64,000 bases of DNA. Origin: Brevibacillus laterosporus LMG 15441 (GTDB lineage: Bacteria; Bacillota; Bacilli; Brevibacillales; Brevibacillaceae). The notes below the pieces were generated by a model. That model was not told the origin of the DNA. It searched no databases and was given only the letters and a program-made list of their open reading frames with translations. Position 1 is the stretch's first letter. Each line of letters starts with the position of its first letter. Shown in pieces: positions 1-64,000 of the stretch. Location: positions 4,650,501-4,714,500 of the forward strand of contig NZ_CP007806.1 of the NCBI RefSeq assembly GCF_000219535.2, written 5' to 3'. The position numbers and the translations under genes were made by a program.

Positions 1-671
1 ATAATCATACCGATTCCCATGTTTACATCGCCAAACCCTTGAAATTGGGCAATCAGCGCCCCAGATAAGGCCACGAGTGCATTAGATAGGGCCAGTCCCA
101 TAATTAACGTTCCATCCGTACCAACACCATAGCTCCGTATCATAGTTGGGTTATCTCCCGTAGCACGCAGATCAAGCCCTATATCAGAATGTAAAAAATA
201 ATCCAAGATTCCTTTTAAGAGAAAAACTCCACCTAGGAAAAGGAACGCAACTCCTGAAAACAATGTAATACCATTCACCGTGAAGTCTGGAATAGACATA
301 TCCTTTGCTATTGAGTACAGTGTCGTTTCACGTAATAGGGGAACATTTGATTTACCCATGATTCGTAAATTAATCGAGTATAGGGCAATCATGGTTAAAA
401 TCCCTGCAAGTAGCCCGTTAATTTTCCCCTTCGTAGTAAGTACTCCTGTAAAAGCTCCCGCTAATGCTCCACCTCCTGTGGCAACTAAAGTAGCTAATAC
501 AGGATTTGTTCCTTCCGAAATCAAGGTAGCTGCCATTGCTCCACCTAAGGCAAAGCTCCCATCTACTGTTAGATCAGGAAAGTTAAGAATGCGAAACGTA
601 AGATAAACACCTAAAGCCATTACAGCAAATAATAATCCTTGTTCCAAAGCTCCCATCATTGCTACACTCAT
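1..671 (-). CDS. ABC transporter permease (3' end cut by window edge)
   Basis: Inner-membrane permease of an importer of the TrpXYZ/YufPQ-like kind. The visible 223 residues start MSVAMMGALEQGLLFAVMAL and are strongly hydrophobic. They include the segment ILNFPDLTVDGSFALGGA and the stretch GLDLRATGDNPTMIRSYGV, both typical of branched-chain-amino-acid-type and TrpX-partner permeases. The ATG at 671 has an AGGAGG site 7 bases upstream. The gene follows the binding-protein gene in the same direction, about 125 bases downstream, so the two form one importer; the ATPase is probably outside the window. The real substrate (tryptophan or another aromatic compound in related systems) cannot be read from sequence. 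Confidence 0.85.
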   Translation of the reverse strand, partial: MSVAMMGALEQGLLFAVMALGVYLTFRILNFPDLTVDGSFALGGAMAATLISEGTNPVLATLVATGGGALAGAFTGVLTTKGKINGLLAGILTMIALYSINLRIMGKSNVPLLRETTLYSIAKDMSIPDFTVNGITLFSGVAFLFLGGVFLLKGILDYFLHSDIGLDLRATGDNPTMIRSYGVGTDGTLIMGLALSNALVALSGALIAQFQGFGDVNMGIGMI

Positions 672-770
672 CTGTCATCCTCCTGTGCTCGTCTCAGCTT
701 ACTAATCTCAACCTTCTACATTAAAGGATTTTTGCTCTCTTCAAGCAATACCCTGTCTAATCGCACGCCA

Positions 771-795
771 AAAAGAGGGCATCGCTGCCCCCTTT
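771..795 (-). terminator. Hairpin between binding protein and permease genes
   Basis: On the minus strand AAAGGGGGC, loop AGCGAT, GCCCTCTTT is followed by more T. The 9-bp stem has one mismatch. It sits between two genes of one importer. It probably acts as a partial terminator, so the binding protein is made in excess of the permease. Confidence 0.55.
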
Positions 796-796
796 G

Positions 797-1810
797 TTAT
801 TTCACGATTTCTTTCGCTTCTTTACGCAAATCATCTGAAATAGTCAAACCAAACTTTTGAGCAGCCTTCTCGTTAATGACCAATTCGGTATCCTTTCCAA
901 CTTCAACCGGTGTATTTGCCACACTCTGACCATTCAGAATACGCGCGACCATTTCCCCGGTCTGTTTGCCCATCTTGTAATAATCAATGCCATACGTAGC
1001 CACTGCACCGCGTTTTACCGTATCCATATCGGATGCAAACACCGGTACTTTAGCCTTCTCCGCTACACCAAGCACGCCTTCAATGGAAGCAACCACTGTA
1101 TTATCAATCGGGATAAAAATAGCTTCCACTTTGCCAAGTAAGGATTGAGCGCCCATTTGCACTTCATTTTGACTACTGATGCCTGCTGGGACTACTTCGA
1201 TACCCATTTTTTGACCAGCCGCCTGTAAATCCTTAACCTGAACCTCTGCATTTACTTCTGATGTAGTATAGATGACACCGATTTTTTTGATGGTAGGAAT
1301 GAACTTTTGAACGAGCTGCAACTGCACTTCCATTGACAATTTATCAGAAGTTCCTGTTACATTCTTATCTGGTTTATCTAAAGAAGGCACTAATCCTGCT
1401 GATACAGGATCTGTCACTGTAGTAAATACTACTGGAACATCTTCAATAGCTTTAGCCAACGATTGAGCGGACGGAGTAGCAATCGCCACTGCCACGTCTT
1501 TCTTGTCGCTCGCAAATTTCTGAGCAATTGTGATGGTATTATTCAGTTCGCCGTTTGCGTTCTGATAATCTACTTCCAGATTTTTACCCTCTTCAAAGCC
1601 TTTATCTTTTAATCCATCCTTAATTCCTTGATAAATGGAATCTAGGGCAGGATGCTGTACAAATTGGGATACACCAATTTTGACCTGCTTATCTGATGTA
1701 TCTTGTCCAGCTGCTGTTACTCCCTCCTGCTTTGCAGTTGGTGCAGCACCACATGCAGCTAATGACAACGCTAATCCAATAGACATAATAAAACCTGTTA
1801 CTTTTCTCAT
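797..1810 (-). CDS. ABC transporter substrate-binding lipoprotein (ABC_sub_bind family)
   Basis: Extracytoplasmic solute-binding protein, anchored by a lipid. The N-terminus has a basic start, a hydrophobic core and a lipobox ending LAAC (Cys20). The mature part (VKIGVSQFVQHPALDSIYQG, then PVVFTTVTDPVSAGLVPSLD and ASDMDTVKRGAVATYGIDYY) matches the PF04392 family, whose Gram-positive members include TrpX. Length 337 is normal. A GAGGAGGAG site precedes the ATG. It is first in an operon with the permease at 1-671. Upstream I found no T-box-type sequence (no GGGTGGNACCGCG core), so regulation by tRNA-Trp is not visible. Confidence 0.88.
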   Translation of the reverse strand: MRKVTGFIMSIGLALSLAACGAAPTAKQEGVTAAGQDTSDKQVKIGVSQFVQHPALDSIYQGIKDGLKDKGFEEGKNLEVDYQNANGELNNTITIAQKFASDKKDVAVAIATPSAQSLAKAIEDVPVVFTTVTDPVSAGLVPSLDKPDKNVTGTSDKLSMEVQLQLVQKFIPTIKKIGVIYTTSEVNAEVQVKDLQAAGQKMGIEVVPAGISSQNEVQMGAQSLLGKVEAIFIPIDNTVVASIEGVLGVAEKAKVPVFASDMDTVKRGAVATYGIDYYKMGKQTGEMVARILNGQSVANTPVEVGKDTELVINEKAAQKFGLTISDDLRKEAKEIVK

Positions 1811-2067
1811 CTAAACTCTCCTCCTCAGCTCTATAAACCCTGTACTATACTGGTCTAACCTGCACTGTTTACTAAAAACCTATCTACTCTTCTCTATCTG
1901 CTCTCTCAACTGTACTGCTATGTTCTTTTGTAATACATTATCTGATTTTTTGAAGACTGTAAATATAATTTCTGAAATATGCTGAAATTAACAAACGCTT
2001 AGTAAAATTTTTTACATAGTAAGAAGATAGCAGTTAAAGTAATAAGATTGCTGTCGCGCAGGAAAAG

Positions 2068-2097
2068 AAAAAAACGGCGAGCCTGATTCGGCTCGCC
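2068..2097 (-). terminator. Rho-independent terminator of adhE
   Basis: On the minus strand a perfect 8-bp stem GGCGAGCC/GGCTCGCC with a 6-base loop is followed by seven T. It lies about 85 bases after the adhE stop. Confidence 0.9.
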
Positions 2098-2182
2098 CAA
2101 TTTAGTAGTGTGAAGGGAAGGTTATCATATGAAATCGGAAAGGAGAAACTATATGGTATAGCTAACACAAATTTGTGTAGCT

Positions 2183-4792
2183 CTACACGCCTTTGAATGC
2201 GTTTCGGTAAATCTCTGCAAGCTCAGTAACTAATGGCATTTTAGGGTTAGCCGTAGTGCATTGGTCTTCGAATGCGAGAACTGCTAAGCGATCCACTTCT
2301 TTTTCGAAGTCTTCTTTCGTTACTCCATTCGCTTCAATGCTCATTGGGATATCTAAAGATTTTCCTAATGTAATGACGGCTTGAATTAAACTTTCTACAC
2401 CCTCTTCTGTTGTTTTAGCAGGAAGTCCTAACAACCGAGCGATTTCTGCGTAGCGCTCATGTGCTATGAACTTTTCATATCGAGGGAAAGATGCGAATTT
2501 ATTCGGAACAGTCGCATTAAAGCGAATAACATGTGGCATTAAAATCGCATTGGAACGACCGTGTGCAATATGGAATTCAGCCCCCAACTTGTGTGCTAAG
2601 CTGTGGTTGATACCAAGGAATGCGTTCGCAAAAGCCATACCTGCTATGCAAGATGCATTGTGGACCTTTTGACGGGCGACCTCGTCTCCACCGTCTTTAT
2701 AGGCACGTGGCAAGTATTCAAAGATAAGTTGAATGGCTTTTAATGCCAGACCATCTGTGAAATCATTTGCCATTACAGATACATACGCTTCCATCGCGTG
2801 AGTAAGGACGTCCATACCAGTATCAGCAGTGATTACCTTTGGTACAGTCATTACAAATTGCGGATCAAGGATCGCCACATCAGGAGTCAATTCATAATCA
2901 GCAATTGGATATTTCATGTTTTTCTCACGGTCAGTAATTACCGCAAATGGTGTTACCTCAGAACCAGTACCAGAGGTGGTAGGAATCGCTACGAATTTAG
3001 CTAAGCGACCTAGTTTAGGGAATTTATAAACGCGTTTACGGATATCCAAGAATTTTTGGTATAGGTTTTGGAATTCTTCATTTGGATATTCATAGAACAA
3101 CCACATCGCTTTCGCTGCGTCCATCGCAGAACCGCCACCTAATGCAATGATCACATCAGGACGGAAATCCACCATGAGCTCGGTTCCTTTCCGTACAGTT
3201 GTTACAGATGGATCTGGCTCTACGTCGCTAAACACTTTGCAATGGACGTATTGAGAACGACTGCGCAGATTTCTCAATACCTTATCTACATAGCCTAGTT
3301 TTACCATAGCTGGGTCTGTCACAATTACAGCACGAGAGATATCAGGCATATCATGCAGATATTGAATAGAATTTTTCTCAAAGTAAATTTTCTCTGGAAT
3401 CTTAAACCATTGCATGTTCACGCGTCGTTTCGCCACCTTTTTGACGTTGATCATATGCACAGCACTAACGTTGGTAGATACAGAGTTTCGACCATAAGAA
3501 CCACAACCAAGCGTTAGGGATGGGATGAATTCATTGTAAATATCCCCGATTGCACCTTGAGAAGATGGAGCATTCACTACGATACGGCAAGCTTTCATTC
3601 TCATTCCGAATGCTTCCATAAGATCATCGTCTTCTGTATGGATAACCGCTGTATGTCCCAAGCCGCCGAATTCAAGCATTTCTTCAGCACGGCGGAAGCC
3701 TTCATCCGCATTTTTCACCTTATAGCATGCAAGAACAGGACTTAATTTTTCACGAGATAATGGATGGTCAGGGCCTACACCTGTCAATTCTGCTACTAAA
3801 ATTTTCGTTTCCGGATCTACATGTATACCAGCCATTTCTGCAATAACCGCCGCTGGTTTTCCTACGATATCCGCATTAACGGCGCATGTATTTTCATTTA
3901 TGACCAATTTCTCCACTTTGGCCTTTTCATCAGCCGTCAAAAAGTGACAATTATTAGAGATCATCAGTTGTTTAACTCGTTCATAGATTGGTGCATCAAC
4001 AATCACGGCTTGCTCAGAAGCACAAATCATACCATTGTCAAATGTTTTGGATAAAATCAAATCATTTACTGCACGCTCGATTACCGCAGTCCGCTCAATA
4101 TAGCAAGGTACGTTACCAGGACCTACACCAAGTGCCGGCTTCCCTGTACTATAAGCTGATTTCACCATACCGGCTCCACCTGTTGCTAATACAAGAGCTG
4201 TGCCTGGATGATTCATCAATTGTTTGGTTGCTTCTAGGGAAGGCTGATCGATCCACTGAATGCAATTCTTTGGAGCACCAGCTTTCATTGCTGCTTCATA
4301 TAATGTACGCGCCGCTTCTGCACTAGATTTCTGTGCAGATGGATGGAAGGCGAAGATAATTGGGTTTCGTGTTTTAATAGAAATGATTGCTTTGAACATG
4401 GTGGTAGAGGTCGGGTTTGTTACTGGTGTAACCCCTGCTACTACCCCAATCGGTTCAGCTATTTCGATGATGCCATTCTGCTCATCTTCACGGATAAGAC
4501 CAACTGTTTTATCCTTTTTAATGCTGTTATAAATATATTCTGTAGAGAAAATGTTTTTGATCATCTTATCTTCAAAAACACCGCGTCCTGTTTCCTCATG
4601 AGCCAATTTTGCTAAATATACGTGTTTATCTAACCCGGCTAATGCCATTGCTTTTACAATGCTGTCTATTTGCTCCTGATCGTAATTAGCAAAGTCCTTT
4701 AACGCTTGGTTACCATTCTCGACCAAGGTATCAATCATTGTTTTTACTGCCTCTTCTTTTGCTTGCTCCTGCACTTTTACTTCATTGCTCAT
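2183..4792 (-). CDS. adhE: Bifunctional acetaldehyde-CoA / alcohol dehydrogenase
   Basis: Cytoplasmic fermentative enzyme that reduces acetyl-CoA to acetaldehyde and then ethanol, regenerating NAD+. The 869 residues are the usual AdhE length. Residues 1-440 form the CoA-acylating aldehyde dehydrogenase half, with catalytic Cys257 in FDNGMICASEQ. A linker leads to the iron-dependent alcohol dehydrogenase half, which shows GGGSAMDAAKAMW, TTSGTGSEVTPF, MDVLTHAMEAYVS and the iron-binding region HSLAHKLGAEFHIAHG. ATG follows AAGGAGGAAGAAACC. It is monocistronic, with its own terminator. The long upstream region carries three TGTGA/GTGA palindromes, which suggests redox or oxygen control. Confidence 0.97.
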   Translation of the reverse strand: MSNEVKVQEQAKEEAVKTMIDTLVENGNQALKDFANYDQEQIDSIVKAMALAGLDKHVYLAKLAHEETGRGVFEDKMIKNIFSTEYIYNSIKKDKTVGLIREDEQNGIIEIAEPIGVVAGVTPVTNPTSTTMFKAIISIKTRNPIIFAFHPSAQKSSAEAARTLYEAAMKAGAPKNCIQWIDQPSLEATKQLMNHPGTALVLATGGAGMVKSAYSTGKPALGVGPGNVPCYIERTAVIERAVNDLILSKTFDNGMICASEQAVIVDAPIYERVKQLMISNNCHFLTADEKAKVEKLVINENTCAVNADIVGKPAAVIAEMAGIHVDPETKILVAELTGVGPDHPLSREKLSPVLACYKVKNADEGFRRAEEMLEFGGLGHTAVIHTEDDDLMEAFGMRMKACRIVVNAPSSQGAIGDIYNEFIPSLTLGCGSYGRNSVSTNVSAVHMINVKKVAKRRVNMQWFKIPEKIYFEKNSIQYLHDMPDISRAVIVTDPAMVKLGYVDKVLRNLRSRSQYVHCKVFSDVEPDPSVTTVRKGTELMVDFRPDVIIALGGGSAMDAAKAMWLFYEYPNEEFQNLYQKFLDIRKRVYKFPKLGRLAKFVAIPTTSGTGSEVTPFAVITDREKNMKYPIADYELTPDVAILDPQFVMTVPKVITADTGMDVLTHAMEAYVSVMANDFTDGLALKAIQLIFEYLPRAYKDGGDEVARQKVHNASCIAGMAFANAFLGINHSLAHKLGAEFHIAHGRSNAILMPHVIRFNATVPNKFASFPRYEKFIAHERYAEIARLLGLPAKTTEEGVESLIQAVITLGKSLDIPMSIEANGVTKEDFEKEVDRLAVLAFEDQCTTANPKMPLVTELAEIYRNAFKGV

Positions 4793-4840
4793 GGTTTCTT
4801 CCTCCTTATTAAATAAGAAAGCATTGTATCCACAGATTTA

Positions 4841-4855
4841 GTGAATTTTTTTCAC
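4841..4855 (-). promoter_or_regulatory. GTGA-type palindrome, adhE-proximal (weak Rex/Fnr-like)
   Basis: GTGAATTTTTTTCAC reads as an inverted repeat about 50 bases before the adhE start. Its spacing is one base longer than the Rex consensus core, so it is the weaker of the nearby sites. Confidence 0.4.
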
Positions 4856-4881
4856 GTACGCGTTAAAAAAATAAAGCGAAA

Positions 4882-4895
4882 GTGAAATTTTTCAC
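4882..4895 (-). promoter_or_regulatory. Rex/Fnr-like operator upstream of adhE
   Basis: The minus strand reads TGTGAAAAATTTCACT. The core GTGA-N6-TCAC has the spacing of the Rex consensus (TTGTGAAATAATTCACAA) and also fits Bacillus Fnr (TGTGA-N6-TCACA) at nine of ten defined positions. The position, about 90 bases upstream of the start, suits control of adhE. Confidence 0.6.
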
Positions 4896-5033
4896 ATTCT
4901 AGTTTACAAGGAACTTTTGTTATTGATGTTAAGTAGCGCATAAAAGCAATTCCTTATAAACCACCTTGGGGCTATCTTTTTCTATTCAGCTCCTTGGTGC
5001 ACTCTTATCTTACTCGATAACTATGTATATGTA

Positions 5034-5049
5034 TGTGATGTTTCTCACA
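5034..5049 (-). promoter_or_regulatory. Consensus TGTGA-N6-TCACA (Fnr/Crp-type) site upstream of adhE
   Basis: TGTGATGTTTCTCACA matches the Bacillus Fnr consensus TGTGA-N6-TCACA at all ten defined positions. It lies about 245 bases upstream of adhE and about 145 upstream of the divergent yneR-like gene. The adhE start is far away, so a distal promoter or a looped arrangement would be needed. Confidence 0.5.
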
Positions 5050-5192
5050 CGTTTGCCTGGATTTTTTTAACTAACTTTTTTAGACTTTACACTTATATCC
5101 TATCATGTTTCAATAAAAATCTGGTATGCTACATAAAAGGATACTTCTGTATCGACCAATCTCCAGACGACATGATGAAGGAGTGGCTCTCA

Positions 5193-5480
5193 ATGTCCAT
5201 TACCATTACACCACAGGCACTTGCTTGGTTCAAAAAAGACTGGGGCTTTAAATCAGGCGATTTCATTCGCTTTTTCGTCCGATACGGCGGAGGCACTAGC
5301 CTACATAAAAGCTATTCCATGGGGATTTCTAAAACCGAACCGAATGAGATTGCACTCTCCAGTACGGTTGAAGGCATGACCTTCTTTTTTGAACAAGATG
5401 ATATGTGGTTTATTGAAGATAAAAGCATGACCGTTGATTTTAATGAAGCTTTAGAAGAAATTACGTTTTCTTTCCAATAA
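5193..5480 (+). CDS. HesB/IscA-like fold protein, YneR type
   Basis: A 95-residue cytoplasmic protein, MSITITPQALAWFKKDWGF at the start, with GDFIRFFVRYGGG in the first third. This is the A-type Fe-S carrier fold, but there is no cysteine in the chain, so it cannot bind a cluster the way IscA/SufA does. B. subtilis YneR is the closest named relative I recognise; its function is not settled. I chose the ATG at 5193 because AAGGAG lies 9 bases upstream; an in-frame ATG at 5172 has no ribosome site. A strong terminator follows directly, so it is a single-gene unit, divergent from adhE. Confidence 0.85.
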   Translation: MSITITPQALAWFKKDWGFKSGDFIRFFVRYGGGTSLHKSYSMGISKTEPNEIALSSTVEGMTFFFEQDDMWFIEDKSMTVDFNEALEEITFSFQ

Positions 5481-5493
5481 GAAAATAGATAGA

Positions 5494-5548
5494 AAGGCAG
5501 GTAATAGCCAAAGGACTTCTCTACTCCTTTTCTGTTACCTGCTTTTTC
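5494..5548 (+). terminator. Terminator after yneR-like gene
   Basis: GCAGGTAA (5497-5504) pairs with TTACCTGC (5535-5542) and five T follow. The gene ends 14 bases before. Confidence 0.75.
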
Positions 5549-5575
5549 TCATTACAGTTGCTCATAATGGTTCTT

Positions 5576-6358
5576 TTACTGAGCGGTATATCCGCCATCA
5601 ATAGCGGCGGCAATGCCTGTCACTCCCTTTAATCTATCGCTTACCAGCATAGAGGCATAGTCTGCAATCTCCTCAACGGACAACAATCTCTTCTGAGGAA
5701 CTAAAGGGTAAATGACTTCCTCCAATACTTTTTCTAAAGGTACGTTACGAGTAATAGCCAAATCCTTCAGTTGATTTTGTACTAAAGGAGTGTCAACATA
5801 GCCGGGACACAAGGCATTTACTGTAATCCCATGTACTGCTCCCTCTAACGCGGCTACTTTCGTCAATCCAATTACTCCATGCTTGGCACTGTTGTAGGCC
5901 GCTTTTCCAGCAAATCCGATAAGCCCATTTATGGATGACATATTTAAAATCCGACCGTATCCCTGCTGTTTCATAATAGGGAAAGCATGCTTAATGCCTA
6001 GAAAAGGCCCCACTAGCATGACCTTTAGCAGTAGCTCAAAACGCTCTGTCGGAAATTCCTCAATTGAAGACACATGCTGTAGACCAGCATTATTGATTAA
6101 AATCTCCAATCTGCCATACTCTTCGACAACTCGTTGGACGCTGGCTGCAACCTGCTCCTCATTTGAAACATCACAGGGTAAGCCGATCACCTTATACCCC
6201 TGCTGACGTAGTCTCTCTGTCGACGCAGCAACAGCTCCTGCATTCAGATCAGCGATGGCAATAATTGCTCCTTCCTTAGCAAAATGCCTAGCCATCTCAT
6301 AACCAATACCGCTCGCAGCCCCAGTGATGAATGCTACTCTTTGATCTAGCAACCCCAT
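5576..6358 (-). CDS. 3-hydroxybutyrate dehydrogenase (short-chain dehydrogenase)
   Basis: NAD-dependent SDR enzyme of 260 residues, predicted to oxidise 3-hydroxybutyrate to acetoacetate. Visible motifs: TGAASGIG nucleotide-binding turn (residues 12-19), NNAG, catalytic Ser in LNMSSINGLIG and YNSAK (Tyr-x3-Lys). GLQHVSSIEEFP after NNAG is the pattern seen in BdhA-type enzymes. I chose the ATG at 6358 because GAGGAG lies 9 bases upstream and the fold begins there; an upstream in-frame start would add 22 unlikely residues. It follows the GntP permease gene by 70 bases, like yxjC and yxjF in B. subtilis. The substrate is inferred from motif and context. Confidence 0.88.
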   Translation of the reverse strand: MGLLDQRVAFITGAASGIGYEMARHFAKEGAIIAIADLNAGAVAASTERLRQQGYKVIGLPCDVSNEEQVAASVQRVVEEYGRLEILINNAGLQHVSSIEEFPTERFELLLKVMLVGPFLGIKHAFPIMKQQGYGRILNMSSINGLIGFAGKAAYNSAKHGVIGLTKVAALEGAVHGITVNALCPGYVDTPLVQNQLKDLAITRNVPLEKVLEEVIYPLVPQKRLLSVEEIADYASMLVSDRLKGVTGIAAAIDGGYTAQ

Positions 6359-6428
6359 ACGACATTTCTCCTCTTCCTTATCATCATGGCAACATCCTTT
6401 ATTTCTTCCCTTTTCCGCCCTCATCTCA

Positions 6429-7811
6429 TTAGAAAATGGAAACCACGAAAGCCAATAGGAAAACCGTTACTGTCTTCAAAACAGTAATAACAAAAATATC
6501 CTTGTAGGACTGACGATGCGTAAGCCCCGTGATAGCCAATAATGTAATGACAGCACCATTATGAGGCAGCGTATCCATCCCCCCTGAGGCCATGGAAGCA
6601 ATCCGATGTAGGAGTTCTGGGGAAATATTAGCGGCATTTGCTAGCTCTACATACTGTTTGCCCATTACCTCCAAGGCAATCGACAAACCACCAGAGGCGG
6701 AACCAGTCATTCCAGACAGTACATTTACCGCTAAGGCCTCAGAGACCAATGGATGATCACTTGCTCCCAAAATCCAACCCTGAATGCTTTGAAAGCCGGG
6801 CAATGTCTTTACCACGTTCCCAAAGCCCACCTCAGAGGCCGTGTTAAAGATGGCAAGCAAAGCCCCCATGGCTGCTGTTGTAAGACCTGCCGCTAGCTTG
6901 CTGTGCACCGTTTTTACATTGATAGCTAAAGCTGAAATAACCCCTACTAACAACGCAATGATCAAAGCCCATGAAGAAGCTACCGTCTTCACATTTTCAA
7001 TCTTAAATTTTTCGTTAAGCATAGCCGGATCATACCAGCTATCGACCGCAATGAATCCTCTGCTTAACAGAAAATTAGTGAGAAGCACCAGCAACAAAGG
7101 CAAGATAGCCAAGGCAATAGGAGGATATTTTTCAGTTTCTTTTGCTTCTGGCTCATTCTTATGATTGTCACCATATCCCTCTCCCGCTATAGCCGCCTGG
7201 TTGCGACGTTTTTCCAACCACAGCATCCCGCCCAGAAAAATCAGGAAGGCTCCCACAATTCCTACTAGCGGAGCCGCATAGGCATCTGTCCCAAAGTAAT
7301 TGGTTGGGATAATGTTTTGAATCTGTGGTGTACCGGGTAACGCATCCATGGTAAATGTAAACGCTCCTAAAGCAATCGTCCCCGGAATCAAGCGTTTCGG
7401 GATATTCGCTTCCCGGAAAAGAGCTGCTGCAAAGGGATAGACCGCAAAAGCTACAACGAACAAGGAAACGCCACCATAGGTAAGGATTGCACAGGCTAAT
7501 ACAATGGATAACACTGCACGCTTTGCTCCTAATCCTTTGACAATTGTCTGTGCGATAGAACCAGCCGCTCCGTTCAATTCCATCACCTTACCGAAAATCG
7601 CTCCCAATAAAAAGACGGGGAAAAATGCCTTAATATAATTAGCTGCATTGCTCATGAATGTCTCTGTATAGCTTGGCAATAACGCTAAGCCAGATAAAGC
7701 GACAGCCAACAGAGTAAAAATGGGGGCAAATACGATAACGGGATAGCCTCGATATGCAAAAAACATTAGTAGACTCAAAGATACAAGGATCGCTACGATC
7801 TCTAACAGCAT
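6429..7811 (-). CDS. GntP-family permease (likely 3-hydroxybutyrate/short-chain acid uptake)
   Basis: Integral membrane transporter of 460 residues with about a dozen hydrophobic segments. Signature stretches are GAIFGKVMELNGAAGSIAQT, GALAFTFTMDALPGTP-like (seen as GAFTFTMDALPGTPQ), and the C-terminal ASMASGGMDTLPHNGAV typical of GntP members. The start at 7811 has GAGGGGAAG upstream. A sigma-54-type promoter lies 52-68 bases before it and a dehydrogenase gene follows. Together with the activator gene at 8137-9531 this looks like an inducible hydroxybutyrate-use operon. Gluconate or another hydroxy acid remains possible for the permease itself. Confidence 0.88.
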   Translation of the reverse strand: MLLEIVAILVSLSLLMFFAYRGYPVIVFAPIFTLLAVALSGLALLPSYTETFMSNAANYIKAFFPVFLLGAIFGKVMELNGAAGSIAQTIVKGLGAKRAVLSIVLACAILTYGGVSLFVVAFAVYPFAAALFREANIPKRLIPGTIALGAFTFTMDALPGTPQIQNIIPTNYFGTDAYAAPLVGIVGAFLIFLGGMLWLEKRRNQAAIAGEGYGDNHKNEPEAKETEKYPPIALAILPLLLVLLTNFLLSRGFIAVDSWYDPAMLNEKFKIENVKTVASSWALIIALLVGVISALAINVKTVHSKLAAGLTTAAMGALLAIFNTASEVGFGNVVKTLPGFQSIQGWILGASDHPLVSEALAVNVLSGMTGSASGGLSIALEVMGKQYVELANAANISPELLHRIASMASGGMDTLPHNGAVITLLAITGLTHRQSYKDIFVITVLKTVTVFLLAFVVSIF

Positions 7812-8074
7812 AAATACTTCCCCTCTCTCATATGACAAAATGGTGTCTGTCGTTTACAAGAGAAGCATAATTCATGCCATTCATTCAGTAATACGCGTTC
7901 TTTACTATCATTCCAGCAATTCTCACAGATACGAACAGCCTTTTTAGCGTCCCATGCTTTTACCAACGGAACGCTTTCACATACCGCTCTCGAATTAAAG
8001 TCCAAATTTTCGGAAATAAATTCGCACGCTCTTTGCTTCCTACAAATATATAAGCTCGTCTCTATAAGAATCAT
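7802..8074 (-). CDS. Possible small Cys-rich ORF (doubtful)
   Basis: A reading frame between the sigma-54 activator and the permease. From the ATG at 8074 it would give 90 residues with paired cysteines: CENC, CFSC, then FCH and a final CC. That is the look of a small zinc-binding protein. Against it: only a weak AAGG before the start, it contains the sigma-54 promoter, and it overlaps the start of the permease by 10 bases. I do not recognise a family. It may be chance. Confidence 0.2.
   Translation of the reverse strand: MILIETSLYICRKQRACEFISENLDFNSRAVCESVPLVKAWDAKKAVRICENCWNDSKERVLLNEWHELCFSCKRQTPFCHMREGKYLCC
7863..7879 (-). promoter_or_regulatory. Sigma-54 (-24/-12) promoter of the permease-dehydrogenase operon
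   Basis: The minus strand reads TGGCATGAATTATGCTT. The GG and GC dinucleotides are 12 bases apart, exactly the -24/-12 spacing, and the flanking bases agree with TGGCAC-N5-TTGC. Transcription would begin near 7853, leaving a leader of about 40 bases. A sigma-54 activator gene lies just upstream. Confidence 0.8.
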
Positions 8075-8099
8075 AAGCCTTATCTTTGCACATGTAAAA

Positions 8100-8138
8100 A
8101 AGTCCAAGATTCTGGACACCTTCCAAAATATTGGACTT
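8100..8138 (-). promoter_or_regulatory. Nested palindromes: candidate sigma-54 enhancer and/or terminator
   Basis: Two tandem dyads lie here: GTCCA-N6-TGGAC (8102-8117) and TCCAA-AATA-TTGGA (8122-8135). Together they also form an outer stem AAGTCCAA/TTGGACTT, which on the minus strand is followed by a T run just after the activator stop codon. The tandem dyads, about 230 bases from the -24/-12 element, fit an upstream activator site; the outer stem plus T run fits a terminator for the activator gene. Both roles are possible. Confidence 0.6.
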
Positions 8139-9531
8139 ACTGCTTCACTTGTTGCATTTGCCTGTCAATTAGCCTCTCCCACTTATGATAAAAGCTGGAT
8201 TTACTAATTCCGAGCAGTTTTGCTGCCTCCCGTTTATTTCCCCCAGTTAGTTGAACGGCCCGTAGCAACGCCTCTCGTTCAGCCTTTGCTAACCAATCTT
8301 TAAGAATAGGAACTCTACTCTGTATCATTGGGTTTCCTGATGTGGATGTTGGCAGCAAAATATGCTCGGCCCGAATCCAACTCCCCTCCATCATATGCAT
8401 GGCACGCTCCAATACATTGCGCAGCTCTCTTACGTTGCCAGGCCAGCGGTGATAACGTAACAGCTCCCATACCTCTTCATCCATCCCTTTCACAACAATC
8501 CCCGTTGACTCCATCAGTTGCTCTTGTATACTCTCTACCAAATGCGGCAAGTCTTCTAACCTATCACGAAGCGGCGGTATGGTAAGGGTAACAACGTGCA
8601 AGCGGTAAAATAAATCCTCGCGAAACTTTCCCGCTTTCATTAAAGCAAACATATCTTTATTCGTAGAAGCAATCACTCGTACATCTAATGAGATTGGTCG
8701 ACTTGCTCCGACTCGCTCTACTTCTTTTTCTTGCAAAACGCGTAAGAGCTTGGCTTGTAGAGCGAGTGGCATATCCCCAATCTCATCTAGCAGGATTGTA
8801 CCTCGATCAGCTAGCTCAAATTTCCCTTTTTTCCCTTTGCGCAGAGCTCCTGTAAATGCTCCCTCCTCGTATCCAAACAACTCGGACTCCAATAAATTAT
8901 CTGGGATTGCCGCGCAATTTACCCGAATAAATGGTCCCATCGCTCGCTGACTTGCCGCATGAATAGCATGCGCAAATAGTTCTTTGCCCGTCCCGCTCTC
9001 TCCCGTAATAAGTACAGTTGTATTGCTTTTAGCAACCTTCATCGCCAATTCCTTACATTTATTCATTAAGTCGCTGGTGCTAACAATCTGTTCAAAACGA
9101 TAAACTGCTCCCAGCTTTCTTTGCAATTCGCCTTTATAGTAATCTAATTCTTGTTTTAATTGATCGACAGTAGCAGACAAAGCGTGAAGCTGCCGTACAT
9201 CCTGAAACAGAACAGTTCCCAGCACAGCAATCATGTTCCCATCCCGATAAATAGGGACACGGTTCGCTATCATATCACGGCCGTTAATCCGTTGAACCTC
9301 AGCCAATTCAGCTAATCCGGTCTTAGCTACTATATGCATGCGCGTATTCTCAATGACTGAAGTAACATGTCTGCCGATTGGATTAGCTATCCCGATGAAA
9401 TTCCGATATGTATGATTCATCATTAGAATGATGCCTTCTGGATTAGTGACCACTATACATTCATATGCTTGTTCAAATACATCCTCTACTAGTTTTAGGT
9501 ATTCCGACGATGCTGCGGTCTGAAAAACCAT
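8137..9531 (-). CDS. Sigma-54-dependent transcriptional activator (PAS-AAA+-Fis)
   Basis: Cytoplasmic enhancer-binding protein of 464 residues. An N-terminal PAS sensor (about 10-115, with [20 protein letters not shown]) precedes a AAA+ domain with Walker A GESGTGKE, the sigma-54-contact loop EGAFTGA, Walker [10 protein letters not shown] and an arginine-finger region [13 protein letters not shown]-terminal Fis helix-turn-helix contains [20 protein letters not shown]. It uses ATP to open sigma-54 promoters. It lies directly upstream of an operon that has a -24/-12 promoter, so it most likely activates that operon in response to a metabolite sensed by the PAS domain. AGGAGG precedes the ATG. 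Confidence 0.93.
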
Positions 9532-9989
9532 TAGTCATCCCTCCTTCTAGATCGTAACAAATGATATTCTTCTATTTATCTACCATTCGTTATAGGTTTG
9601 TTTCCTCCTAGTACCCATCTTCACTCTTCTTACATACTTTCAATTTTCAGATTTTTACTCTAAAATGAACCTCCTATTTAACTTTTCCACATTCAGCTTG
9701 TCTTATAGTAGACTTTGATAGGAGGATGTTTTTTACAATTAATCCTAATTTATTCCTGCTTCATTTGCTTCGCTCTCCTCCTCCACATAACAAATGTGCT
9801 GTTTTTTTTCAAAACTACCTGTTACCATGGCCTTCATTTTCTATCATTTTGATCCAGCTTCATCCCTTTAGCCGCTTGATCTCTTCCTTATTCCTCCTTT
9901 TCTCATCAAATTTTAATAGGAATTTTTATCTACTTTTACCAGTTATCTACCGCTTTTTCCGTGCTTGCAACTTTGTTATTCTGAGTTTG
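9532..9989. other. Intergenic region without a convincing gene
   Basis: Pyrimidine-rich on the plus strand, between the divergent activator and riboswitch-controlled genes. It must hold both promoters. A TGTTATTCT extended -10-like element near 9974-9982 could start the riboswitch transcript. The only long frame, from 9726, has its ATG directly against the AGGAGG and a low-complexity Leu/Phe/Pro composition, and I do not accept it. Confidence 0.5.
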
Positions 9990-10128
9990 CCGAAACTTCC
10001 CAAGTCATGAGAAGTGCGGGGGATGACCGATGGTGTAAGGCTTATGCTAGCCACCTGGGGTGAATCACACATAAATGCTGCGTAGGGTTGTATCCTCAAT
10101 CCGAACCCGACAACTAACCTCGTAGGTA
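9990..10128 (+). ncRNA. ydaO/yuaA-type c-di-AMP riboswitch
   Basis: The leader of the CAP-domain gene carries the conserved blocks of this class in order: GTGCGGGGGAT (10014-10024), GGGGTGAATC (10059-10068), CGTAGGGTT (10081-10089), and the diagnostic 3' block CCGAACCCGACAACTAACCT followed by CGTAGG (10101-10126). The 5' limit is approximate. In this class c-di-AMP binding lowers expression of the downstream gene, commonly wall-remodelling enzymes or potassium and osmolyte transport genes. The gene start is only about 20 bases after the element, so control may act on translation or on a short expression platform. Confidence 0.92.
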
Positions 10129-10148
10129 AAAAAAAGGAGCGATGAATA

Positions 10149-10931
10149 ATGAAGAAAAATTGGATGTCTAAAACGGTATTTGCATTGGCAGTAGGAATGG
10201 CAGTAAGTGGTGTCGCTACGTCTGCATTTGCTGCTTCTCCAGTATGCGCGGTAAAAAATCTACCAGCCAAACAAGATATTGCTTCATTGACTGAATTACT
10301 TAATCAAAAGCAAGGGAAATCCAAGGATTGCCTTCCTACAGATCTATTAAATAGCCTATTAAATCAAACGAAAGATAAGGACAACTCCATTTTTCAAAAG
10401 TTAAAAAACATTGAAGATTCGGGCACTAAATCACCTTCTGCACCAAAGATTGAAAACAGATTTGCTGACGATTCCGATGAAGCTTCTGTAGACAAACAGA
10501 AAAAACCTTCTATGAAACAAGAGAGAAAAGATAAAGCTTCAAAAGAAAACGTATCTGCTGACGCAAGCGCAATGGTGAACGAAGTAGTAGATATCGTAAA
10601 CAAAGAACGTGATAAAGCTGGTCTGAAACCACTTAGCATGGATACAGAGCTAGCTAAAATGGCAACAGACAAAGCAAAAGACATGGCAGACAACAATTAT
10701 TTCGACCATGATAGCCCAACCTTCGGATCTCCATTTAACATGATGGATCAGTATAAGATTTCCTACCAAACAGCGGGCGAAAACATCGCTGAAGGCCAAC
10801 GTTCTGCTGAAGAAGTAATGAAAGACTGGATGGGCAGCGACGGACACCGTGAAAACATCATGAATTCTTCCTTTACAAAAATCGGAGTAGGATACTACAA
10901 CGGTTACTGGGTACAAGAATTCATCGGATAA
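10149..10931 (+). CDS. Secreted CAP/SCP-domain protein (YkwD-like)
   Basis: 260 residues with a clear signal peptide (MKKNWMSKTVFALAVGMAVS, cleavage after AFA near residue 29). A charged, low-complexity linker spans about 75-135 and a C-terminal CAP domain about 140-258. CAP hallmarks are VNKERDKAGLKPLSMD, NYFDHDSP, AGENIAEG and GSDGHRENIMN, which place the His/Glu cluster of the family. It is exported and presumably acts at or near the wall; CAP proteins of spore formers are often linked to wall, spore or stress functions but the reaction is unknown. Control by the preceding c-di-AMP riboswitch ties it to turgor and wall homeostasis. Confidence 0.9.
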   Translation: MKKNWMSKTVFALAVGMAVSGVATSAFAASPVCAVKNLPAKQDIASLTELLNQKQGKSKDCLPTDLLNSLLNQTKDKDNSIFQKLKNIEDSGTKSPSAPKIENRFADDSDEASVDKQKKPSMKQERKDKASKENVSADASAMVNEVVDIVNKERDKAGLKPLSMDTELAKMATDKAKDMADNNYFDHDSPTFGSPFNMMDQYKISYQTAGENIAEGQRSAEEVMKDWMGSDGHRENIMNSSFTKIGVGYYNGYWVQEFIG

Positions 10932-10984
10932 GCAATGCTCTCAAAATAGAGGAGCAACAAAGCCTCTATCCATGTTATCTCATA

Positions 10985-11022
10985 AAGACAGGCGAAATTC
11001 ATCATTTCGTCTGTCTTTTTTA
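10985..11022 (+). terminator. Terminator after the CAP-domain gene
   Basis: AAGACAGGCGAAAT pairs with ATTTCGTCTGTCTT across a 5-base loop, with one mismatch, and a T run follows. Confidence 0.85.
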
Positions 11023-11119
11023 TATGCTTCTTTGACTTGATTGATTTTGCATAACAGGACAAGATAATGTATTACTAGAACACAAGAGGAAACGTGTACC
11101 CGAACCGGAGGAATCTGTT

Positions 11120-11953
11120 ATGAAAAATCGCTTTACAATTGGCAAAATGGCTCGTATGCATCGTATCGCGGAATCAACGCTTCGCTATTATGATGAAAAG
11201 GGCATTTTTCAGCCCAAAACTATTGACCAGAAAACCCAGTACCGTTACTACACCATTGACCAATTTTCTACTTTGACTTCTATTAAGTTTTTTCGCCATT
11301 TAGGGATTCCCCTACAAGAGATTAAAAGATTTATGGATGAACGTACACCCGATTTGGCTTTGGACATCCTAGAAAAGCAAAGAACATCTCTTCAACAAAA
11401 ACAACAGGAAATTGTCTACATGTTAAATCGCTTGGAAAGTAAGATCACAACCATTAAACAAGGCGTAGATAAACCGGATGATTCCGTGGTATTTAAAGAG
11501 TTACCAAAGCGATATATTCACTCCATAGTCGTGGAAGCAGAACTCTCTGATGAAGAATTTGAATATCACCTTAATACCTTGCAAAGCGATCTTCAGCTTT
11601 TAGAGGTATCCTTATTTGCTGGTGATATCGGTACCTCTGTGTCCAAATCCTCCATCCTCAAAGGAGACTATCAAGATTACAACAGTTTATTTATTATGAT
11701 TGATGATCTCCCCGTCGATAAAGAGCGCTATGCCAGTATTCCTGCTGGTCTGTATGCATGTACAATGCATTATGGGCCTTACGAACAGCTTGATCAGTCA
11801 TATGAACGCCTCCTTTCAGCGATCAAACAGTGTCATTATGAGATTACAGACAAATCCTATGAGCTAGGCATTGTAGATTTGTCTATCACCAGTGAATCGG
11901 ATGAATTTATTACTGAAATTCAAATCCCAATTCAGCCTCTATCCTCCTTATAA
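11120..11953 (+). CDS. MerR-family regulator with GyrI-like effector domain (BmrR/BltR type)
   Basis: 277-residue DNA-binding regulator. The N-terminal winged helix (FTIGKMARMHRIAESTLRYY, then TQYRYYTIDQFSTL) is the MerR fold, followed by a dimerisation coiled coil at about 85-120. The C-terminal GyrI-like ligand pocket runs from about 130 to 272 and contains LYACTMHYGPYEQLDQSYERL. BmrR-type proteins bind diverse cationic drugs and twist 19-bp-spacer promoters to activate efflux genes. The MATE exporter gene begins about 110 bases downstream, behind exactly such a promoter. GGAGG precedes the ATG. Confidence 0.92.
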   Translation: MKNRFTIGKMARMHRIAESTLRYYDEKGIFQPKTIDQKTQYRYYTIDQFSTLTSIKFFRHLGIPLQEIKRFMDERTPDLALDILEKQRTSLQQKQQEIVYMLNRLESKITTIKQGVDKPDDSVVFKELPKRYIHSIVVEAELSDEEFEYHLNTLQSDLQLLEVSLFAGDIGTSVSKSSILKGDYQDYNSLFIMIDDLPVDKERYASIPAGLYACTMHYGPYEQLDQSYERLLSAIKQCHYEITDKSYELGIVDLSITSESDEFITEIQIPIQPLSSL

Positions 11954-12009
11954 ATCACTGATTTCAACAGAATTTATTGACTCGCAAACAAAAAATTTTC
12001 TACGCCCCC

Positions 12010-12040
12010 TTGAGTTTCAAGTAGCTTGAAGGTTTACAAT
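12010..12040 (+). promoter_or_regulatory. MerR-type promoter with 19-bp spacer and central dyad
   Basis: The -35 TTGAGT (12010-12015) and -10 TACAAT (12035-12040) are separated by 19 bases. The spacer starts with the perfect dyad TTCAAG-TAG-CTTGAA (12016-12030). An over-long spacer with an internal dyad is the classic arrangement used by MerR activators. The MATE gene ATG is 27 bases downstream of the -10. Confidence 0.85.
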
Positions 12041-12066
12041 AAGAGCTATCACAAGGAGGTCGTATT

Positions 12067-13428
12067 ATGACAGACGCAGCAATTAAACTAAGGGAGACCC
12101 CCGTGCCAAAGCTATTCATCTCTTATCTCATCCCTTCTGTACTCGGCATGTTACTTATGTCGATTAATATTTTTGTGGATGGAGTATTTGTTAGCCGCGG
12201 GGTGGGACCAGAAGGATTAGCCGGGGTAAACATCTCCGTACCCGCTTTTTCTATCTTCCTTTCTATCTCTCTTTGGATTGGAATGGGTGGAGCTACTCTC
12301 TACTCGGCTGCCTTGGGAAGAAATGAAGTAACACACGCTCGCCAGATTTTTACCCAATCTTTTGCACTGGCACTTCTATTGGTTAGCCTCATCATGGCTG
12401 TTTGCTTAACACATATCGAACAAATAGCCTATATTTTTGGAGCTGACAAGACAATCCTGCCTTATGCACTTGATTATTTACATGTGTTGTTAACCTTCGG
12501 GATCGTTTATGTATTAGAAAACATCCTGAGCATTTTTATCCGTAATGATGGAAACCCCAAGCTAGCGATGATGGGCCTAATCGTCACATCGGTTCTGAAC
12601 ATACTATTTAACTATATCTTTATTTTCATGATGGGAATGGGTGTAAAGGGAGCGGCCTACGCTACAATCTTATCGGCTGCTATCGGATTTTTAGTGCTAC
12701 TTACCCACTTTTGGAAGAAAGGTAGCACATTGCGTTTTGTGGCATTCCGGTTTCAGTTAAAGGAAATCAGGCAAATCGTAAATATCGGCTTTCCTAGCTT
12801 TATTGCAGAGAGTACAATCGCGATCACTACTTTAGCGTACAATCTGGCTTTCATGAAATATCTGGGGGCACAGGGGGTTGCAGCCTATGCCATCGTCAAC
12901 TATATTCATGCGATGCTATTGTTATTGTTCATGGGGGTAGGAGCGGCACTGCAACCGATTGCCAGCTTCCATTATGGTGCTCAATTAAGTGAGCGATTGC
13001 GAGCTAGCTTACGTTTAACAGTAAAAACTGGCTGGGGCTTCGGAATCGCCGCCTTACTTTTTGGCGTTTTGTTTTCGAATGTGTTTATCATGTTATTTGA
13101 CATCCAATCAGAAGAATTGATTCAAATCACCGTGAACGGAATGAATCTATTTTTTATCAACTATCTTTTCTTAGGATATAATCTTGTATATGGGGAGTAT
13201 TTCCAAGCCATACAGAAGATACGCAAATCACTGTGGATTATTTTAACCCGTGGTGTCTTGCTGGTTATTCCTTTGGTGTTTATCCTGCCAAAATGGTTCG
13301 GGGTAAATGGCATTTGGCTCGCAATCCCTATTGCCGAAGCATTGACCGCATTAAGCATTCGTATGTTAAATCGCAAAACACCACCTGTTCCACAATTTAC
13401 AAAGCGCGAAACAGAAGTTACTGTCTAA
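12067..13428 (+). CDS. MATE-family multidrug/cation exporter
   Basis: 453-residue membrane protein with about 12 hydrophobic segments in two halves. The N-half contains LISYLIPSVLGMLLMSINIFV and GGATLYSAALGRNE; the second half contains NIGFPSFIAESTIAITTLAYN and VGAALQPIASFHYGAQ, the conserved MATE pattern. It exports drugs or toxic cations using a sodium or proton gradient. AAGGAGG precedes the ATG. It is transcribed from a MerR-type promoter and followed by a strong terminator, so the regulator at 11120-11953 is its likely activator. Substrate unknown. Confidence 0.92.
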   Translation: MTDAAIKLRETPVPKLFISYLIPSVLGMLLMSINIFVDGVFVSRGVGPEGLAGVNISVPAFSIFLSISLWIGMGGATLYSAALGRNEVTHARQIFTQSFALALLLVSLIMAVCLTHIEQIAYIFGADKTILPYALDYLHVLLTFGIVYVLENILSIFIRNDGNPKLAMMGLIVTSVLNILFNYIFIFMMGMGVKGAAYATILSAAIGFLVLLTHFWKKGSTLRFVAFRFQLKEIRQIVNIGFPSFIAESTIAITTLAYNLAFMKYLGAQGVAAYAIVNYIHAMLLLLFMGVGAALQPIASFHYGAQLSERLRASLRLTVKTGWGFGIAALLFGVLFSNVFIMLFDIQSEELIQITVNGMNLFFINYLFLGYNLVYGEYFQAIQKIRKSLWIILTRGVLLVIPLVFILPKWFGVNGIWLAIPIAEALTALSIRMLNRKTPPVPQFTKRETEVTV

Positions 13429-13436
13429 CAAGCACG

Positions 13437-13470
13437 AAAAAAGGTAGCCCGAAATGAGCTACCTTTTTTT
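13437..13470 (+). terminator. Bidirectional terminator between MATE and ROK kinase genes
   Basis: AAAAAAGGTAGC, 9-base loop, GCTACCTTTTTTT. It gives a T run on either strand and serves both convergent genes. Confidence 0.93.
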
Positions 13471-13520
13471 ATATACATGCAAAATCAATTGATCTTCAAT
13501 CAAAACCTTGTTGGTTGCTG

Positions 13521-14402
13521 TTATCCTTGTACCAAGCTTCTTTTCGCTAAGGCTAGAGCACCGCACACTCCTGCGTTATCCCCTAGTGCCGGTGGAACAA
13601 TATAGGTTGACAAGTCGTTACAGAAATGCTGATTTTCACTCACATAGCCTTGTAATAGCTCGCTCAGTTGCTGCCTTACTAGGGGAAATAGCTGCTCCTG
13701 CTTCATAACCCCGCCGCCTATGATGAGCCTTTTAGGTGCTAAGATAAGGACATAATTCATCAACGCTTGAGCTAAATAATAAGCCTCCAGCTCCCAGACC
13801 TCTGTGCTTGCTTGCAATTTTGCTCCCTTTTGATTCCACCGTTTTTCAATAGCTGGTCCAGATGCCATGCCCTCTAAACAGTTGCCATGGTACGGACACA
13901 CACCTGTAAACGAATCGAGATGGTGTGGTTTTACCAAGATATGTCCCATCTCTGGGTGAGACATACCGTGTAATAGCTTTCCTTCAACAATAGCCCCAAC
14001 ACCAATTCCCGTACCTACTGTCATATAGATGCAACTATCCAAGCCTTTTGCGGCACCCCAAGTAGACTCACCCAATGCAGCAGCATTTACATCTGTATCA
14101 AACGCAATCGGAACAGAAAAATGCTCTTTCATATGACCAAGCACGTGATAATTTCTCCAAGCGAGCTTTGGCGTATTCCTTACATATCCATAGGTAGCAC
14201 TAGCTGTGTTTAGATCAATCGGTCCAAACGAGCCTATTCCAATCGCATCTAGCTTCTTTTGGTGAAAAAAGGTTATTACCTGCTCCAAGGTTTCTTGCGG
14301 AGTCGTGGTTGGAAAGCTACTTCTCTCCAAAATCTCTCCAAATTCATTTCCGATTGCACAGACAAACTTTGTTCCCCCTGCTTCCACTGCCCCTAGTCTC
14401 AT
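13521..14402 (-). CDS. ROK-family sugar kinase (fructokinase type)
   Basis: 293-residue cytoplasmic kinase. The N-terminal ATP-binding motif is GAVEAGGTKFVCAIG. IAFDTDVNAAALGES supplies the catalytic Asp and GTGIGVGAIVEGKL the phosphate-binding loop. The zinc site is HPEMGHILVKP followed by CPYHGNCLEG. The EAGGT variant and the PYHGNCLEG zinc loop are those of bacterial ROK fructokinases such as ScrK and GmuE/YdhR. I chose ATG 14402, with AAGGAG 11 bases upstream; the GTG at 14414 touches that site. It is a single gene ending at a shared terminator. Mannose or another hexose could also be the substrate. Confidence 0.88.
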   Translation of the reverse strand: MRLGAVEAGGTKFVCAIGNEFGEILERSSFPTTTPQETLEQVITFFHQKKLDAIGIGSFGPIDLNTASATYGYVRNTPKLAWRNYHVLGHMKEHFSVPIAFDTDVNAAALGESTWGAAKGLDSCIYMTVGTGIGVGAIVEGKLLHGMSHPEMGHILVKPHHLDSFTGVCPYHGNCLEGMASGPAIEKRWNQKGAKLQASTEVWELEAYYLAQALMNYVLILAPKRLIIGGGVMKQEQLFPLVRQQLSELLQGYVSENQHFCNDLSTYIVPPALGDNAGVCGALALAKRSLVQG

Positions 14403-14460
14403 TTCTTGGTGCACTCCTTTGTAGCCTGAATGGTTTTACGTCATTTTTTGCTTACTGGTA

Positions 14461-14850
14461 TCAGCCACTCTTACTATCAGATGCTACCACTTCGGTTTCT
14501 TCACTGTGCTTTCCTTCTGCTGGTGCTCCATGGGAGCCACCTTGCAAATTTAAAAGAACACATCCTGCGATGATCAATAGAATAGCAATCACCTTCTGTA
14601 AGGATAGACTATCCTTAAACCAAATAATCCCAATGGTCGCGATTAATGCGGTACCGATTCCTGACCAAATTGCATACACAACGCCAACCTCTAATTTTTT
14701 TAAAGCTAAACTTAACGAGGAAAAGCAAATCAGATAAAACACAAACATAAGAATGGTTGGCCATATCTTCGTTAACCCATTCGACAGCTTCATCATAGTC
14801 GTGCCTGCAACCTCTAATAAAATAGCTACTCCCAAAAAGACCCAACTCAT
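14461..14850 (-). CDS. SMR-family small multidrug efflux protein
   Basis: 129 residues with four hydrophobic helices. The first helix, VFLGVAILLEVAGTTMMKLSNG, carries the essential membrane Glu (residue 13, Glu14 of EmrE), and VYAIWSGIGTALIATIGIIWF is the SMR signature region. It exports cationic drugs in exchange for protons as a dimer. It is longer than the usual 105 residues because of a hydrophilic tail (GGSHGAPAEGKHSEETEVV and so on). Its ATG overlaps the TGA of the TetR gene (ATGA), so the two are translationally coupled. GAGGAG precedes the start. Confidence 0.92.
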   Translation of the reverse strand: MSWVFLGVAILLEVAGTTMMKLSNGLTKIWPTILMFVFYLICFSSLSLALKKLEVGVVYAIWSGIGTALIATIGIIWFKDSLSLQKVIAILLIIAGCVLLNLQGGSHGAPAEGKHSEETEVVASDSKSG

Positions 14851-15437
14851 TTCGCTCTCTCCTCTCTATTTGCTGACTCACTCTCTCTATCTCTTACACC
14901 CTCCACCATGATATCCATGATGGCTTCCAGCGCCTCATGCACTGTCATTTGCTGCTGTGTGAGCGGAGATTGATAGGTCATCTGCTGTAAGGAACCTATA
15001 AACATCTGGATGAAAACCTTCACATTCACGGGCCGAAAGACACCTTCTGCAATGCCTTCTTCCATAAATCTGCTTATATTGTCCCATCCCTCATGCATAA
15101 GCGTATTAAAAATCTGCCACTGCTCAGGATAAAACCTCTTTAATTCTTCTAAGAATCGTAAATCAAACGTGATAAGCTCACTAGGAATCACGAAGAACAA
15201 CTGCTTTAATTTTTCAATTGGTCCCAGCTGCTCATGTTGTAAGATTTCTGTTTCTTTATTGAAATAATGCTGCATATCCTGCTGAATAATGTAGGCTAGC
15301 AGCTCCTCTTTGGATGTAAAAATACCATATAAGGTTTTCGTGCTAACGCCTGCAAGCTGAGCAACGTTTGCCATTGTGAATTTGACACCATATCGCTTCA
15401 CCTCTTCAATCGCACACACTGCAATGCGATTTTGCAT
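14847..15437 (-). CDS. TetR-family repressor of the SMR exporter
   Basis: 196 residues. The N-terminal helix-turn-helix is VKFTMANVAQLAGVSTKTLY followed by GIFTSKEELLAYII; the rest is the helical ligand-binding domain. I chose the ATG at 15437 because AGGGGGTGAT lies just upstream and MQNRIAVCAIEEVKRYG begins helix 1; extending to 15542 runs through the promoter. It is co-transcribed with, and overlaps, the SMR gene. A long palindrome between promoter and start suggests autorepression lifted by a drug ligand. Confidence 0.9.
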   Translation of the reverse strand: MQNRIAVCAIEEVKRYGVKFTMANVAQLAGVSTKTLYGIFTSKEELLAYIIQQDMQHYFNKETEILQHEQLGPIEKLKQLFFVIPSELITFDLRFLEELKRFYPEQWQIFNTLMHEGWDNISRFMEEGIAEGVFRPVNVKVFIQMFIGSLQQMTYQSPLTQQQMTVHEALEAIMDIMVEGVRDRESESANREERAK

Positions 15438-15461
15438 TGAGATCACCCCCTCTGGAACCAA

Positions 15462-15489
15462 GGAAAATATTTTATTTTTTATATTTTCC
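15462..15489 (-). promoter_or_regulatory. Palindromic operator candidate for the TetR/SMR operon
   Basis: GGAAAATAT (15462-15470) and ATATTTTCC (15481-15489) form a perfect 9-bp inverted repeat around an AT-rich centre. It starts just downstream of the -10 box and precedes the ribosome site, a position suited to repression. Confidence 0.6.
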
Positions 15490-15498
15490 ACTGTTACT

Positions 15499-15527
15499 AT
15501 TTTAAAATAAAAAACATTTGTTAGCAA
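15499..15527 (-). promoter_or_regulatory. SigA-type promoter of the TetR/SMR operon
   Basis: The minus strand has TTGCTA, 17 bases, TAAAAT. The palindromic operator begins about 10 bases downstream. Confidence 0.65.
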
Positions 15528-15584
15528 TCCTCTACCACTCATTCCCTTTGACGAAGCTATGTCACTATTCCCCTATTATTCAAT

Positions 15585-15674
15585 TTACTTAGCCCCATAG
15601 GTAGAAAATAAAGCTTTTACCAGATAGGCGGCTTCTGTCCCAACACTGCCTTGCTGATGAATCGGTACACGTTG
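15585..15674 (-). pseudogene. Possible C-terminal gene remnant
   Basis: A 29-codon stretch (QRVPIHQQGSVGTEAAYLVK and nine more residues, then stop) lies between the bdb terminator and the TetR gene. The composition is protein-like, but there is no start or ribosome site and the 5' side runs into the T tract of the terminator. I cannot name a family. It may be a fossil or chance. Confidence 0.2.
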
Positions 15675-15680
15675 CCCTAT

Positions 15681-15722
15681 AAAAAAAACAGAGTGCTGGG
15701 AATTCTCTCTTCCAACACTCTG
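15681..15722 (-). terminator. Terminator of the bdbD-bdbC operon
   Basis: On the minus strand CAGAGTGTTGG pairs with CCAGCACTCTG (one G-U pair) and is followed by eight T. Confidence 0.93.
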
Positions 15723-15834
15723 CTTGTCTGTTGCTATCTGCAATAGCTTATGCACTTCATTTGGCCACTATGCCGCTCTTGTTAGTAAATTACCAATAAA
15801 TTTTTGCCCAGCTCTAAACTCACTTCTTTTGTCC

Positions 15835-16245
15835 TTACTCGGTATCTGCCCCTCTTTTCACTACAAGCAGACAAATCGTAATCATCACAAAGGCAACTAA
15901 TGCCAAGAAAGGTATTGTGATGAAGCCGAGCCAATTAATATACTCACCTGTACATGGCACACCTTGCGTACAGAAGGACATTCCTTTCATAAAAGGAACC
16001 TTCTGTACACTATAGTGGTAAGCCGAAGTGACCATGCCAATAATCGAAAGCGGCAAAATGTATCTATAGATACTGGTATCATTGCGATACACAGCCATCC
16101 CCAACAGGATTGTCAAAGGATACATTAAGATTCGCTGATACCAGCAAAGCGTACACGGGACAAAATGCATTACTTCACTAAAATAAAGGCTGCCAACTGT
16201 GGCAATAATTGCAGTAATCCAGGAAAACACTAACGGCTTGTTCAT
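15835..16245 (-). CDS. bdbC: DsbB-like disulfide oxidoreductase
   Basis: 136-residue membrane protein with four helices that passes electrons from BdbD to quinone. The two cysteine pairs of the family are present: CTLC at residues 31-34 in PCTLCWYQRILMYPL, and the second pair in FCTQGVPCTGEY. Length and pattern match BdbC/BdbB. The ATG lies 3 bases after the stop of bdbD, so the two are coupled. Together they form the extracytoplasmic disulfide-forming system, used in Bacillus for competence and secreted proteins. Confidence 0.93.
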   Translation of the reverse strand: MNKPLVFSWITAIIATVGSLYFSEVMHFVPCTLCWYQRILMYPLTILLGMAVYRNDTSIYRYILPLSIIGMVTSAYHYSVQKVPFMKGMSFCTQGVPCTGEYINWLGFITIPFLALVAFVMITICLLVVKRGADTE

Positions 16246-16248
16246 ACG

Positions 16249-16983
16249 CTATTTCCCCTCTGTAACAGGGTTAGCGGCTTCTTCTACAGCCTTTTTGAAG
16301 TCATCCATGGTAGTTCCCTCAAATCGCTTACCATTAATGTATAAGGTTGGGGTTCCTCTTACATCCAGCCTTTTTACAATAGCCAAATCCTTGTCAACAG
16401 CCGCTTGGTATTTCTTAGCCGTAAAAGCCTGCATAACCTTTTCCGTTTGCTTTTGATCAGCGATTTGACCGATAAGACCTTTTAGCTTATCCTCTGTAAA
16501 ATAATCTTGTTTTTCCAGACTAAGGTCCTCTGGCTGGTTTTTATATAATAAATCATGGAATTTCCAGAAAAGGTCATTCCCTAATTCTCCATAAACCGTT
16601 TCAGCAAATAAAGCTGTTCGGTGAGAATCTACAGCAAGAAATGGATCTTGGAAGAAATAAAACTGAGCTATTCCAGTCTCCACAAAATCTTTATCAATCT
16701 GTTTTACAAGCTCTTCATTAAATGTTTTGCAGGCTGGGCATTTATAATCACCAAACTCTACAATTTTAACTTTGGCAGTCTCTTTACCAAAGTAAGGCTG
16801 CCCTTCATAATCTGTAGCTTCCATCAATGCCAGTTGCGTTGATTTTGGCATAAGAAAGAGATACGCTACTACTAAAACAGCTATGATTCCGATACTCCAA
16901 AAGATCCATTTTGAAGATTGATCAGAGGGTTGTCCTTTTTTACCTGATCCAGCTTTCGTCTTTTTGTTGTGTTGTTTTTTCAA
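16249..16983 (-). CDS. bdbD: DsbA-like thiol-disulfide oxidoreductase
   Basis: Membrane-anchored thioredoxin-fold protein of about 244 residues. A lysine-rich N-terminus is followed by one TM helix (WIFWSIGIIAVLVVAYLFLM) and a DsbA domain with active site CPAC in FGDYKCPACKTF. A cis-Pro loop occurs in RGTPTLYING. I prefer the TTG at 16983, which has GGTGGTG five bases upstream; an ATG at 16998 adds five residues but has no ribosome site. It heads a two-gene operon with bdbC and catalyses disulfide formation outside the membrane. Confidence 0.92.
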   Translation of the reverse strand: MKKQHNKKTKAGSGKKGQPSDQSSKWIFWSIGIIAVLVVAYLFLMPKSTQLALMEATDYEGQPYFGKETAKVKIVEFGDYKCPACKTFNEELVKQIDKDFVETGIAQFYFFQDPFLAVDSHRTALFAETVYGELGNDLFWKFHDLLYKNQPEDLSLEKQDYFTEDKLKGLIGQIADQKQTEKVMQAFTAKKYQAAVDKDLAIVKRLDVRGTPTLYINGKRFEGTTMDDFKKAVEEAANPVTEGK

Positions 16984-16998
16984 CTTGACACCACCCAT

Positions 16999-17457
16999 AC
17001 TATTATTTATTTACTTACAAAAGTACAGTTATTTTCCATAGTAGTTGATCTTGGACTTTATCGCAATGCTGTGATCTTCTCTAAAGTGGATATTTTTTGA
17101 ACGAATTGCAACATTACTTCTAGTTTTCATTTTTTTCTAATCAGCAGTCCTTGTCGAGTATCTTCAGTATATTTTTTATTTGTTTGCAATTGCAAGTCTA
17201 TTCTTCGCTATTCAACAAGGGTATTCTGCTTTATTAGACATTTATGATATATGGATTACATCACTGTTTAGACAATTTCCTTCAGTTTACATTAACTGAA
17301 AGATTAGTAATTATTACCGTTATTTACTTTGGATACTTTTATCTTAACTAAAAAACTTTCCCAGTATAAAAGCTTTTAATTAAAATAATGGAAAAAAACG
17401 ACACGAACCTAGCAGGAAAAAAGATGAAAAATGGGACGACAGTATGACTTTTTTCTC
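16999..17457. other. AT-rich intergenic region, no gene seen
   Basis: About 460 bases between bdbD and the next divergent gene. I see no frame with a ribosome site, no RNA motif that I recognise and no strong hairpin. It must contain the bdbD promoter. Confidence 0.5.
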
Positions 17458-17486
17458 TTGTAAAAAAGCGTGATAAGCACTATTCT
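17458..17486 (+). promoter_or_regulatory. SigA-type promoter candidate for the CuAO-N domain gene
   Basis: TTGTAA, 17 bases, TATTCT. The coding start lies about 135 bases downstream, so the leader would be long. Confidence 0.4.
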
Positions 17487-17620
17487 GATACTTAGCCGTA
17501 TATTTTCAGGAGTTCTATATTTAGAGAGAATTCCATGCTAACTTGCCGTTTCATTATCGGATAAAAGGTTTACAAATGAGTATCAAAAGAAGATTGATCC
17601 ACTATCTGGAGGGGAAAGAC

Positions 17621-18349
17621 ATGTTTAAAAAGAAAACGCTACTTTTGCTGTCCTCAGCTTTGTTAATCGGGGCTTTGCCTGCTACAACTGATGCAGCTGT
17701 CGTGAAAAAAAATATTCAAGCTACTTACAACAATGTGAAAGTAAAGTATAACGGCTATGTAGTTCCAACTGATACCGAGCCATTCATCGTAAACGGTACT
17801 ACATACATCCCGCTTCGCATGATGGCAGGGGTATTTAACAAGGATGTTTCTTGGGATCAAGCTTCCTTTACAGTATCTGTAGGAGATCGTGTAGATCCTA
17901 AGATTGCACAGCTACAAGCAGAGCTTGCTGCCAAAGATTCTAAAATCTCTACGTTAGAAAAAGACGTTACCTACTATAGAGATCAATTAGATAAGAAGGA
18001 TAAAGATAAAAAGAAAAAGAGCAAAAAAGATGATGTAGATGATCTAGAGGACAATCTAAACGATGATTATGGTAAATGGAAAAAAATCGAATGGGATATC
18101 ACTCTAAAAGGTGACGAGGATGATATCGACGTAACCATTAAGGTTGACCTTGATGATTATAAGAGTAAATATGAAGACCTAAGTGATTCAGAAATCAAAA
18201 AATTCATCAAAGATATCTGCGATGACATCTGGGATGAGTTTAAAGATGCTGACATTGATGGAACAATCTATGACACTGATGGTAAAGATGACTTGTGGGA
18301 ATTCAAAGGTAAAGGTAAAACGAATAAAGTTACCTACGACAAGCAATAA
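17621..18349 (+). CDS. Secreted protein with copper-amine-oxidase N-terminal-like domain and coiled coil
   Basis: 242 residues. The signal peptide MFKKKTLLLLSSALLIGALP ends near TDA. A PF07833-type domain follows (VKVKYNGYVVPTDTEPFIVN, then GTTYIPLRMMAGVF). Next is a coiled coil (about 100-135), then a highly charged Lys/Asp region (KKDKDKKKKSKKDDVDD) and an acidic C-terminal domain. The start at 17621 has GGAGGGG 8 bases upstream; earlier in-frame starts lack one. In Paenibacillaceae this domain is common in exported wall or stress proteins, and it is not an enzyme here. The acidic C-terminal part might bind cations (inference). Confidence 0.85.
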   Translation: MFKKKTLLLLSSALLIGALPATTDAAVVKKNIQATYNNVKVKYNGYVVPTDTEPFIVNGTTYIPLRMMAGVFNKDVSWDQASFTVSVGDRVDPKIAQLQAELAAKDSKISTLEKDVTYYRDQLDKKDKDKKKKSKKDDVDDLEDNLNDDYGKWKKIEWDITLKGDEDDIDVTIKVDLDDYKSKYEDLSDSEIKKFIKDICDDIWDEFKDADIDGTIYDTDGKDDLWEFKGKGKTNKVTYDKQ

Positions 18350-18379
18350 GCTAAATAACCAAGAATTCTTATTCAATCG

Positions 18380-18407
18380 GTCCCGGAGGCTTTCTCCGGG
18401 GCTTTTT
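18380..18407 (+). terminator. Terminator after the CuAO-N domain gene
   Basis: CCCGGAG (18382-18388) pairs with CTCCGGG (18394-18400) across a 5-base loop, then GC and five T. Confidence 0.9.
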
Positions 18408-18558
18408 GCATGATGGTCGGCCTTTAAACAAAAGGAAACAGAAAACTGAACAGAACAAGAAACCAGATATGAACAGAAATTACCTGTTTCATCTTCTGGC
18501 TTCTTTATCATTTATCCCTATCTTTATTCGTAAAAGGTACTCGTATCCGAGCTATTCA

Positions 18559-19002
18559 TTATCCTAGCTTCTGGGCAAAGGTAGCGCCAAACTCTTTGCA
18601 TTCCTCAATTTCCTTATCTCCAGGTGAAAGCTCGATCTTCAAGCCCTCTACTACAATTTCTGCTCCTAAGGATTGCAGCTTCTTAGTCAGTGTCTCTACA
18701 GCCTCTCCAAACATTGGATAGCTCGTATCGCCAGAGCCGAATACAGCTGCTTTCTTGCCGCTAAGATCAAGTCCGTCCATTTCATCGTAAAAGTCGAGGA
18801 ATTCATCCGGCAGATCTCCGTCGCCCCAAGTGTATGCCCCTAACAGGATTGCATCATATTCAACCAAGTCAGCAGCTTTCGCATTCCATACCTCTTTTAC
18901 TTCAATTTCTAGCCCTTGTTCGCGAATGCTTTCCGCAATCAGTTCTGCCATTTCCTCGGTGTTTCCTGTCATGCTCGCATATATCATTCCAATTTTGCTC
19001 AC
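18559..19002 (-). CDS. Flavodoxin (YkuN/YkuP type)
   Basis: 147-residue FMN electron carrier. The FMN phosphate loop is SMTGNTEEMAE (near residue 10), and the isoalloxazine loops are GAYTWGDGDLPDEFLDFYDE and FGSGDTSYPMFGEAV. Flavodoxins replace ferredoxin when iron is scarce. Start is GTG at 19002 with AAGGGAG 8 bases upstream. Two Fur-box-like palindromes lie upstream, consistent with induction by iron limitation as for ykuNOP in B. subtilis. The next downstream gene is convergent, so it stands alone. Confidence 0.95.
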   Translation of the reverse strand: MSKIGMIYASMTGNTEEMAELIAESIREQGLEIEVKEVWNAKAADLVEYDAILLGAYTWGDGDLPDEFLDFYDEMDGLDLSGKKAAVFGSGDTSYPMFGEAVETLTKKLQSLGAEIVVEGLKIELSPGDKEIEECKEFGATFAQKLG

Positions 19003-19041
19003 GGAGATCTCTCCCTTATATCTATATTTCTAATCCTTAAA

Positions 19042-19056
19042 TGAAAATTATTATCA
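19042..19056 (-). promoter_or_regulatory. Fur box 1 upstream of the flavodoxin gene
   Basis: TGAAAATTATTATCA matches the 7-1-7 Fur consensus TGATAATNATTATCA at 13 of 14 defined positions. It is 40-54 bases before the GTG start. Confidence 0.75.
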
Positions 19057-19069
19057 CTTACATAATATT

Positions 19070-19088
19070 GATACTGATTCTCATTGTC
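19070..19088 (-). promoter_or_regulatory. Fur box 2 upstream of the flavodoxin gene
   Basis: GATACTGATTCTCATTGTC agrees with GATAATGATAATCATTATC at 15 of 19 positions. Two adjacent boxes suggest cooperative Fur binding. Confidence 0.75.
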
Positions 19089-19090
19089 AA

Positions 19091-19133
19091 TATTTTTTTA
19101 AAAAATAACAAGCTGATTTTACACCAGCTTGTT
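19091..19133 (-). terminator. Terminator of the DUF4188 gene
   Basis: On the minus strand AACAAGCTG pairs with CAGCTTGTT around a 10-base loop and is followed by a T-rich run. Confidence 0.8.
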
Positions 19134-19168
19134 GCCCACATATCCTAGAAGAAGCCTTGCCCCCTTCT

Positions 19169-19663
19169 TCATTCTGCTTTCTCTTCTGAAGGGTTTGCTG
19201 TTAATCTTTTTCGAGAGCTTTGATATTTACCAGTGGCAGGGACCTGACCAATCGCTTTGGCTAGTCCGAACAACGGCATATTCGCGTAAATTGCCTCATA
19301 CTTGGAGGGTTCCATGCTATAGGTTTCGTGAAAAATACCTACACTTCCATCTGAACCTATTTTGCGCTGAAAATCCTTCCAAGCCTTTAGATGATAGCCA
19401 CCATGGGCATAGCTTTCTAGCTGATCATAGGAATCCCAGTACTGTATGAGACCGATTGTTCTACCATTCCAACAATTTTCTGCTCCTATAAACCCTAATT
19501 CTGGGTGCTGGTATAGCTCTTTAAGCATCTTCACCATTGCGAGAAAGACAGGGATCCATTTATGAACGGCCCACCATTTATTGATGCGCATTCCAATGTA
19601 AAACACCACGAAGGATTTGCCCCCTGATGCTGCGAATCGACCATTTTGTACTTTATTCATCAT
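19169..19663 (-). CDS. DUF4188-family protein (monooxygenase-like fold)
   Basis: 164 residues. VVFYIGMRINKWWAVHKWIP, ENCWNGRTIGLIQYWDSYDQL and HLKAWKDFQRKIG are the pattern of the DUF4188 family, a small alpha/beta-barrel group distantly like antibiotic-biosynthesis monooxygenases. No catalytic role is established. The ATG at 19663 has GGGGAG upstream; a second ATG follows directly. The gene lies downstream of the EmrAB genes, with an adaptor-gene remnant in between, and has its own terminator. The family name is from memory of these motifs. Confidence 0.7.
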   Translation of the reverse strand: MMNKVQNGRFAASGGKSFVVFYIGMRINKWWAVHKWIPVFLAMVKMLKELYQHPELGFIGAENCWNGRTIGLIQYWDSYDQLESYAHGGYHLKAWKDFQRKIGSDGSVGIFHETYSMEPSKYEAIYANMPLFGLAKAIGQVPATGKYQSSRKRLTANPSEEKAE

Positions 19664-19715
19664 CTTCTCTCCCCTTCTTTGTGCATTCTTATTTCGTATC
19701 TTCCGTGAATGTTAC

Positions 19716-19829
19716 TAACCCGTCATTCCAGGCCGCAAACGTAATTCAGCATGATCCAGTAGCACCTTGACCATAAATGTATGGGAACCGCTATCTGCGA
19801 TGGGTGAAATCTGCTCTAAGGCATTTTCT
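19716..19829 (-). pseudogene. Remnant of an HlyD/RND-type efflux adaptor C-terminus
   Basis: In a frame different from emrB and overlapping its last bases, 37 codons read ENALEQISPIADSGSHTFMV, then KVLLDHAELRLRPGMTG and a stop. The ISPIADSGSHTF segment and LRLRPGM ending match the membrane-proximal domain of periplasmic-adaptor proteins. There is no start codon or body, so it is a fossil. The intact adaptor at 21380-22045 has a different C-terminus, so this came from another gene. Confidence 0.7.
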
Positions 19830-21369
19830 TTTCCCGTACCAAAAAAATCAATACAAGAGCTACCGCGAATGCGAGCACTGCCATCGCCAAGCTATCCTGC
19901 AAAGCCTGAATAGTAGCATATTTTTGAACCAATTGCCCCATTAATCCCAAAGACATACTCTGTGCCTCCATGCTCGAAAATCCTTTATGGCTAAACATTT
20001 GTATAAATTGCTGTAGTGTCTCGCTGGTTGACACGCTTTTATATGTAACCGTTTCTGATAAATGAGCCGTATATGTAGCACCGCGCTGATAAAAATAGCT
20101 AATTAAGCCAGCGATGCCAATTGAGATAGCCATTTGTCGAGAAACATTAGTAATGACAGAGCCTGCCGATATCCTGCTTTGATCCGTAATAGCTAACAGA
20201 GGAATCTGCATAGAGGTCATTAAGCATAAACCCATTCCTACACCCCTGAGTACCAGTAACCATGTCATATAGCTCATATCCGTATGTAGATCGATCTGAG
20301 CGATGCCGATCCCAGATAGGATACATAGTGCAATGCCACTAATTATAAAAGGCTTTACTCCCCATTTAGGCGCCAGCATTCCACTTAGCGGCGTCACAAT
20401 ACCAGATGCAATCGCTTGAGGCAGTAGGAGAAGGCCTGTTTCCATTGCTGTTTTTCCTAGCATGTTTTCCGAATAAATAGGCAAGAGATAAATAACACTA
20501 AAATTGGCTGCCATGATCAAGCTGTTAACCAAAACACCTAATGTAAAATCTCGATTACCAAACAAACGGATATCCACTAAAGGCTCCGATGTCGATAGCT
20601 CTCTCTGAATAAAGAGAACACCACTCACTAATGCTGACAAAAATAAGGAAACGATATAAAAGGAACCCCATCCCTCCTGCTCTCCCTTAGTAAAGGCTAA
20701 CAAGGTCGCAACAAGAAATACACTCGCGTACACAAACCCCAGTAAATCAAAGCGGTGCCCTCCTTCTGCTCTTGTCTCTGGTAAAAAGCGCCAGACTAAA
20801 TAAAGAGCCAGTAATCCAAATGGAATATTCACAGTAAAAATCAATCGCCAATCCAAATATTCTACAAAATAGCCACTTAAGCTAGGTCCGATTGCTGGCG
20901 CGACAAATACCGAGATGCCAAATACCCCCATTGCCGGACCCATTTTTTCCACAGGTACAACATATTGAATCATCGACTGTCCAATTGTCATCATCAAGCC
21001 ACCGCCCATGGCTTGAACAATTCTTGCTGCAATCATGCTTTCATTGCTCCATGCCAATCCACAAAATAACGAACCTAACGTAAACAGGAGCAGGCTGACA
21101 AGATAGCTCACCTTCATGCCATAACGAGCGCCTACATATCCTGAGAGGGGAATGATAGCTGCCATCGTAAGCGTATAAATCGTAACAACCCATTGAATCT
21201 CGTCCGTAGAGACTCCAAAAACATTCATCATTTCTGGGATCGCCACATTAACAATACTGGTATCCAATACCGCCATAAATGTGCCTAGCACAATAGCAAA
21301 TACAGCGGGCCAAAAGCTCTGGGAAGAAGAATGCGCTTGGTCTAGATAACGTTGTTTCGTTCTACTCAT
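19816..21369 (-). CDS. emrB: DHA2-family (EmrB/QacA) drug:H+ antiporter
   Basis: 517-residue major facilitator with about 14 TM helices. LDTSIVNVAIPEM in helix 1 is the DHA2 signature, GYVGARYGMK is motif A, and GPSLSGYFVEYLDWRLIFTVNIPFG belongs to the motif C region. With the adaptor gene directly upstream (10-base gap) it forms an EmrAB-type exporter. A TetR gene lies upstream of both. In Gram-positives the adaptor probably shapes the exit path rather than spanning an outer membrane. Substrates unknown. The last 14 bases overlap an adaptor gene fossil. Confidence 0.92.
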   Translation of the reverse strand: MSRTKQRYLDQAHSSSQSFWPAVFAIVLGTFMAVLDTSIVNVAIPEMMNVFGVSTDEIQWVVTIYTLTMAAIIPLSGYVGARYGMKVSYLVSLLLFTLGSLFCGLAWSNESMIAARIVQAMGGGLMMTIGQSMIQYVVPVEKMGPAMGVFGISVFVAPAIGPSLSGYFVEYLDWRLIFTVNIPFGLLALYLVWRFLPETRAEGGHRFDLLGFVYASVFLVATLLAFTKGEQEGWGSFYIVSLFLSALVSGVLFIQRELSTSEPLVDIRLFGNRDFTLGVLVNSLIMAANFSVIYLLPIYSENMLGKTAMETGLLLLPQAIASGIVTPLSGMLAPKWGVKPFIISGIALCILSGIGIAQIDLHTDMSYMTWLLVLRGVGMGLCLMTSMQIPLLAITDQSRISAGSVITNVSRQMAISIGIAGLISYFYQRGATYTAHLSETVTYKSVSTSETLQQFIQMFSHKGFSSMEAQSMSLGLMGQLVQKYATIQALQDSLAMAVLAFAVALVLIFLVREKKMP

Positions 21370-21379
21370 GATTTCTCTC

Positions 21380-22045
21380 CTATCTCACAAGAATCGTGAC
21401 CGTAGCATTACTTCCAGGCGTAAAATGAAAAGCTTGTTGAACAAAGCTGATTTTAACCGGAATACGTTGTGTGACCTTGGTAAAACTGCCCCCTGCATTC
21501 GTTCGAGGAAGCAAAGAAAATGTGGACTGCGTCGCCTCTCCGACATATTCAACCTTGCCTTGATACACATGACCGGGAAACATATCTAAGCGAATCTCCA
21601 CCGGCTGCCCAGCTTTAACATAGCCTGCTTTGGTTTCTTCTATATTGGCCTGAATATATAAGGTGGCTTTGTTCATTACAAGGGCTAACGGATTACCAGC
21701 GCCTACAATCTCCCCTTGATTAGCAAGCTTTTGAATAATGACACCATCGATTGGAGATCGTACAATCATGTTTTCTAAAGAAGAAATATTATTGGCATTT
21801 ACTTGTTCGAGCCTGGAAACTACCTGATTCATGCGAACCTGCGTACCCTCTTCCAAACTGAATTGTTCTATCTTTCCTGGTACCTTAGCTGCTATTTTAT
21901 AGATTTCCCCTGTAACCTGAGCATCTTCAGTTGTTACGTAATAGTAATTTTTGTAGCTGTAGTACCAAATAATTGAGATGGCCACCACTAGAATAATAGT
22001 AAGGATGATTTTAAAATTGCGCGTCTTTGTTGATCTTGCTTTCAT
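21380..22045 (-). CDS. emrA: HlyD/EmrA-family membrane fusion protein
   Basis: 221 residues: one N-terminal TM helix (FKIILTIILVVAISIIWYYS), then the biotinyl-lipoyl halves (ITTEDAQVTGEIYKIAAKVPG-like, seen as TTEDAQVTGEIYKIAAKVPG, and IVRSPIDGVIIQKLANQGEI) and a beta-barrel domain. The helical hairpin between the lipoyl halves is very short, as in compact Gram-positive members. AGGAG is 12 bases before the ATG. It is first in the emrAB operon and has a TetR operator-like sequence 24 bases upstream. Confidence 0.9.
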   Translation of the reverse strand: MKARSTKTRNFKIILTIILVVAISIIWYYSYKNYYYVTTEDAQVTGEIYKIAAKVPGKIEQFSLEEGTQVRMNQVVSRLEQVNANNISSLENMIVRSPIDGVIIQKLANQGEIVGAGNPLALVMNKATLYIQANIEETKAGYVKAGQPVEIRLDMFPGHVYQGKVEYVGEATQSTFSLLPRTNAGGSFTKVTQRIPVKISFVQQAFHFTPGSNATVTILVR

Positions 22046-22068
22046 ATAAGCTAAACACTCCTATTAAC

Positions 22069-22089
22069 ATACCGACTGGCGGTTTGTAT
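22069..22089 (-). promoter_or_regulatory. TetR operator candidate upstream of emrA
   Basis: The plus strand contains ACCG-N5-CGGTTTGTA, sharing the ACCG-N5-CGGTTTGTA core with the perfect palindrome before the tetR gene at 22924-22950. The left arm is less perfect here. Confidence 0.65.
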
Positions 22090-22292
22090 TCGATAAAAAA
22101 TAAAGAACTCCTATGCTCGTTCTCATGATTGTTTCTTTGGATTGGACTACAATACTTTCTCTTTATTGGCTCAAGGCAGAAGGATCGTGTTCCATACTTG
22201 GATCATTTGCAAAAGTTCCTTTCCCAGTAGGTCAAGCAGACGGAGATCAGTAGTTGACCTCCTGCTATTCCTAGTATTTTTCACTTGCTTCT

Positions 22293-22886
22293 TTATTTGT
22301 TTTGCAATAAATCATTCATAATAAGGTATAAATCATCAGCCAAAAATAGATCAACACCCATTTCTTTTGCAATTATGCTCCCATACATATTTGTCATAAA
22401 AAAATGAGCCATTTTCCGTGGATCGATATTTGGGGAAATAGCATCCGCTTCCTGTCCGCATTGAAGCCACTTCATTTGCATATCAACAGAAAATTGGTGA
22501 AATCGGTTCAATAAAGTAGAAATACCTTTATTTTCCTTTTGGCTAAGGAGATATATAAAAATTTGACTGGAGACTTCTTTTTCTCCCTGTAGCAACTCAG
22601 TAAAACCATCAATGATGGCTTTTAGTGGATCATGTAATTCTCCACGTTTGGCAATTTCCACTTGGTGCTGAAACTGCTCGTTTACCTTTTCCATTTTCGT
22701 TTGCAAAATATAAGCAAATAGCTCATCCTTACTTTGCACATAATGGTAAATGGCTCCTTTTGACAATTTGGTTCTGTTCATAATCTCTTGTAGGGTAGTT
22801 TGCCGGCATCCCCGTTCACGAATGAGATCCTCCGTAGTTGCTACTAGTAGCTGAAAAGTGGACACGGCGTGATTCTGTTGTGTCAT
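22293..22886 (-). CDS. TetR-family repressor of emrAB
   Basis: 197 residues with an N-terminal helix-turn-helix: CRQTTLQEIMNRTKLSKGAI followed by YHYVQSKDELFAYIL. The C-terminal domain is a helical ligand pocket. ATG at 22886 has AAAGGAG 9 bases upstream; an earlier ATG at 22907 overlaps that site. Its promoter is embedded in a 27-bp palindrome, and a related half-palindrome precedes emrA, so it probably represses both itself and the efflux genes. Confidence 0.92.
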   Translation of the reverse strand: MTQQNHAVSTFQLLVATTEDLIRERGCRQTTLQEIMNRTKLSKGAIYHYVQSKDELFAYILQTKMEKVNEQFQHQVEIAKRGELHDPLKAIIDGFTELLQGEKEVSSQIFIYLLSQKENKGISTLLNRFHQFSVDMQMKWLQCGQEADAISPNIDPRKMAHFFMTNMYGSIIAKEMGVDLFLADDLYLIMNDLLQNK

Positions 22887-22921
22887 AAGCACTTTCTCCT
22901 TTACCATTATTTCCTGTTATC

Positions 22922-22950
22922 ATTTTACAAACCGCCGGTCGGTTTGTAAA
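22922..22950 (-). promoter_or_regulatory. tetR promoter embedded in perfect TetR operator
   Basis: Perfect 11-bp arms TTTACAAACCG (22924-22934) and CGGTTTGTAAA (22940-22950) surround a 5-base centre. On the minus strand the same bases contain a promoter, TTTACA, 17 bases, TAAAAT. Binding would block the -35 and -10 at once. Confidence 0.85.
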
Positions 22951-22959
22951 GAGGAATAT

Positions 22960-22997
22960 AAAAAAAACAGATACCGGATTGGCAGTCTGTTTTTCCT
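22960..22997 (-). terminator. Terminator downstream of the DinB-family gene
   Basis: On the minus strand ACAGA-C-TGCC pairs with CGGTA/TCTGT around a short loop, followed by eight T. It separates the DinB gene from tetR. Confidence 0.7.
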
Positions 22998-23049
22998 TTT
23001 TACGGGTTTTCATTAGACAAGCGCCAGCAGAAACACCAAATCTAGCTAG

Positions 23050-23532
23050 CTACACCGATAAGTGATCCTTGATTTCTTTAATTTGCTCTAGGTGTCTTTG
23101 TTCATGAAGTCCAACAAATTCAATCCATTGATTTATGTCTAGAAGCCCAAATGCTGGATGAGTAAATCCTTTTTTGGCAAGCTGAGAACTCTCTTTATCT
23201 TCGCAAGCGCCCAACAAAGAGGTACGAGTAGATTCCAACTTCAGGAGTAAGTCCTGTAGATGTTTAGGTTCATCTGTTGGTTCATAAGGAGCGGGAGCTT
23301 GCGCTTTGTTGTTACGATCCAGTATGAAGGAAATGGGCTTTGGATCTATTTGTACATCCTCATTATGTAGCGCCTTCCTCACATGGTAAGCTACCGCTTT
23401 TTCGGTCAGATACAAATGCTCCAGTACCTGTCCTATCGTCCAGACACCCTCCATTGCTCTTTGATTGAGTTCTGTATCTGACAAACCATCTACCGTCTCA
23501 ATTAATTCTGTCCTGACTGCATGTATATTCAT
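23050..23532 (-). CDS. DinB-family protein (DinB_2 four-helix bundle)
   Basis: 160 residues. WTIGQVLEHLYLTEKAVAYH contains the first conserved His, and the C-terminal EFVGLHEQRHLEQIKEI the His pair that completes the metal site of the DinB/YfiT superfamily. Members include bacillithiol- and mycothiol-dependent transferases and stress proteins; the reaction here is unknown. Start at 23532 has AAAAGGAGGTG ideally placed; earlier residues lack a site. No obvious functional partner among neighbours. Confidence 0.85.
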   Translation of the reverse strand: MNIHAVRTELIETVDGLSDTELNQRAMEGVWTIGQVLEHLYLTEKAVAYHVRKALHNEDVQIDPKPISFILDRNNKAQAPAPYEPTDEPKHLQDLLLKLESTRTSLLGACEDKESSQLAKKGFTHPAFGLLDINQWIEFVGLHEQRHLEQIKEIKDHLSV

Positions 23533-23664
23533 AGGTGCACCTCCTTTTTCTAGAATTTTTTTCAATATCTATACTGTTCTTCACATTGATTGGAATTTCC
23601 TGTATCACTTTCCCTTATAGAATTTACACTCAAAGGAAATAAACTTTGAATGCAGAATGTTCCC

Positions 23665-24768
23665 TTAGTTTCCTGAAATATATTGTCCCACTGGTAAATA
23701 CTCTCCCATCTGCATAGAAACCTGTTGACCAAAGGGGATATTTACTGCTGTGCAAGTAAAACATGCAGATACCACCATATTGCGATAAATGACACCTTTT
23801 ACTGGCTGATTGCCTAAATCAATCCAAGTGTACCCATGCTCAGGAATGGCAAAGGCGGGACGCGGAGCTCCGAATCCTACTACCAATGTAGCAAATCCTT
23901 GTTCGTCCAATACGGTTTGATAATCAGCCACCGTACAAATAGTAGCAGTCCCAACCTTGGAGACAAAGGACATGCTCCAATATCGCATATTTTCTAGTCC
24001 TGTAATGGGCTGATTATGGTACGTATCAGGGAATGTGGGGGCCTTCCATCTCAAACACAAATACTGAGTAGGCGAGGAATAAAGCGGGGCATATATATAA
24101 CCTCCCTGTGGGTTACCTAGTAAAACGAGATTTTGCTTGTAAGATGGACGAGTCCAGGTGAGCCCATTAGTATTTGGCGGCAAAGCTCCTGTTCGATTTG
24201 CTATTGGATTAGACGGCATGCAGCATGCTTGATTGCTTTGTTGTAAAATAGCTTTCATATCAAATGGCTTCGAATTTTTTATTCTGAGACGTTTGCCATC
24301 TCGTATGCGCCGATAGGTGATTTTCGGTAAAGCTCCCCCTGCCTCGTCTCCTCCTTCACTTGCTACATATATACGATAAACTAGAATCCCCCACGAATTA
24401 GGCTGGCCATTTGGCAGTGCGCCAACAAAAAATATATTATTGCCTACCCCAGGAACAAAAGGGCATACATATTGAGGTGGTGGTATGAACTGAAGCTTGA
24501 GTGTATAGCTGCGATTTGTAGCTTGCCAATTCGCATATGGCTCAAACGTATTTACACATCCATCATTGGGGATTAGCATTTGATCAAACGCGGTTGCAAT
24601 CACTTGCAGATTGTAGCCGTAAACTGTATAAGACATATAACGTGAACAAGGATATTCTCCCTCGATAATGATCTCTACGTCAGGATCAACTACAAACGGA
24701 TAGAAATAGTACCTCGCATGACAATCAGGGTACAATGCATTTTCTTCAAAAGCCCTCCACTCTGTCAT
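23665..24768 (-). CDS. Uncharacterised 367-residue protein
   Basis: I do not recognise a named family with confidence. No signal peptide or TM helix is seen. The N-terminal third has YPDCHARYYFYPFVVDPDVE and CSRYMSYTVYGYNLQVIATA, which recall the 'RYMSFTVYD' segment of DUF1254/DUF1214-like beta proteins found in actinobacteria. It is rich in Tyr, Pro and aromatic residues and has 10 cysteines, including ACCMPSN and ACFTCTA. GAGGAGG precedes the ATG. Flanked by unrelated single genes, so context gives no function. Confidence 0.6.
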   Translation of the reverse strand: MTEWRAFEENALYPDCHARYYFYPFVVDPDVEIIIEGEYPCSRYMSYTVYGYNLQVIATAFDQMLIPNDGCVNTFEPYANWQATNRSYTLKLQFIPPPQYVCPFVPGVGNNIFFVGALPNGQPNSWGILVYRIYVASEGGDEAGGALPKITYRRIRDGKRLRIKNSKPFDMKAILQQSNQACCMPSNPIANRTGALPPNTNGLTWTRPSYKQNLVLLGNPQGGYIYAPLYSSPTQYLCLRWKAPTFPDTYHNQPITGLENMRYWSMSFVSKVGTATICTVADYQTVLDEQGFATLVVGFGAPRPAFAIPEHGYTWIDLGNQPVKGVIYRNMVVSACFTCTAVNIPFGQQVSMQMGEYLPVGQYISGN

Positions 24769-24994
24769 GAATATTTCCCTCCTCTATTAAAAATGATCTA
24801 TCCTAATTCCTTACGCCTCTCCTGTTATGTAACTTCGTGTAAATGATCTGATACATGCATCCGTCCCTTTTGATGTATTCACATACCTGACATCCTATTC
24901 CTGAAAAATAAACACTTATCTAAAACATATGTATAAAAGTACGAGCCTTAGTAGTCAAGAATCAGAAGATCATACAAATATTTTTCGCACATAC

Positions 24995-25033
24995 AAAAAG
25001 GCCACAACTCAAAAAACATGAATTGCGGCTTTT
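24995..25033 (-). terminator. Terminator of the WG-repeat gene
   Basis: On the minus strand GCCGCAATTCA pairs with TGAGTTGTGGC (two G-U pairs) and is followed by CTTTTTG. Confidence 0.85.
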
Positions 25034-25046
25034 CGTATCTAGCTTG

Positions 25047-27149
25047 TTAATGGAATGCCTTCCAAAACGCTCCCTGTGTATTAATAATAGGCATAATCTC
25101 TTTAAATGGAATCCGAAAAGTAGGAAAGCCTGCAGCATAAGGTGCGATTTCATAGGGAGGAAAATAAATATACAAAGCGTCCTCATGCACATAAAAGGGC
25201 TGGTCCGGCGCGATTCCTTTGAAGGCATTAGGAAAAACATAGGAGTATTGTGGGTCTGTCTTGATCATTTGGCCGATAATGTAACTTAAAATCTTTACAT
25301 AGTCACTACTAGGTTTGAATAAATCCTGTAGCTTATAGAATTGCCCCGTCACCAAATCAATTGGAGTATATATCTGTGTAGGCATTCCATGTGCAGCTCC
25401 AAACGGATAGTTATAACCCTGTAGCTTTAATTGCACAAGCTGATTATTGAAGAAATCAACAGAGAAGTCACCGAAATAATTATAATCTAACTGGACATTC
25501 GGATCGATCGGCTTGACTTGAGATAAATCTTTTAAACGCTTGTTTACTTGTTCCTGAATCGTGCTGGTAGCCATTCCTTCTATTTGCGGATAGTAGACGA
25601 GATAATCCTTGTTAGGATGGTACATCTCCTCTTTGACCCGGTATTGCTTGGTAAGTGGAATAACCGTATTTTGTGCGTAAATCAATGTGCCATTTGGTTG
25701 ATAATAGCTTACTCGCTGGTTCACATCAGCCCTAATTACGTTTCCTATCTTACTAAGCGTTCCATTCCCTTTAAGAATGGGGAGATTCTTCATGATCTCT
25801 CCAAAACGATCGATAAAGAAGGTAGACTGTTCATTAGTCGCTGAGGCTATCCCATCCTGATATTTCTCTACTTTATTAAACACGAATTCTGTAAAAAAAC
25901 GCCCATCCTTATCAGCAATTGCATATGTAGAACCCATGTATGGTGCTTTGCTGTCCTTTAGAATGCCTACTGCTACCCGGTCTTCCCCTAGCATCTCAAT
26001 ATCACTGTACTCCGGCTTAATTTTGAATGCTCCTGTTTTATCAATCAGCCCCAATGTAAGCACGAAATCATCCACCGATGTATTAACTACAGCACGACCT
26101 CCTTTGAATGCCTGTGCTGAAGTAAATTTCGGCTCGATGATTACTTTTCCTTGTTCATCCATATAGCCAAACGGCTCTTTTTCTTTATGTTGAACAGCCA
26201 TTAATCCATCGCTCAACGGCCCTACAGTATGGTAAGGATACGTATGTAATACCTCCCCATTACGGCCTAAAAGCGCATATTGATTCTCTTTGATTTTGAC
26301 AACTGCCTTCCCGTCAATGAAATCATTGGCTTCTTCATATTTATTAGGTATCACAACCTTCCCTTCCAAATTAAGATAGCCGTATCGATACCCCTGCTCA
26401 TTTGAATCAGCAAATACTGCCCTTCCATCTTGGTACGTTCCAATAAAAGAGTGGGGTTTATCGCTCAACACTGTTCCCTTGTCATCTATCACCCAAAAGC
26501 CCTTGTCATCGATTACAGTTGCCCGACCTTCCGTAAACGAGCTAATTGAATTGTAAATAGGCTTTACAATGTACTGAGCTTGTTCATTGATTAATCCGGT
26601 ACCATTTGCGACCGTTACAACAGCAAGCCCGTTCTTTTCAAAGGGAAGGGCGTATACAAATTGGGGGATGATTAGAAACTGTCCGCGCTCATTAATGTAG
26701 CCCCATTTCACTCCTTCCCTCGTACTCATGGATGCCGGATAGAGAGCAACTAACTTTTGTGTTATTTGTATACGAATCGTTTTAATTAACTCATTCCATT
26801 TTGGTGCATAGATAGCTGATGATTTGACTCGGATACCTGCTCCTATAGATTCAATAGCCTTAGCGGGTAAATTTTCCTGCAATTGAGCTTCAGCCAGATA
26901 GTACCAATAGAGCGGATGAGCCGTATCTTCAAAAACTGCCTGCCAACCAGCACAGTCTCGCTTGAGCATCACCAGTGAAATTCCCCCAGACCATCTATAC
27001 GCAACAGCAACGCTTGGATTGCCTTTTTTGCCCGTGTCAATTGTACGAACATAAGATGAATGTTGAGGCTTTATCATTGGCAAAACCTCCGCATCATCCG
27101 GCAAATATTGCCGTGCCGCCTCTAAAACATCCGATTCCTCCCACATCAT
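25047..27149 (-). CDS. WG-repeat protein with C-terminal DUF3298-like domain
   Basis: About 700 residues. The middle part (about 150-470) is a run of WG/KWG repeats: WGYINERGQFLIIPQF, TGLINEQAQYIVKPIY, YGYLNLEGKVVIPNKYEEA, FGYMDEQGKVIIEPKF, LGLIDKTGAFKIKPEY. The C-terminal 200 residues (VYYPQIEGMATSTIQEQVNK and QLKLQGYNYPFGAAHGMPTQ) match the DUF4163/DUF3298 pair found in RsiV and PdaC. No signal peptide is visible, so it may be cytoplasmic despite domains usually found outside. Start at 27149 has AGGAGG 7 bases upstream. Function unknown; WG repeats are thought to bind ligands or proteins. Confidence 0.85.
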   Translation of the reverse strand: MMWEESDVLEAARQYLPDDAEVLPMIKPQHSSYVRTIDTGKKGNPSVAVAYRWSGGISLVMLKRDCAGWQAVFEDTAHPLYWYYLAEAQLQENLPAKAIESIGAGIRVKSSAIYAPKWNELIKTIRIQITQKLVALYPASMSTREGVKWGYINERGQFLIIPQFVYALPFEKNGLAVVTVANGTGLINEQAQYIVKPIYNSISSFTEGRATVIDDKGFWVIDDKGTVLSDKPHSFIGTYQDGRAVFADSNEQGYRYGYLNLEGKVVIPNKYEEANDFIDGKAVVKIKENQYALLGRNGEVLHTYPYHTVGPLSDGLMAVQHKEKEPFGYMDEQGKVIIEPKFTSAQAFKGGRAVVNTSVDDFVLTLGLIDKTGAFKIKPEYSDIEMLGEDRVAVGILKDSKAPYMGSTYAIADKDGRFFTEFVFNKVEKYQDGIASATNEQSTFFIDRFGEIMKNLPILKGNGTLSKIGNVIRADVNQRVSYYQPNGTLIYAQNTVIPLTKQYRVKEEMYHPNKDYLVYYPQIEGMATSTIQEQVNKRLKDLSQVKPIDPNVQLDYNYFGDFSVDFFNNQLVQLKLQGYNYPFGAAHGMPTQIYTPIDLVTGQFYKLQDLFKPSSDYVKILSYIIGQMIKTDPQYSYVFPNAFKGIAPDQPFYVHEDALYIYFPPYEIAPYAAGFPTFRIPFKEIMPIINTQGAFWKAFH

Positions 27150-27212
27150 GAGGCACCCTCCTCTAGTTGTGTTTTTCATATTCTATGTAATAGAAAAGGC
27201 AATGTACCAAAC

Positions 27213-27253
27213 AAAAAAGCATCTGTCACAGCAATAACGCTATAAACAGATGC
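27213..27253 (-). terminator. Terminator of the alpha/beta hydrolase gene
   Basis: On the minus strand GCATCTGT pairs with ACAGATGC and six T follow. Confidence 0.85.
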
Positions 27254-27308
27254 TCTACATTTATTTTTATTTTTTGCTAACGGAATGCCACGTCACATAA
27301 ACATTTGC

Positions 27309-28262
27309 CTAAAGTGCCTGTTCAATAAAATTCTTTATACGCTTTTGATACTCTTCTTTTGCTACGGTAAATGATTTCGTGTGTCCTGCTCCAGGCACTA
27401 TCCAGATCTGTTTTTCTCCTTGTGCTGCGTCAAAGATTCGATAAGCCATCTCTGTTGGCACCAGCTTATCCTGATCGCCGTGGATGATAAATAACGGTCG
27501 AGTATTCTTCTTCACTTGTTCAATAGGAGAAACTTCTGCAAACGAATAACCTGCCCGTAGCTTAGTCGTCCAACTCGTTGTTTGCATAAGTGGGAAAGTC
27601 GGCAACTGATATAAATGCTTCAACTGATAAGCCAATTCCTCGGTCATAGATGTGAATCCACTATCCTCAATAATCCCTTTCACCTCAGGTGGCAGCTCCT
27701 CGCCGCTAGTCATTAAGACTGTTGCTCCACCCATTGAGACTCCATGTAAGAAGATATGCTCTACTTTTGCCTGTTTCGTTAGCATTTTAATCCACCCTAG
27801 ATAGTCCTTACGATCATGCCAGCCGTATCCGACATAGTCGCCTTCACTATTCCCATGGCCACGGGCATCCGGCATTAGCACTTGAAAGCCTAAGTCATGA
27901 TAGAATTTTGCGTAGCTTTTCATGTCTTCCCCTTTACGGCGATAGCCATGAGCTAAAATAACTGCCTTGTCGCTAGGTTGATCACTTGGTATGTAAGTGG
28001 CTTTTAGCTTTAATCCGTCAAAGGACGTTTGCTCTAAACTGCCCTTTTCCTGATTTTTGTACCATTCCTCTACACTGATTTTATCCCGTTCCACTTCTGC
28101 ATCTACAGGGGTAGTAGCAGCCTCCTGCTCACCAGAATACAGCGTGACCTGACCATCACGACTGATGCTGATCTGATAAAAATAGCTACTGGCGGCAATG
28201 ATCGCAATAAAAAAGAAAGCTACGATTGAGCCACAAGTAATAATGAGTCGTCGTTTGTTCAT
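27309..28262 (-). CDS. Membrane-anchored alpha/beta hydrolase (YqkD-like)
   Basis: 317 residues with an uncleaved-looking N-terminal anchor (LIITCGSIVAFFFIAIIAAS) and an extracytoplasmic serine hydrolase. The nucleophile elbow is GVSMGG, the acid is in IIHGDQDKLVPTEMA, and the His in PGAGHTKSF. The oxyanion HGYRRKGEDMKSYAKF and GHGNSEGDYVGYGWHDRKDY follow the BAAT/YqkD pattern. Substrate unknown; probably an esterase or peptidase-like enzyme. GAGGAG precedes the ATG. Single gene with its own terminator. Confidence 0.88.
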   Translation of the reverse strand: MNKRRLIITCGSIVAFFFIAIIAASSYFYQISISRDGQVTLYSGEQEAATTPVDAEVERDKISVEEWYKNQEKGSLEQTSFDGLKLKATYIPSDQPSDKAVILAHGYRRKGEDMKSYAKFYHDLGFQVLMPDARGHGNSEGDYVGYGWHDRKDYLGWIKMLTKQAKVEHIFLHGVSMGGATVLMTSGEELPPEVKGIIEDSGFTSMTEELAYQLKHLYQLPTFPLMQTTSWTTKLRAGYSFAEVSPIEQVKKNTRPLFIIHGDQDKLVPTEMAYRIFDAAQGEKQIWIVPGAGHTKSFTVAKEEYQKRIKNFIEQAL

Positions 28263-28566
28263 GCGTGTTTCTCCTCTTAAAGTATGCTTATTCTGTTCTC
28301 ACAGGTTGTTCGGTGTTACATTTCCTTGAAATAGAAATCAATACCAACTAATTCTATAAAAAATAACAAATCCCTCTGAATGTTATTGCGGACTGTCCGA
28401 TTTTTGGCAAAGGTGTTACCTGTGACCAACCCTTTTTATAGAAAAATGAGGCACATTCCATTTTATTTTTTGATTTCCCTATTAATGCCATCCATCATTC
28501 GCTGTATAGATACTTCGTTACCATTTACTTCCACAAAAATTTTTCCATTCCTCTTTTTCAATAAGC
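28263..28566. other. Intergenic region, no supported gene
   Basis: About 300 AT-rich bases between the hydrolase start and the terminator of the siderophore operon. A 79-codon frame on the plus strand from 28380 has no ribosome site and runs over the terminator and the end of the binding-protein gene, so I reject it. It should contain the hydrolase promoter. Confidence 0.4.
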
Positions 28567-28599
28567 AAAAAGCCATGCGCAAGAATCGCATGACTTTTT
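28567..28599 (-). terminator. Terminator of the siderophore importer operon
   Basis: CATGCG (28574-28579) and CGCATG (28587-28592) form the stem; on the minus strand GGCTTTTTGC follows. It ends 10 bases after the binding-protein stop. Confidence 0.8.
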
Positions 28600-28608
28600 G
28601 GTTGTTGT

Positions 28609-29535
28609 CTATTTACTAAAGATTTTTTCAGCATGATCCAATGCCATTTTTGCCCCAAGTGCTGAGTAATCTAGCCACGGTTGTTCTGGAATCATGTAGA
28701 CGTGATTTGCTTTCACGGCCTTTAAATCTTTCCAGATCGGATTGCTCTGTAATTGCTCAAACATCTTGTCGGCCCCACCTCTATTGTTCACAATAACAAA
28801 GATGGCATCTGCATCAAAATCAGGAAGGACCTCTTGTGAAATCACTTCAAAAGCTTTCTTTTTATTTAGCTTCTCTACACCCTTCGCAGGCTTCAAGCCT
28901 AAATCCTCATATAAAAGGGGTCCCATTGGTCTTCTTGTGCTAAATACGCGTAGCTCTTTCCCCGTTACACGTATTCCCATCACGGTTCCATCACCGATTT
29001 TGCTCTGTACAAGCTTTTTCACACGCTCTGCCTGTGCTTCGTAATCCTTAATAAAGGCTTCCGCCTGCTGCTCTTTGTTTACAAGCTTTCCTACTTTTTT
29101 CAACGTATCTCGCCATGTACCATCATCTAGGTTAAATGAATGTGTTTTTGCAATTTTTTCATACTTAGATAAATCTTTTCCGGCATATTGTTGATCTACA
29201 TAAATTACATCTGGTTTTAATGCTAATAGAGCTTCCATATCAGGGTCTGCTACTACTCCTAATGGTTTCGTATCCTTCAGACGATCAGCTACGTGAGGCA
29301 GGAAGGATTTTAAATCACCACCAATTACAGAACCAACTGGCGTAATGCCTAATGCAAGCAGGTTATTTGTCAAATGGATGGACATGGAGGCAATACGGGG
29401 CTCTTTCTTATCTGCCGATTGCTCGACTGTTTGCCCTTTTGTCGACTCTGTATTTGACTGTGGCGTGCTTTGTCCACAAGCAGACAATACAAAAATAGTG
29501 AGGATGCACATTAGAATCAGTAGTTTCTCTTTCAT
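28609..29535 (-). CDS. Iron-siderophore ABC transporter binding lipoprotein
   Basis: 308 residues, lipobox LSAC (Cys20), then the two-lobed helical-backbone fold of class III binding proteins. PRIASMSIHLTNNLLALGIT, EALLALKPDVIYVDQQYAGK and KANHVYMIPEQPWLDYSALG are the usual blocks. It captures a ferric siderophore and delivers it to the two FecCD permeases upstream in the operon. The ligand class cannot be told from sequence; the best general match in style is FeuA/YfiY. AAAAGGAG precedes the ATG. Confidence 0.9.
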   Translation of the reverse strand: MKEKLLILMCILTIFVLSACGQSTPQSNTESTKGQTVEQSADKKEPRIASMSIHLTNNLLALGITPVGSVIGGDLKSFLPHVADRLKDTKPLGVVADPDMEALLALKPDVIYVDQQYAGKDLSKYEKIAKTHSFNLDDGTWRDTLKKVGKLVNKEQQAEAFIKDYEAQAERVKKLVQSKIGDGTVMGIRVTGKELRVFSTRRPMGPLLYEDLGLKPAKGVEKLNKKKAFEVISQEVLPDFDADAIFVIVNNRGGADKMFEQLQSNPIWKDLKAVKANHVYMIPEQPWLDYSALGAKMALDHAEKIFSK

Positions 29536-29557
29536 TTTTTCTCCTTTTGAAAATGAT

Positions 29558-30574
29558 TTATTTTGTTTTACCTAATACATATAAAAAATAGGGGGCACCT
29601 ACAGCAGCCACTACTACTCCGGCTGGAATCGCATTTGGTTGAAAAATAGCACGACCAACCGTATCTGCAATCACTAGAATGACCAAGCCAATAAGACCCG
29701 CTATTGGTAGCAAATGCTGATACAACGGTCCAACCAGTCGACGCGCTAAATGAGGAGCAACTAACCCAATAAAACCGATTCCTCCCACCATCGAAACGCT
29801 GGCGCATGATAAGGCTACCGCGGTTATCAGTAATAAGAAGCGTTTACGGTTCACGGCAGTTCCAATCCCCATCGCCACTTCATCCCCAAGTGAGAAAGCA
29901 TTCAGTGCTTTTGATTGGGTGAATGCATATGGTGTAAAGATCAGAATCCATGGCAGAAGAGCCACTACATTGATCCAATCTCGTCCCCATACGTTACCAA
30001 CCAGCCATCTAGAAGTGAATGCATATATTGTTTCATCTAAGGCAAGTGACAGAAACAGCGTAATTGCACTGAAGCCTGCTGTAATGGCAATGCCAACCAG
30101 TATGAGGCGAATCGGCAGCAACCCTTTATGTCGATCATAAGCTAGGAGGATGATCAGTACCGCAGTCACTACACCACCTAAAAAGGTAAACAGCGGGATC
30201 AATAAAGCTTGAGACCCTTTTAGGGATTCAAAAAAACTAACAAAGATCATCAAGCCAAAAGCAGCACCTGCATGCAGACCCAAAATCCCCGGATCTGCCA
30301 ATGAATTACGGGATACCCCTTGCAGTATAGCTCCCGAAACTCCTAAGCCCACTCCAGCAAGCATGGTGACAACAATACGCGGCAGGCGGTATTCAAATAA
30401 AACCATCATATCCTCTTGACTGCCATTGCCTATAAAGGCTTGGAAAACAGTTAACGGAGCAAGTCGGATAGAGCCTGTATTAAGACTGATAAGAATGGTA
30501 ACCAAGCTAATAAGCACTAGAATGATTCCGACCAATCCGGCTCGCCTGTCTCTTTTGAAAATGCGCTGTTCCAT
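29558..30574 (-). CDS. FecCD-family siderophore permease (second subunit)
   Basis: 338 residues, about 10 TM helices. ITLRLPR-like block appears as FEYRLPRIVVTMLAGVGLGV, and GAILQGVSRNSLADPGILGL, HAGAAFG and FIGLVAPHLARRLVG are conserved FecCD motifs that contact the ATPase and binding protein. It starts immediately after the first permease stop, with GGGAGGAG in the end of that gene, so it is tightly coupled. No ATPase gene follows in the operon, so a shared ATPase encoded elsewhere must energise it. Confidence 0.92.
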   Translation of the reverse strand: MEQRIFKRDRRAGLVGIILVLISLVTILISLNTGSIRLAPLTVFQAFIGNGSQEDMMVLFEYRLPRIVVTMLAGVGLGVSGAILQGVSRNSLADPGILGLHAGAAFGLMIFVSFFESLKGSQALLIPLFTFLGGVVTAVLIILLAYDRHKGLLPIRLILVGIAITAGFSAITLFLSLALDETIYAFTSRWLVGNVWGRDWINVVALLPWILIFTPYAFTQSKALNAFSLGDEVAMGIGTAVNRKRFLLLITAVALSCASVSMVGGIGFIGLVAPHLARRLVGPLYQHLLPIAGLIGLVILVIADTVGRAIFQPNAIPAGVVVAAVGAPYFLYVLGKTK

Positions 30575-31612
30575 TTATAAGCTCCTCCCTTCTTTGCGGG
30601 CAAGGTAAAGAAAGAAAGGAACACCGACAAGTGCCACCATTACGCCTATCGCTAACTCTCTAGGCGGATTTATTGTCCTTGCTCCCAAGTCAGCTAACAC
30701 CAGCAGAATTGCCCCTAATAAAGCTGACATTGGAATAATAAGTCGATAAGTAACTCCTACTAGCTTTCGGGAAATATGCGGAATGACTAATCCGACAAAT
30801 CCAATGGAACCAACAGCAGACACAGACACACCAGCAAGCAATACAGCAAGCGCCATTCCAAATAACCGAATACGCTTTGTATGAGCGCCTAAATTATCTG
30901 CCACCTCGTCGCCCAATGAAAGTAACGAAACAGAACGCCCCAATAAAAAAGCAAACAAAATGGCAATCAGGATAACCGGCACCAGTATCTTAAGATGAGA
31001 CCATCTCACTCCAGAGACACCACCGGCATACCAAAAGGCTAAATCTTGACTTAAATCATAATAAATAGCGATTCCTGAACTGAGTGAATGTAGAAAAGCT
31101 GCAACAACCGCTCCGGCGATCGTTAGACGCAATGGTGTTAACCCTCCAGTTGCCCTCGATCCCAATAAAAAGATGAGTAAGGTACTAAGCACGGCTCCTA
31201 GAAATGAAAGAACCATCAAGCTTGAGTAGGTCAAATTTGGAAAGAATGCAAAGCTGAGCGCTACAACAAACGTAGCACCTGCATTAATCCCCAAAATCCC
31301 TGCATCAGCTAGCGGGTTACGTGTAACTCCCTGCATCAACGCCCCAGCAACTGCGAACGCTGCTCCGACAACAGCAGCCCCAATCACACGCGGTAACCGC
31401 ATTTCGTGAATAATTTGATGTGTTGTCAGCTCTGAATTATAGGAAGTAACAGCCGTCCATACCGTTTCTAGTGTCAAATCCTTTGCTCCAAATGAGATGG
31501 CTATGAACATAGAAACAAGTAAGCCGACAAGCACCAAGAGAAAAAGCATCGAGATGAGTGATAGACTCCATCTTGCTGTAGTTATTTTTATCACATGCTT
31601 ATTCAACAGCAT
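30575..31612 (-). CDS. FecCD-family siderophore permease (first subunit)
   Basis: 345 residues, about 10 TM helices. Motifs MRLPRVIGAAVVGAAFAVAG, GALMQGVTRNPLADAGILGI and GFVGLVIPHISRKLVG identify the family. It pairs with the next gene product to form a heterodimeric channel. Start has GAGGAG five bases upstream. It is first in the operon and lies behind a near-consensus Fur box, so transcription should rise when iron is scarce. Confidence 0.92.
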   Translation of the reverse strand: MLLNKHVIKITTARWSLSLISMLFLLVLVGLLVSMFIAISFGAKDLTLETVWTAVTSYNSELTTHQIIHEMRLPRVIGAAVVGAAFAVAGALMQGVTRNPLADAGILGINAGATFVVALSFAFFPNLTYSSLMVLSFLGAVLSTLLIFLLGSRATGGLTPLRLTIAGAVVAAFLHSLSSGIAIYYDLSQDLAFWYAGGVSGVRWSHLKILVPVILIAILFAFLLGRSVSLLSLGDEVADNLGAHTKRIRLFGMALAVLLAGVSVSAVGSIGFVGLVIPHISRKLVGVTYRLIIPMSALLGAILLVLADLGARTINPPRELAIGVMVALVGVPFFLYLARKEGRSL

Positions 31613-31665
31613 TCCTTCTCCTCAAACCAATTCTTGTTTGAATTTTATGTATAACAAGCTTACTT

Positions 31666-31686
31666 TGAAAATGATAATTATTTTCA
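31666..31686 (-). promoter_or_regulatory. Fur box of the siderophore importer operon
   Basis: The 19 inner bases GAAAATGATAATTATTTTC agree with GATAATGATAATCATTATC at 16 positions, and the flanks extend the palindrome (TGA...TCA). It lies 54-74 bases before the first permease start. Confidence 0.85.
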
Positions 31687-31814
31687 GTTGTGATTATAGC
31701 TTGGTTACTTATAAAAAATCAAGAAAAATTATACCCACAATTGTTTTTATATTTTTGTGAAAGTTGTTCCTTCATTACATGATCTATCAGATCGAAATCA
31801 ATCTCTAACGTCAA

Positions 31815-31846
31815 TAAAAAAACAGCACCTGTTGGCGCTGAATTTA
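31815..31846 (-). terminator. Hairpin with T tail in the fec-opp spacer
   Basis: On the minus strand CAGCGC-CAACAG-GTGCTG (one G-U pair) is followed by seven T. It is a second terminator-like element after the opp operon, or belongs to lost DNA. Confidence 0.5.
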
Positions 31847-31883
31847 TAAAAGGAGCCATACTGCGTTGTTGAAAAATGACTAG

Positions 31884-32051
31884 ATATATCGTAGTGCTGA
31901 AGTGTTACGCCAGTACGACAAAAAAGAAAATGATACGATCGTGATGCTAAACGACAAAAAAGTCACCCTGACAGGTGACTTTCCATTAATAAATGACGGT
32001 ATGATACTCCTATGCTTACGAATGAACCAATTCGATTTGGACGACCTTTAG
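31884..32051 (+). pseudogene. Remnant of a copper-amine-oxidase N-terminal-like domain
   Basis: After an in-frame stop, 55 codons read on. The segment DTIVMLNDKKVTLTGDFPLI followed by NDGMILLCLR matches the PF07833 repeat (V.lNGk.v.l...P.i.nGrtlVPLR). Compare VKYNGYVV...VNGTTYIPLR in the intact gene at 17621. It has no signal peptide, start or ribosome site, and it collides with the opposite-strand gene ending at 32016. I read it as a gene fossil; the C-terminal end beyond about 32005 is not domain sequence. Confidence 0.6.
31956..31982 (-). terminator. Terminator of the opp operon
   Basis: On the minus strand AAGTCACC pairs with GGTGACTT around six bases, followed by four more T. It lies inside the CuAO-N fossil, whose KKVTLTGDF codons supply the dyad. 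Confidence 0.8.
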
Positions 32052-32459
32052 CTCTGCGTGTTGATCTTGCTTTTGCTCTACGACTGTCCAATTCTTAGAG
32101 ATCACAGACTGTAGCCAGATGACTTCCGCTTCTTTCAGCTTAATTTCCGATAGATATTCTCCCTTGTTTTGATAATCACGGTCAGCTACTTGGTTTAGTC
32201 TTACAGAGATCAGATATTTAATCCCATTGATTGTATTAAATTTAATCTGATATCCTTCTCTGACTGCTTGTTCAAGCTCATTCCAGTTTTGTCTGGAAAA
32301 ATCGAGCAGATGAGAAAAGTCGAAGTCATCGCTACATTGCTGAAAATCGCTGATATCTTCCTTTTTTAAAGCATCCAATAATTCTTCATCTGTCACACCC
32401 TTTGCTCGAAGGACTTCAATCATCAGTGCTTCATTTTGCGAAAGCTTTACTAGAGACAT
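32016..32459 (-). CDS. Uncharacterised 147-residue protein at the end of the opp operon
   Basis: I do not recognise a family. The N-terminal part (KLSQNEALMIEVLRAKGVTD, then EELLDALKKEDISDF) looks helical. The C-terminal half (VREGYQIKFNTINGIKYLIS, then VRLNQVADRDYQ) looks like a small alpha/beta domain. No signal peptide, TM helix or Cys cluster motif. It begins 26 bases after the ATPase gene oppF and ends before the operon terminator, so it is probably co-transcribed. The ribosome site (GAGAGG) is modest. Confidence 0.65.
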   Translation of the reverse strand: MSLVKLSQNEALMIEVLRAKGVTDEELLDALKKEDISDFQQCSDDFDFSHLLDFSRQNWNELEQAVREGYQIKFNTINGIKYLISVRLNQVADRDYQNKGEYLSEIKLKEAEVIWLQSVISKNWTVVEQKQDQHAELKVVQIELVHS

Positions 32460-32485
32460 TGTGGAATACCCTCTCGATTTTTGAC

Positions 32486-33466
32486 TTATTCACTGAATAA
32501 ATGACAGGCAACCTGATGACCCGCGCTAATCGATACTAGCTTTGGCTGCTCTTCTGCACAGCATGACGATGCATAAGGACATCTCGATTGGAACTTACAG
32601 CCGCGAATGGTTGACAACGGGCTTGGAATGTCACCTTTCATCATGATACGATTTTGATCGCGCAGGTTCGGATCAGCTACCGGTATAGAGGAAAGCAGTG
32701 CTTGTGTATAAGGATGTGCCGGATGCTCATATAGCTCGCCACTCTCAGCTACTTCTACCAATTGACCTAAGTACATCACTCCAATGCGATCTGAAATATG
32801 ACGGACCATCGATAGATCATGGGCGATGAACAGATAGGTCAACCCCAGTTCATTTTGCAAATCCTCTAGCATATTGACCACTTGTGCTTTAACAGATACA
32901 TCCAGTGCTGAGATTGGTTCATCGCACATAATAAACTCCGGCTTCACAGCAAGAGATCGAGCAATACTAACCCTTTGTCTTTGCCCACCGCTAAATTCAT
33001 GCGGGTAACGCTCCAGATGTTCTTTCTTTAAACCTACACGCTCCAAGAGAGCCGAAATGATTTCCTTGCGCTCATTTGCCCCGAGCGATTCATGGATATT
33101 CATAGGTTCACTGATCAGCTCAAAGACAGTCATACCTGGATTTAAAGAAGAATACGGGTCCTGAAAAATCGTTTGCATTCGTTTGCGGAATGGCTTAAGC
33201 TGTTGTTCGTTCATTTTTGCAACATCATGTCCATCAAACAGTATTTTCCCTTCAGTCACATCGAACAGTCGAACGATACTGCGTCCTGTTGTAGATTTAC
33301 CACAGCCGGACTCACCAACCAGTCCAAACGTTTCTCCCTTATAAATCTGAAAACTGACATCGTCCACAGCCTTCACATATGTCTTTACCCCTCCAAAAAA
33401 GCCTTTATGGATTGGATAATATTTTTTGAGATGCTCTACATCAACTAAAATGTCTTTGGTTTTCAT
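32486..33466 (-). CDS. oppF: Oligopeptide ABC transporter ATPase, OppF/AppF type
   Basis: 326 residues. Walker A GESGCGKST, Q-loop IFQDPYSSLNP, signature EFSGGQRQRVSIARSLAV, Walker B FIMCDEPISALD, and the C-terminal oligo_HPY extension CKFQSRCPYAS that in some Opp ATPases holds an Fe-S cluster. It drives peptide import with OppD. The start overlaps the end of oppD by 26 bases; GGGGGG lies upstream. Length and motif order are complete. Confidence 0.93.
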   Translation of the reverse strand: MKTKDILVDVEHLKKYYPIHKGFFGGVKTYVKAVDDVSFQIYKGETFGLVGESGCGKSTTGRSIVRLFDVTEGKILFDGHDVAKMNEQQLKPFRKRMQTIFQDPYSSLNPGMTVFELISEPMNIHESLGANERKEIISALLERVGLKKEHLERYPHEFSGGQRQRVSIARSLAVKPEFIMCDEPISALDVSVKAQVVNMLEDLQNELGLTYLFIAHDLSMVRHISDRIGVMYLGQLVEVAESGELYEHPAHPYTQALLSSIPVADPNLRDQNRIMMKGDIPSPLSTIRGCKFQSRCPYASSCCAEEQPKLVSISAGHQVACHLFSE

Positions 33467-34451
33467 ACCTGTTCCCCCCGATCTCTTCTCCCAGCCAGCA
33501 TTTCATCCGTTGATCGGAGCCCAATTCATAAGAAGGCGGAATCTGATTCAGACATTTATCCATCATATGCGGGCAACGCTCGGCAAATGGACAGCCATTC
33601 GTAGGGTTTAATAAACTAGGCGGAGTTCCCTCGATGGGAGTTAGTCTTTCTTTATTCCCCTTATGATGTTTCGGCAGGGAACGCAAAAGCCCCTGTGTAT
33701 AAGGATGCTGCGGGCGATAAAAGATATCCTCAACCTTCCCCTCCTCCATCACCATACCGCTGTACATGACAATTACTCTTGTACATACTTGGGCAACTAC
33801 ACCCAAATCATGCGTGATCAGCATAACTGCTGTATCTGATTGGTTAGCGAGCTCTTTTATTAAATCAAGAATCTGCGCCTGAATCGTTACATCTAATGCG
33901 GTAGTAGGCTCATCGGCGATCAATAGCTCCGGTTCACATGAAAGCGCCATTGCAATCATCACTCTCTGCCTCATTCCGCCGCTGAATTCATGGGGGTATT
34001 GGTTGAAGCGTTCCTCAGCAGAGGAAATGCCTACCTGTTTTAATATTTCGATTGCCTTTTGTTTCGCTACAGACTTACTCACCTTTTGATGTCTGATGAT
34101 TACTTCCGTTAGCTGACGCCCAATTTTATATACCGGATTCAGCGAAGTCATGGGGTCTTGAAAGATCATAGCGATCCGATTCCCACGAATTGCTTTATGC
34201 TCCTTTTCTGTCGCTAAAAGCAGATCCTTTTCACCGAAATTGATCTGTCCACCAACAATTTTTCCCGGGTGTGCAATCAAAGAGAGAATGGATTTGGCGG
34301 TTACGCTTTTTCCACTTCCCGACTCGCCTACAATCCCAATTATTTCACCTTTGTGTACGGAAAAACTGACTCCTCTAACAGCCTGCACCTCTCCAGCGCG
34401 TGTGAAGAAGGACGTTCTTAAATTCTTCACATCCAATAAAACTTCCGTCAT
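33441..34451 (-). CDS. oppD: Oligopeptide ABC transporter ATPase, OppD type
   Basis: 336 residues. Walker A GESGSGKSV, Q-loop IFQDPMTSLNPVYKIG, signature EFSGGMRQRVMIAMALSC, Walker B LLIADEPTTALDVT and the C-terminal CPFAERCPHMMDKC extension. Start is ATG 34451 with GGAG upstream (MTEVLLDVKNL); an earlier in-frame ATG at 34520 lies inside oppC. The order oppA-B-C-D-F is the usual one. It pairs with OppF as the energising dimer. Confidence 0.93.
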   Translation of the reverse strand: MTEVLLDVKNLRTSFFTRAGEVQAVRGVSFSVHKGEIIGIVGESGSGKSVTAKSILSLIAHPGKIVGGQINFGEKDLLLATEKEHKAIRGNRIAMIFQDPMTSLNPVYKIGRQLTEVIIRHQKVSKSVAKQKAIEILKQVGISSAEERFNQYPHEFSGGMRQRVMIAMALSCEPELLIADEPTTALDVTIQAQILDLIKELANQSDTAVMLITHDLGVVAQVCTRVIVMYSGMVMEEGKVEDIFYRPQHPYTQGLLRSLPKHHKGNKERLTPIEGTPPSLLNPTNGCPFAERCPHMMDKCLNQIPPSYELGSDQRMKCWLGEEIGGNRYENQRHFS

Positions 34452-34494
34452 ATGACTCACTCCAAGCTGATCATCTTCATTCGTTATTCTATGT

Positions 34495-35340
34495 CTATTC
34501 GTCATTGGCTTTTGGTTCAAAGGCTACTCGCAAAACATCCCCTAAGACATTAAAGCTCATTACCGTAAGCAGAATAAACAAGCCGGGAAATAGAGCTAGA
34601 TGGGGTGCTTCCCCTATATATCCTTGTGCGTTGTTTAGCATGCTCCCCCAGGATGAATTAGGTTGTTGAATACCTAATCCCAGAAAGCTCAGCGCCGACT
34701 CCATCAAGATCGCAGAAGCAATATTGATGGTCGCCGTCACAATGATAGTAGAAGAGATACTTGGAATGATGTGATAGCAGATCATTTTAAATGAGCTTTG
34801 TCCCGACACCTTGGCGTACAATACATATTCTCGTTCCTTGACAGATAGTGTCTCTGCTCGGACAAGTCTAGCTACATTCATCCAGGTCAAAAGTCCAATA
34901 ATAATAATCACGGTTTGAATACTAGGCTTTAAATACACACTTAGAATCAGCATTAATAAAAAGGATGGAATTGACATTAAAATCTCTACGATGCGCATGA
35001 TGATGCTATCGACCATACCTCCAAAATAACCGCTAATCGCTCCAATTGTTGTACCAAGTCCGGTAGCGATAATCATAGCAGCAAATCCCACCAGTAAAGA
35101 GACTCGCCCACCATATAGAGCCCGAGAAAAATAATCCCTACCGTAATCATCAGTGCCAAAAAAGTGCGTTTGGCTCATCGCCTGAAGCCGATCCTGAATA
35201 ACGATCTGATTAGGATCATACGGAGCTAAAAAAGCAAATAGGGAGCCAAGGGCAAAAACAAGCAGAATCATAATCGAGATCAAGCCCAGCTTATTAGAGA
35301 ACAATTCCATTTTTACGTTATTCCATCTTCTTCTATTCAT
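34495..35340 (-). CDS. oppC: Oligopeptide ABC transporter permease, OppC type
   Basis: 281 residues with a long N-terminal cytoplasmic part, TM1 (LGLISIMILLVFALGSLFAF), the OppC_N region (PYDPNQIVIQDRLQAMSQTH, FGTDDYGRDYFSRALYGG) and the EAA loop region in YVLYAKVSGQSSFKMICYHI. ATG 35340 has GGAGG nearby and follows the oppB stop by four bases. Forms the membrane channel with OppB. Confidence 0.93.
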   Translation of the reverse strand: MNRRRWNNVKMELFSNKLGLISIMILLVFALGSLFAFLAPYDPNQIVIQDRLQAMSQTHFFGTDDYGRDYFSRALYGGRVSLLVGFAAMIIATGLGTTIGAISGYFGGMVDSIIMRIVEILMSIPSFLLMLILSVYLKPSIQTVIIIIGLLTWMNVARLVRAETLSVKEREYVLYAKVSGQSSFKMICYHIIPSISSTIIVTATINIASAILMESALSFLGLGIQQPNSSWGSMLNNAQGYIGEAPHLALFPGLFILLTVMSFNVLGDVLRVAFEPKANDE

Positions 35341-35344
35341 CTTG

Positions 35345-36295
35345 CTACCTCCATGCCCTGATTCGAGGATCAACTACGCTGTATAGGATATCTGCCAGTA
35401 AATTGCCGATGATAAGCAAGACGGACGTAAACATGGTAATCGCCATAATGATTGGGTAATCAAATCCAAAGGCAGCTTTAATACTAAGTGAGCCAATTCC
35501 CGGCCAAGAAAATACCGTTTCAGTAATAATCGCCCCAGCAATCAAATCAGGTAATGACATCCCCAGAAGGGTAATAATCGGTAAAAGTACATTTTTTAGC
35601 ACATGGCGAAAAAGAATCTGCCATCGGGTAGAGCCGTACGCGTATTGGATTTGAACATAATCCTCTTTTAGTTGTCCAATCGTATTGGAACGAATATATC
35701 TCATATAAACAGACAATTGCCCAAAACTAAGAACCAAACAGGGAAGAATCCCGTGCTTGATAACATCCCAGGTGGAGGTCACTCCGATCGTTCTTATTCC
35801 CATGCTAGGAAGAAGATGCAGTTTAATCGCAAAAAAGTAAATCAGAAGCATAGCAAACCAAAAGGCTGGAATGGAAATGCCTACATATGAAAACATATTT
35901 AAAATACTGTCAATCCATTTATTTCGATTTGCCCCTGCCAGCAATCCTAATGGAATAGCCAACAGAACAGACAGAAGGATAGAAGCTCCCATTAACCCTG
36001 CTGTTGCCGGCAACCGTTCAATTACCTGTGTCAGCACAGGCCGATGATTGATAAGTGAATAGCCAAAATCACCCATAAACACATTTTTCAGCCACATCAA
36101 ATACTGAACATACCCAGGTCGATCTAATCCCATGTTATGCCGAATCCGTTCGATATCCTCAAGACTCATTTTGGGAGTAATGAAGGCTTGCAGGGGATCA
36201 CCGGGAGCCAGCTTTATCAAAGCAAAGCAAACAATAGAAATAAAAAATAACATTGGAATGGATTGAAGAATCCGTTTTGCTATAAATGAAAACAC
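35345..36295 (-). CDS. oppB: Oligopeptide ABC transporter permease, OppB type
   Basis: 316 residues, six TM helices. RILQSIPMLFFISIVCFALI, LGLDRPG-type motif (MGLDRPGYVQYLMWLKN), DFGYSLINHRPV and the EAA loop YVQIQYAYGSTRWQILFRHV are all present. The start is GTG at 36295, with AGGAGG 8 bases upstream. A 32-base perfect palindrome lies between it and oppA. Confidence 0.93.
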   Translation of the reverse strand: MFSFIAKRILQSIPMLFFISIVCFALIKLAPGDPLQAFITPKMSLEDIERIRHNMGLDRPGYVQYLMWLKNVFMGDFGYSLINHRPVLTQVIERLPATAGLMGASILLSVLLAIPLGLLAGANRNKWIDSILNMFSYVGISIPAFWFAMLLIYFFAIKLHLLPSMGIRTIGVTSTWDVIKHGILPCLVLSFGQLSVYMRYIRSNTIGQLKEDYVQIQYAYGSTRWQILFRHVLKNVLLPIITLLGMSLPDLIAGAIITETVFSWPGIGSLSIKAAFGFDYPIIMAITMFTSVLLIIGNLLADILYSVVDPRIRAWR

Positions 36296-36327
36296 ATGAA
36301 TGTCCTCCTACAACAGCTTCTGGGAAT

Positions 36328-36359
36328 GAAAATAAGCTGATTCGAATCAGCTTATTTTC
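36328..36359 (-). terminator. Perfect 32-base palindrome between oppA and oppB
   Basis: GAAAATAAGCTGATTC is followed directly by its exact reverse complement. In RNA it gives a 14-bp stem with a 4-base loop ending in UUUUC. In opp operons such elements often protect the binding-protein mRNA or terminate part of the transcripts; that role is inferred here. Confidence 0.8.
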
Positions 36360-36391
36360 TCCCTTGTTCCCTATAAATGATTGAACTATTA

Positions 36392-37990
36392 TTATTGCTC
36401 GTAAATTTTTGACAAATCCTCAAACATGGTAACCGGCTTCGTAACCGCCTCTTGCAACCCACCAAATTTTTTATCCACCGCTATAATGGATTTAGGGTAT
36501 GCAATCGGATAGATTGGTACATCATCTGCTACTGTTTGCTGGATTTTTTTATACAGCTCAGCACGTTTTGCCGTATCAACCTCTACAGCGGCCTTGGACC
36601 ATAGCTGATCAAACTCTTTGTTATTGTAGTGCGAATAGTTAAAAGGCTCTGTACTAACAAATAGAGATTTATAAGCATCCGGTTCATAGCCCATAATATA
36701 GCCGCCAAAGGACAAGTCATAATCTTTGTTTTTCATATCCTGAGATTTGTTTGAGAACGCTGCTGGATCTAATGGCTGCAATTCAATTTCAATTCCGATA
36801 TCTTTCAATTTCTGCTGTAGATAGAGCGCTTGGCTGGTTTGCGGTTTATTGTTATTCACATAGGCCAATCTAAGCTTCAACTGATTGACTCCTGCTTTTT
36901 TAAGCAATTCCTTAGCTTTCTCCACATTATAATCATACGTAGGCAACTCCTTTGTATAATAAAGCGCATCAGGAGTAAGCAAGGAATAAGCAGGTTCAGC
37001 ATAATCAAGAGACGAGTACGCTGCATGAACTAATTCATTTTTATCAATCGCATAGGCAATCGCTTGGCGAACCTCTTTTTTCTGTAAAACATCAATATTG
37101 AGGTTAAAAGCCATGTACACCAATCGACCTTCATTATATTTAATTAAGGTAAACATCTGCATGTCATTCATCTTGTTATAGTCCTGTGGGTCGATGAACT
37201 TCATTTGAATTTCGCCATTTTGCATTGCTAAATTCGCAGCGTTACTATCCTTGGTAATTCGATACGTGATCGTGTCTAAATAGGATTTTCCTGCAAAGTA
37301 GTTATCAAAACGTTCTAAGGTTACATACTCTCCAGGTTTATATTCCTTGAATTTGAACGGACCAGAACCGACTGGACTGAAGTTTTTTTCACTCTTTTCA
37401 ATATCCTCTATATTTTCAAAAATATGTTTAGGAATAGGGGAAACCTGAACCAAAGCTCCTTCAAAAGCTGCACTGACCTGAGGAAGTACAAAGTCTACTG
37501 TTGTATCGTCAACTTTTTTCACCTGAATCGGCTTTCCATCTAAGACAAACAAGCTTCGTTGTGGGCTGTGTTGCTTTTCATCCAAAATACTAGCAAGCGT
37601 AAAGACTACATCATCAGCAGTCAGCTTTTTCCCATCATGCCAAGTCAGGTTATCTCGCAGTTTTAGCGTATAGGTTAAAAAATCCTTGGATTGCGTCAGG
37701 CTCTCAGCCAATACAAATGTTTTCTTCCCCTCATTGATCGTAAATAAGGGTGCAAACAAGGATTGATTAATCGTTAAGGTCACGCGATCCCCAGCATAGT
37801 TCGGGTTAAGTGCGCTAGGATCATCGCCAACTGCGATTACCAAGCTTCCCCCATTTTTGGGTGTGCCGCTCCCGGCTACAGGTTGACTTTGGTCTCCTCC
37901 CTGCTGAGGTGCTGTACCTTCACTAGCACAGCCGCTAAGAAATAAAAGGATACTCATCATAATAGAAATAATTCCAAAGCGCTTCGTCAT
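36392..37990 (-). CDS. oppA: Oligopeptide-binding lipoprotein, OppA/AppA type
   Basis: 532 residues. Lipobox LSGC (near Cys21) follows a hydrophobic core; a Gly/Gln/Ser linker leads to the class II binding fold: GGSLVIAVGDDPSALNPNYA, LTWHDGKKLTADDVVFTL, GSGPFKFKEYKPGEYVTLER and VRQAIAYAIDKNELV. It captures peptides outside the membrane for OppBCDF. The ATG at 37990 has GGAGGAG upstream; an earlier ATG at 38017 lacks one. First gene of the operon; the promoter region carries motifs shared with the adjacent two-component genes. Confidence 0.93.
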   Translation of the reverse strand: MTKRFGIISIMMSILLFLSGCASEGTAPQQGGDQSQPVAGSGTPKNGGSLVIAVGDDPSALNPNYAGDRVTLTINQSLFAPLFTINEGKKTFVLAESLTQSKDFLTYTLKLRDNLTWHDGKKLTADDVVFTLASILDEKQHSPQRSLFVLDGKPIQVKKVDDTTVDFVLPQVSAAFEGALVQVSPIPKHIFENIEDIEKSEKNFSPVGSGPFKFKEYKPGEYVTLERFDNYFAGKSYLDTITYRITKDSNAANLAMQNGEIQMKFIDPQDYNKMNDMQMFTLIKYNEGRLVYMAFNLNIDVLQKKEVRQAIAYAIDKNELVHAAYSSLDYAEPAYSLLTPDALYYTKELPTYDYNVEKAKELLKKAGVNQLKLRLAYVNNNKPQTSQALYLQQKLKDIGIEIELQPLDPAAFSNKSQDMKNKDYDLSFGGYIMGYEPDAYKSLFVSTEPFNYSHYNNKEFDQLWSKAAVEVDTAKRAELYKKIQQTVADDVPIYPIAYPKSIIAVDKKFGGLQEAVTKPVTMFEDLSKIYEQ

Positions 37991-38028
37991 GTCGACTCCT
38001 CCGATTTTGATCTTCATTTCGGGAATAA

Positions 38029-38072
38029 CGTTAAGTTGTTTTCTAGTATAGCACCTTAACGAAAAAAGGCAA
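38029..38072 (-). promoter_or_regulatory. opp promoter with CCTTAAC/CGTTAAG motifs
   Basis: On the minus strand TTGCCT (38067-38072), 16 bases, TATACT (38045-38050). The spacer holds GTTAAGG (plus-strand CCTTAAC, 38054-38060) and the likely start region holds CTTAACG (38029-38035). The same elements occur before the response-regulator gene at 40693-40717, so the neighbouring two-component system may act here. Confidence 0.55.
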
Positions 38073-38099
38073 GTAAACCGATCGGAATTAATCCATAAA

Positions 38100-38131
38100 A
38101 TAAAATAAAGCAGCCACTACAGGATGACTGC
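38100..38131 (-). terminator. Terminator of the two-component operon
   Basis: On the minus strand GCAGTCA pairs with TGGCTGC (one T-G pair) and TTTATTTTATTTT follows. Confidence 0.65.
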
Positions 38132-38212
38132 CTGTTAATGCCTGCTTTACATCTGGATAATTCTGCTTTGCACAAGATTCTCTCCTCAAGCATGAGAAGC
38201 TCCCTACTGATG

Positions 38213-39946
38213 TTATTCACAAGGAAACGATAAGGTGATCGCAGTACCCCTGCCTACTCCTGTTTCTACCTCGACTGTCCCGTGATGCCCCTCTGCAATG
38301 GCCTTTGCAATACTCATTCCCAGACCGGAGCCTTCTGTCTTCTCCTCCGTATGAGTGCCACGATAATAACGTTCAAATAGCTTTTCTTTCGTTTCCTCAT
38401 CCATCCCTAATCCTTCATCTTTTACAATTAATATTGCTCTGTTCTCCTGGCGCTTCGTCATAACTGTAACCATCGTCCCCGGAGGAGTATGCTTGACTGC
38501 ATTAATAATCAGGTTATCCAGCATGCGCGTGAACCACTTCGGATTAGCCATCATGTACAGTGGCTCAGGATTATTTTCGTAGGTAAATGAGGTTTCCTCT
38601 ATGGTTACGTCATTGATATGCTGCAAGATAATCCGTCTTACAAATTCATTTAGCTCCACCCGTTCTACAAAAAAGGATACCGCATTGTTCTTTAATTGAA
38701 AGGAAAGAGAAAAATCCTCTACTAAGATCCGCATATAATCCGCCTTTTCTCGAATCATATGCCCCACTTGCTGTAATTCCGTTTCTGTCCAATCAAGCTG
38801 TTTGCTTTCAAGCATGTGTCCATAGCCCTGAATGGTTGTCAGAGGTGTTCGCAGGTCGTGAGTAATTCCAGTCATCCACTCTTCTCTGGTTTTTTCCAAC
38901 CGTTTTTTCTCCCGCTCCGACTCTGTTAGCTTTTCAGCCATCTGATAAAAAGCCTCAATAACCTCCTGATAAAGTCGATATCGCATGCGTAGCTTTCCGT
39001 TTTTACGATACGCATTTTTCCTGTCCTTCTTGGTCAATACCTCATCGTAGCGTCCCTGTCCCATTCGCTCCAGCCAGCCAATAAATAACAGCAACGGCTG
39101 ACCATAACGATAGCCATGCCAGATGGAAAAAAGAATGGCCAGAGCAAAAAGTCCCCCGCATAATTTTACGAGAGTATAAATGATTTCATGTAAAAGCGGT
39201 TGCTTCTGATACTCTCCGTCTTTTTTCGTAATATGTAGAACCCACGTATTAAGAGATGTAGGGTCATAATATACATCAATTTTCGTCGGATAAGAACCTG
39301 GCTCCATCTGCATCTTCACTAAATCAATAGGAAGATACTGCTGTTTCTCTGTTTTTTTGCCAATTGTTTGAATAACATTTCCTTGTGGATCGACAACATG
39401 TAGGTAACCTAGATCATTCACTTCTTTTTCTATCTGTGCCAGAGAAGAAGTGGCCACTATTCCTTGATGAGCATAGTGGGCAAACCATTTAGCCGCCAAT
39501 TCTTTGTTTGGTTCACTATTACCTAGTAAAAATAAATACGGTGAATCAAATGTGTTATAAATCTTTGTGTATATCGTATATGAATTCCAATGACTTGTTT
39601 GATGAATCCCCCACAGCTCATCGATTCGGTAGCTGTTTGGCAAGCCTTCGGGAACATTGACTGAATGAATAACGCGCCCATCTTCCCTAACGATTTGTAA
39701 CCACATGCCCTTTTCACGTATCTGCTTTAGTAACAAGTCATTAAATTGGACTTTGTCTTTTTCAATTATGGTATCAGACACCATTATGTCCAGTGCACCT
39801 GCGGGAAAATTCCGTTTAATCTCGTTCTGACTGATTTCTTGTACAAGTACAATTAATCCCACAGTGATGAGCAGAAGTGTTCCGATTGCAAGTAAAAAAA
39901 ACTGATACATAAAGTGTACAGCTAGCCTTCGTTTTAACCTACTCAC
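38213..39946 (-). CDS. Sensor histidine kinase
   Basis: 577 residues. TM1 (FFLLAIGTLLLITVGLIVLV), an extracytoplasmic sensor of roughly 220 residues, TM2 (TLVKLCGGLFALAILFSIWH), then an H-box GITHDLRTPLTTIQGYG and an ATPase domain with N-box NLIINAVKHTPPG, G1 DEGLGMD and G2 GSGLGMSIA. I chose the GTG at 39946 because AAGGAG lies 7 bases upstream within the regulator gene. It overlaps the regulator by 8 bases, so the pair is coupled. Signal unknown; the Cache-like size of the sensor suggests a small ligand. Confidence 0.92.
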   Translation of the reverse strand: MSRLKRRLAVHFMYQFFLLAIGTLLLITVGLIVLVQEISQNEIKRNFPAGALDIMVSDTIIEKDKVQFNDLLLKQIREKGMWLQIVREDGRVIHSVNVPEGLPNSYRIDELWGIHQTSHWNSYTIYTKIYNTFDSPYLFLLGNSEPNKELAAKWFAHYAHQGIVATSSLAQIEKEVNDLGYLHVVDPQGNVIQTIGKKTEKQQYLPIDLVKMQMEPGSYPTKIDVYYDPTSLNTWVLHITKKDGEYQKQPLLHEIIYTLVKLCGGLFALAILFSIWHGYRYGQPLLLFIGWLERMGQGRYDEVLTKKDRKNAYRKNGKLRMRYRLYQEVIEAFYQMAEKLTESEREKKRLEKTREEWMTGITHDLRTPLTTIQGYGHMLESKQLDWTETELQQVGHMIREKADYMRILVEDFSLSFQLKNNAVSFFVERVELNEFVRRIILQHINDVTIEETSFTYENNPEPLYMMANPKWFTRMLDNLIINAVKHTPPGTMVTVMTKRQENRAILIVKDEGLGMDEETKEKLFERYYRGTHTEEKTEGSGLGMSIAKAIAEGHHGTVEVETGVGRGTAITLSFPCE

Positions 39947-40658
39947 GTCTGTTCTCCTTGACAAGTTTGTACCCCAGCCCTCGAACGGTTACCAGATATT
40001 TTGGATCGCTGGGATTAACCTCAATTTTTTCACGAATTCTACGAATATGAACCATGACAGTGTTATCATCTGCTAGACCATCTAATCCCCATACCGCTTC
40101 ATACAATTGACCTTTCGAAAATATCCGATTGGGATGTTTACACAAATAGAGCAGCAACAGAAAGACCTGTGCCGGACACGAGACCCGCTGTCCTTCCACG
40201 ATAAGCTCCCCTGCCGTTTCGTTTACGATAAACCTGCCAAAATTGTAGCTATATGTTGTAATCTCTGGCTCTGAGATTGGAATAGATAAATTATCTCGTC
40301 TCAGGCGAGCCTTAATTCTCGCAGCGATTTCCAATGGATTAAATGGTTTTGTTACATAATCATCTCCGCCTGTAGCAAATCCCGTCAAAATGTCCAAATC
40401 GGAGGCTCTTGCCGTAACGAACAAAATATGGGCATGGGACATCTGCCTGATTTTTGGACAAATATCAAACCCGCTTTGGTCCGGCAGCATGACATCAAGC
40501 ACAATGAAATCTGGTTTCTGCTCCTGAACCATTTGCAAGGCTTCCTTTGCTGTTGAAGCGTGAAATATTTGATGAAAGCCTTCATTTCTCAATACTTTCT
40601 CCAGCATTATAACAATTGATCTTTCATCATCAACAAGTAAGATCTTGGCGTTCTCCAC
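39939..40658 (-). CDS. OmpR/PhoB-family response regulator
   Basis: 239 residues. Receiver domain with acidic pair LLVDDERS, phospho-acceptor Asp in FIVLDVMLPDQSG, Thr in ILFVTARAS and Lys in VTKPFNPLE; C-terminal winged helix includes LLLYLCKHPNRIFSKGQLYE and VMVHIRRIREKIEVNP. Start is GTG at 40658 with GAGGTG upstream. Its upstream region has direct repeats of CCTTAAC 11 bases apart, the spacing OmpR-class regulators use, so autoregulation is likely. Confidence 0.93.
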   Translation of the reverse strand: MENAKILLVDDERSIVIMLEKVLRNEGFHQIFHASTAKEALQMVQEQKPDFIVLDVMLPDQSGFDICPKIRQMSHAHILFVTARASDLDILTGFATGGDDYVTKPFNPLEIAARIKARLRRDNLSIPISEPEITTYSYNFGRFIVNETAGELIVEGQRVSCPAQVFLLLLYLCKHPNRIFSKGQLYEAVWGLDGLADDNTVMVHIRRIREKIEVNPSDPKYLVTVRGLGYKLVKENRRE

Positions 40659-40692
40659 AATTCTCCACCTCGTTGTTATCCTATCACAGTAA

Positions 40693-40717
40693 CCTTAACA
40701 ACACCTTAACGTTAAGG
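40693..40717 (-). promoter_or_regulatory. Direct and inverted CCTTAAC repeats before the response-regulator gene
   Basis: CCTTAAC at 40693-40699 and 40704-40710 (11-base period) is followed by GTTAAGG (40711-40717), which makes CCTTAACGTTAAGG a 14-base palindrome. The pattern fits binding of an OmpR-class dimer and is partly repeated in the opp promoter. Confidence 0.6.
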
Positions 40718-40792
40718 CGGAGATTTTATCCCTGCATAAGGCTGTGTTTACTTTTCCATAAAGGAGCTGTTTTATCGTAGTGGCCGAGATGA

Positions 40793-40924
40793 ATACGAAA
40801 TGAAGCTAGACAGATACAAAGAATAACAGTCGTAGACGGAATCTGCGGAGTAAGACTTTTAGGTGTCCTGATGGCTAACGTGTTGATTTTTCAATATGGA
40901 CTGTCAATGAAAAAAACAAGTTAG
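40793..40924 (+). pseudogene. N-terminal remnant of a DUF418/YeiB-type membrane protein
   Basis: 43 codons read RQIQRITVVDGICGVRLLGV, then LMANVLIFQYGL and soon a stop. This matches the N-terminus of DUF418 proteins (RI..lDgiRGfALLGIlmaN...FQYG), with the RGFALLG motif damaged to CGVRLLG. An ATG with AAGGAG upstream (about 40789) is in another frame and quickly stopped. I read it as a decayed gene start. Confidence 0.6.
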
Positions 40925-41200
40925 TCTGTTACACATAACTACTATTTTGTTCAAACAAAGAGCGATCGTTTTCATAGTGAGCTGTCTAGGAAAACACTCG
41001 CTCTTACTTTTATTTGACAAAGTAGCTTAGGAGTACGTTCTATTGGAATCAGTCAAAGCAGAGGAACATCGGCTTCGTATTCATGACTTTCTCATTCTAT
41101 TATTTTTGATGCACAAAAACCTATTTTTTAATCCTTTGTAACAAGAATCTTATTTGCTAAATAACATACTTTTGGAAATATTTCCAATCTATTACTGAAA
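40925..41200. other. AT-rich spacer with one long hairpin
   Basis: AGAGCGA-TC-GTTTTC (40959-40973) pairs with GAAAAC-AC-TCGCTCT (40990-41004), giving 7 plus 6 bp around an internal mismatch, then a T-rich run. It may terminate transcription from the lost DUF418 gene. Nothing else was recognised; the propeller gene promoter should be here. Confidence 0.45.
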
Positions 41201-41213
41201 GATGGTGTTCATA

Positions 41214-42212
41214 ATGTCAGCAACAGAAAAAGGCTTAGCCAGTCGAATAGATTTCTTTGCTCGCGGCAATGATCAAGCTCTTTGGCATAACTGGCAAGTT
41301 GCTTCAAGTAAAAGTGGTTGGAGTGGCTGGACCTCCTTAGGTGGTGCCATTCATTCACCTGTAGTAGCTCGTAATGCGGATGGACGCTTAGAGGTTTTTG
41401 CTATTGGTACAGATAATGCCCTCTGGCATATTTGGGAATTGACCCCGAATGGTCGTTGGAGTGATTGGGCTTCTCTTGGCGGTTGGATCGATAGGTTAGC
41501 TGTAGGTAAAAATGCTGATGGGCGCTTAGAGGTCTTTGCTCGGGGCAGCGATCAGGCTCTTTGGCATATTTGGCAAAGTGCTCCTAATAATGGCTGGAGT
41601 AAGTGGGACTCCCTTGGTGGCTGGATTGATCTGCTAACCGTAGGAAAAAATGCGGATGGGCGCTTAGAAATTTTTGCTCGGGGCAGCGATCAGGCTCTTT
41701 GGCATATTTGGCAGAGTGCTCCTAATAATGGCTGGAGTAAGTGGGCTTCCCTTGGTAGCTGGATTGATCTGCTTGCTGTAGGACGCAATGCCGATGGGCG
41801 CTTAGAGGTCTTTGCTCGGGGGAGTGACAAGGCTCTTTGGCATATTTGGCAAAGTGCCCCTGATAATGGCTGGAGTAAGTGGGACTCTCTCGGCGGTTGG
41901 ATTGATCTGCTTGCTGTAGGACACAATGCTGATGGACGCTTAGAAGTTTTTGCTCGGGGGAGTGATCAGGCTCTTTGGCATATTTGGCAAAGTGCTCCTA
42001 GTAATGGCTGGAATAATTGGGCTTCCCTTGGTGGGTGGATTGATTTGCTAGAAGTAGGACAGAATGCGGACGGGCGTCTAGAGGTCTTCGCTCGGGGTAA
42101 TGACAAGGCTCTTTGGCATATTTGGCAGAGCGCTCCTAGTAATGGCTGGGGGAATTGGGACTCCTTAGGTGGGGGGATTGACCAGATAACGGTAGAGTCC
42201 AAATTCCGTTAA
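41214..42212 (+). CDS. Seven-bladed PLL-like beta-propeller (lectin-like)
   Basis: 332 residues made of seven near-identical 48-residue repeats, each with a core like VFARGSDQALWHIWQ, a WSKWDSLGGWID turn and a NADGRLE start. Seven copies would close a seven-bladed propeller of the PLL/PHL lectin group from Photorhabdus, which bind fucosylated or other glycans. No signal peptide is visible. I chose ATG 41214 (weak AGATGGTG upstream); ATG 41202 is also possible. Very high identity between blades at DNA level (144-bp units) points to recent duplication or gene conversion. It stands alone, with its own terminator. Ligand and export route are unknown. Confidence 0.85.
   Translation: MSATEKGLASRIDFFARGNDQALWHNWQVASSKSGWSGWTSLGGAIHSPVVARNADGRLEVFAIGTDNALWHIWELTPNGRWSDWASLGGWIDRLAVGKNADGRLEVFARGSDQALWHIWQSAPNNGWSKWDSLGGWIDLLTVGKNADGRLEIFARGSDQALWHIWQSAPNNGWSKWASLGSWIDLLAVGRNADGRLEVFARGSDKALWHIWQSAPDNGWSKWDSLGGWIDLLAVGHNADGRLEVFARGSDQALWHIWQSAPSNGWNNWASLGGWIDLLEVGQNADGRLEVFARGNDKALWHIWQSAPSNGWGNWDSLGGGIDQITVESKFR
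41240..42186 (+). repeat. Seven tandem 144-bp repeats encoding propeller blades
   Basis: The ALWH-coding unit recurs at about 144-base intervals, with CTCTTTGGCATATTTGGCA in most copies. Blades 3 to 7 are closest to each other; the first two are more diverged. Confidence 0.85.
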
Positions 42213-42263
42213 TGAAATACCTAGTAATGAATTTATCAGTTTCATACACGAAAAGATAAAAGA

Positions 42264-42312
42264 GAAAATGGAGATTAACATCGACTGATTGTTACATCTC
42301 CATTTTCCTTTA
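42264..42312 (+). terminator. Terminator of the propeller gene
   Basis: GAAAATGGAGAT pairs with ATCTCCATTTTC around 20 bases, followed by CTTTAT. Confidence 0.8.
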
Positions 42313-42390
42313 TGTTAGCAAAAAAGATTTGTAACCTACTTACAGACTTCTTTCTAAAGCTCCACCATAGGGATTAATCTCAAACGTAAG

Positions 42391-42591
42391 CTACTCCCCT
42401 TTGATAATCTCTTGTACTCTACCTACCATTCCGTTCGTCAATCTTACTTTTATGCCATGTGGATGCGTGCTGGAATTCGTCAGAATGTCTTTCACAATTC
42501 CTCTTGTACGCTTTCCTGTTCGCTGATCTTGTTTTAAAACAATCTCCACTTCTAGCCCAGCTATGATCTCACTTCGCTTTTTCCCATTCAT
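42391..42591 (-). CDS. ywbE: YwbE-family small protein (DUF2196)
   Basis: 66 residues, MNGKKRSEIIAGLEVEIVLK, then QDQRTGKRTRGIVKDILTNS and HPHGIKVRLTNGMVGRVQEI. This is the complete YwbE family sequence pattern, a small beta-barrel (KOW/S1-like) protein of unknown role that is widespread in bacteria. AGGCGGTG precedes the ATG. It is downstream of, and co-directional with, a WD40-like gene, 45 bases away. Confidence 0.92.
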   Translation of the reverse strand: MNGKKRSEIIAGLEVEIVLKQDQRTGKRTRGIVKDILTNSSTHPHGIKVRLTNGMVGRVQEIIKGE

Positions 42592-42635
42592 GTTCGCACC
42601 GCCTGTACCATGCTATATCATTCCTATCTATTTGA

Positions 42636-43949
42636 TTACCAACGTAAGACTTCATCTAGTCCCTTCCAAGTGATAAAACGTTCACATTCACGCAGCGTCC
42701 CCGTTCCAATCCCGTATTCGTCCATCTCCTCCGCCTGCAAATCTAGAAGATGAAGCATGCCTCCATAGGTACCGACTGCCAATAGCGTTTCGTCCTTGGA
42801 GACCGCTATGCCAGAAATCGTACTGCCGACAAAATGACGCCATAGCTCCTGACCTTCTGGATTGATATAACACACGTAGCCGTATGCATTGCCAAACACA
42901 GTTCCCCCTGATAGTGCCACAGCAGTATAGACCCTGGATTCTTCATCCATGATTGGCCACTCTTCTACTGATTTCGCCTGACCATTATCCACCTCTTTCA
43001 ATGGAACGCGAAACATTATTCCATTATAAAAGTGACATGAGTTAAACCAAACGCTCTGATTATCTTTAGAGAATAAGCAGTAATGCGGGTAGCTAGACTC
43101 CGGATAGAACGAATTGCTCTCCCCTGTTTTTCGATCTATAAGTAAATGGTCACTGCATTGACTGCCAAAGGCAATCCAACGTTCATCATGGGAAACAGAA
43201 GCATGAGGCATATCAATGTCAGTATCCTCCAGCTCATCTTCTAAGCACTCTGACACACTAGGATGCAGGAGCGTTACTTGATCTTTTTCTATGAAGTAAA
43301 TCCCGTACCCACTAGCCAGTAGCAAACTTTTCCCGTCTGAAAATGGAATTACTTCCTCTAGTATTTCCTCAGGATGCTCACAATCTGCAAGCGTATTTAA
43401 ATCAGGAATTGTTGATTTAATCTGTGACAATAAATCCTCCCAACGAAACACTGCTACTTCTTCTCCCTGTAAATGTCGATCCGGATGACGAATCAGACGG
43501 ATATCCCGCTGACTAACCAAAGCATATACAGAACCATCCATCGAGCAGCCAATATAGCTTAACTCTTTACATTGCTCTACGCCCTCTTCACTCGCTATGA
43601 AAACACTACTTTTCTCCCATGTTGCTCCTGAGGTGAAGACGAGTGTTTTGCCATCCAGAAATGAAATAGACCTTACAGCCTGCATCTCCTTTTCAAACCT
43701 CGTAGCCAATGGCCATGTCGCAGGAGGAAGCTCTTGACGAAGCTGTTGCCATTTACCCTTCTTGTTAGCGGCCTTTATCATTTCGAAAACTTCTTCCGCC
43801 AATTGAGACCTTTGATCATCTGAAGGATACGCAGGCTCCTGTTTTCCTTCCATCTCTCTTATTTCGCGGATAAAACGGTTTACATCTGAAGCATACCGTT
43901 TTCCTTCCTCACGCCATGCCCCTGCCACTTCTTTGTTTAACCAGTCCAT
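42636..43949 (-). CDS. Uncharacterised WD40/PQQ-like beta-propeller protein
   Basis: 437 residues. An N-terminal helical region (to about 90) contains EVFEMIKAANKKGKWQQLRQ. The rest has irregular propeller-like repeats: VRSISFLDGKTLVFTSGA, IPFSDGKSLLLASGYGIYFI, ASVSHDERWIAFGSQCSDHL, ISGIAVSKDETLLAVGTYGG. No signal peptide is seen, so probably cytoplasmic. Family name and function not recognised. GGAGGGG precedes the ATG. It begins a run of uncharacterised genes extending to 45.3 kb, all on the minus strand. Confidence 0.7.
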   Translation of the reverse strand: MDWLNKEVAGAWREEGKRYASDVNRFIREIREMEGKQEPAYPSDDQRSQLAEEVFEMIKAANKKGKWQQLRQELPPATWPLATRFEKEMQAVRSISFLDGKTLVFTSGATWEKSSVFIASEEGVEQCKELSYIGCSMDGSVYALVSQRDIRLIRHPDRHLQGEEVAVFRWEDLLSQIKSTIPDLNTLADCEHPEEILEEVIPFSDGKSLLLASGYGIYFIEKDQVTLLHPSVSECLEDELEDTDIDMPHASVSHDERWIAFGSQCSDHLLIDRKTGESNSFYPESSYPHYCLFSKDNQSVWFNSCHFYNGIMFRVPLKEVDNGQAKSVEEWPIMDEESRVYTAVALSGGTVFGNAYGYVCYINPEGQELWRHFVGSTISGIAVSKDETLLAVGTYGGMLHLLDLQAEEMDEYGIGTGTLRECERFITWKGLDEVLRW

Positions 43950-44108
43950 GTCTTCCCCTCCTAGATGCTTTCGTTAAAAGAAACTGAATTCACTTGTAAG
44001 CCGATATGATTAACTCCTGATTCTCAAGAAGGAGGTGGGCGGCATCAATCTATCCTCTAGAAACTCCTGCCGTCTTCTCTCGTGAGTTAATCCATCCTTG
44101 TTTTTCTC

Positions 44109-44615
44109 TTACGGGGTAGATGATGAAATTCGCTCTCCCTTCATGGAGCACGCTGCAAGAACAAGCCAAAAATTCTTGTCATCATAACCATTGATGACTC
44201 CACTGATCCTATATCCAGGATATAAATACTCTGGTTTTACCTGACTCTTAACAGCCTCGTACTCTGTGACTGCATAGACGCTATCGTTTACCCTAATGAT
44301 AATTCCCTGAGGATAAAACATTTCGATGACTCCCATGATTTCCTGCCCTATGCTATACTCACTTTTGATCTGATCCCATTCTTCCTTATATGGTTCCAGC
44401 ACGAAGTCCCATAGCCTTTCAAATTCAGCTTTATCTATCACTTCATTGTCTGCATACTCTATTTCAATCTCACTTAATTTAAAATCAGGTCTAGTCGATA
44501 CCGTATAATGATCGTTATCGGTTACCACAATTTGTCGATATGCGACTCTGCGATCATCAAGCTCAAAATAATAGAGTTCATTCTCCTCCATTACTGGCAC
44601 CCTTACATATTGCAT
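44109..44615 (-). CDS. Uncharacterised protein with S1-like C-terminal domain
   Basis: 168 residues. The N-terminal part is acidic (YFELDDRRVAYRQIVVTDND). The C-terminal part, YSIGQEIMGVIEMFYPQGII, then IRVNDSVYAVTEYEAV and YPGYRISGVINGYDDKNFWL, has the repeated G-x-[IV] beta pattern of an S1/OB fold. It might bind RNA or protein (inference). GAGGAGG precedes the ATG. No signal peptide or TM helix. A 9-base inverted repeat GATTAACTC/GAGTTAATC flanks the stretch downstream (44008-44092). Confidence 0.65.
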   Translation of the reverse strand: MQYVRVPVMEENELYYFELDDRRVAYRQIVVTDNDHYTVSTRPDFKLSEIEIEYADNEVIDKAEFERLWDFVLEPYKEEWDQIKSEYSIGQEIMGVIEMFYPQGIIIRVNDSVYAVTEYEAVKSQVKPEYLYPGYRISGVINGYDDKNFWLVLAACSMKGERISSSTP

Positions 44616-44674
44616 GAATTGTCACTCCTCCTCATACCTTTATTCGTTTAAATCCACTCATTTCTTTCGCTTTG

Positions 44675-45286
44675 CTAATCTTCAAATTTTTTCTGTAGCT
44701 TATGGAGTATTTTTACGATAGCGTCCCGATTCTTCGCCTCTTTCATATACGCAGGAAGGGAATGAGAAGCAGTTCGCATAGGACCATTTGCTGGTTTTTC
44801 ACGCAAAGTGGCTGACGTATAGGATATCAGATAGCTCAAATGCTCTCGATTTACAGCCCACACCGGTTTCCCGCGAAAATAATCCAAATAGTATAGCTCC
44901 ATATGAAAAATCGGATCCCTCCCACCTCGAATATCCTGATATCGCCAACGATAATCTGCCACTCTATGCATTGGCACTTGATTGATTGTCTGGCAATGAG
45001 GGCAAGCTATATTCAGTTGTTTTTGGGTTAGTTGCTTTTCATCCTTTACTTCCAGATTGAAGTATCTTTCACAATGCTGGCATACCCCTCTAGCCGAGTA
45101 TTTATAGGCTTCCATTTGCGTTTCGGTATGATAACACGCACCGCATCTTAGAACATATTCATTAGATTCTATTGAAATATATGCGTTTTTCGAACATTTC
45201 GGGCAATGCACGACTACCTTGCCCCCATAATGAGTTACCATATTAAAGCAATATTTATGACCATACTCATCTGTAAATCGTTCCAA
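44675..45286 (-). CDS. Uncharacterised zinc-ribbon protein
   Basis: 203 residues with four Cys pairs: CPKC and CGAC (about residues 28-51), then CQHC and CPHC (about 69-97). They make two zinc ribbons of the TFIIB-like sort. The C-terminal half (HMELYYLDYFRGKPVWAVNR, EHLSYLISYTSATLREKP) has the look of a small winged or helical domain seen in Bacillus zinc-ribbon proteins of unknown role. Start is TTG at 45286 with AGGAGG 7 bases upstream. It may bind nucleic acid (inference). It lies 60 bases upstream of the S1-like gene, so the two may form an operon. Confidence 0.75.
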   Translation of the reverse strand: MERFTDEYGHKYCFNMVTHYGGKVVVHCPKCSKNAYISIESNEYVLRCGACYHTETQMEAYKYSARGVCQHCERYFNLEVKDEKQLTQKQLNIACPHCQTINQVPMHRVADYRWRYQDIRGGRDPIFHMELYYLDYFRGKPVWAVNREHLSYLISYTSATLREKPANGPMRTASHSLPAYMKEAKNRDAIVKILHKLQKKFED

Positions 45287-45377
45287 TATAGACCCTCCTA
45301 CTTGTTTATCTCTAAAATGATTTATCCTTCTCTTCTACACTTACAGCGTTATTGCCCTATCATATGTATCGTCAAAA

Positions 45378-45854
45378 TGGTAGACATCTCTTGAATGGAG
45401 CAAATAAACTAGTCCAGCACTTTTCTGAATCAGATGATCAACGGGATTAAAAGATAGCCTTGTTCCTATAAAAAACCTAGAGATTCTCCATAACATTACA
45501 CCTGATTTTGATCTGATCTCACAACTAAGCAAAAAATATCAGGTTATTGGCTTTCATTTATTCACATTGGATACAAAAAACGAAATGATTGCTGCTTGCC
45601 GGAACTTTGCCCCTTTGTATGATATACCGGAGGAAAGTGCGACAGGGACATCCTGTGGGGCACTAGCATGCTATTTGTACAAGCATAAATTCATTTCTGA
45701 TCAGGCCATTCACCCCTTAGTCTTCTCTCAGGGTCACAGCATGAATCAGCCTTCCACCATTATTTCAAGACTTTCTATTAAACAGGGGAAAATCGAACAA
45801 ATTGAGGTTGGCGGGACTGCATCAAATATTCAACAAAGGTTCGTCATCATATAA
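45378..45854 (+). pseudogene. PhzF-family isomerase pseudogene (N-terminal half lost)
   Basis: From 45438 an open frame reads STGLKDSLVPIKNLEILHNI, then CRNFAPLYDIPEESATGTSC and GALACYLYKHKF, ending in VGGTASNIQQ. These are the central and C-terminal hallmarks of PhzF proteins (diaminopimelate-epimerase fold). Upstream, WMEQ-like fragments occur in other frames with stops. The catalytic N-terminal Glu region is missing. Open frame from the ATG at 45567 would give 95 residues but has no ribosome site. I call it a pseudogene. Confidence 0.8.
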
Positions 45855-45885
45855 ATGTTATTCTGGAAGCCCCGTGTAATATACA

Positions 45886-45917
45886 AAAAAAGACACCTGA
45901 ATCATAAGGTGTCTTTT
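45886..45917 (+). terminator. Terminator after the phzF pseudogene
   Basis: AAAAGACACC pairs with GGTGTCTTTT around 12 bases; usable on either strand. It also lies downstream of the FusB-type gene on the minus strand, though 140 bases away. Confidence 0.8.
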
Positions 45918-46058
45918 GATTTGCGATATGATAGTGCATCGATAGTTATTCTCTTAGAAATGTCTATTGTTCAGCCATTGATTAAGCTGTGATTTAAGTT
46001 ACGAAAGGTTCAATGAGGGGTGAGTATTTTATATGAGTTAATACCAACTAGAACTGAT

Positions 46059-46709
46059 TTAGCCTATTACATCCTCAATAAACCTCTCTAAGGCAGTAAC
46101 ATCCGTAATCCTGCTGTTACACTCATGACTATTAATACATATATACTGACCAACCGCTTTGTAATAATCAGAGGATACATGAGCAGCTCTTGATTTCGAG
46201 ATCGCTGAAAATAAAGCAACATCCGTATATCCATGGCATAATGCACATATGTTTTTCTTGTGTACAAGAGAATATCTCCCTTCGATCCCAACGGCTTTCC
46301 CTTTAAAATGATAAACAATGAATAGTTTATTGCTAGAAATGTTAATCCAGCCAAGATAGGTTACCTTGAGGAAGTCAATCGTTACTAAATCAGGAACCTT
46401 AAGCTTTTTATTTTTGGGGAATAGCTTCCTGATCTGTTTTTCAGTCACCTGTGGAAATTCAAGTAAGTAGGGTGTTAATGAACGGAGATAATCCTGAAAC
46501 TCTTCCGCTTTTATGGAAGAGATTCTCCCCAACAATTGTTTTTGAATATCCGTAACGGTGGGAAACACGTCTATTACTTTTACTTCTGCTCCATACCTCA
46601 CCGCTTCCATTACTTTAGGATCAGCAACAGTTAAGGTAGCGTTTCGCAGAATATCTATTTGCTTCTTAATAAAGTTATATTGATGATTTTGAATAAATGG
46701 CTCCACCAT
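46059..46709 (-). CDS. FusB/FusC-type elongation factor G-binding protein
   Basis: 216 residues. An N-terminal helical domain (PFIQNHQYNFIKKQIDILRN) precedes a C-terminal FBP_C-type domain with a four-Cys zinc finger: NICALCHGYTDVALFS holds two Cys, and CINSHECNSRIT the others. Proteins of this family bind EF-G and help release it from ribosomes stalled by fusidic acid. Length matches FusB (about 213). GGAGGG precedes the ATG. In spore formers such genes are often intrinsic. Whether it gives resistance here is inference. Confidence 0.85.
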   Translation of the reverse strand: MVEPFIQNHQYNFIKKQIDILRNATLTVADPKVMEAVRYGAEVKVIDVFPTVTDIQKQLLGRISSIKAEEFQDYLRSLTPYLLEFPQVTEKQIRKLFPKNKKLKVPDLVTIDFLKVTYLGWINISSNKLFIVYHFKGKAVGIEGRYSLVHKKNICALCHGYTDVALFSAISKSRAAHVSSDYYKAVGQYICINSHECNSRITDVTALERFIEDVIG

Positions 46710-46843
46710 ATCGTTCCCTCCAAATCCATAAACCTAGTCTTTTCAAAAGGCTCAAGCTTTCTTCCCTTCTTCACTCTTTCACTATAAAAAATTGGCTTGT
46801 GCTTTGATATGCAGTCTTTGATTCAGAAATGAACTCGACATAC

Positions 46844-46881
46844 AAAAAGCACTTATAATCTTGGGAATAGATTATAAGTGC
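46844..46881 (-). terminator. Terminator of the CD3324-like gene
   Basis: On the minus strand GCACTTATAATC, nine-base loop, GATTATAAGTGC, then five T. The stem is a perfect 12 bp. Confidence 0.93.
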
Positions 46882-46889
46882 AGCAATCT

Positions 46890-47162
46890 TCACGCCTGTT
46901 TACTGGAATATACAATTTTTTTAATCGTCTCTATCGAAAGAAAATGGTCATCAGCTAATTGATGAATCGTTTTTCCATTTTTGAATGCATGCCTAATGGC
47001 AGTATTTCTATCATCAATGAGCTTTCTTCCGCCAGAACGCGAGCCCCATTTTTGGTGCGTCGTTTTTGGTTTGGGAATATATATGGTTTCACCTTGAATA
47101 TATTTTTGAATTTCAACAAGCAGCTTTTCGGGTAAAATAGCTGTTGCACTCACATATTTCAT
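46890..47162 (-). CDS. CD3324-family small HTH protein
   Basis: 90 residues: MKYVSATAILPEKLLVEIQK, YIQGETIYIPKP, WGSRSGGRKLIDDRNTAIRH, then HQLADDHFLSIETIKKIVYS, a helix-turn-helix like that of Mor/CD3324-type proteins. The family is widespread in Clostridia and Bacilli and its role is not known; DNA binding is inferred. ATG at 47162 has AGGGGG upstream; an earlier in-frame start at 47213 lacks one. A 30-codon ORF with a strong ribosome site lies 88 bases upstream in the same direction. Confidence 0.8.
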   Translation of the reverse strand: MKYVSATAILPEKLLVEIQKYIQGETIYIPKPKTTHQKWGSRSGGRKLIDDRNTAIRHAFKNGKTIHQLADDHFLSIETIKKIVYSSKQA

Positions 47163-47249
47163 TTCTGACTGCCCCCTATTCATTAAATCAATGAAAATAA
47201 GGTGCAAAGCCAAAAATTAGAAATGATCTATGCTAACTTGGGCGATTTT

Positions 47250-47342
47250 CTATTGAATATCCACCCCATGCAAAGTATCGCCTCCAATACTTGGCTTTGC
47301 ATGAGATGCTGCGGTCTCTGACAAACTACGCTTTATTGCCAT
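47250..47342 (-). CDS. Short ORF, 30 residues, with near-perfect ribosome site
   Basis: ATG at 47342 is preceded by AGGAGGTGATAAGCA, a nine-base match to the 16S tail at ideal distance. The peptide starts MAIKRSLSETAASHAKPSIG and ends GDTLHGVDIQ. It has no hydrophobic segment and no Cys, but contains Ser/Thr (5). A 9-bp inverted repeat CATGCAAAG/CTTTGCATG (47267-47303) lies inside the coding part. I know no family. It may be a signalling or precursor peptide, or a translated leader of the downstream small HTH gene. Confidence 0.5.
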   Translation of the reverse strand: MAIKRSLSETAASHAKPSIGGDTLHGVDIQ

Positions 47343-47467
47343 TGCTTATCACCTCCTGGGATTTTCATTAGTCATTTTTCATTTTTTGTATAATTTCAAT
47401 CATATATGATGTGGTTTGTCAGGGGAAGTGAGTTATGGTTGATTGGTACTGATTTCGGATACCCAAT

Positions 47468-48511
47468 CTAACCAAAATCTTCGCTTAGGAATACATTATA
47501 ATGATTATATCGAGTTTCTAACGTATACCTATCATTCATGTTGTTCTGTAATTTGGCAATATGCTCATACAGCCAATCTTCATGTACATCCCTATTTTTG
47601 TATTCCTTTATACTTGTCTCATTAAAAATTTTATCTTTTTCATTGCTGCTCGCCTTGTATTTTATCAAGCATTGTACATCATTTGGAATGTCACCTAATA
47701 AATAGCTTATGCCTTCTGCTGTTATATCCATTTCACTCAAAGTCTGATTGTAATTAACCTGCTCAATTAATTTTCCATTTAGCGTTCTCTGATTGGCTTT
47801 TACCTGTTTAATAAAATCTTTCGTGTTAAAAATCATGATGGTTTCCAAATGGTCATAGTAAGGATCACTTGCTTTTGTCTCTCTCCACATGCTTTGTTTT
47901 TCATACGCATAAATTCTACCTGTCTTCATATAGAAGTAGTAATGCTGATCGGCATAGAAAGCTTGTAGGCTATCAAGTCGAAGCAAACTATCATTATGAC
48001 CTATATCTGAAGTTATTTTATAAACAGATGGTTCAATCGAATCAATTAAGAAAATATCACTATAGTAAGGTTTCCCATACTCTACCCCTGAACTTGAGAT
48101 GAAAAAAAGGGCGTACTGATCGTCTAGGGCATATATTTCAGATAAATGAGCCTCAACGTCATTCAAGCTATTGGTTTCCATCCATTTATTGCGATATTCG
48201 TCAGCTTGTATCACTGTAATTTTATTTGTACGTTTTTCATTGGTCTCTATCCGATAAAATGCGATTACATTTTTGTTATCTTGCTGATCAAGCTCAGCTC
48301 CGTATATTACCTTGCCTGTAGGTGAGATTGAGATTTTGGCTATTTGTTGAGGGATGGGATATAGGGTTTCCTTTTTTCCTTTTTCGAGATTAATGTTACA
48401 GATTGCTAGTTTTCCTTTTTCACAGGAATGACTGCAAGCTATGAATGATGGATTTACGATAGGCTTAAGTGGGATTAGTAGAGGTATTTCGCCCCATTTT
48501 TCTTTTTGCAT
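47468..48511 (-). CDS. Uncharacterised protein, likely beta-rich
   Basis: About 347 residues, no family recognised. Repeated beta-strand-like stretches (KISISPTGKVIYGAELDQQD, YYFYMKTGRIYAYEKQSMWR, SEIYALDDQYALFFISSSGV) suggest a propeller-like fold of the WD40/TolB sort. No signal peptide. I prefer ATG 48511 (MQKEKWGEIPLL), with GGAGG ten bases upstream; the frame is open to an ATG at 48589 that lacks a site. More AT-rich than neighbours, between the small HTH gene and ssrA. Confidence 0.6.
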   Translation of the reverse strand: MQKEKWGEIPLLIPLKPIVNPSFIACSHSCEKGKLAICNINLEKGKKETLYPIPQQIAKISISPTGKVIYGAELDQQDNKNVIAFYRIETNEKRTNKITVIQADEYRNKWMETNSLNDVEAHLSEIYALDDQYALFFISSSGVEYGKPYYSDIFLIDSIEPSVYKITSDIGHNDSLLRLDSLQAFYADQHYYFYMKTGRIYAYEKQSMWRETKASDPYYDHLETIMIFNTKDFIKQVKANQRTLNGKLIEQVNYNQTLSEMDITAEGISYLLGDIPNDVQCLIKYKASSNEKDKIFNETSIKEYKNRDVHEDWLYEHIAKLQNNMNDRYTLETRYNHYNVFLSEDFG

Positions 48512-48697
48512 TATATATTTGCCTCCAATATATAAATACGGGTATGGTTTCATCGATGATAATAACATGATTTCATAATTTTCGATCATTTCACACGAAA
48601 GATTGACACTAATTTTTCAATACGATTTCTTTTCCTTGTCCTAGCAAAAAAAAGTGTGTTTCCATCTATTTTCTAAATCATTCTTCATAAAAATGAA

Positions 48698-48740
48698 AAT
48701 TGGGAGATTCAACAGCTTTTACCTGTCAAATCTCCCAATT
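48698..48740 (-). terminator. Terminator of ssrA
   Basis: On the minus strand AATTGGGAGATT pairs perfectly with AATCTCCCAATT, then TTTCATTTTTATG. It lies 12 bases after the RNA 3' end. Confidence 0.9.
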
Positions 48741-48751
48741 CGGTACTTTTA

Positions 48752-49103
48752 TGGAGGCGGGGGGATTCGAACCCCCGTCCGAAAACAGCGATACATGAGC
48801 ATCTCCGAGCGCAGTCACTCATTTATGTTTCGGTAGTGGATTCGCGGAGTGACGCGCTGACCCGCTACCTAGTCTGATTGATCTTCTTCCATCGGCTCCA
48901 GACGGAAGCCTCAGGCGTATCCCACTAAGAGTGAGTGCTAGTCACGCCACATGGGCGATGGAGTGGTAGCACCTAGCTGAGATTAGGCAGCTAGAGAAAG
49001 TTGTTTGTTGCCAGTTAATGGCTTTCCGCGTTGTTGACGAGGTCCGCAGCCCCCCGGCTCGCTTCTCATGCTCTACCATCCCCGTCGAATCCAAAACGCC
49101 CCC
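48752..49103 (-). ncRNA. ssrA: tmRNA
   Basis: 352 nt on the minus strand. The 5' end GGGGGCGTTTTGGATTCGAC and 3' end GGGGGTTCGAATCCCCC-CGCCTCC-A form the tRNA-like domain: 7-bp acceptor with one G-U, T-arm with TTCGAAT loop; CCA is not encoded. The internal ORF reads GGC AAC AAA CAA CTT TCT CTA GCT GCC TAA, giving the tag (A)GNKQLSLAA. It rescues stalled ribosomes with SmpB, whose gene is 190 bases upstream. Resume codon placement is by analogy. Confidence 0.97.
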
Positions 49104-49293
49104 AGGATAGAAAGAGCAAAGAAAACTTATTCAGTTTTTCTTTACTACACAGCCTCATATAAAATAAATGGCTTGCAACGATGTCTCAAATCGTCCATCG
49201 TTGTACACCTATACTACCACAGTTTACGTAAAAATCTCAATGTGGGTTACTGGCAGAGTTGGAAGAACTGCCGCCTGAAGCCGTTCTTTTCCT

Positions 49294-49767
49294 CTAATAT
49301 TTCTGACGGTCTCTCAGGGCTCTCGCAACCTCGCGTTGGGCATCCTTTTTCTTCAGGTCCTCACGCTTGTCATAATTCTTTTTCCCACGGACAACAGCAA
49401 GCTCAAGCTTTGCCCAGCCGTTTTTTAAATAAATGCTAAGCGGAACAAGGGAATATCCCTGTTCACGAATCAAGCTGTTCAATTTCAGAATCTCCAAACG
49501 CTTCATTAACAAACGGCGATTTCGTTCAGGTTCATGATTGAATCGATTGCCTTGTTCGTAAGGGCTAATGTGCACGTTATATAAAATAAGCTCTCCATTA
49601 ACAATACGAGCAAAACTATCCTTTAGCTGCACTCGTCCGCCTCGAATCGACTTGATTTCCGTACCGGTTAGCTCGATACCTGCCTCCATCACTTCTTCAA
49701 TGTGATAATCATGTCGGGCTTTTTTGTTTTGGGCTACAGTTTTTGTTCCTTTTTTAGAAACGGTCAC
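49294..49767 (-). CDS. smpB: SsrA-binding protein SmpB
   Basis: 157 residues. [60 protein letters not shown] and the basic C-terminal tail [20 protein letters not shown] are the full SmpB pattern. It binds tmRNA and guides it into stalled ribosomes. Start is GTG at 49767 (MTVSKKGT) with GAGGTGAT upstream; the ATG three codons earlier overlaps that site. It lies between rnr and ssrA, the usual Bacillales order. Confidence 0.97.
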
Positions 49768-49821
49768 GGAAATCACCTCATCTGAGCAAGAGTAGTGCCT
49801 TTAATTTTAACAAAAATAAGA

Positions 49822-49857
49822 CAAGAAGGCAATGCTTTGTACTCCATTGCCTTCTTG
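49822..49857 (-). terminator. Terminator of rnr
   Basis: CAAGAAGGCAATG pairs perfectly (13 bp) with CATTGCCTTCTTG; on the minus strand TCTTATTTTTG follows. Confidence 0.9.
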
Positions 49858-49870
49858 CGTCTCTTCACGC

Positions 49871-52360
49871 TTATCTCCGTTTACGCTTCGCTTGTTTTAC
49901 CACGGATTTTCGTTTTTTCTTTTGCTTGGAGCTTACAAAATCCTCCCAAAAGCCCTTTTGTTTGGATTCCACTGCTTCCTGATTTTCTTGGCCTGGAAGT
50001 GCGATAAACCGTCCCGCTTCTGTTTTACCAGTTGAACGACGCTGTGCATCTTTTCCACGGGTATTTTGACCACCTGGATTTCGTTCCTGCTTATGCTTTC
50101 GTTTCGCAGCCGCCGGACCCGTATCTTTATAAGACTTCGAGCGACGCTGTTTTCGATTACCACCGCGATCTTTGTCTCGGCCATTACCATTAATCACTTT
50201 TGCCTGACGAGACCTGTTAAATCGTAGCTCACTTGGCTTTTTCATACCTACGATTTCAAAGTCAATGGTGCGTTCGTCAACATTAACAGTAGTTACACGG
50301 ACCAAAACCTCGTCGCCAATGCGATACTGCTTTCCTGTACGTTCTCCGATCAGAGCGTACATTTTTTCATGGTAATTATAATAGTCATCTGTTAGATAGC
50401 TAACGTGGACTAATCCCTCAATCGTGTTTGGCAGCTCTACAAAGATACCGAAGGAGGTGACACTTGAAATCACGCCCTCGAACTCTTCGCCAATATGCTG
50501 TAGCATGTACTCAGCTTTTTTCAGATCGTCTGTTTCACGCTCGGCATCTACTGCTACGCGTTCTCGTTGTGAAGTATGCTCTGCGATGATTGGCATTTCA
50601 GCAATCCAATATGCTTCTTCCTTCGCATCAAGCTGTTTTTTCTCTAACCATAAACGAATCATTCGGTGCACAATTAAATCCGGATAACGGCGAATAGGCG
50701 AAGTAAAATGCGTGTAATAATCGGTAGATAGCCCAAAGTGTCCCATACTTTCTGCATCGTAACGTGCCTGTTTCATGGAACGAAGCAATACCGTACTAAT
50801 AATGACTTCTTCTGGTGTCCCCTTGATTTCCTCCAACAGCTGCTGTAACGCTTTTGGATGAACCGACGTTCCCTTGCCGCGCACGCTGTACCCAAAGCTA
50901 GTGATGAACTCCATGAAGTTTTGTAGCTTTTCTTCCTTTGGATCTTCATGAATCCGGTAAATAAAAGGACGCTTCAGCTTATGGAAGTGTTCTGCAACTG
51001 TTTCATTGGCTGCGAGCATGAACTCTTCAATGATTTGCTCAGCTATGGAGCGCGTGCGGAAGCCGATATCGGTTGGTGTTCCTTCAGCGTCTACATAAAT
51101 CTTAGCCTCACGGAAATCAAAATCGATAGCCCCGCGCTGCATCCGTTTTTTACGCAATTTGAGACAAAGCTCTTCCATGCTTTCAAACATCGGGACTAAT
51201 TCCTGATATTTCTCACGTAACTCCTGATCCTGATCCACTAAAATACTACGCACATCTGCATATGTCATTCGCTCGTTGGTTCGAATTACACTTAAATAGA
51301 TATCATACGAAACAACATTAGCCCCTGCATCAAATTCCATATCACAGGTAATCGTTAACCGATCCACTTTTGGATTTAAGCTACAAATACCGTTTGATAA
51401 TCGGTGTGGGATCATCGGAATGACTCGATCCACTAGATACACGCTTGTACCACGTCTGTAAGCTTCCTGATCTAGCGCTGATTTTCCTTTGACATAATAG
51501 CTTACATCAGCAATGTGAACGCCTAGACGCACATTCCCATTCTCTAATTGCTCCAGAGAAACGGCATCGTCCAAATCCTTTGCATCTGCTCCATCAATCG
51601 TAACCATCATGCGCTCACGCAGGTCGCGTCTACCTTTTATCTCTTCATCCGAAATCCGATCTGGAGCCGCTTCCGCTTCTGCAAGCACATCATCGGGAAA
51701 GCCCTCTGGTAAGTTAAACTTTCTAATAATCGAAAGGATATCCACCCCAGGATCGTTTTTATGCCCTAGAATCTCGGTTATTTCTCCTTCGGGGTTTCCT
51801 CTACCCTCTGCGTACTTAACGATCTGTACAACCACTTTATGGCCATCTACAGCCCCATTTACTGCTTGCTGTGGAATAAAGATATCTTTGCCAATCCGCT
51901 TGTCATCTGGAATAACAAAGCCGTAGTGGCGCTCATCCTGATAGGTTCCGACAATCGTATTGGTGCTACGTTCCACTATCCGAACGATTTTACCCTCCAG
52001 CCGACTTCCGAATGCTTCTTTTTCCACTCGAACTAATACCGTATCCCCGTGCATTGCTCCCTGCATATCATTAGAGTGCACATACACATCCTCTTCGCCT
52101 TGAGTCTCAGGAATGACAAAGCCAAACCCTTTAGGATGGTTTTGTAGCCTACCGCGAACCAAGTTCATTTTTTCTGGAATCCCATAGCGGTTTGCACGTG
52201 TACGTACAACTTCCCCATTATCCTCAAGCTGATTCAAGGTTTTTACTAGTTGCTTAAAATCGTTTGAGTTCTGTAAGCCAAACGCTTCTTCTAGTTCATG
52301 TATTGTCATCGGATGATACGCCTGTTCCCTCATAAAGGAAAGGATATCTATATCTTTCAT
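49871..52360 (-). CDS. rnr: Ribonuclease R
   Basis: 829 residues, 3'-5' exoribonuclease. N-terminal winged helix (about 1-65, [20 protein letters not shown]), two cold-shock domains ([16 protein letters not shown] at about 70 and [20 protein letters not shown] at about 150), the RNB catalytic core with [15 protein letters not shown], and [20 protein letters not shown]. The S1 domain is at about 630-715 ([20 protein letters not shown]). The C-terminal Lys/Arg-rich tail is typical. It degrades structured RNA and works with tmRNA. AAAAGGAG precedes the ATG. Confidence 0.97.
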
Positions 52361-52502
52361 GTAAAAGCTCCTTTTTTCTTGATTATGTTTTAGTATGCCA
52401 AGTTATGTTCAACACAAAACATGTTCTTCTCTCGTAATACTTTCCTCACTATTGTACCCGTCATTTATTTCTTTGTACCATCATATGTAGAAATGCGTAC
52501 AA

Positions 52503-52539
52503 AAAAAGACAGCAACACAAAAGCGTCTGCTGTCTTTTT
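52503..52539 (-). terminator. Terminator between secG and rnr
   Basis: AAAAAGACAGCA pairs with TGCTGTCTTTTT around 13 bases and has T runs on both strands. Confidence 0.9.
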
Positions 52540-52544
52540 ACCAT

Positions 52545-52787
52545 TTACTTTGCTTGAAGGAAGAATGCCAGCAAGATAGCGGATAGCATAAATAATACAG
52601 CGAGAACCACTGTGATTTTACCTAAAACAGCATCCATTCCTCTTGCTTTCTGTTTACCAACAAGTTGTTCAGCCCCACCGCTAATTGCTCCAGAAAGACC
52701 GGCGCTTTTACCGGATTGCAGAAGAACGACAAGAATTAAACCGATAGCGGAAACTATTAAGAAAATCTTTGCAAGTAAAGCTAGCAT
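52545..52787 (-). CDS. secG: Protein translocase subunit SecG
   Basis: 80 residues with two TM helices. [20 protein letters not shown], then [20 protein letters not shown] in the cytoplasmic loop and [19 protein letters not shown], are the SecG hallmarks. Part of SecYEG. GAGGTGA precedes the ATG. It sits upstream of rnr as in B. subtilis, here with a terminator in between. Confidence 0.97.
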
Positions 52788-53013
52788 AATATTTCACCTC
52801 GTTACAATGTAAGTACAACCGACCCTTCATTGTCTATAATCTTTACTTTACCACAATTAAAAGGGAACAACAACTTGCTGGAACATCCTTTCCATACACT
52901 TCCAGACAATGGATTCCCTATACAAAAAATTGCCAAGGTTTTATAATGATAAATGTCAGACTTTTATAGATTAATCAATTTATTTCACTTTTAATCTTTA
53001 CCTTTTTTACCTA

Positions 53014-53027
53014 TAAAAGCGCTTACT
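53014..53027 (+). promoter_or_regulatory. cre-like (CcpA) site upstream of the cytochrome c gene
   Basis: TAAAAGCGCTTACT matches the catabolite-response consensus TGWAANCGNTNWCA except for the G at position 2 and the final A. It lies about 100 bases upstream of the -35 box. CcpA control of cytochrome c550 is known in B. subtilis; operation here is inference. Confidence 0.5.
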
Positions 53028-53129
53028 TTATCCATCATTTTGAATATGTTTCTATAATAAGGTAAGAAAGCATGAGTTCTTTAAATATTGTCAGAATTGT
53101 GTACATTGTGAACTAGTGTGTCACTTTCC

Positions 53130-53158
53130 TTGCAAGTACACTGCTTTTCCCGTAAAAT
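53130..53158 (+). promoter_or_regulatory. SigA-type promoter of the cytochrome c gene
   Basis: TTGCAA, 17 bases, TAAAAT. The start codon lies about 48 bases downstream. Confidence 0.7.
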
Positions 53159-53206
53159 GCAAGTAGGTTTCATTCTTATATCTAGTATTTAGGAGGTTCC
53201 TTTCGC

Positions 53207-53608
53207 ATGGCTGGTTCAAACTTTAAGAAAGACGTGAATCAAAACGACGTAGTTGACTCGGCGAAAGCATTTGGGTTCTCTTTTGGTATCTTGTTCCTCG
53301 TTTTCGTACTGTTCCTCGTAGCCTCTATTATTTATCCGCCTAAACATGGCGAAGAAGCAAAGGGCGGCGGAGCTGGTGGAACTACCAATATCAATGCTGA
53401 AGAAATTGTTAAACAAAAATGTACATCCTGTCACGGTCAAAACCTGGAAGGCATGGTGGGTCCCGCACTTGCAAACATCGGCTCGCAGCTTGATGAAAAA
53501 GCGATAAGTGATGTCATCAAAAACGGTAAAGGTACTATGCCAAAAGGTGTTCTTCAAGACGCAAAGGAAATATCAGCAGTATCTAAATGGTTGTCTGAAA
53601 AGAAATAA
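53207..53608 (+). CDS. Membrane-anchored cytochrome c (CccA-like c550)
   Basis: 133 residues. A short cytoplasmic N-terminus, one TM anchor (FGFSFGILFLVFVLFLVASI), a Gly-rich linker (KGGGAGGTT) and a class I heme domain with CTSCH near residue 70 and an axial Met in GKGTMPKGVL. It carries electrons between the bc complex and an oxidase at the outer membrane face. TAGGAGG precedes the ATG. Domain layout is that of CccA, not the lipoprotein CccB. Confidence 0.92.
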   Translation: MAGSNFKKDVNQNDVVDSAKAFGFSFGILFLVFVLFLVASIIYPPKHGEEAKGGGAGGTTNINAEEIVKQKCTSCHGQNLEGMVGPALANIGSQLDEKAISDVIKNGKGTMPKGVLQDAKEISAVSKWLSEKK

Positions 53609-53671
53609 TTCATTTACTCTTCCAAACATATCAAAAATATATCAGACGTACGCCTTACCTGATATAGTCAA

Positions 53672-53711
53672 AAGCTCTGATCGTCCAAATGACATCAGAG
53701 CTTCTTTGTTT
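53672..53711 (+). terminator. Terminator of the cytochrome c gene
   Basis: AAGCTCTGAT pairs with ATCAGAGCTT, followed by CTTTGTTTTT. Confidence 0.85.
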
Positions 53712-53844
53712 TTACTGCTTCATCTGTGATAAAAATGCTTGCAATGCTCTTTTTGTAAGAGATGATGGCGATAATGCATCTCTACCAAGGTACACCACTC
53801 CTGCGCATTCAATGCTCCTTGTCCGATCTTTTTGTTTCATGAAC

Positions 53845-53883
53845 AAAAAAAGACACCCTTGCTAAAAGCAAAGATGTCTTTTC
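53845..53883 (-). terminator. Terminator of the glycolytic operon after eno
   Basis: On the minus strand GACATCTTTGCT pairs with AGCAAGGGTGTC with an internal mismatch, then seven T. It ends 15 bases after the eno stop. Confidence 0.85.
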
Positions 53884-53897
53884 GTATAAAACGAAGC

Positions 53898-55208
<1,311 letters not shown>

Positions 55209-55214
55209 TTATTC

Positions 55215-56753
55215 TTATTTAATAATAGATTTTCCTGTCATTTCGGCTGGTTGTTCTACACCTAATAGCTCCAACATAGTAGGAGACAAATCAGCTAGAA
55301 TACCATCTGGTCTCAGTTCGATACCTTTTTTGGTCACAATAACTGGAACAGGGTTTGTGCTATGAGAAGTGATTGGTCTGCCTTCTTCTGTAAGCATCCA
55401 ATCAGCGTTTCCGTGATCGGCTGTGATGATAGCTACTCCGCCCTTAGCAATAATAGCGTCTGCTACGCGACCTACGCAAGCATCAACAGTTTCAACAGCT
55501 TTAATGGTAGGCTCCATCATACCTGAATGGCCAACCATATCGCAGTTTGCAAAGTTAAGAATGATTGTATCGAAGTTTTCTTCTTCAATTTCCTTCACTA
55601 CTGCGTCGGTTAGTTCATAAGCGCTCATTTCTGGTTGTAGGTCATAGGTAGCTACCTTTGGAGAAGGAATCAAAATACGCGTCTCACCTGGGAACTCCTG
55701 CTCACGACCACCACTGAAGAAGAACGTTACATGCGGATACTTTTCTGTTTCCGCGATACGCAATTGCTTCAGATTATTTTGAGCTAACACTTCACCTAGC
55801 GTGTTATCTAGGTTTGTTGGTTTGTAGGCTACATATCCATCGACTGACTCAGAGAATTTCGTTAGGCATACAAAGTGTAGGTCTTTCGGATAATTCTCTC
55901 CACGGTCAAATCCACGGAAATCCTCATTCGTGAACGCTTGAGAGGTTTGGATAGCACGGTCAGGACGGAAATTGAAGAAGATAACTGAGTCTCCGTCTTC
56001 TACTTTCCCAATCGGCTGGTCATTCTCATCAACCATTACAGCAGGCATAACGAATTCATCCATGACAGATTTCTCATAGGATTCCTTTACTGCCTTGATT
56101 GCATCAGAGTAATGAGGGGCGTCGCCATATACCATAGCACGGTATGCCTTTTCAACGCGTTCCCAGCGTTTATCACGGTCCATAGCGTAATAACGGCCTT
56201 GGACAGTCGCGATTTTACCAACCCCAAGCTCATCCATCTTACGTTGTACTTCTTTAATGTAGGTAACGGCACTATCAGGAGCTACATCGCGACCATCTAG
56301 GAATCCGTGGACAAATACATCCTCTGCGTTTTCCTTTTTTGCAAGCTCAAGCAGAGCAAGTAGATGGTTGATGTGGCTATGAACACCGCCATCAGACAAT
56401 AAGCCAAAGAAGTGAACCTTTTTGTTATTCTCTTTCGCATGCTTAAAAGCAGCGATCAATGTTTCGTTTTCAAAAAATGCGCCTTCTTTAATGGACTTGG
56501 TGATGCGAGTAAGATCCTGATAAATGATGCGTCCTGCACCAAGATTCAAGTGACCTACCTCGGAGTTACCCATTTGTCCTTCTGGAAGACCTACTTCAAG
56601 ACCAGAAGCTAGCAAGGTAGCATTCGGGTAATCATTCATCAATCGCTCGTAGTTTGGTTTTTTCGCTTGATTAACAGCATTACCGTAATCATTCGTGCGA
56701 AGACCAAACCCGTCCATAATAATTAACGCAACTGGTTTTGGTCTGTTAGCCAT
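55215..56753 (-). CDS. gpmI: Phosphoglycerate mutase, cofactor-independent
   Basis: 512 residues, manganese-dependent interconversion of 3- and 2-phosphoglycerate. [19 protein letters not shown] provides a metal Asp, [16 protein letters not shown] the phospho-Ser, [14 protein letters not shown] and the C-terminal [12 protein letters not shown] the other ligands. GGAGGGG precedes the ATG. It is 27 bases upstream of eno and 13 downstream of tpiA. In spore formers this pH-sensitive enzyme helps hold 3-PGA in the spore. Confidence 0.98.
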
Positions 56754-56766
56754 ATAGCTTCCCCTC

Positions 56767-57522
56767 CTACTGTTGTACTCCGTTGACTAAGCCCATGTAG
56801 CCTTCAACAGTTAGGCTCGCTCCGCCAACTAGTGCTCCATCAATGTCGGACTCACCCATATAGCTTGCCACATTTTCAGGTTTCACGCTACCACCGTATT
56901 GAATGCGTACTTGAGCTGCTGTGTTAGCATCAAATGCACCAGCAATTACACTGCGGATGAAAGCGATCGTTTTATTAGCATTTTCAGCCGTAGAAGATTT
57001 ACCTGTACCGATTGCCCAAATTGGCTCATAAGCAATTACAGTTTCTTTTACTTGCTCAGCAGTTAGACCGCTAAGAGCAGCTTCTGTTTGCGTACGAACC
57101 ACGTTTTCAGTGGTATTAGCCTCGTACTCTTCTAGGGACTCCCCTACGCAAACAATTGGCTTCATACCATGAGCAAGGATTGCTTTTGCTTTTTTGTTCA
57201 CTGTTTCGTCTGTTTCGTTGAAGTATTGTCGACGCTCGGAATGTCCGATAATCACGTATTCAACACCTAGCTCTTTTAACATTAGCGGGCTGATTTCACC
57301 GGTAAATGCACCTGTTTCTTCAAAATGCACGTTTTGAGCACCTAATTTATAAGGAGTACCTTTGAATTGCTCAGCCAATGCTGGCAAGTTTGTGAAAGGT
57401 GCGCAGATTACTTTTTCAATTTGAGGAGCTTGATCCTCTTTTGGTAATTGAGAGGCAAACGTAGTTGCTTCCGCGATTGTTTTGAACATCTTCCAGTTCC
57501 CAGCAATAATTGGTGTTCTCAT
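56767..57522 (-). CDS. tpiA: Triosephosphate isomerase
   Basis: 251 residues. [14 protein letters not shown] holds Lys, [14 protein letters not shown] the catalytic His, [14 protein letters not shown] the catalytic Glu and loop 6, and [13 protein letters not shown] the phosphate site. Start ATG 57522 has GAGGAG upstream; an in-frame GTG three codons earlier overlaps that site. Interconverts DHAP and GAP. Confidence 0.98.
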
Positions 57523-57558
57523 TACTTCCACTCCTCACCTTTTACAAAAGATAGCATT

Positions 57559-58740
57559 TTACTTGTCTTGCAATGCGGTTACGCCTGGTAGCTCTTTACC
57601 TTCCATGAACTCAAGGGAAGCTCCACCACCAGTAGAAATGTGGGTCATTTTATCTGCTACACCTGCTTTTTCTACAGCCGCTACAGAATCACCACCACCG
57701 ATGATTGTTGTGCCGTGGCATTCTTCCATTGCGTTAGCAACAGCAATCGTACCACTTGCAAAAGCATCCATTTCGAATACACCCATAGGTCCGTTCCAGA
57801 CTACTGTTTTAGAAGGAACAATTGCATCACGGTAGTTAGCCACGGTCTTTGGTCCGATATCGAGGGCCATCCACCCTTCTGGAATCGCGTCAATGCTTAC
57901 CACTTGTGTATTGGCATCTGCTGCAAATTTATCAGCAACCACTACGTCCACTGGCATAAGCAGATTCACATTGCGCTCTTTTGCTTGCTCCATCAACGTG
58001 CGAGCAAGATCCAGCTTATCTTCTTCACAAAGGGAAGCTCCAACATTGTAACCTTGTGCTTTGATGAAAGTGTTAGCCATACCGCCACCGATGATCAAAG
58101 TGTCTACTTTGCCCAACAGATTTTCAATTACGCCGATTTTGTCTTTTACTTTCGCTCCACCCACAATTGCTGTGAAAGGACGCTCAGGCTTGGACAAAGC
58201 ACCACCCATGAATTGAATCTCTTTTTCCATCAACAAGCCAGCTACTGCTGGAATGTGCTGAGCGATACCCGCAGTCGTTGCATGTGCACGATGAGCTGTA
58301 CCAAATGCATCGTTTACAAACAGGTCAGCAAGGCTTGCAAAGCTTTTTGCTAGCTCAGGATCGTTCTTTTCTTCCCCTTTATGGAAACGAACATTTTCAA
58401 GAAGGATTACGTCGCCTTCCTTCATCGCTTGAACAGCAGACTCAACCTCTGCGCCAATTGAATCGTTCAGTTTTTTTACGGGTTTGCCAAGAAGAGAAGC
58501 TAGATGTTCGCCTACCGCAGTAAGACGCATTTCTTCCACTACTTCACCTTTTGGACGGCCGAAATGGCTAGCCAAAATGACTTTAGCATGGTTATCGATT
58601 AAATATTGAATAGTTGGAACAGCAGCACGAATACGCGTGTCGTCTGTAATTACGCCATCTTGCATTGGGACGTTAAAATCTACTCGACAAAACACACGTT
58701 TACCTGCTAATTCTATATCGCGAATGGACTTTTTGTTCAC
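57559..58740 (-). CDS. pgk: Phosphoglycerate kinase
   Basis: 393 residues. [62 protein letters not shown], and the C-terminal [20 protein letters not shown] with [19 protein letters not shown] are complete. Start is GTG at 58740 with GAGGGGGG upstream. Makes ATP from 1,3-bisphosphoglycerate. A 12-bp hairpin separates it from gap. Confidence 0.98.
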
Positions 58741-58805
58741 GGAAGGTACCCCCCTCAGACTTGTTACCTGACTAAATACTTGCTTAATCTAGCTTATACA
58801 TAGTG

Positions 58806-58832
58806 GAAAAGGGAGAGAAGCTCTCCCTTTTC
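58806..58832 (-). terminator. Stem-loop between gap and pgk
   Basis: GAAAAGGGAGAG pairs perfectly with CTCTCCCTTTTC around a 3-base loop. On the minus strand it ends CCCTTTTCC. It probably terminates part of the transcripts or stabilises gap mRNA, which would raise gap over pgk. Confidence 0.75.
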
Positions 58833-58856
58833 ACATTACATGAAAGTTTGTATGGC

Positions 58857-60189
<1,333 letters not shown>

Positions 60190-61233
60190 TTAGATTGTAG
60201 CAGAGGATTGACGATGCTCTTCCAAAATGGCTCGAGCCGCACCTTCATCGGTAATTAAAACAGTTTGGCATGCTTGTTTGGCAAAGGCCATGATTGCTTT
60301 TGCTTTGCTACTGCCTCCACCTAAGGATAAAACTACATCAGCTCGCTTCACGTCTTCTAGGGACAAGCCAATGGTCGGCATTTTATAGATAGTTTCTCCT
60401 GCCGCATTAAAGTAATATCCAAATGCTTCACCAACAGCCCCAAGCTCTCGTAGTACTTCAAGCTCTTCTTCTGTGTACTTACGTCGCATAGCCATGGCCA
60501 TTCCATCACCAATTCCATGTATAACCACCCTAGTTTTGTGAAGCAGTTGCATAACCTCGGCAATCTGTGCTTCTCCCAATAAGGATTGAACTACATCAGG
60601 GCTTAAACGATCAGGCACATGCAATAGATGATAGGTTCCACCTGACTTTGCAGCAAGAGAAGAAGCAATCGTATTAGCCTGCATTTCTACCTTTTCCCCA
60701 AGTCCACCACGCGCTGGCACAAATTGTACATCACGAAAATGCGAGGAAGGAGTAACATGCTCAGCTACCGATACAATCGTGGACCCACCTGTAACAGCAA
60801 CCACGTCACCTTCTTGAACTACTTGTTTTAATATCCGGGCTCCTACTCGTCCCAATTCCTTTTTACCCCATTCCGATACGTCCACGTCACCAGCAACCAC
60901 AATTACTTTAGGAATATGTAAGATGTGTTGTAATTGTAGAGCAAGGTCGTTAAAGCCGAACAGTTCATCTGCCATAGAATCCATCTCTTTTAAAAGCTGG
61001 ATTCCCTCTTCCGTACAGCTCATACCAATCGGGCTGACGTGAATTAAGCCCATATCTTTGAGGAGCTCTACTTCGGACCTGAGGATGCGCTCAGTCGTTT
61101 GTAAATTCTGTGCTAACGCCCTGCGACCGACAGGCTGCAAATGACGAATCGACTGCATAAGATCGTATCGTTTACGCAATACTTGTACGAGGTCGGGAAC
61201 AAGCTTGTTTTGGATATTTAATAAAGTACGCAT
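60190..61233 (-). CDS. cggR: Central glycolytic genes regulator CggR
   Basis: 347-residue SorC-family repressor. N-terminal helix-turn-helix: VGRRALAQNLQTTERILRSE. The C-terminal sugar-phosphate domain has VAVTGGSTIVSVAEHV, FVPARGGLGEKVEMQANTIA, and GIGDGMAMAMRRKYTEEE. In Bacillus it represses the gap operon until fructose-1,6-bisphosphate binds. ATG 61233 has AAGGATGAG upstream; a TTG at 61260 would fall in the operator. Its own operator precedes it. Confidence 0.96.
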   Translation of the reverse strand: MRTLLNIQNKLVPDLVQVLRKRYDLMQSIRHLQPVGRRALAQNLQTTERILRSEVELLKDMGLIHVSPIGMSCTEEGIQLLKEMDSMADELFGFNDLALQLQHILHIPKVIVVAGDVDVSEWGKKELGRVGARILKQVVQEGDVVAVTGGSTIVSVAEHVTPSSHFRDVQFVPARGGLGEKVEMQANTIASSLAAKSGGTYHLLHVPDRLSPDVVQSLLGEAQIAEVMQLLHKTRVVIHGIGDGMAMAMRRKYTEEELEVLRELGAVGEAFGYYFNAAGETIYKMPTIGLSLEDVKRADVVLSLGGGSSKAKAIMAFAKQACQTVLITDEGAARAILEEHRQSSATI

Positions 61234-61260
61234 TCCACACTCATCCTTTTCCAGTCTCAA

Positions 61261-61300
61261 CGGGACTTCAAACGTCCCACATCATACAAATTATGTCCCG
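61261..61300 (-). promoter_or_regulatory. CggR operator
   Basis: The minus strand reads CGGGACATAATTTGTATGAT, then GTGGGACGTTTGAAGTCCCG. It follows the tandem CGGGAC-N6-TGTC pattern of the B. subtilis CggR operator: two GGGAC half-sites about 21 bases apart. It lies between promoter and gene. Confidence 0.9.
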
Positions 61301-61310
61301 CAGCTTTCAA

Positions 61311-61356
61311 AAAAATAAGCAGAATGCTTACTCTTAATGTAGCATACACTCTGCTA
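61311..61356 (-). terminator. Terminator of the glutaredoxin-like gene, overlapping the cggR promoter
   Basis: On the minus strand AGCAGA-GTGT-ATGCT pairs with AGCAT-TCTGCT (11 bp with a four-base bulge), followed by TATTTTTTT. It shares bases with the -10 of the cggR promoter. Confidence 0.6.
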
Positions 61357-61364
61357 GCTGACAA
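61336..61364 (-). promoter_or_regulatory. SigA-type promoter of the cggR-gap operon
   Basis: On the minus strand TTGTCA, 17 bases, TACATT. The CggR operator starts about 35 bases downstream of the -10, so the repressor would act as a roadblock. Confidence 0.7.
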
Positions 61365-61387
61365 GAAGCCAAAAGAGAAATCTTAAT

Positions 61388-61687
61388 TTATTCACATTTA
61401 CCCATTTTTTCTTGCAAATATAGGCGTAATTCCTCCTCGGTAACAACCGAGTCTACAGATACAAAGGCTTCTAGCCCGTTAATTTCAACTACGGGAATCG
61501 TAAACATGTACTTTTCCTCTAATCGCATATCTAGAGTAATGTCGACAACTTTATACGTGATCGGAAATTCCTCAGCTAATCGTCTGATATGCTCCTCAAC
61601 ATCATCACACAAGTGACAGCCGGGCCTACCATATAAAATCATTTCAATATGATCTGATTGTAATCGTTTGCTTTCTTCGCTAGCCAT
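61388..61687 (-). CDS. Glutaredoxin-family thiol protein
   Basis: 99 residues with a thioredoxin fold. MILYGRPGCHLCDDVEEHIR contains the redox motif CHLC (residues 24-27), and TIPVVEING the cis-Pro loop. The family (glutaredoxin_2/DUF836) lies between rpoN and cggR in many Bacillales. Reaction unknown; presumably thiol-disulfide exchange. AAAGGAG is 13 bases from the ATG, a long distance, so initiation may be weak or a start further in may be used. About 50 bases after rpoN, perhaps co-transcribed. Confidence 0.85.
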   Translation of the reverse strand: MASEESKRLQSDHIEMILYGRPGCHLCDDVEEHIRRLAEEFPITYKVVDITLDMRLEEKYMFTIPVVEINGLEAFVSVDSVVTEEELRLYLQEKMGKCE

Positions 61688-61737
61688 GGTAACGGGTTGG
61701 CTCCTTTATCTTCTCTTATTTTACATTCTTTTTATCA

Positions 61738-63123
61738 TTACAAAAAGCGTTTTCGTTTAGCAGACGATGAGATCAGCATTTCCTCTCGATACTTAGCCAC
61801 GGTACGCCGGGAGATTTCAATTCCTTCTTTCTCCAGCAATTCCGCTAGCTTTTGATCCGAATATGGTTTATTCCGATCTTCTTTGTCAATGAAAGCTTTA
61901 ATTCGTTTCTTCACGCTTTCTGAAGATGCCGCTTCTCCACTTGCTGTGGACAGGGCCGAAGTAAAGAAGTACTTTAATTCGAAAACACCGCGGGGAGTTT
62001 GTACATATTTATTACTGGTAGCACGACTGATTGTAGATTCATGCAATTGAACTCGCTCTGCAATATCTTTTTGCGTCATCGGTTTTAAATAATGAATCCC
62101 TTTCTCAAAAAAGTCATTCTGCAAGTCAACAATCGCCTGTGTTACACGCAACAGGGTCATTCTTCTTTGCTCTAGACTTTTTGCAAGCCACACCGCTGCA
62201 TTTAGTTTTTCATGAACAAATTGCCGAGCCTCATCCTTCTCGGTTTTCTCTTTTAGCATTCGTTCATAAAAGGGATTGATAGACAATCGCGGTAACGAAG
62301 AATCGTTGACAATGACAATATACTCTCCCATTACCTTTTCAACTGTAACATCAGGCACAATGTAGCGTATATCTGCGCTGCTATAAGCCACTCCGGGTCT
62401 CGGATTCAGCGTACGAACCAAATCAGCAATCCGTTGTACATCCCCTACGCTTATATGAAGCTGTTCAGCAATTTTTCCAAAACGATTATTTGCCAGATCA
62501 ACTAGATGGTGCTTAATGACTTCTACGATATGTTCGTCATCCTGTCCCTCATGCTCTAGTTGTAACAGCAAGCATTCTTCTAGCGAACGCGCAGCTACAC
62601 CAGCCGGGTCTAAATGTTGAATCACTCGAAGAACATCCTCTACCTCCTCCAAATCAACTCCTAACCGCTCCTTAATGTCAGTGACAGGCACTTCTAGATA
62701 ACCTCGCTCATCGAGATTTCCTATAATATATTGGGCAATCTGACGTTGTACTGGCGTCAATCTTTTTACATAACCGAGTTGTTCTTCTAAATGAGAAAAT
62801 AAGGTGGTTCGTGTATCACTCACATAATCTAGAGGATTGTAGGCGCTTTCATCTCTGTTGACTGAAAAATCATTATGCCCCGGATTATTCAATAATTCCT
62901 TCCAATCAAAATCCAAGCTCTTTTCCCGTTTATCTACAGGCAACGGTTCTTGGGCAACCGCAATTTCCTGAAGATCAATCACTGGATTTTCGATCGCTTG
63001 TTCCTGCAAATAATTCATCAGATCAATGGCCGAAAACTGCAATATCGTAATAGCTTGACGCAATTCAGGCGTCATCACTAACTTTAACGTCTGTTCTTGA
63101 TACAAACCTAAGCCCATATTCAT
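61738..63123 (-). CDS. rpoN: RNA polymerase sigma-54 factor
   Basis: 461 residues. Region I at the N-terminus (LYQEQTLKLVMTPELRQAIT, followed by Gln/Leu-rich sequence), a core-binding domain in the middle, then HESTISRATSNKYVQTPRGV and the RpoN box region EISRRTVAKYREEM near the C-terminus. It directs polymerase to -24/-12 promoters that need AAA+ activators; such a promoter and activator are at 7.9-9.5 kb. GGAGGAGG precedes the ATG. Called sigL in B. subtilis. Confidence 0.96.
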   Translation of the reverse strand: MNMGLGLYQEQTLKLVMTPELRQAITILQFSAIDLMNYLQEQAIENPVIDLQEIAVAQEPLPVDKREKSLDFDWKELLNNPGHNDFSVNRDESAYNPLDYVSDTRTTLFSHLEEQLGYVKRLTPVQRQIAQYIIGNLDERGYLEVPVTDIKERLGVDLEEVEDVLRVIQHLDPAGVAARSLEECLLLQLEHEGQDDEHIVEVIKHHLVDLANNRFGKIAEQLHISVGDVQRIADLVRTLNPRPGVAYSSADIRYIVPDVTVEKVMGEYIVIVNDSSLPRLSINPFYERMLKEKTEKDEARQFVHEKLNAAVWLAKSLEQRRMTLLRVTQAIVDLQNDFFEKGIHYLKPMTQKDIAERVQLHESTISRATSNKYVQTPRGVFELKYFFTSALSTASGEAASSESVKKRIKAFIDKEDRNKPYSDQKLAELLEKEGIEISRRTVAKYREEMLISSSAKRKRFL

Positions 63124-63386
63124 ATTGCATTCCTCCTCCCGTCAGAAACCATCAAGCTGTCGATAGCTCCAACAACTTCTTTCCACCCTTCCTTACTCTC
63201 TTCCTTTATTATAGCGTTCATGCAATTTTCCTGCCAAGACGTATCTTGTATTGGCACACTTATCATACAGTATATCAAGATTGGCTCGGCAAAGACTCTT
63301 TTTTGTTGCTCTTTTTAATCATACAGTAAAAAAGTTGTCCTATGCTCCATTTTCGTATATAATAAACTTTGTTGTCTGAAACATAT

Positions 63387-63461
63387 GCGCCCGTAGCTCA
63401 GTGGATAGAGCAGCGGTCTCCGGAACCGCGTGCGTAGGTTCGATTCCTATCGGGCGTACCA
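63387..63461 (+). tRNA. tRNA-Arg (anticodon CCG)
   Basis: 75 nt. Acceptor GCGCCCG/CGGGCGT (G-U at the first pair), D arm GCTC...GAGC, anticodon stem GCGGT/ACCGC with loop CTCCGGA (anticodon CCG), T arm with GTTCGATTC, CCA encoded. Reads CGG codons. Confidence 0.97.
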
Positions 63462-63480
63462 TATTAATTAAACCTCGAAG

Positions 63481-63504
63481 CCTCCGTTTATTACGGAGGT
63501 TTTT
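63481..63504 (+). terminator. Terminator of the tRNA gene
   Basis: CCTCCGT, five-base loop, ACGGAGG, then five T. Confidence 0.92.
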
Positions 63505-63573
63505 ATGTGTGTAAAAATGAAGCTGCATCTAATTTTAGCTGATTCTTCAAAAATGATATCCATTACATAATTC

Positions 63574-63584
63574 CTTTGCTATAA
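63574..63584 (+). promoter_or_regulatory. Extended -10 promoter candidate
   Basis: TTTGCTATAAT has a consensus TATAAT preceded by TG one base away. It lies about 35 bases before the short ORF at 63619. No clear -35. Confidence 0.45.
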
Positions 63585-63618
63585 TATTATCAGATTATTC
63601 CAAAAGTTGGTGATATTT

Positions 63619-63696
63619 ATGCGGAAGGTACTATTTTGTGTAGGGTGGTTAACAATGTCATGGATGTTTCTTTATGTAGTAATGCTTCTGCGATAA
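63619..63696 (+). CDS. Short hydrophobic ORF, 25 residues (tentative)
   Basis: The ATG has GGTGAT four bases upstream and an extended -10 about 35 bases before. The peptide is one hydrophobic helix with basic ends: MRKVLFCVGWLTMSWMFLYV, then VMLLR. Such peptides include type I toxins and small membrane modulators. An overlapping longer frame (GDIYAEGTILCRVVNNVMDV and on) lacks a start with a ribosome site. Family unknown. Confidence 0.3.
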   Translation: MRKVLFCVGWLTMSWMFLYVVMLLR

Positions 63697-63699
63697 ACA

Positions 63700-64000
63700 C
63701 TAACCTTGTCCAAGCAACAAATGCCTTTAGATTACTAGGTATTTCTGAAAGCGCAATCATCTTGTAAAGCTAATTACTACTAAGCATGGTTCTTTCTACT
63801 CAGTTTTGCTTTCTTTATCAGCTTTCTTGGACCTCTGTAGTGCTTGAGAATGAGATGACACTCCAGTAATCCTATGATGAAATGAAATATCTCACATGAT
63901 ACGAGGTTTTACAGGGCGAAATACTAAATTTCTACCTATTATTTATGATCGTTAGATACAATTTCCTATTACCCACGACTTTTGCAGATTTTGTCATCAT
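63700..64000. other. Window end, nothing recognised
   Basis: AT-rich sequence with no frame that has a ribosome site, and no motif that I recognise. The frame ending near 63769 (NAFRLLGISESAIIL) is discussed with the short ORF. Confidence 0.4.

Follow-up and report, generated by a model that had tools for sequence, protein, structure and literature searches.

What is an unannotated frame of 30 codons, preceded by a near-perfect ribosome-binding site, doing in the genome of Brevibacillus laterosporus LMG 15441? The frame (MAIKRSLSETAASHAKPSIGGDTLHGVDIQ, 47250..47342) lies in a stretch of 64,000 nucleotides (contig NZ_CP007806.1, positions 4,650,501 to 4,714,500), referred to below as the window; positions count from its first letter and features are on the minus strand unless marked (+). 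Read from 47342 to 47250, the frame opens with the context AGGAGGTGA-TAAGCA-ATG, its Shine-Dalgarno sequence (SD1) being read as AGGAGGTG at 47350..47357, and its stop codon is followed after 87 nt by the start codon (47162) of a gene for a CD3324-family protein. The original prediction had held that the site and frame were real and unlikely to arise by chance, and both points stand: the window has a single occurrence of AGGAGGTGA followed at 2-8 nt by an ATG that opens a frame of 20 or more codons, whereas 100 dinucleotide shuffles gave 0.02 on average. Of the roles then proposed, that of a leader peptide held up, while those of a signalling peptide, an antitoxin and a modified-peptide precursor did not, given that the peptide is not conserved in its second half and the frame differs between loci. 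The 30-codon frame is probably the leader ORF through which a ribosome-mediated attenuator controls the translation of CD3324, a putative Mor/C-like activator of the promoter of a neighboring FusB-type gene.

Of 99 related genomes, 13 gave a match at E<=1 in a tblastn search with the peptide, the conservation check that had been suggested, and 11 of these matches were judged real on reading the DNA, the window's own genome being included in both counts. In these 11 relatives it is the nucleotides that are kept, whereas the peptide diverges in its second half. Because of a 2-nt indel, some loci read ..GGDTLHGVD.. there and others ..GKAILCMGRTF..; an in-frame TAG is found in three of the 11, and the frame ends early in some Brevibacillus. 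The check thus succeeded for the locus, as DNA and RNA fold, and failed for the whole peptide.

Searching with the CD3324 protein returned 281 relatives in named genomes, the best 80 of which were kept (the closest named locus among them is 98% identical); with the window these provide the 81 leaders referred to throughout. The leader ORF is predicted in 81 of the 81, a script located an SD-like site 5' of its start in 79 of the 80 best loci, and C[CT]CATGCAAAGCC was found 5' of CD3324 in 80 of these 80. From the leader start to the His codon of a His-Ala-Lys-Pro stretch there are 13 codons in 73 of the 81 leaders, 12 in seven and 11 in one, which means that the leader changes its length by whole codons. 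The first 13 codons before His-Ala-Lys-Pro hence keep length and frame, and the peptide of the last half is not conserved. A motif LP-x-[ST]-A-A-[ST]-HAKP is partly conserved among the leaders, and counts of synonymous changes did not distinguish the leader frame from the other frames.

The conserved object is a structured mRNA leader of about 145 nt overlapping the short ORF, not the peptide, and this RNA structure, like the FusB-type neighbor, had been overlooked in the original prediction. The whole structured leader (47160..47305) matches the covariance model R1 with 136.7 bits, the window being among the 61 leaders from which the model was built. Briefly, strand A (CTCATGCAAAGCC, 47293..47305) can pair either with A' (CTTTGCATGGG, 47265..47275), closing an 11-bp hairpin, or with the alternative partner A'' (GGCTTTGCA, 47203..47211), while strand B (GGCGAT, 47277..47282) pairs with B' (ATCGCC, 47241..47246), as seen in the covariation analysis. 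Further downstream, folding and covariation define a C hairpin between the anti-SD arm C (GCACCTTATT, 47196..47205), which overlaps A'', and arm C' (GAATAGGGGGC, 47171..47181), which holds the Shine-Dalgarno sequence of CD3324 (SD2). The two basal pairs of the C hairpin share nucleotides with A''. The leader therefore has two mutually exclusive structures, A:A' and A:A'', and SD2 is sequestered in the C hairpin, with a mean unpaired probability of 0.16 over the 81 leaders and of 0.43 in the window. The leader ORF enters or crosses strand A in every one of the 81 leaders. Its stop is mostly late, but it falls before B in B. reuszeri and directly after A in Paenibacillus-type leaders of FusB-type genes. 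In B. reuszeri-type leaders (L038, L048, L007-L009) a TAG between A and B closes the ORF, which indicates that the late part of the leader frame is dispensable.

An R1-guided alignment of 74 leaders (73 distinct), taken from CD3324 loci and from loci of FusB-type genes, was used to examine covariation. Over the 73 distinct leaders, standard pairs fill 98.7% of the cells of three helices taken together: A:A' with 11 bp, B:B' with 6 bp, and hairpin C including its base. Changes on both sides were found in 12 pairs of A:A', B:B' and C, against a shuffled mean of 4.1, and in 53 cells, against a shuffled mean of 5.8 and 3-12 in slid controls. Five of the six B:B' pairs have changed on both sides, as have four of the 11 pairs of A:A', in which 99.6% of cells are paired and in which, for example, C-G has become U-A at two positions. 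B:B' and C belonged to the R1 model and A:A' did not, so the covariation of A:A' is no product of fitting. For A:A'', 97.7% of cells are paired and the pairs are mostly invariant, one showing a double change; its support is consequently conservation more than covariation. No family of Rfam release 15 matches the leader, the two matches returned being chance ones (E 3-4). In a second CD3324 copy of P. megaterium (L040), most of strand B is lost and A:A' is kept, an alpha/beta hydrolase gene adjoining.

The genes behind the leader belong mostly to two unrelated families, CD3324 and the FusB-type EF-G-binding proteins (FBP). Among 250 Bacilli genomes, R1 gave 88 matches in 61 genomes and CD3324 was detected in 58; 46 of the 88 matches abut CD3324, and 40 of 85 CD3324 matches in the same genomes have no R1 match. 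Of the 42 matches elsewhere, 27 were fetched (the other 15 include four at 45-52 bits), and 21 of these 27 directly precede an FBP-type gene, eight of the 21 having been checked with Pfam and all eight lying over the cut-off. Of the remaining fetched matches, one precedes a truncated CD3324-like frame, one precedes nothing recognizable, and four precede a CAT_RBD/PRD antiterminator gene (L200-L203; 31-40 bits, one checked); the last four were discarded, a terminator-like hairpin having been matched by chance. Intact leaders also stand before truncated or frameshifted CD3324 genes at L182 and L207, and a P. megaterium plasmid (L209) carries a row of macrolide glycosyltransferase, FBP and alpha/beta hydrolase genes without an R1 leader.

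Some of the CD3324 genes that lack an R1 match are preceded by leaders that have diverged but are recognizably related (L112, L113, L115, L121). In a phylum-wide sample of 27 CD3324 loci, two of them near the model (L102, L105) and with the contig-end loci L104 and L117 left out, a short ORF with a good SD lies upstream in 19, compared with 8.3 expected on shuffles of all 29 loci, and the folding z-score is below -2 in 20. Several distant Bacillota leaders of CD3324 (L110, L114, L116, L123, L124) show, by eye, GC-rich hairpins followed by T runs, which suggests a transcription-attenuation version of the same control.

The gene behind the leader (46890..47162) encodes a helix-turn-helix protein of 90 residues, assigned to the Mor-like CD3324 family by NCBIfam NF040785 (108 bits, cut-off 65). 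Its Pfam Mor match falls just under the cut-off (24.4 versus 24.9 bits), and a PDB fold search with its structure model (pLDDT 80) placed Mu C first and Mor seventh, both at non-significant E values (0.15 and 0.5). CD3324 is proposed to be a Mor/C-like transcription activator that would bind DNA. Nothing relevant on CD3324 by name was retrieved from the open-licence literature searched. The gene is followed by a predicted intrinsic terminator (46849..46881), and a script found a terminator-like element between CD3324 and FBP in 53 of 70 loci drawn from the best 80 of 281.

The FBP gene itself (46059..46709) encodes 216 residues, and both of its domains exceed their Pfam cut-offs (PF07299, 68.2 bits; PF16571, 36.8 bits); the far higher NCBIfam exception cut-offs of fusB, fusC, fusD and fusF (375-450 bits) were not reached, the scores being 86-97 bits. 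In 70 of the best 80 of 281 loci, as in the window, tblastn located FBP downstream of CD3324 on the same strand. FBP appears to have its own promoter, with a -10 hexamer TATAGT (46781..46786) lying 22 nt after a conserved 34-bp block (46809..46842) that was identified by a block score and is the putative activator site. The best block score exceeds 20 of 34 in 78 of the 81 loci (shuffled maximum 20), a comparison that is partly circular because the consensus was drawn from the same loci. The spacing is not circular in this way: a TA...T hexamer stands exactly 22 nt past the block in 75 of the 81 loci, compared with at most 12 at any other offset. The block would span about -68 to -35 of the FBP promoter, the region where an activator acts. 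No second copy was detected in the window's genome at up to 3 mismatches over the first 23 bases, so that control by this single putative site looks local rather than regulon-wide.

The block also precedes effectors other than FBP, namely a hydrolase (L037, L060, L062), an esterase (L042) and GNAT proteins (L051, L072), the alpha/beta hydrolase arrangement being that of B. spizizenii and its relatives. Among the genes that come next at more distant CD3324 loci are those for an ABC-F protein (NF000355, 273 bits against a cut-off of 380; the sequence ends at the locus edge), a Vat-like acetyltransferase (235 bits, cut-off 300) and a SpoU-type rRNA methyltransferase. Less telling neighbors are YebC, RarA (by eye), a nucleotidyltransferase-domain protein and a generic methyltransferase.

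Several further features surround the leader. A 373-residue ORF (47468-48589) with no Pfam or NCBIfam match lies between it and a tmRNA gene (48752-49103) just upstream of the leader region. In staphylococci, fusB islands are described as inserting downstream of smpB (PMC12561750), a resemblance that is perhaps coincidence. A c-di-AMP riboswitch (73.8 bits) is present elsewhere in the window (9978-10143, +). In many loci, the leader's own promoter carries ATGCAA (often AACAAGATGCAA) at its -35 or close to it (L022, L037, L043, L049, L055, L057-L059, L061, L063, L065, L066, L075, L076, L079, L083), possibly reflecting autoregulation or another activator.

The leader ORF, the RNA structure, the link to CD3324 and FBP, the conserved block and the promoter spacing were computed, and from them the following mechanism is proposed. 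During normal translation, the ribosome would pass over strand A and make it unavailable to A'', and the C hairpin would hold the SD of CD3324 closed. When elongation is blocked, a ribosome would stall early, around leader codons 9-10, and, by covering the 5' part of A, keep A:A' from forming. The remainder of A could then pair with A'', loosening the base of the C hairpin and allowing CD3324 to be translated. CD3324 would in turn bind the 34-bp block past its own terminator and switch on the FBP promoter, and FBP would free EF-G from stalled ribosomes. That the leader senses blocked elongation, and would thus be induced by translation inhibitors, is proposed by analogy with the induction of plasmid-borne fusB; the direction of the switch, from A:A'' to an open SD2, is likewise inferred.

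Folding with a parked ribosome (assumed footprint 31 nt) was carried out on every second of the 81 leaders, 41 in all, with energies that leave out the pseudoknot of A:A' and B:B'. With the P site at codons -5 and -4 relative to His, the probability of A:A' was 0.02 and 0.00 and that of A:A'' 0.98 and 0.71, and the energy for opening SD2 was lowest (7.6-7.7 kcal/mol), compared with 9.6-11.1 kcal/mol when the ribosome sat on A. Over all 81 leaders, SD2 opening cost 10.8 kcal/mol when A:A' was forced and 8.2 kcal/mol when A:A'' was forced. Both sets of opening costs fit A:A'' as the more open state. Yet A:A'' is already favored in ribosome-free RNA (0.83), SD2 is mostly paired in every modelled state and never opens fully, and in the window's own leader an early stall brought no gain over free RNA (9.8 kcal/mol at P-6 and 7.9 at P-4, against 7.7 when free), so that the folding model contains no full switch. 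The parked ribosome produced small mean changes in unpaired probability at SD2 and modest changes in energy; a simple thermodynamic opening of SD2 by the parked ribosome was rejected because these changes are too modest. The variable position of the leader stop, the missing R1 match at 40 of 85 CD3324 genes and at the S. aureus fusB leader, and synonymous-change counts that favor no frame also weigh against the attenuator. The assignment of the leader to the attenuator class is well supported, and the stall position within it is a prediction of the model.

Other readings of the same conserved strands have to be weighed against this one. The TGCAAAG/CTTTGCA repeats could be DNA operators through which CD3324 regulates itself, rather than RNA structure, as the cores of A, A' and A'' are almost frozen in sequence and ATGCAA/TTGCAT words are enriched 5' of the leader (32, against 11.4 expected from shuffles), many of them at the -35. 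DNA operators would not explain why pairing in B:B', in C and in the outer part of A:A' survives changes on both sides, why the leader precedes FBP at loci without an adjacent CD3324, or why SD2 sits inside the C hairpin, which makes this explanation very unlikely. A ligand-binding riboswitch controlling CD3324, with the short ORF incidental or a mere coupling device, would account for conserved single strands such as CATTTCTAATATT before A'' and for the possible pseudoknot of B:B' with A:A'. It is nonetheless unlikely, since a leader ORF preceded by a good SD keeps its distance of 13 codons (seven times 12, once 11) to A in each of the 81 leaders, and since the downstream genes are of ribosome-rescue or resistance types rather than of one metabolic pathway.

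The same frozen strand A bears on the proposal that the peptide acts in trans, as a signal, an antitoxin or the precursor of a modified peptide. The near-perfect SD and the partly conserved motif would suit such a product, but the HAKP codons coincide with strand A, and many FBP-preceding leaders use a different frame (ending ..SCKA or ..YAKPE before the stop codon). Together with frame shifts and early stops this speaks against the peptide being secreted as a signal or serving as an antitoxin or RiPP precursor, and the proposal is barely plausible. A secreted or modified peptide was rejected in that no peptide conservation extends beyond the overlap with strand A and the codons preceding it; a RiPP precursor lacks both a conserved core peptide and a maturation enzyme, none having been found by Pfam and NCBIfam among the scanned neighbors, as the original prediction had also noted. 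An origin of the peptide from mobile elements was discarded as well: plasmids gave no match, and phages a single one attributed to chance (E 9). Finally, the leader might work without a stalled ribosome, for example by trapping free 30S subunits or through mRNA processing at A:A'. The merely modest shift of SD2 opening in the folding model speaks for this, whereas the control that FusB-type genes have in common with other resistance genes suggests that translation is sensed, and a leader of this kind has a slim chance of being correct. The stall-responsive attenuator is accordingly preferred.

Beyond this locus, the balance tips slightly towards a two-step resistance module distributed across Bacillota. 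A stall-sensing leader would control CD3324, which would act on one type of promoter (34-bp block, 22 nt, -10) placed before interchangeable ribosome-protection genes, mostly FusB-type but also ABC-F, Vat-like acetyltransferase, 23S rRNA methyltransferase, esterase and GNAT genes; the same leader would also drive FusB-type genes directly, and the whole would be a WhiB7 counterpart built from unrelated parts. No description of the leader or of its control of CD3324 was found in the open-licence literature searched, and a 2025 review states that the regulation of FusB homologs is unknown. The proposal offers a testable answer for chromosomal FusB homologs in Bacillales and a job for the CD3324 family, and the combination of leader, CD3324 and block promoter provides a signature for finding uncharacterized genes against translation inhibitors. 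If true, it would mean that ribosome-stalling leaders of Bacillota can act through a dedicated activator and not directly on the resistance gene.

Leader ORFs with mutually exclusive structures before a gene for resistance to translation-targeting drugs are familiar from erm and cat. The same arrangement is described for ABC-F genes such as vmlR, msrD and others (PMC12421871). In contrast to all of these, the leader here would control a transcription activator, and its fold, absent from Rfam, is another one. The closest functional precedent is plasmid fusB, reported to be induced by translational attenuation in which fusidic-acid-stalled ribosomes on the leader alter mRNA structure (PMC3352095, PMC12493156, PMC12008383). 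As in pUB101 fusB, a leader stands before a FusB-family gene, but in the present system CD3324 usually comes first, and FBP apparently has its own promoter; the S. aureus pUB101 leader (L208) gave no R1 match at E<=10, and homology between the two was dismissed, none having been found with R1. The published uORFC-6-1 motif upstream of hflX in Bacillales (PMC8632094) is likewise a structured uORF leader before a ribosome-rescue gene, although the gene is another one and its conserved Arg-Leu-Arg peptide motif is missing from the CD3324 leader. A weak Pfam Mor match, the rank of Mu C and Mor in the fold search and an activator-type promoter layout recall Mor/C of phage Mu; the Pfam score is below the cut-off, the fold E values are non-significant and the context is cellular rather than phage. 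For the two-step logic, the nearest parallel is WhiB7/WblC of Actinobacteria, a transcription regulator described as being governed by ribosome-mediated attenuation and as activating resistance (PMC12421871). The CD3324 proposal likewise places a regulator under ribosome-mediated attenuation. The two families are presumably unrelated, and with its single putative site in the window's genome CD3324, unlike WhiB7, appears to exert its control locally.
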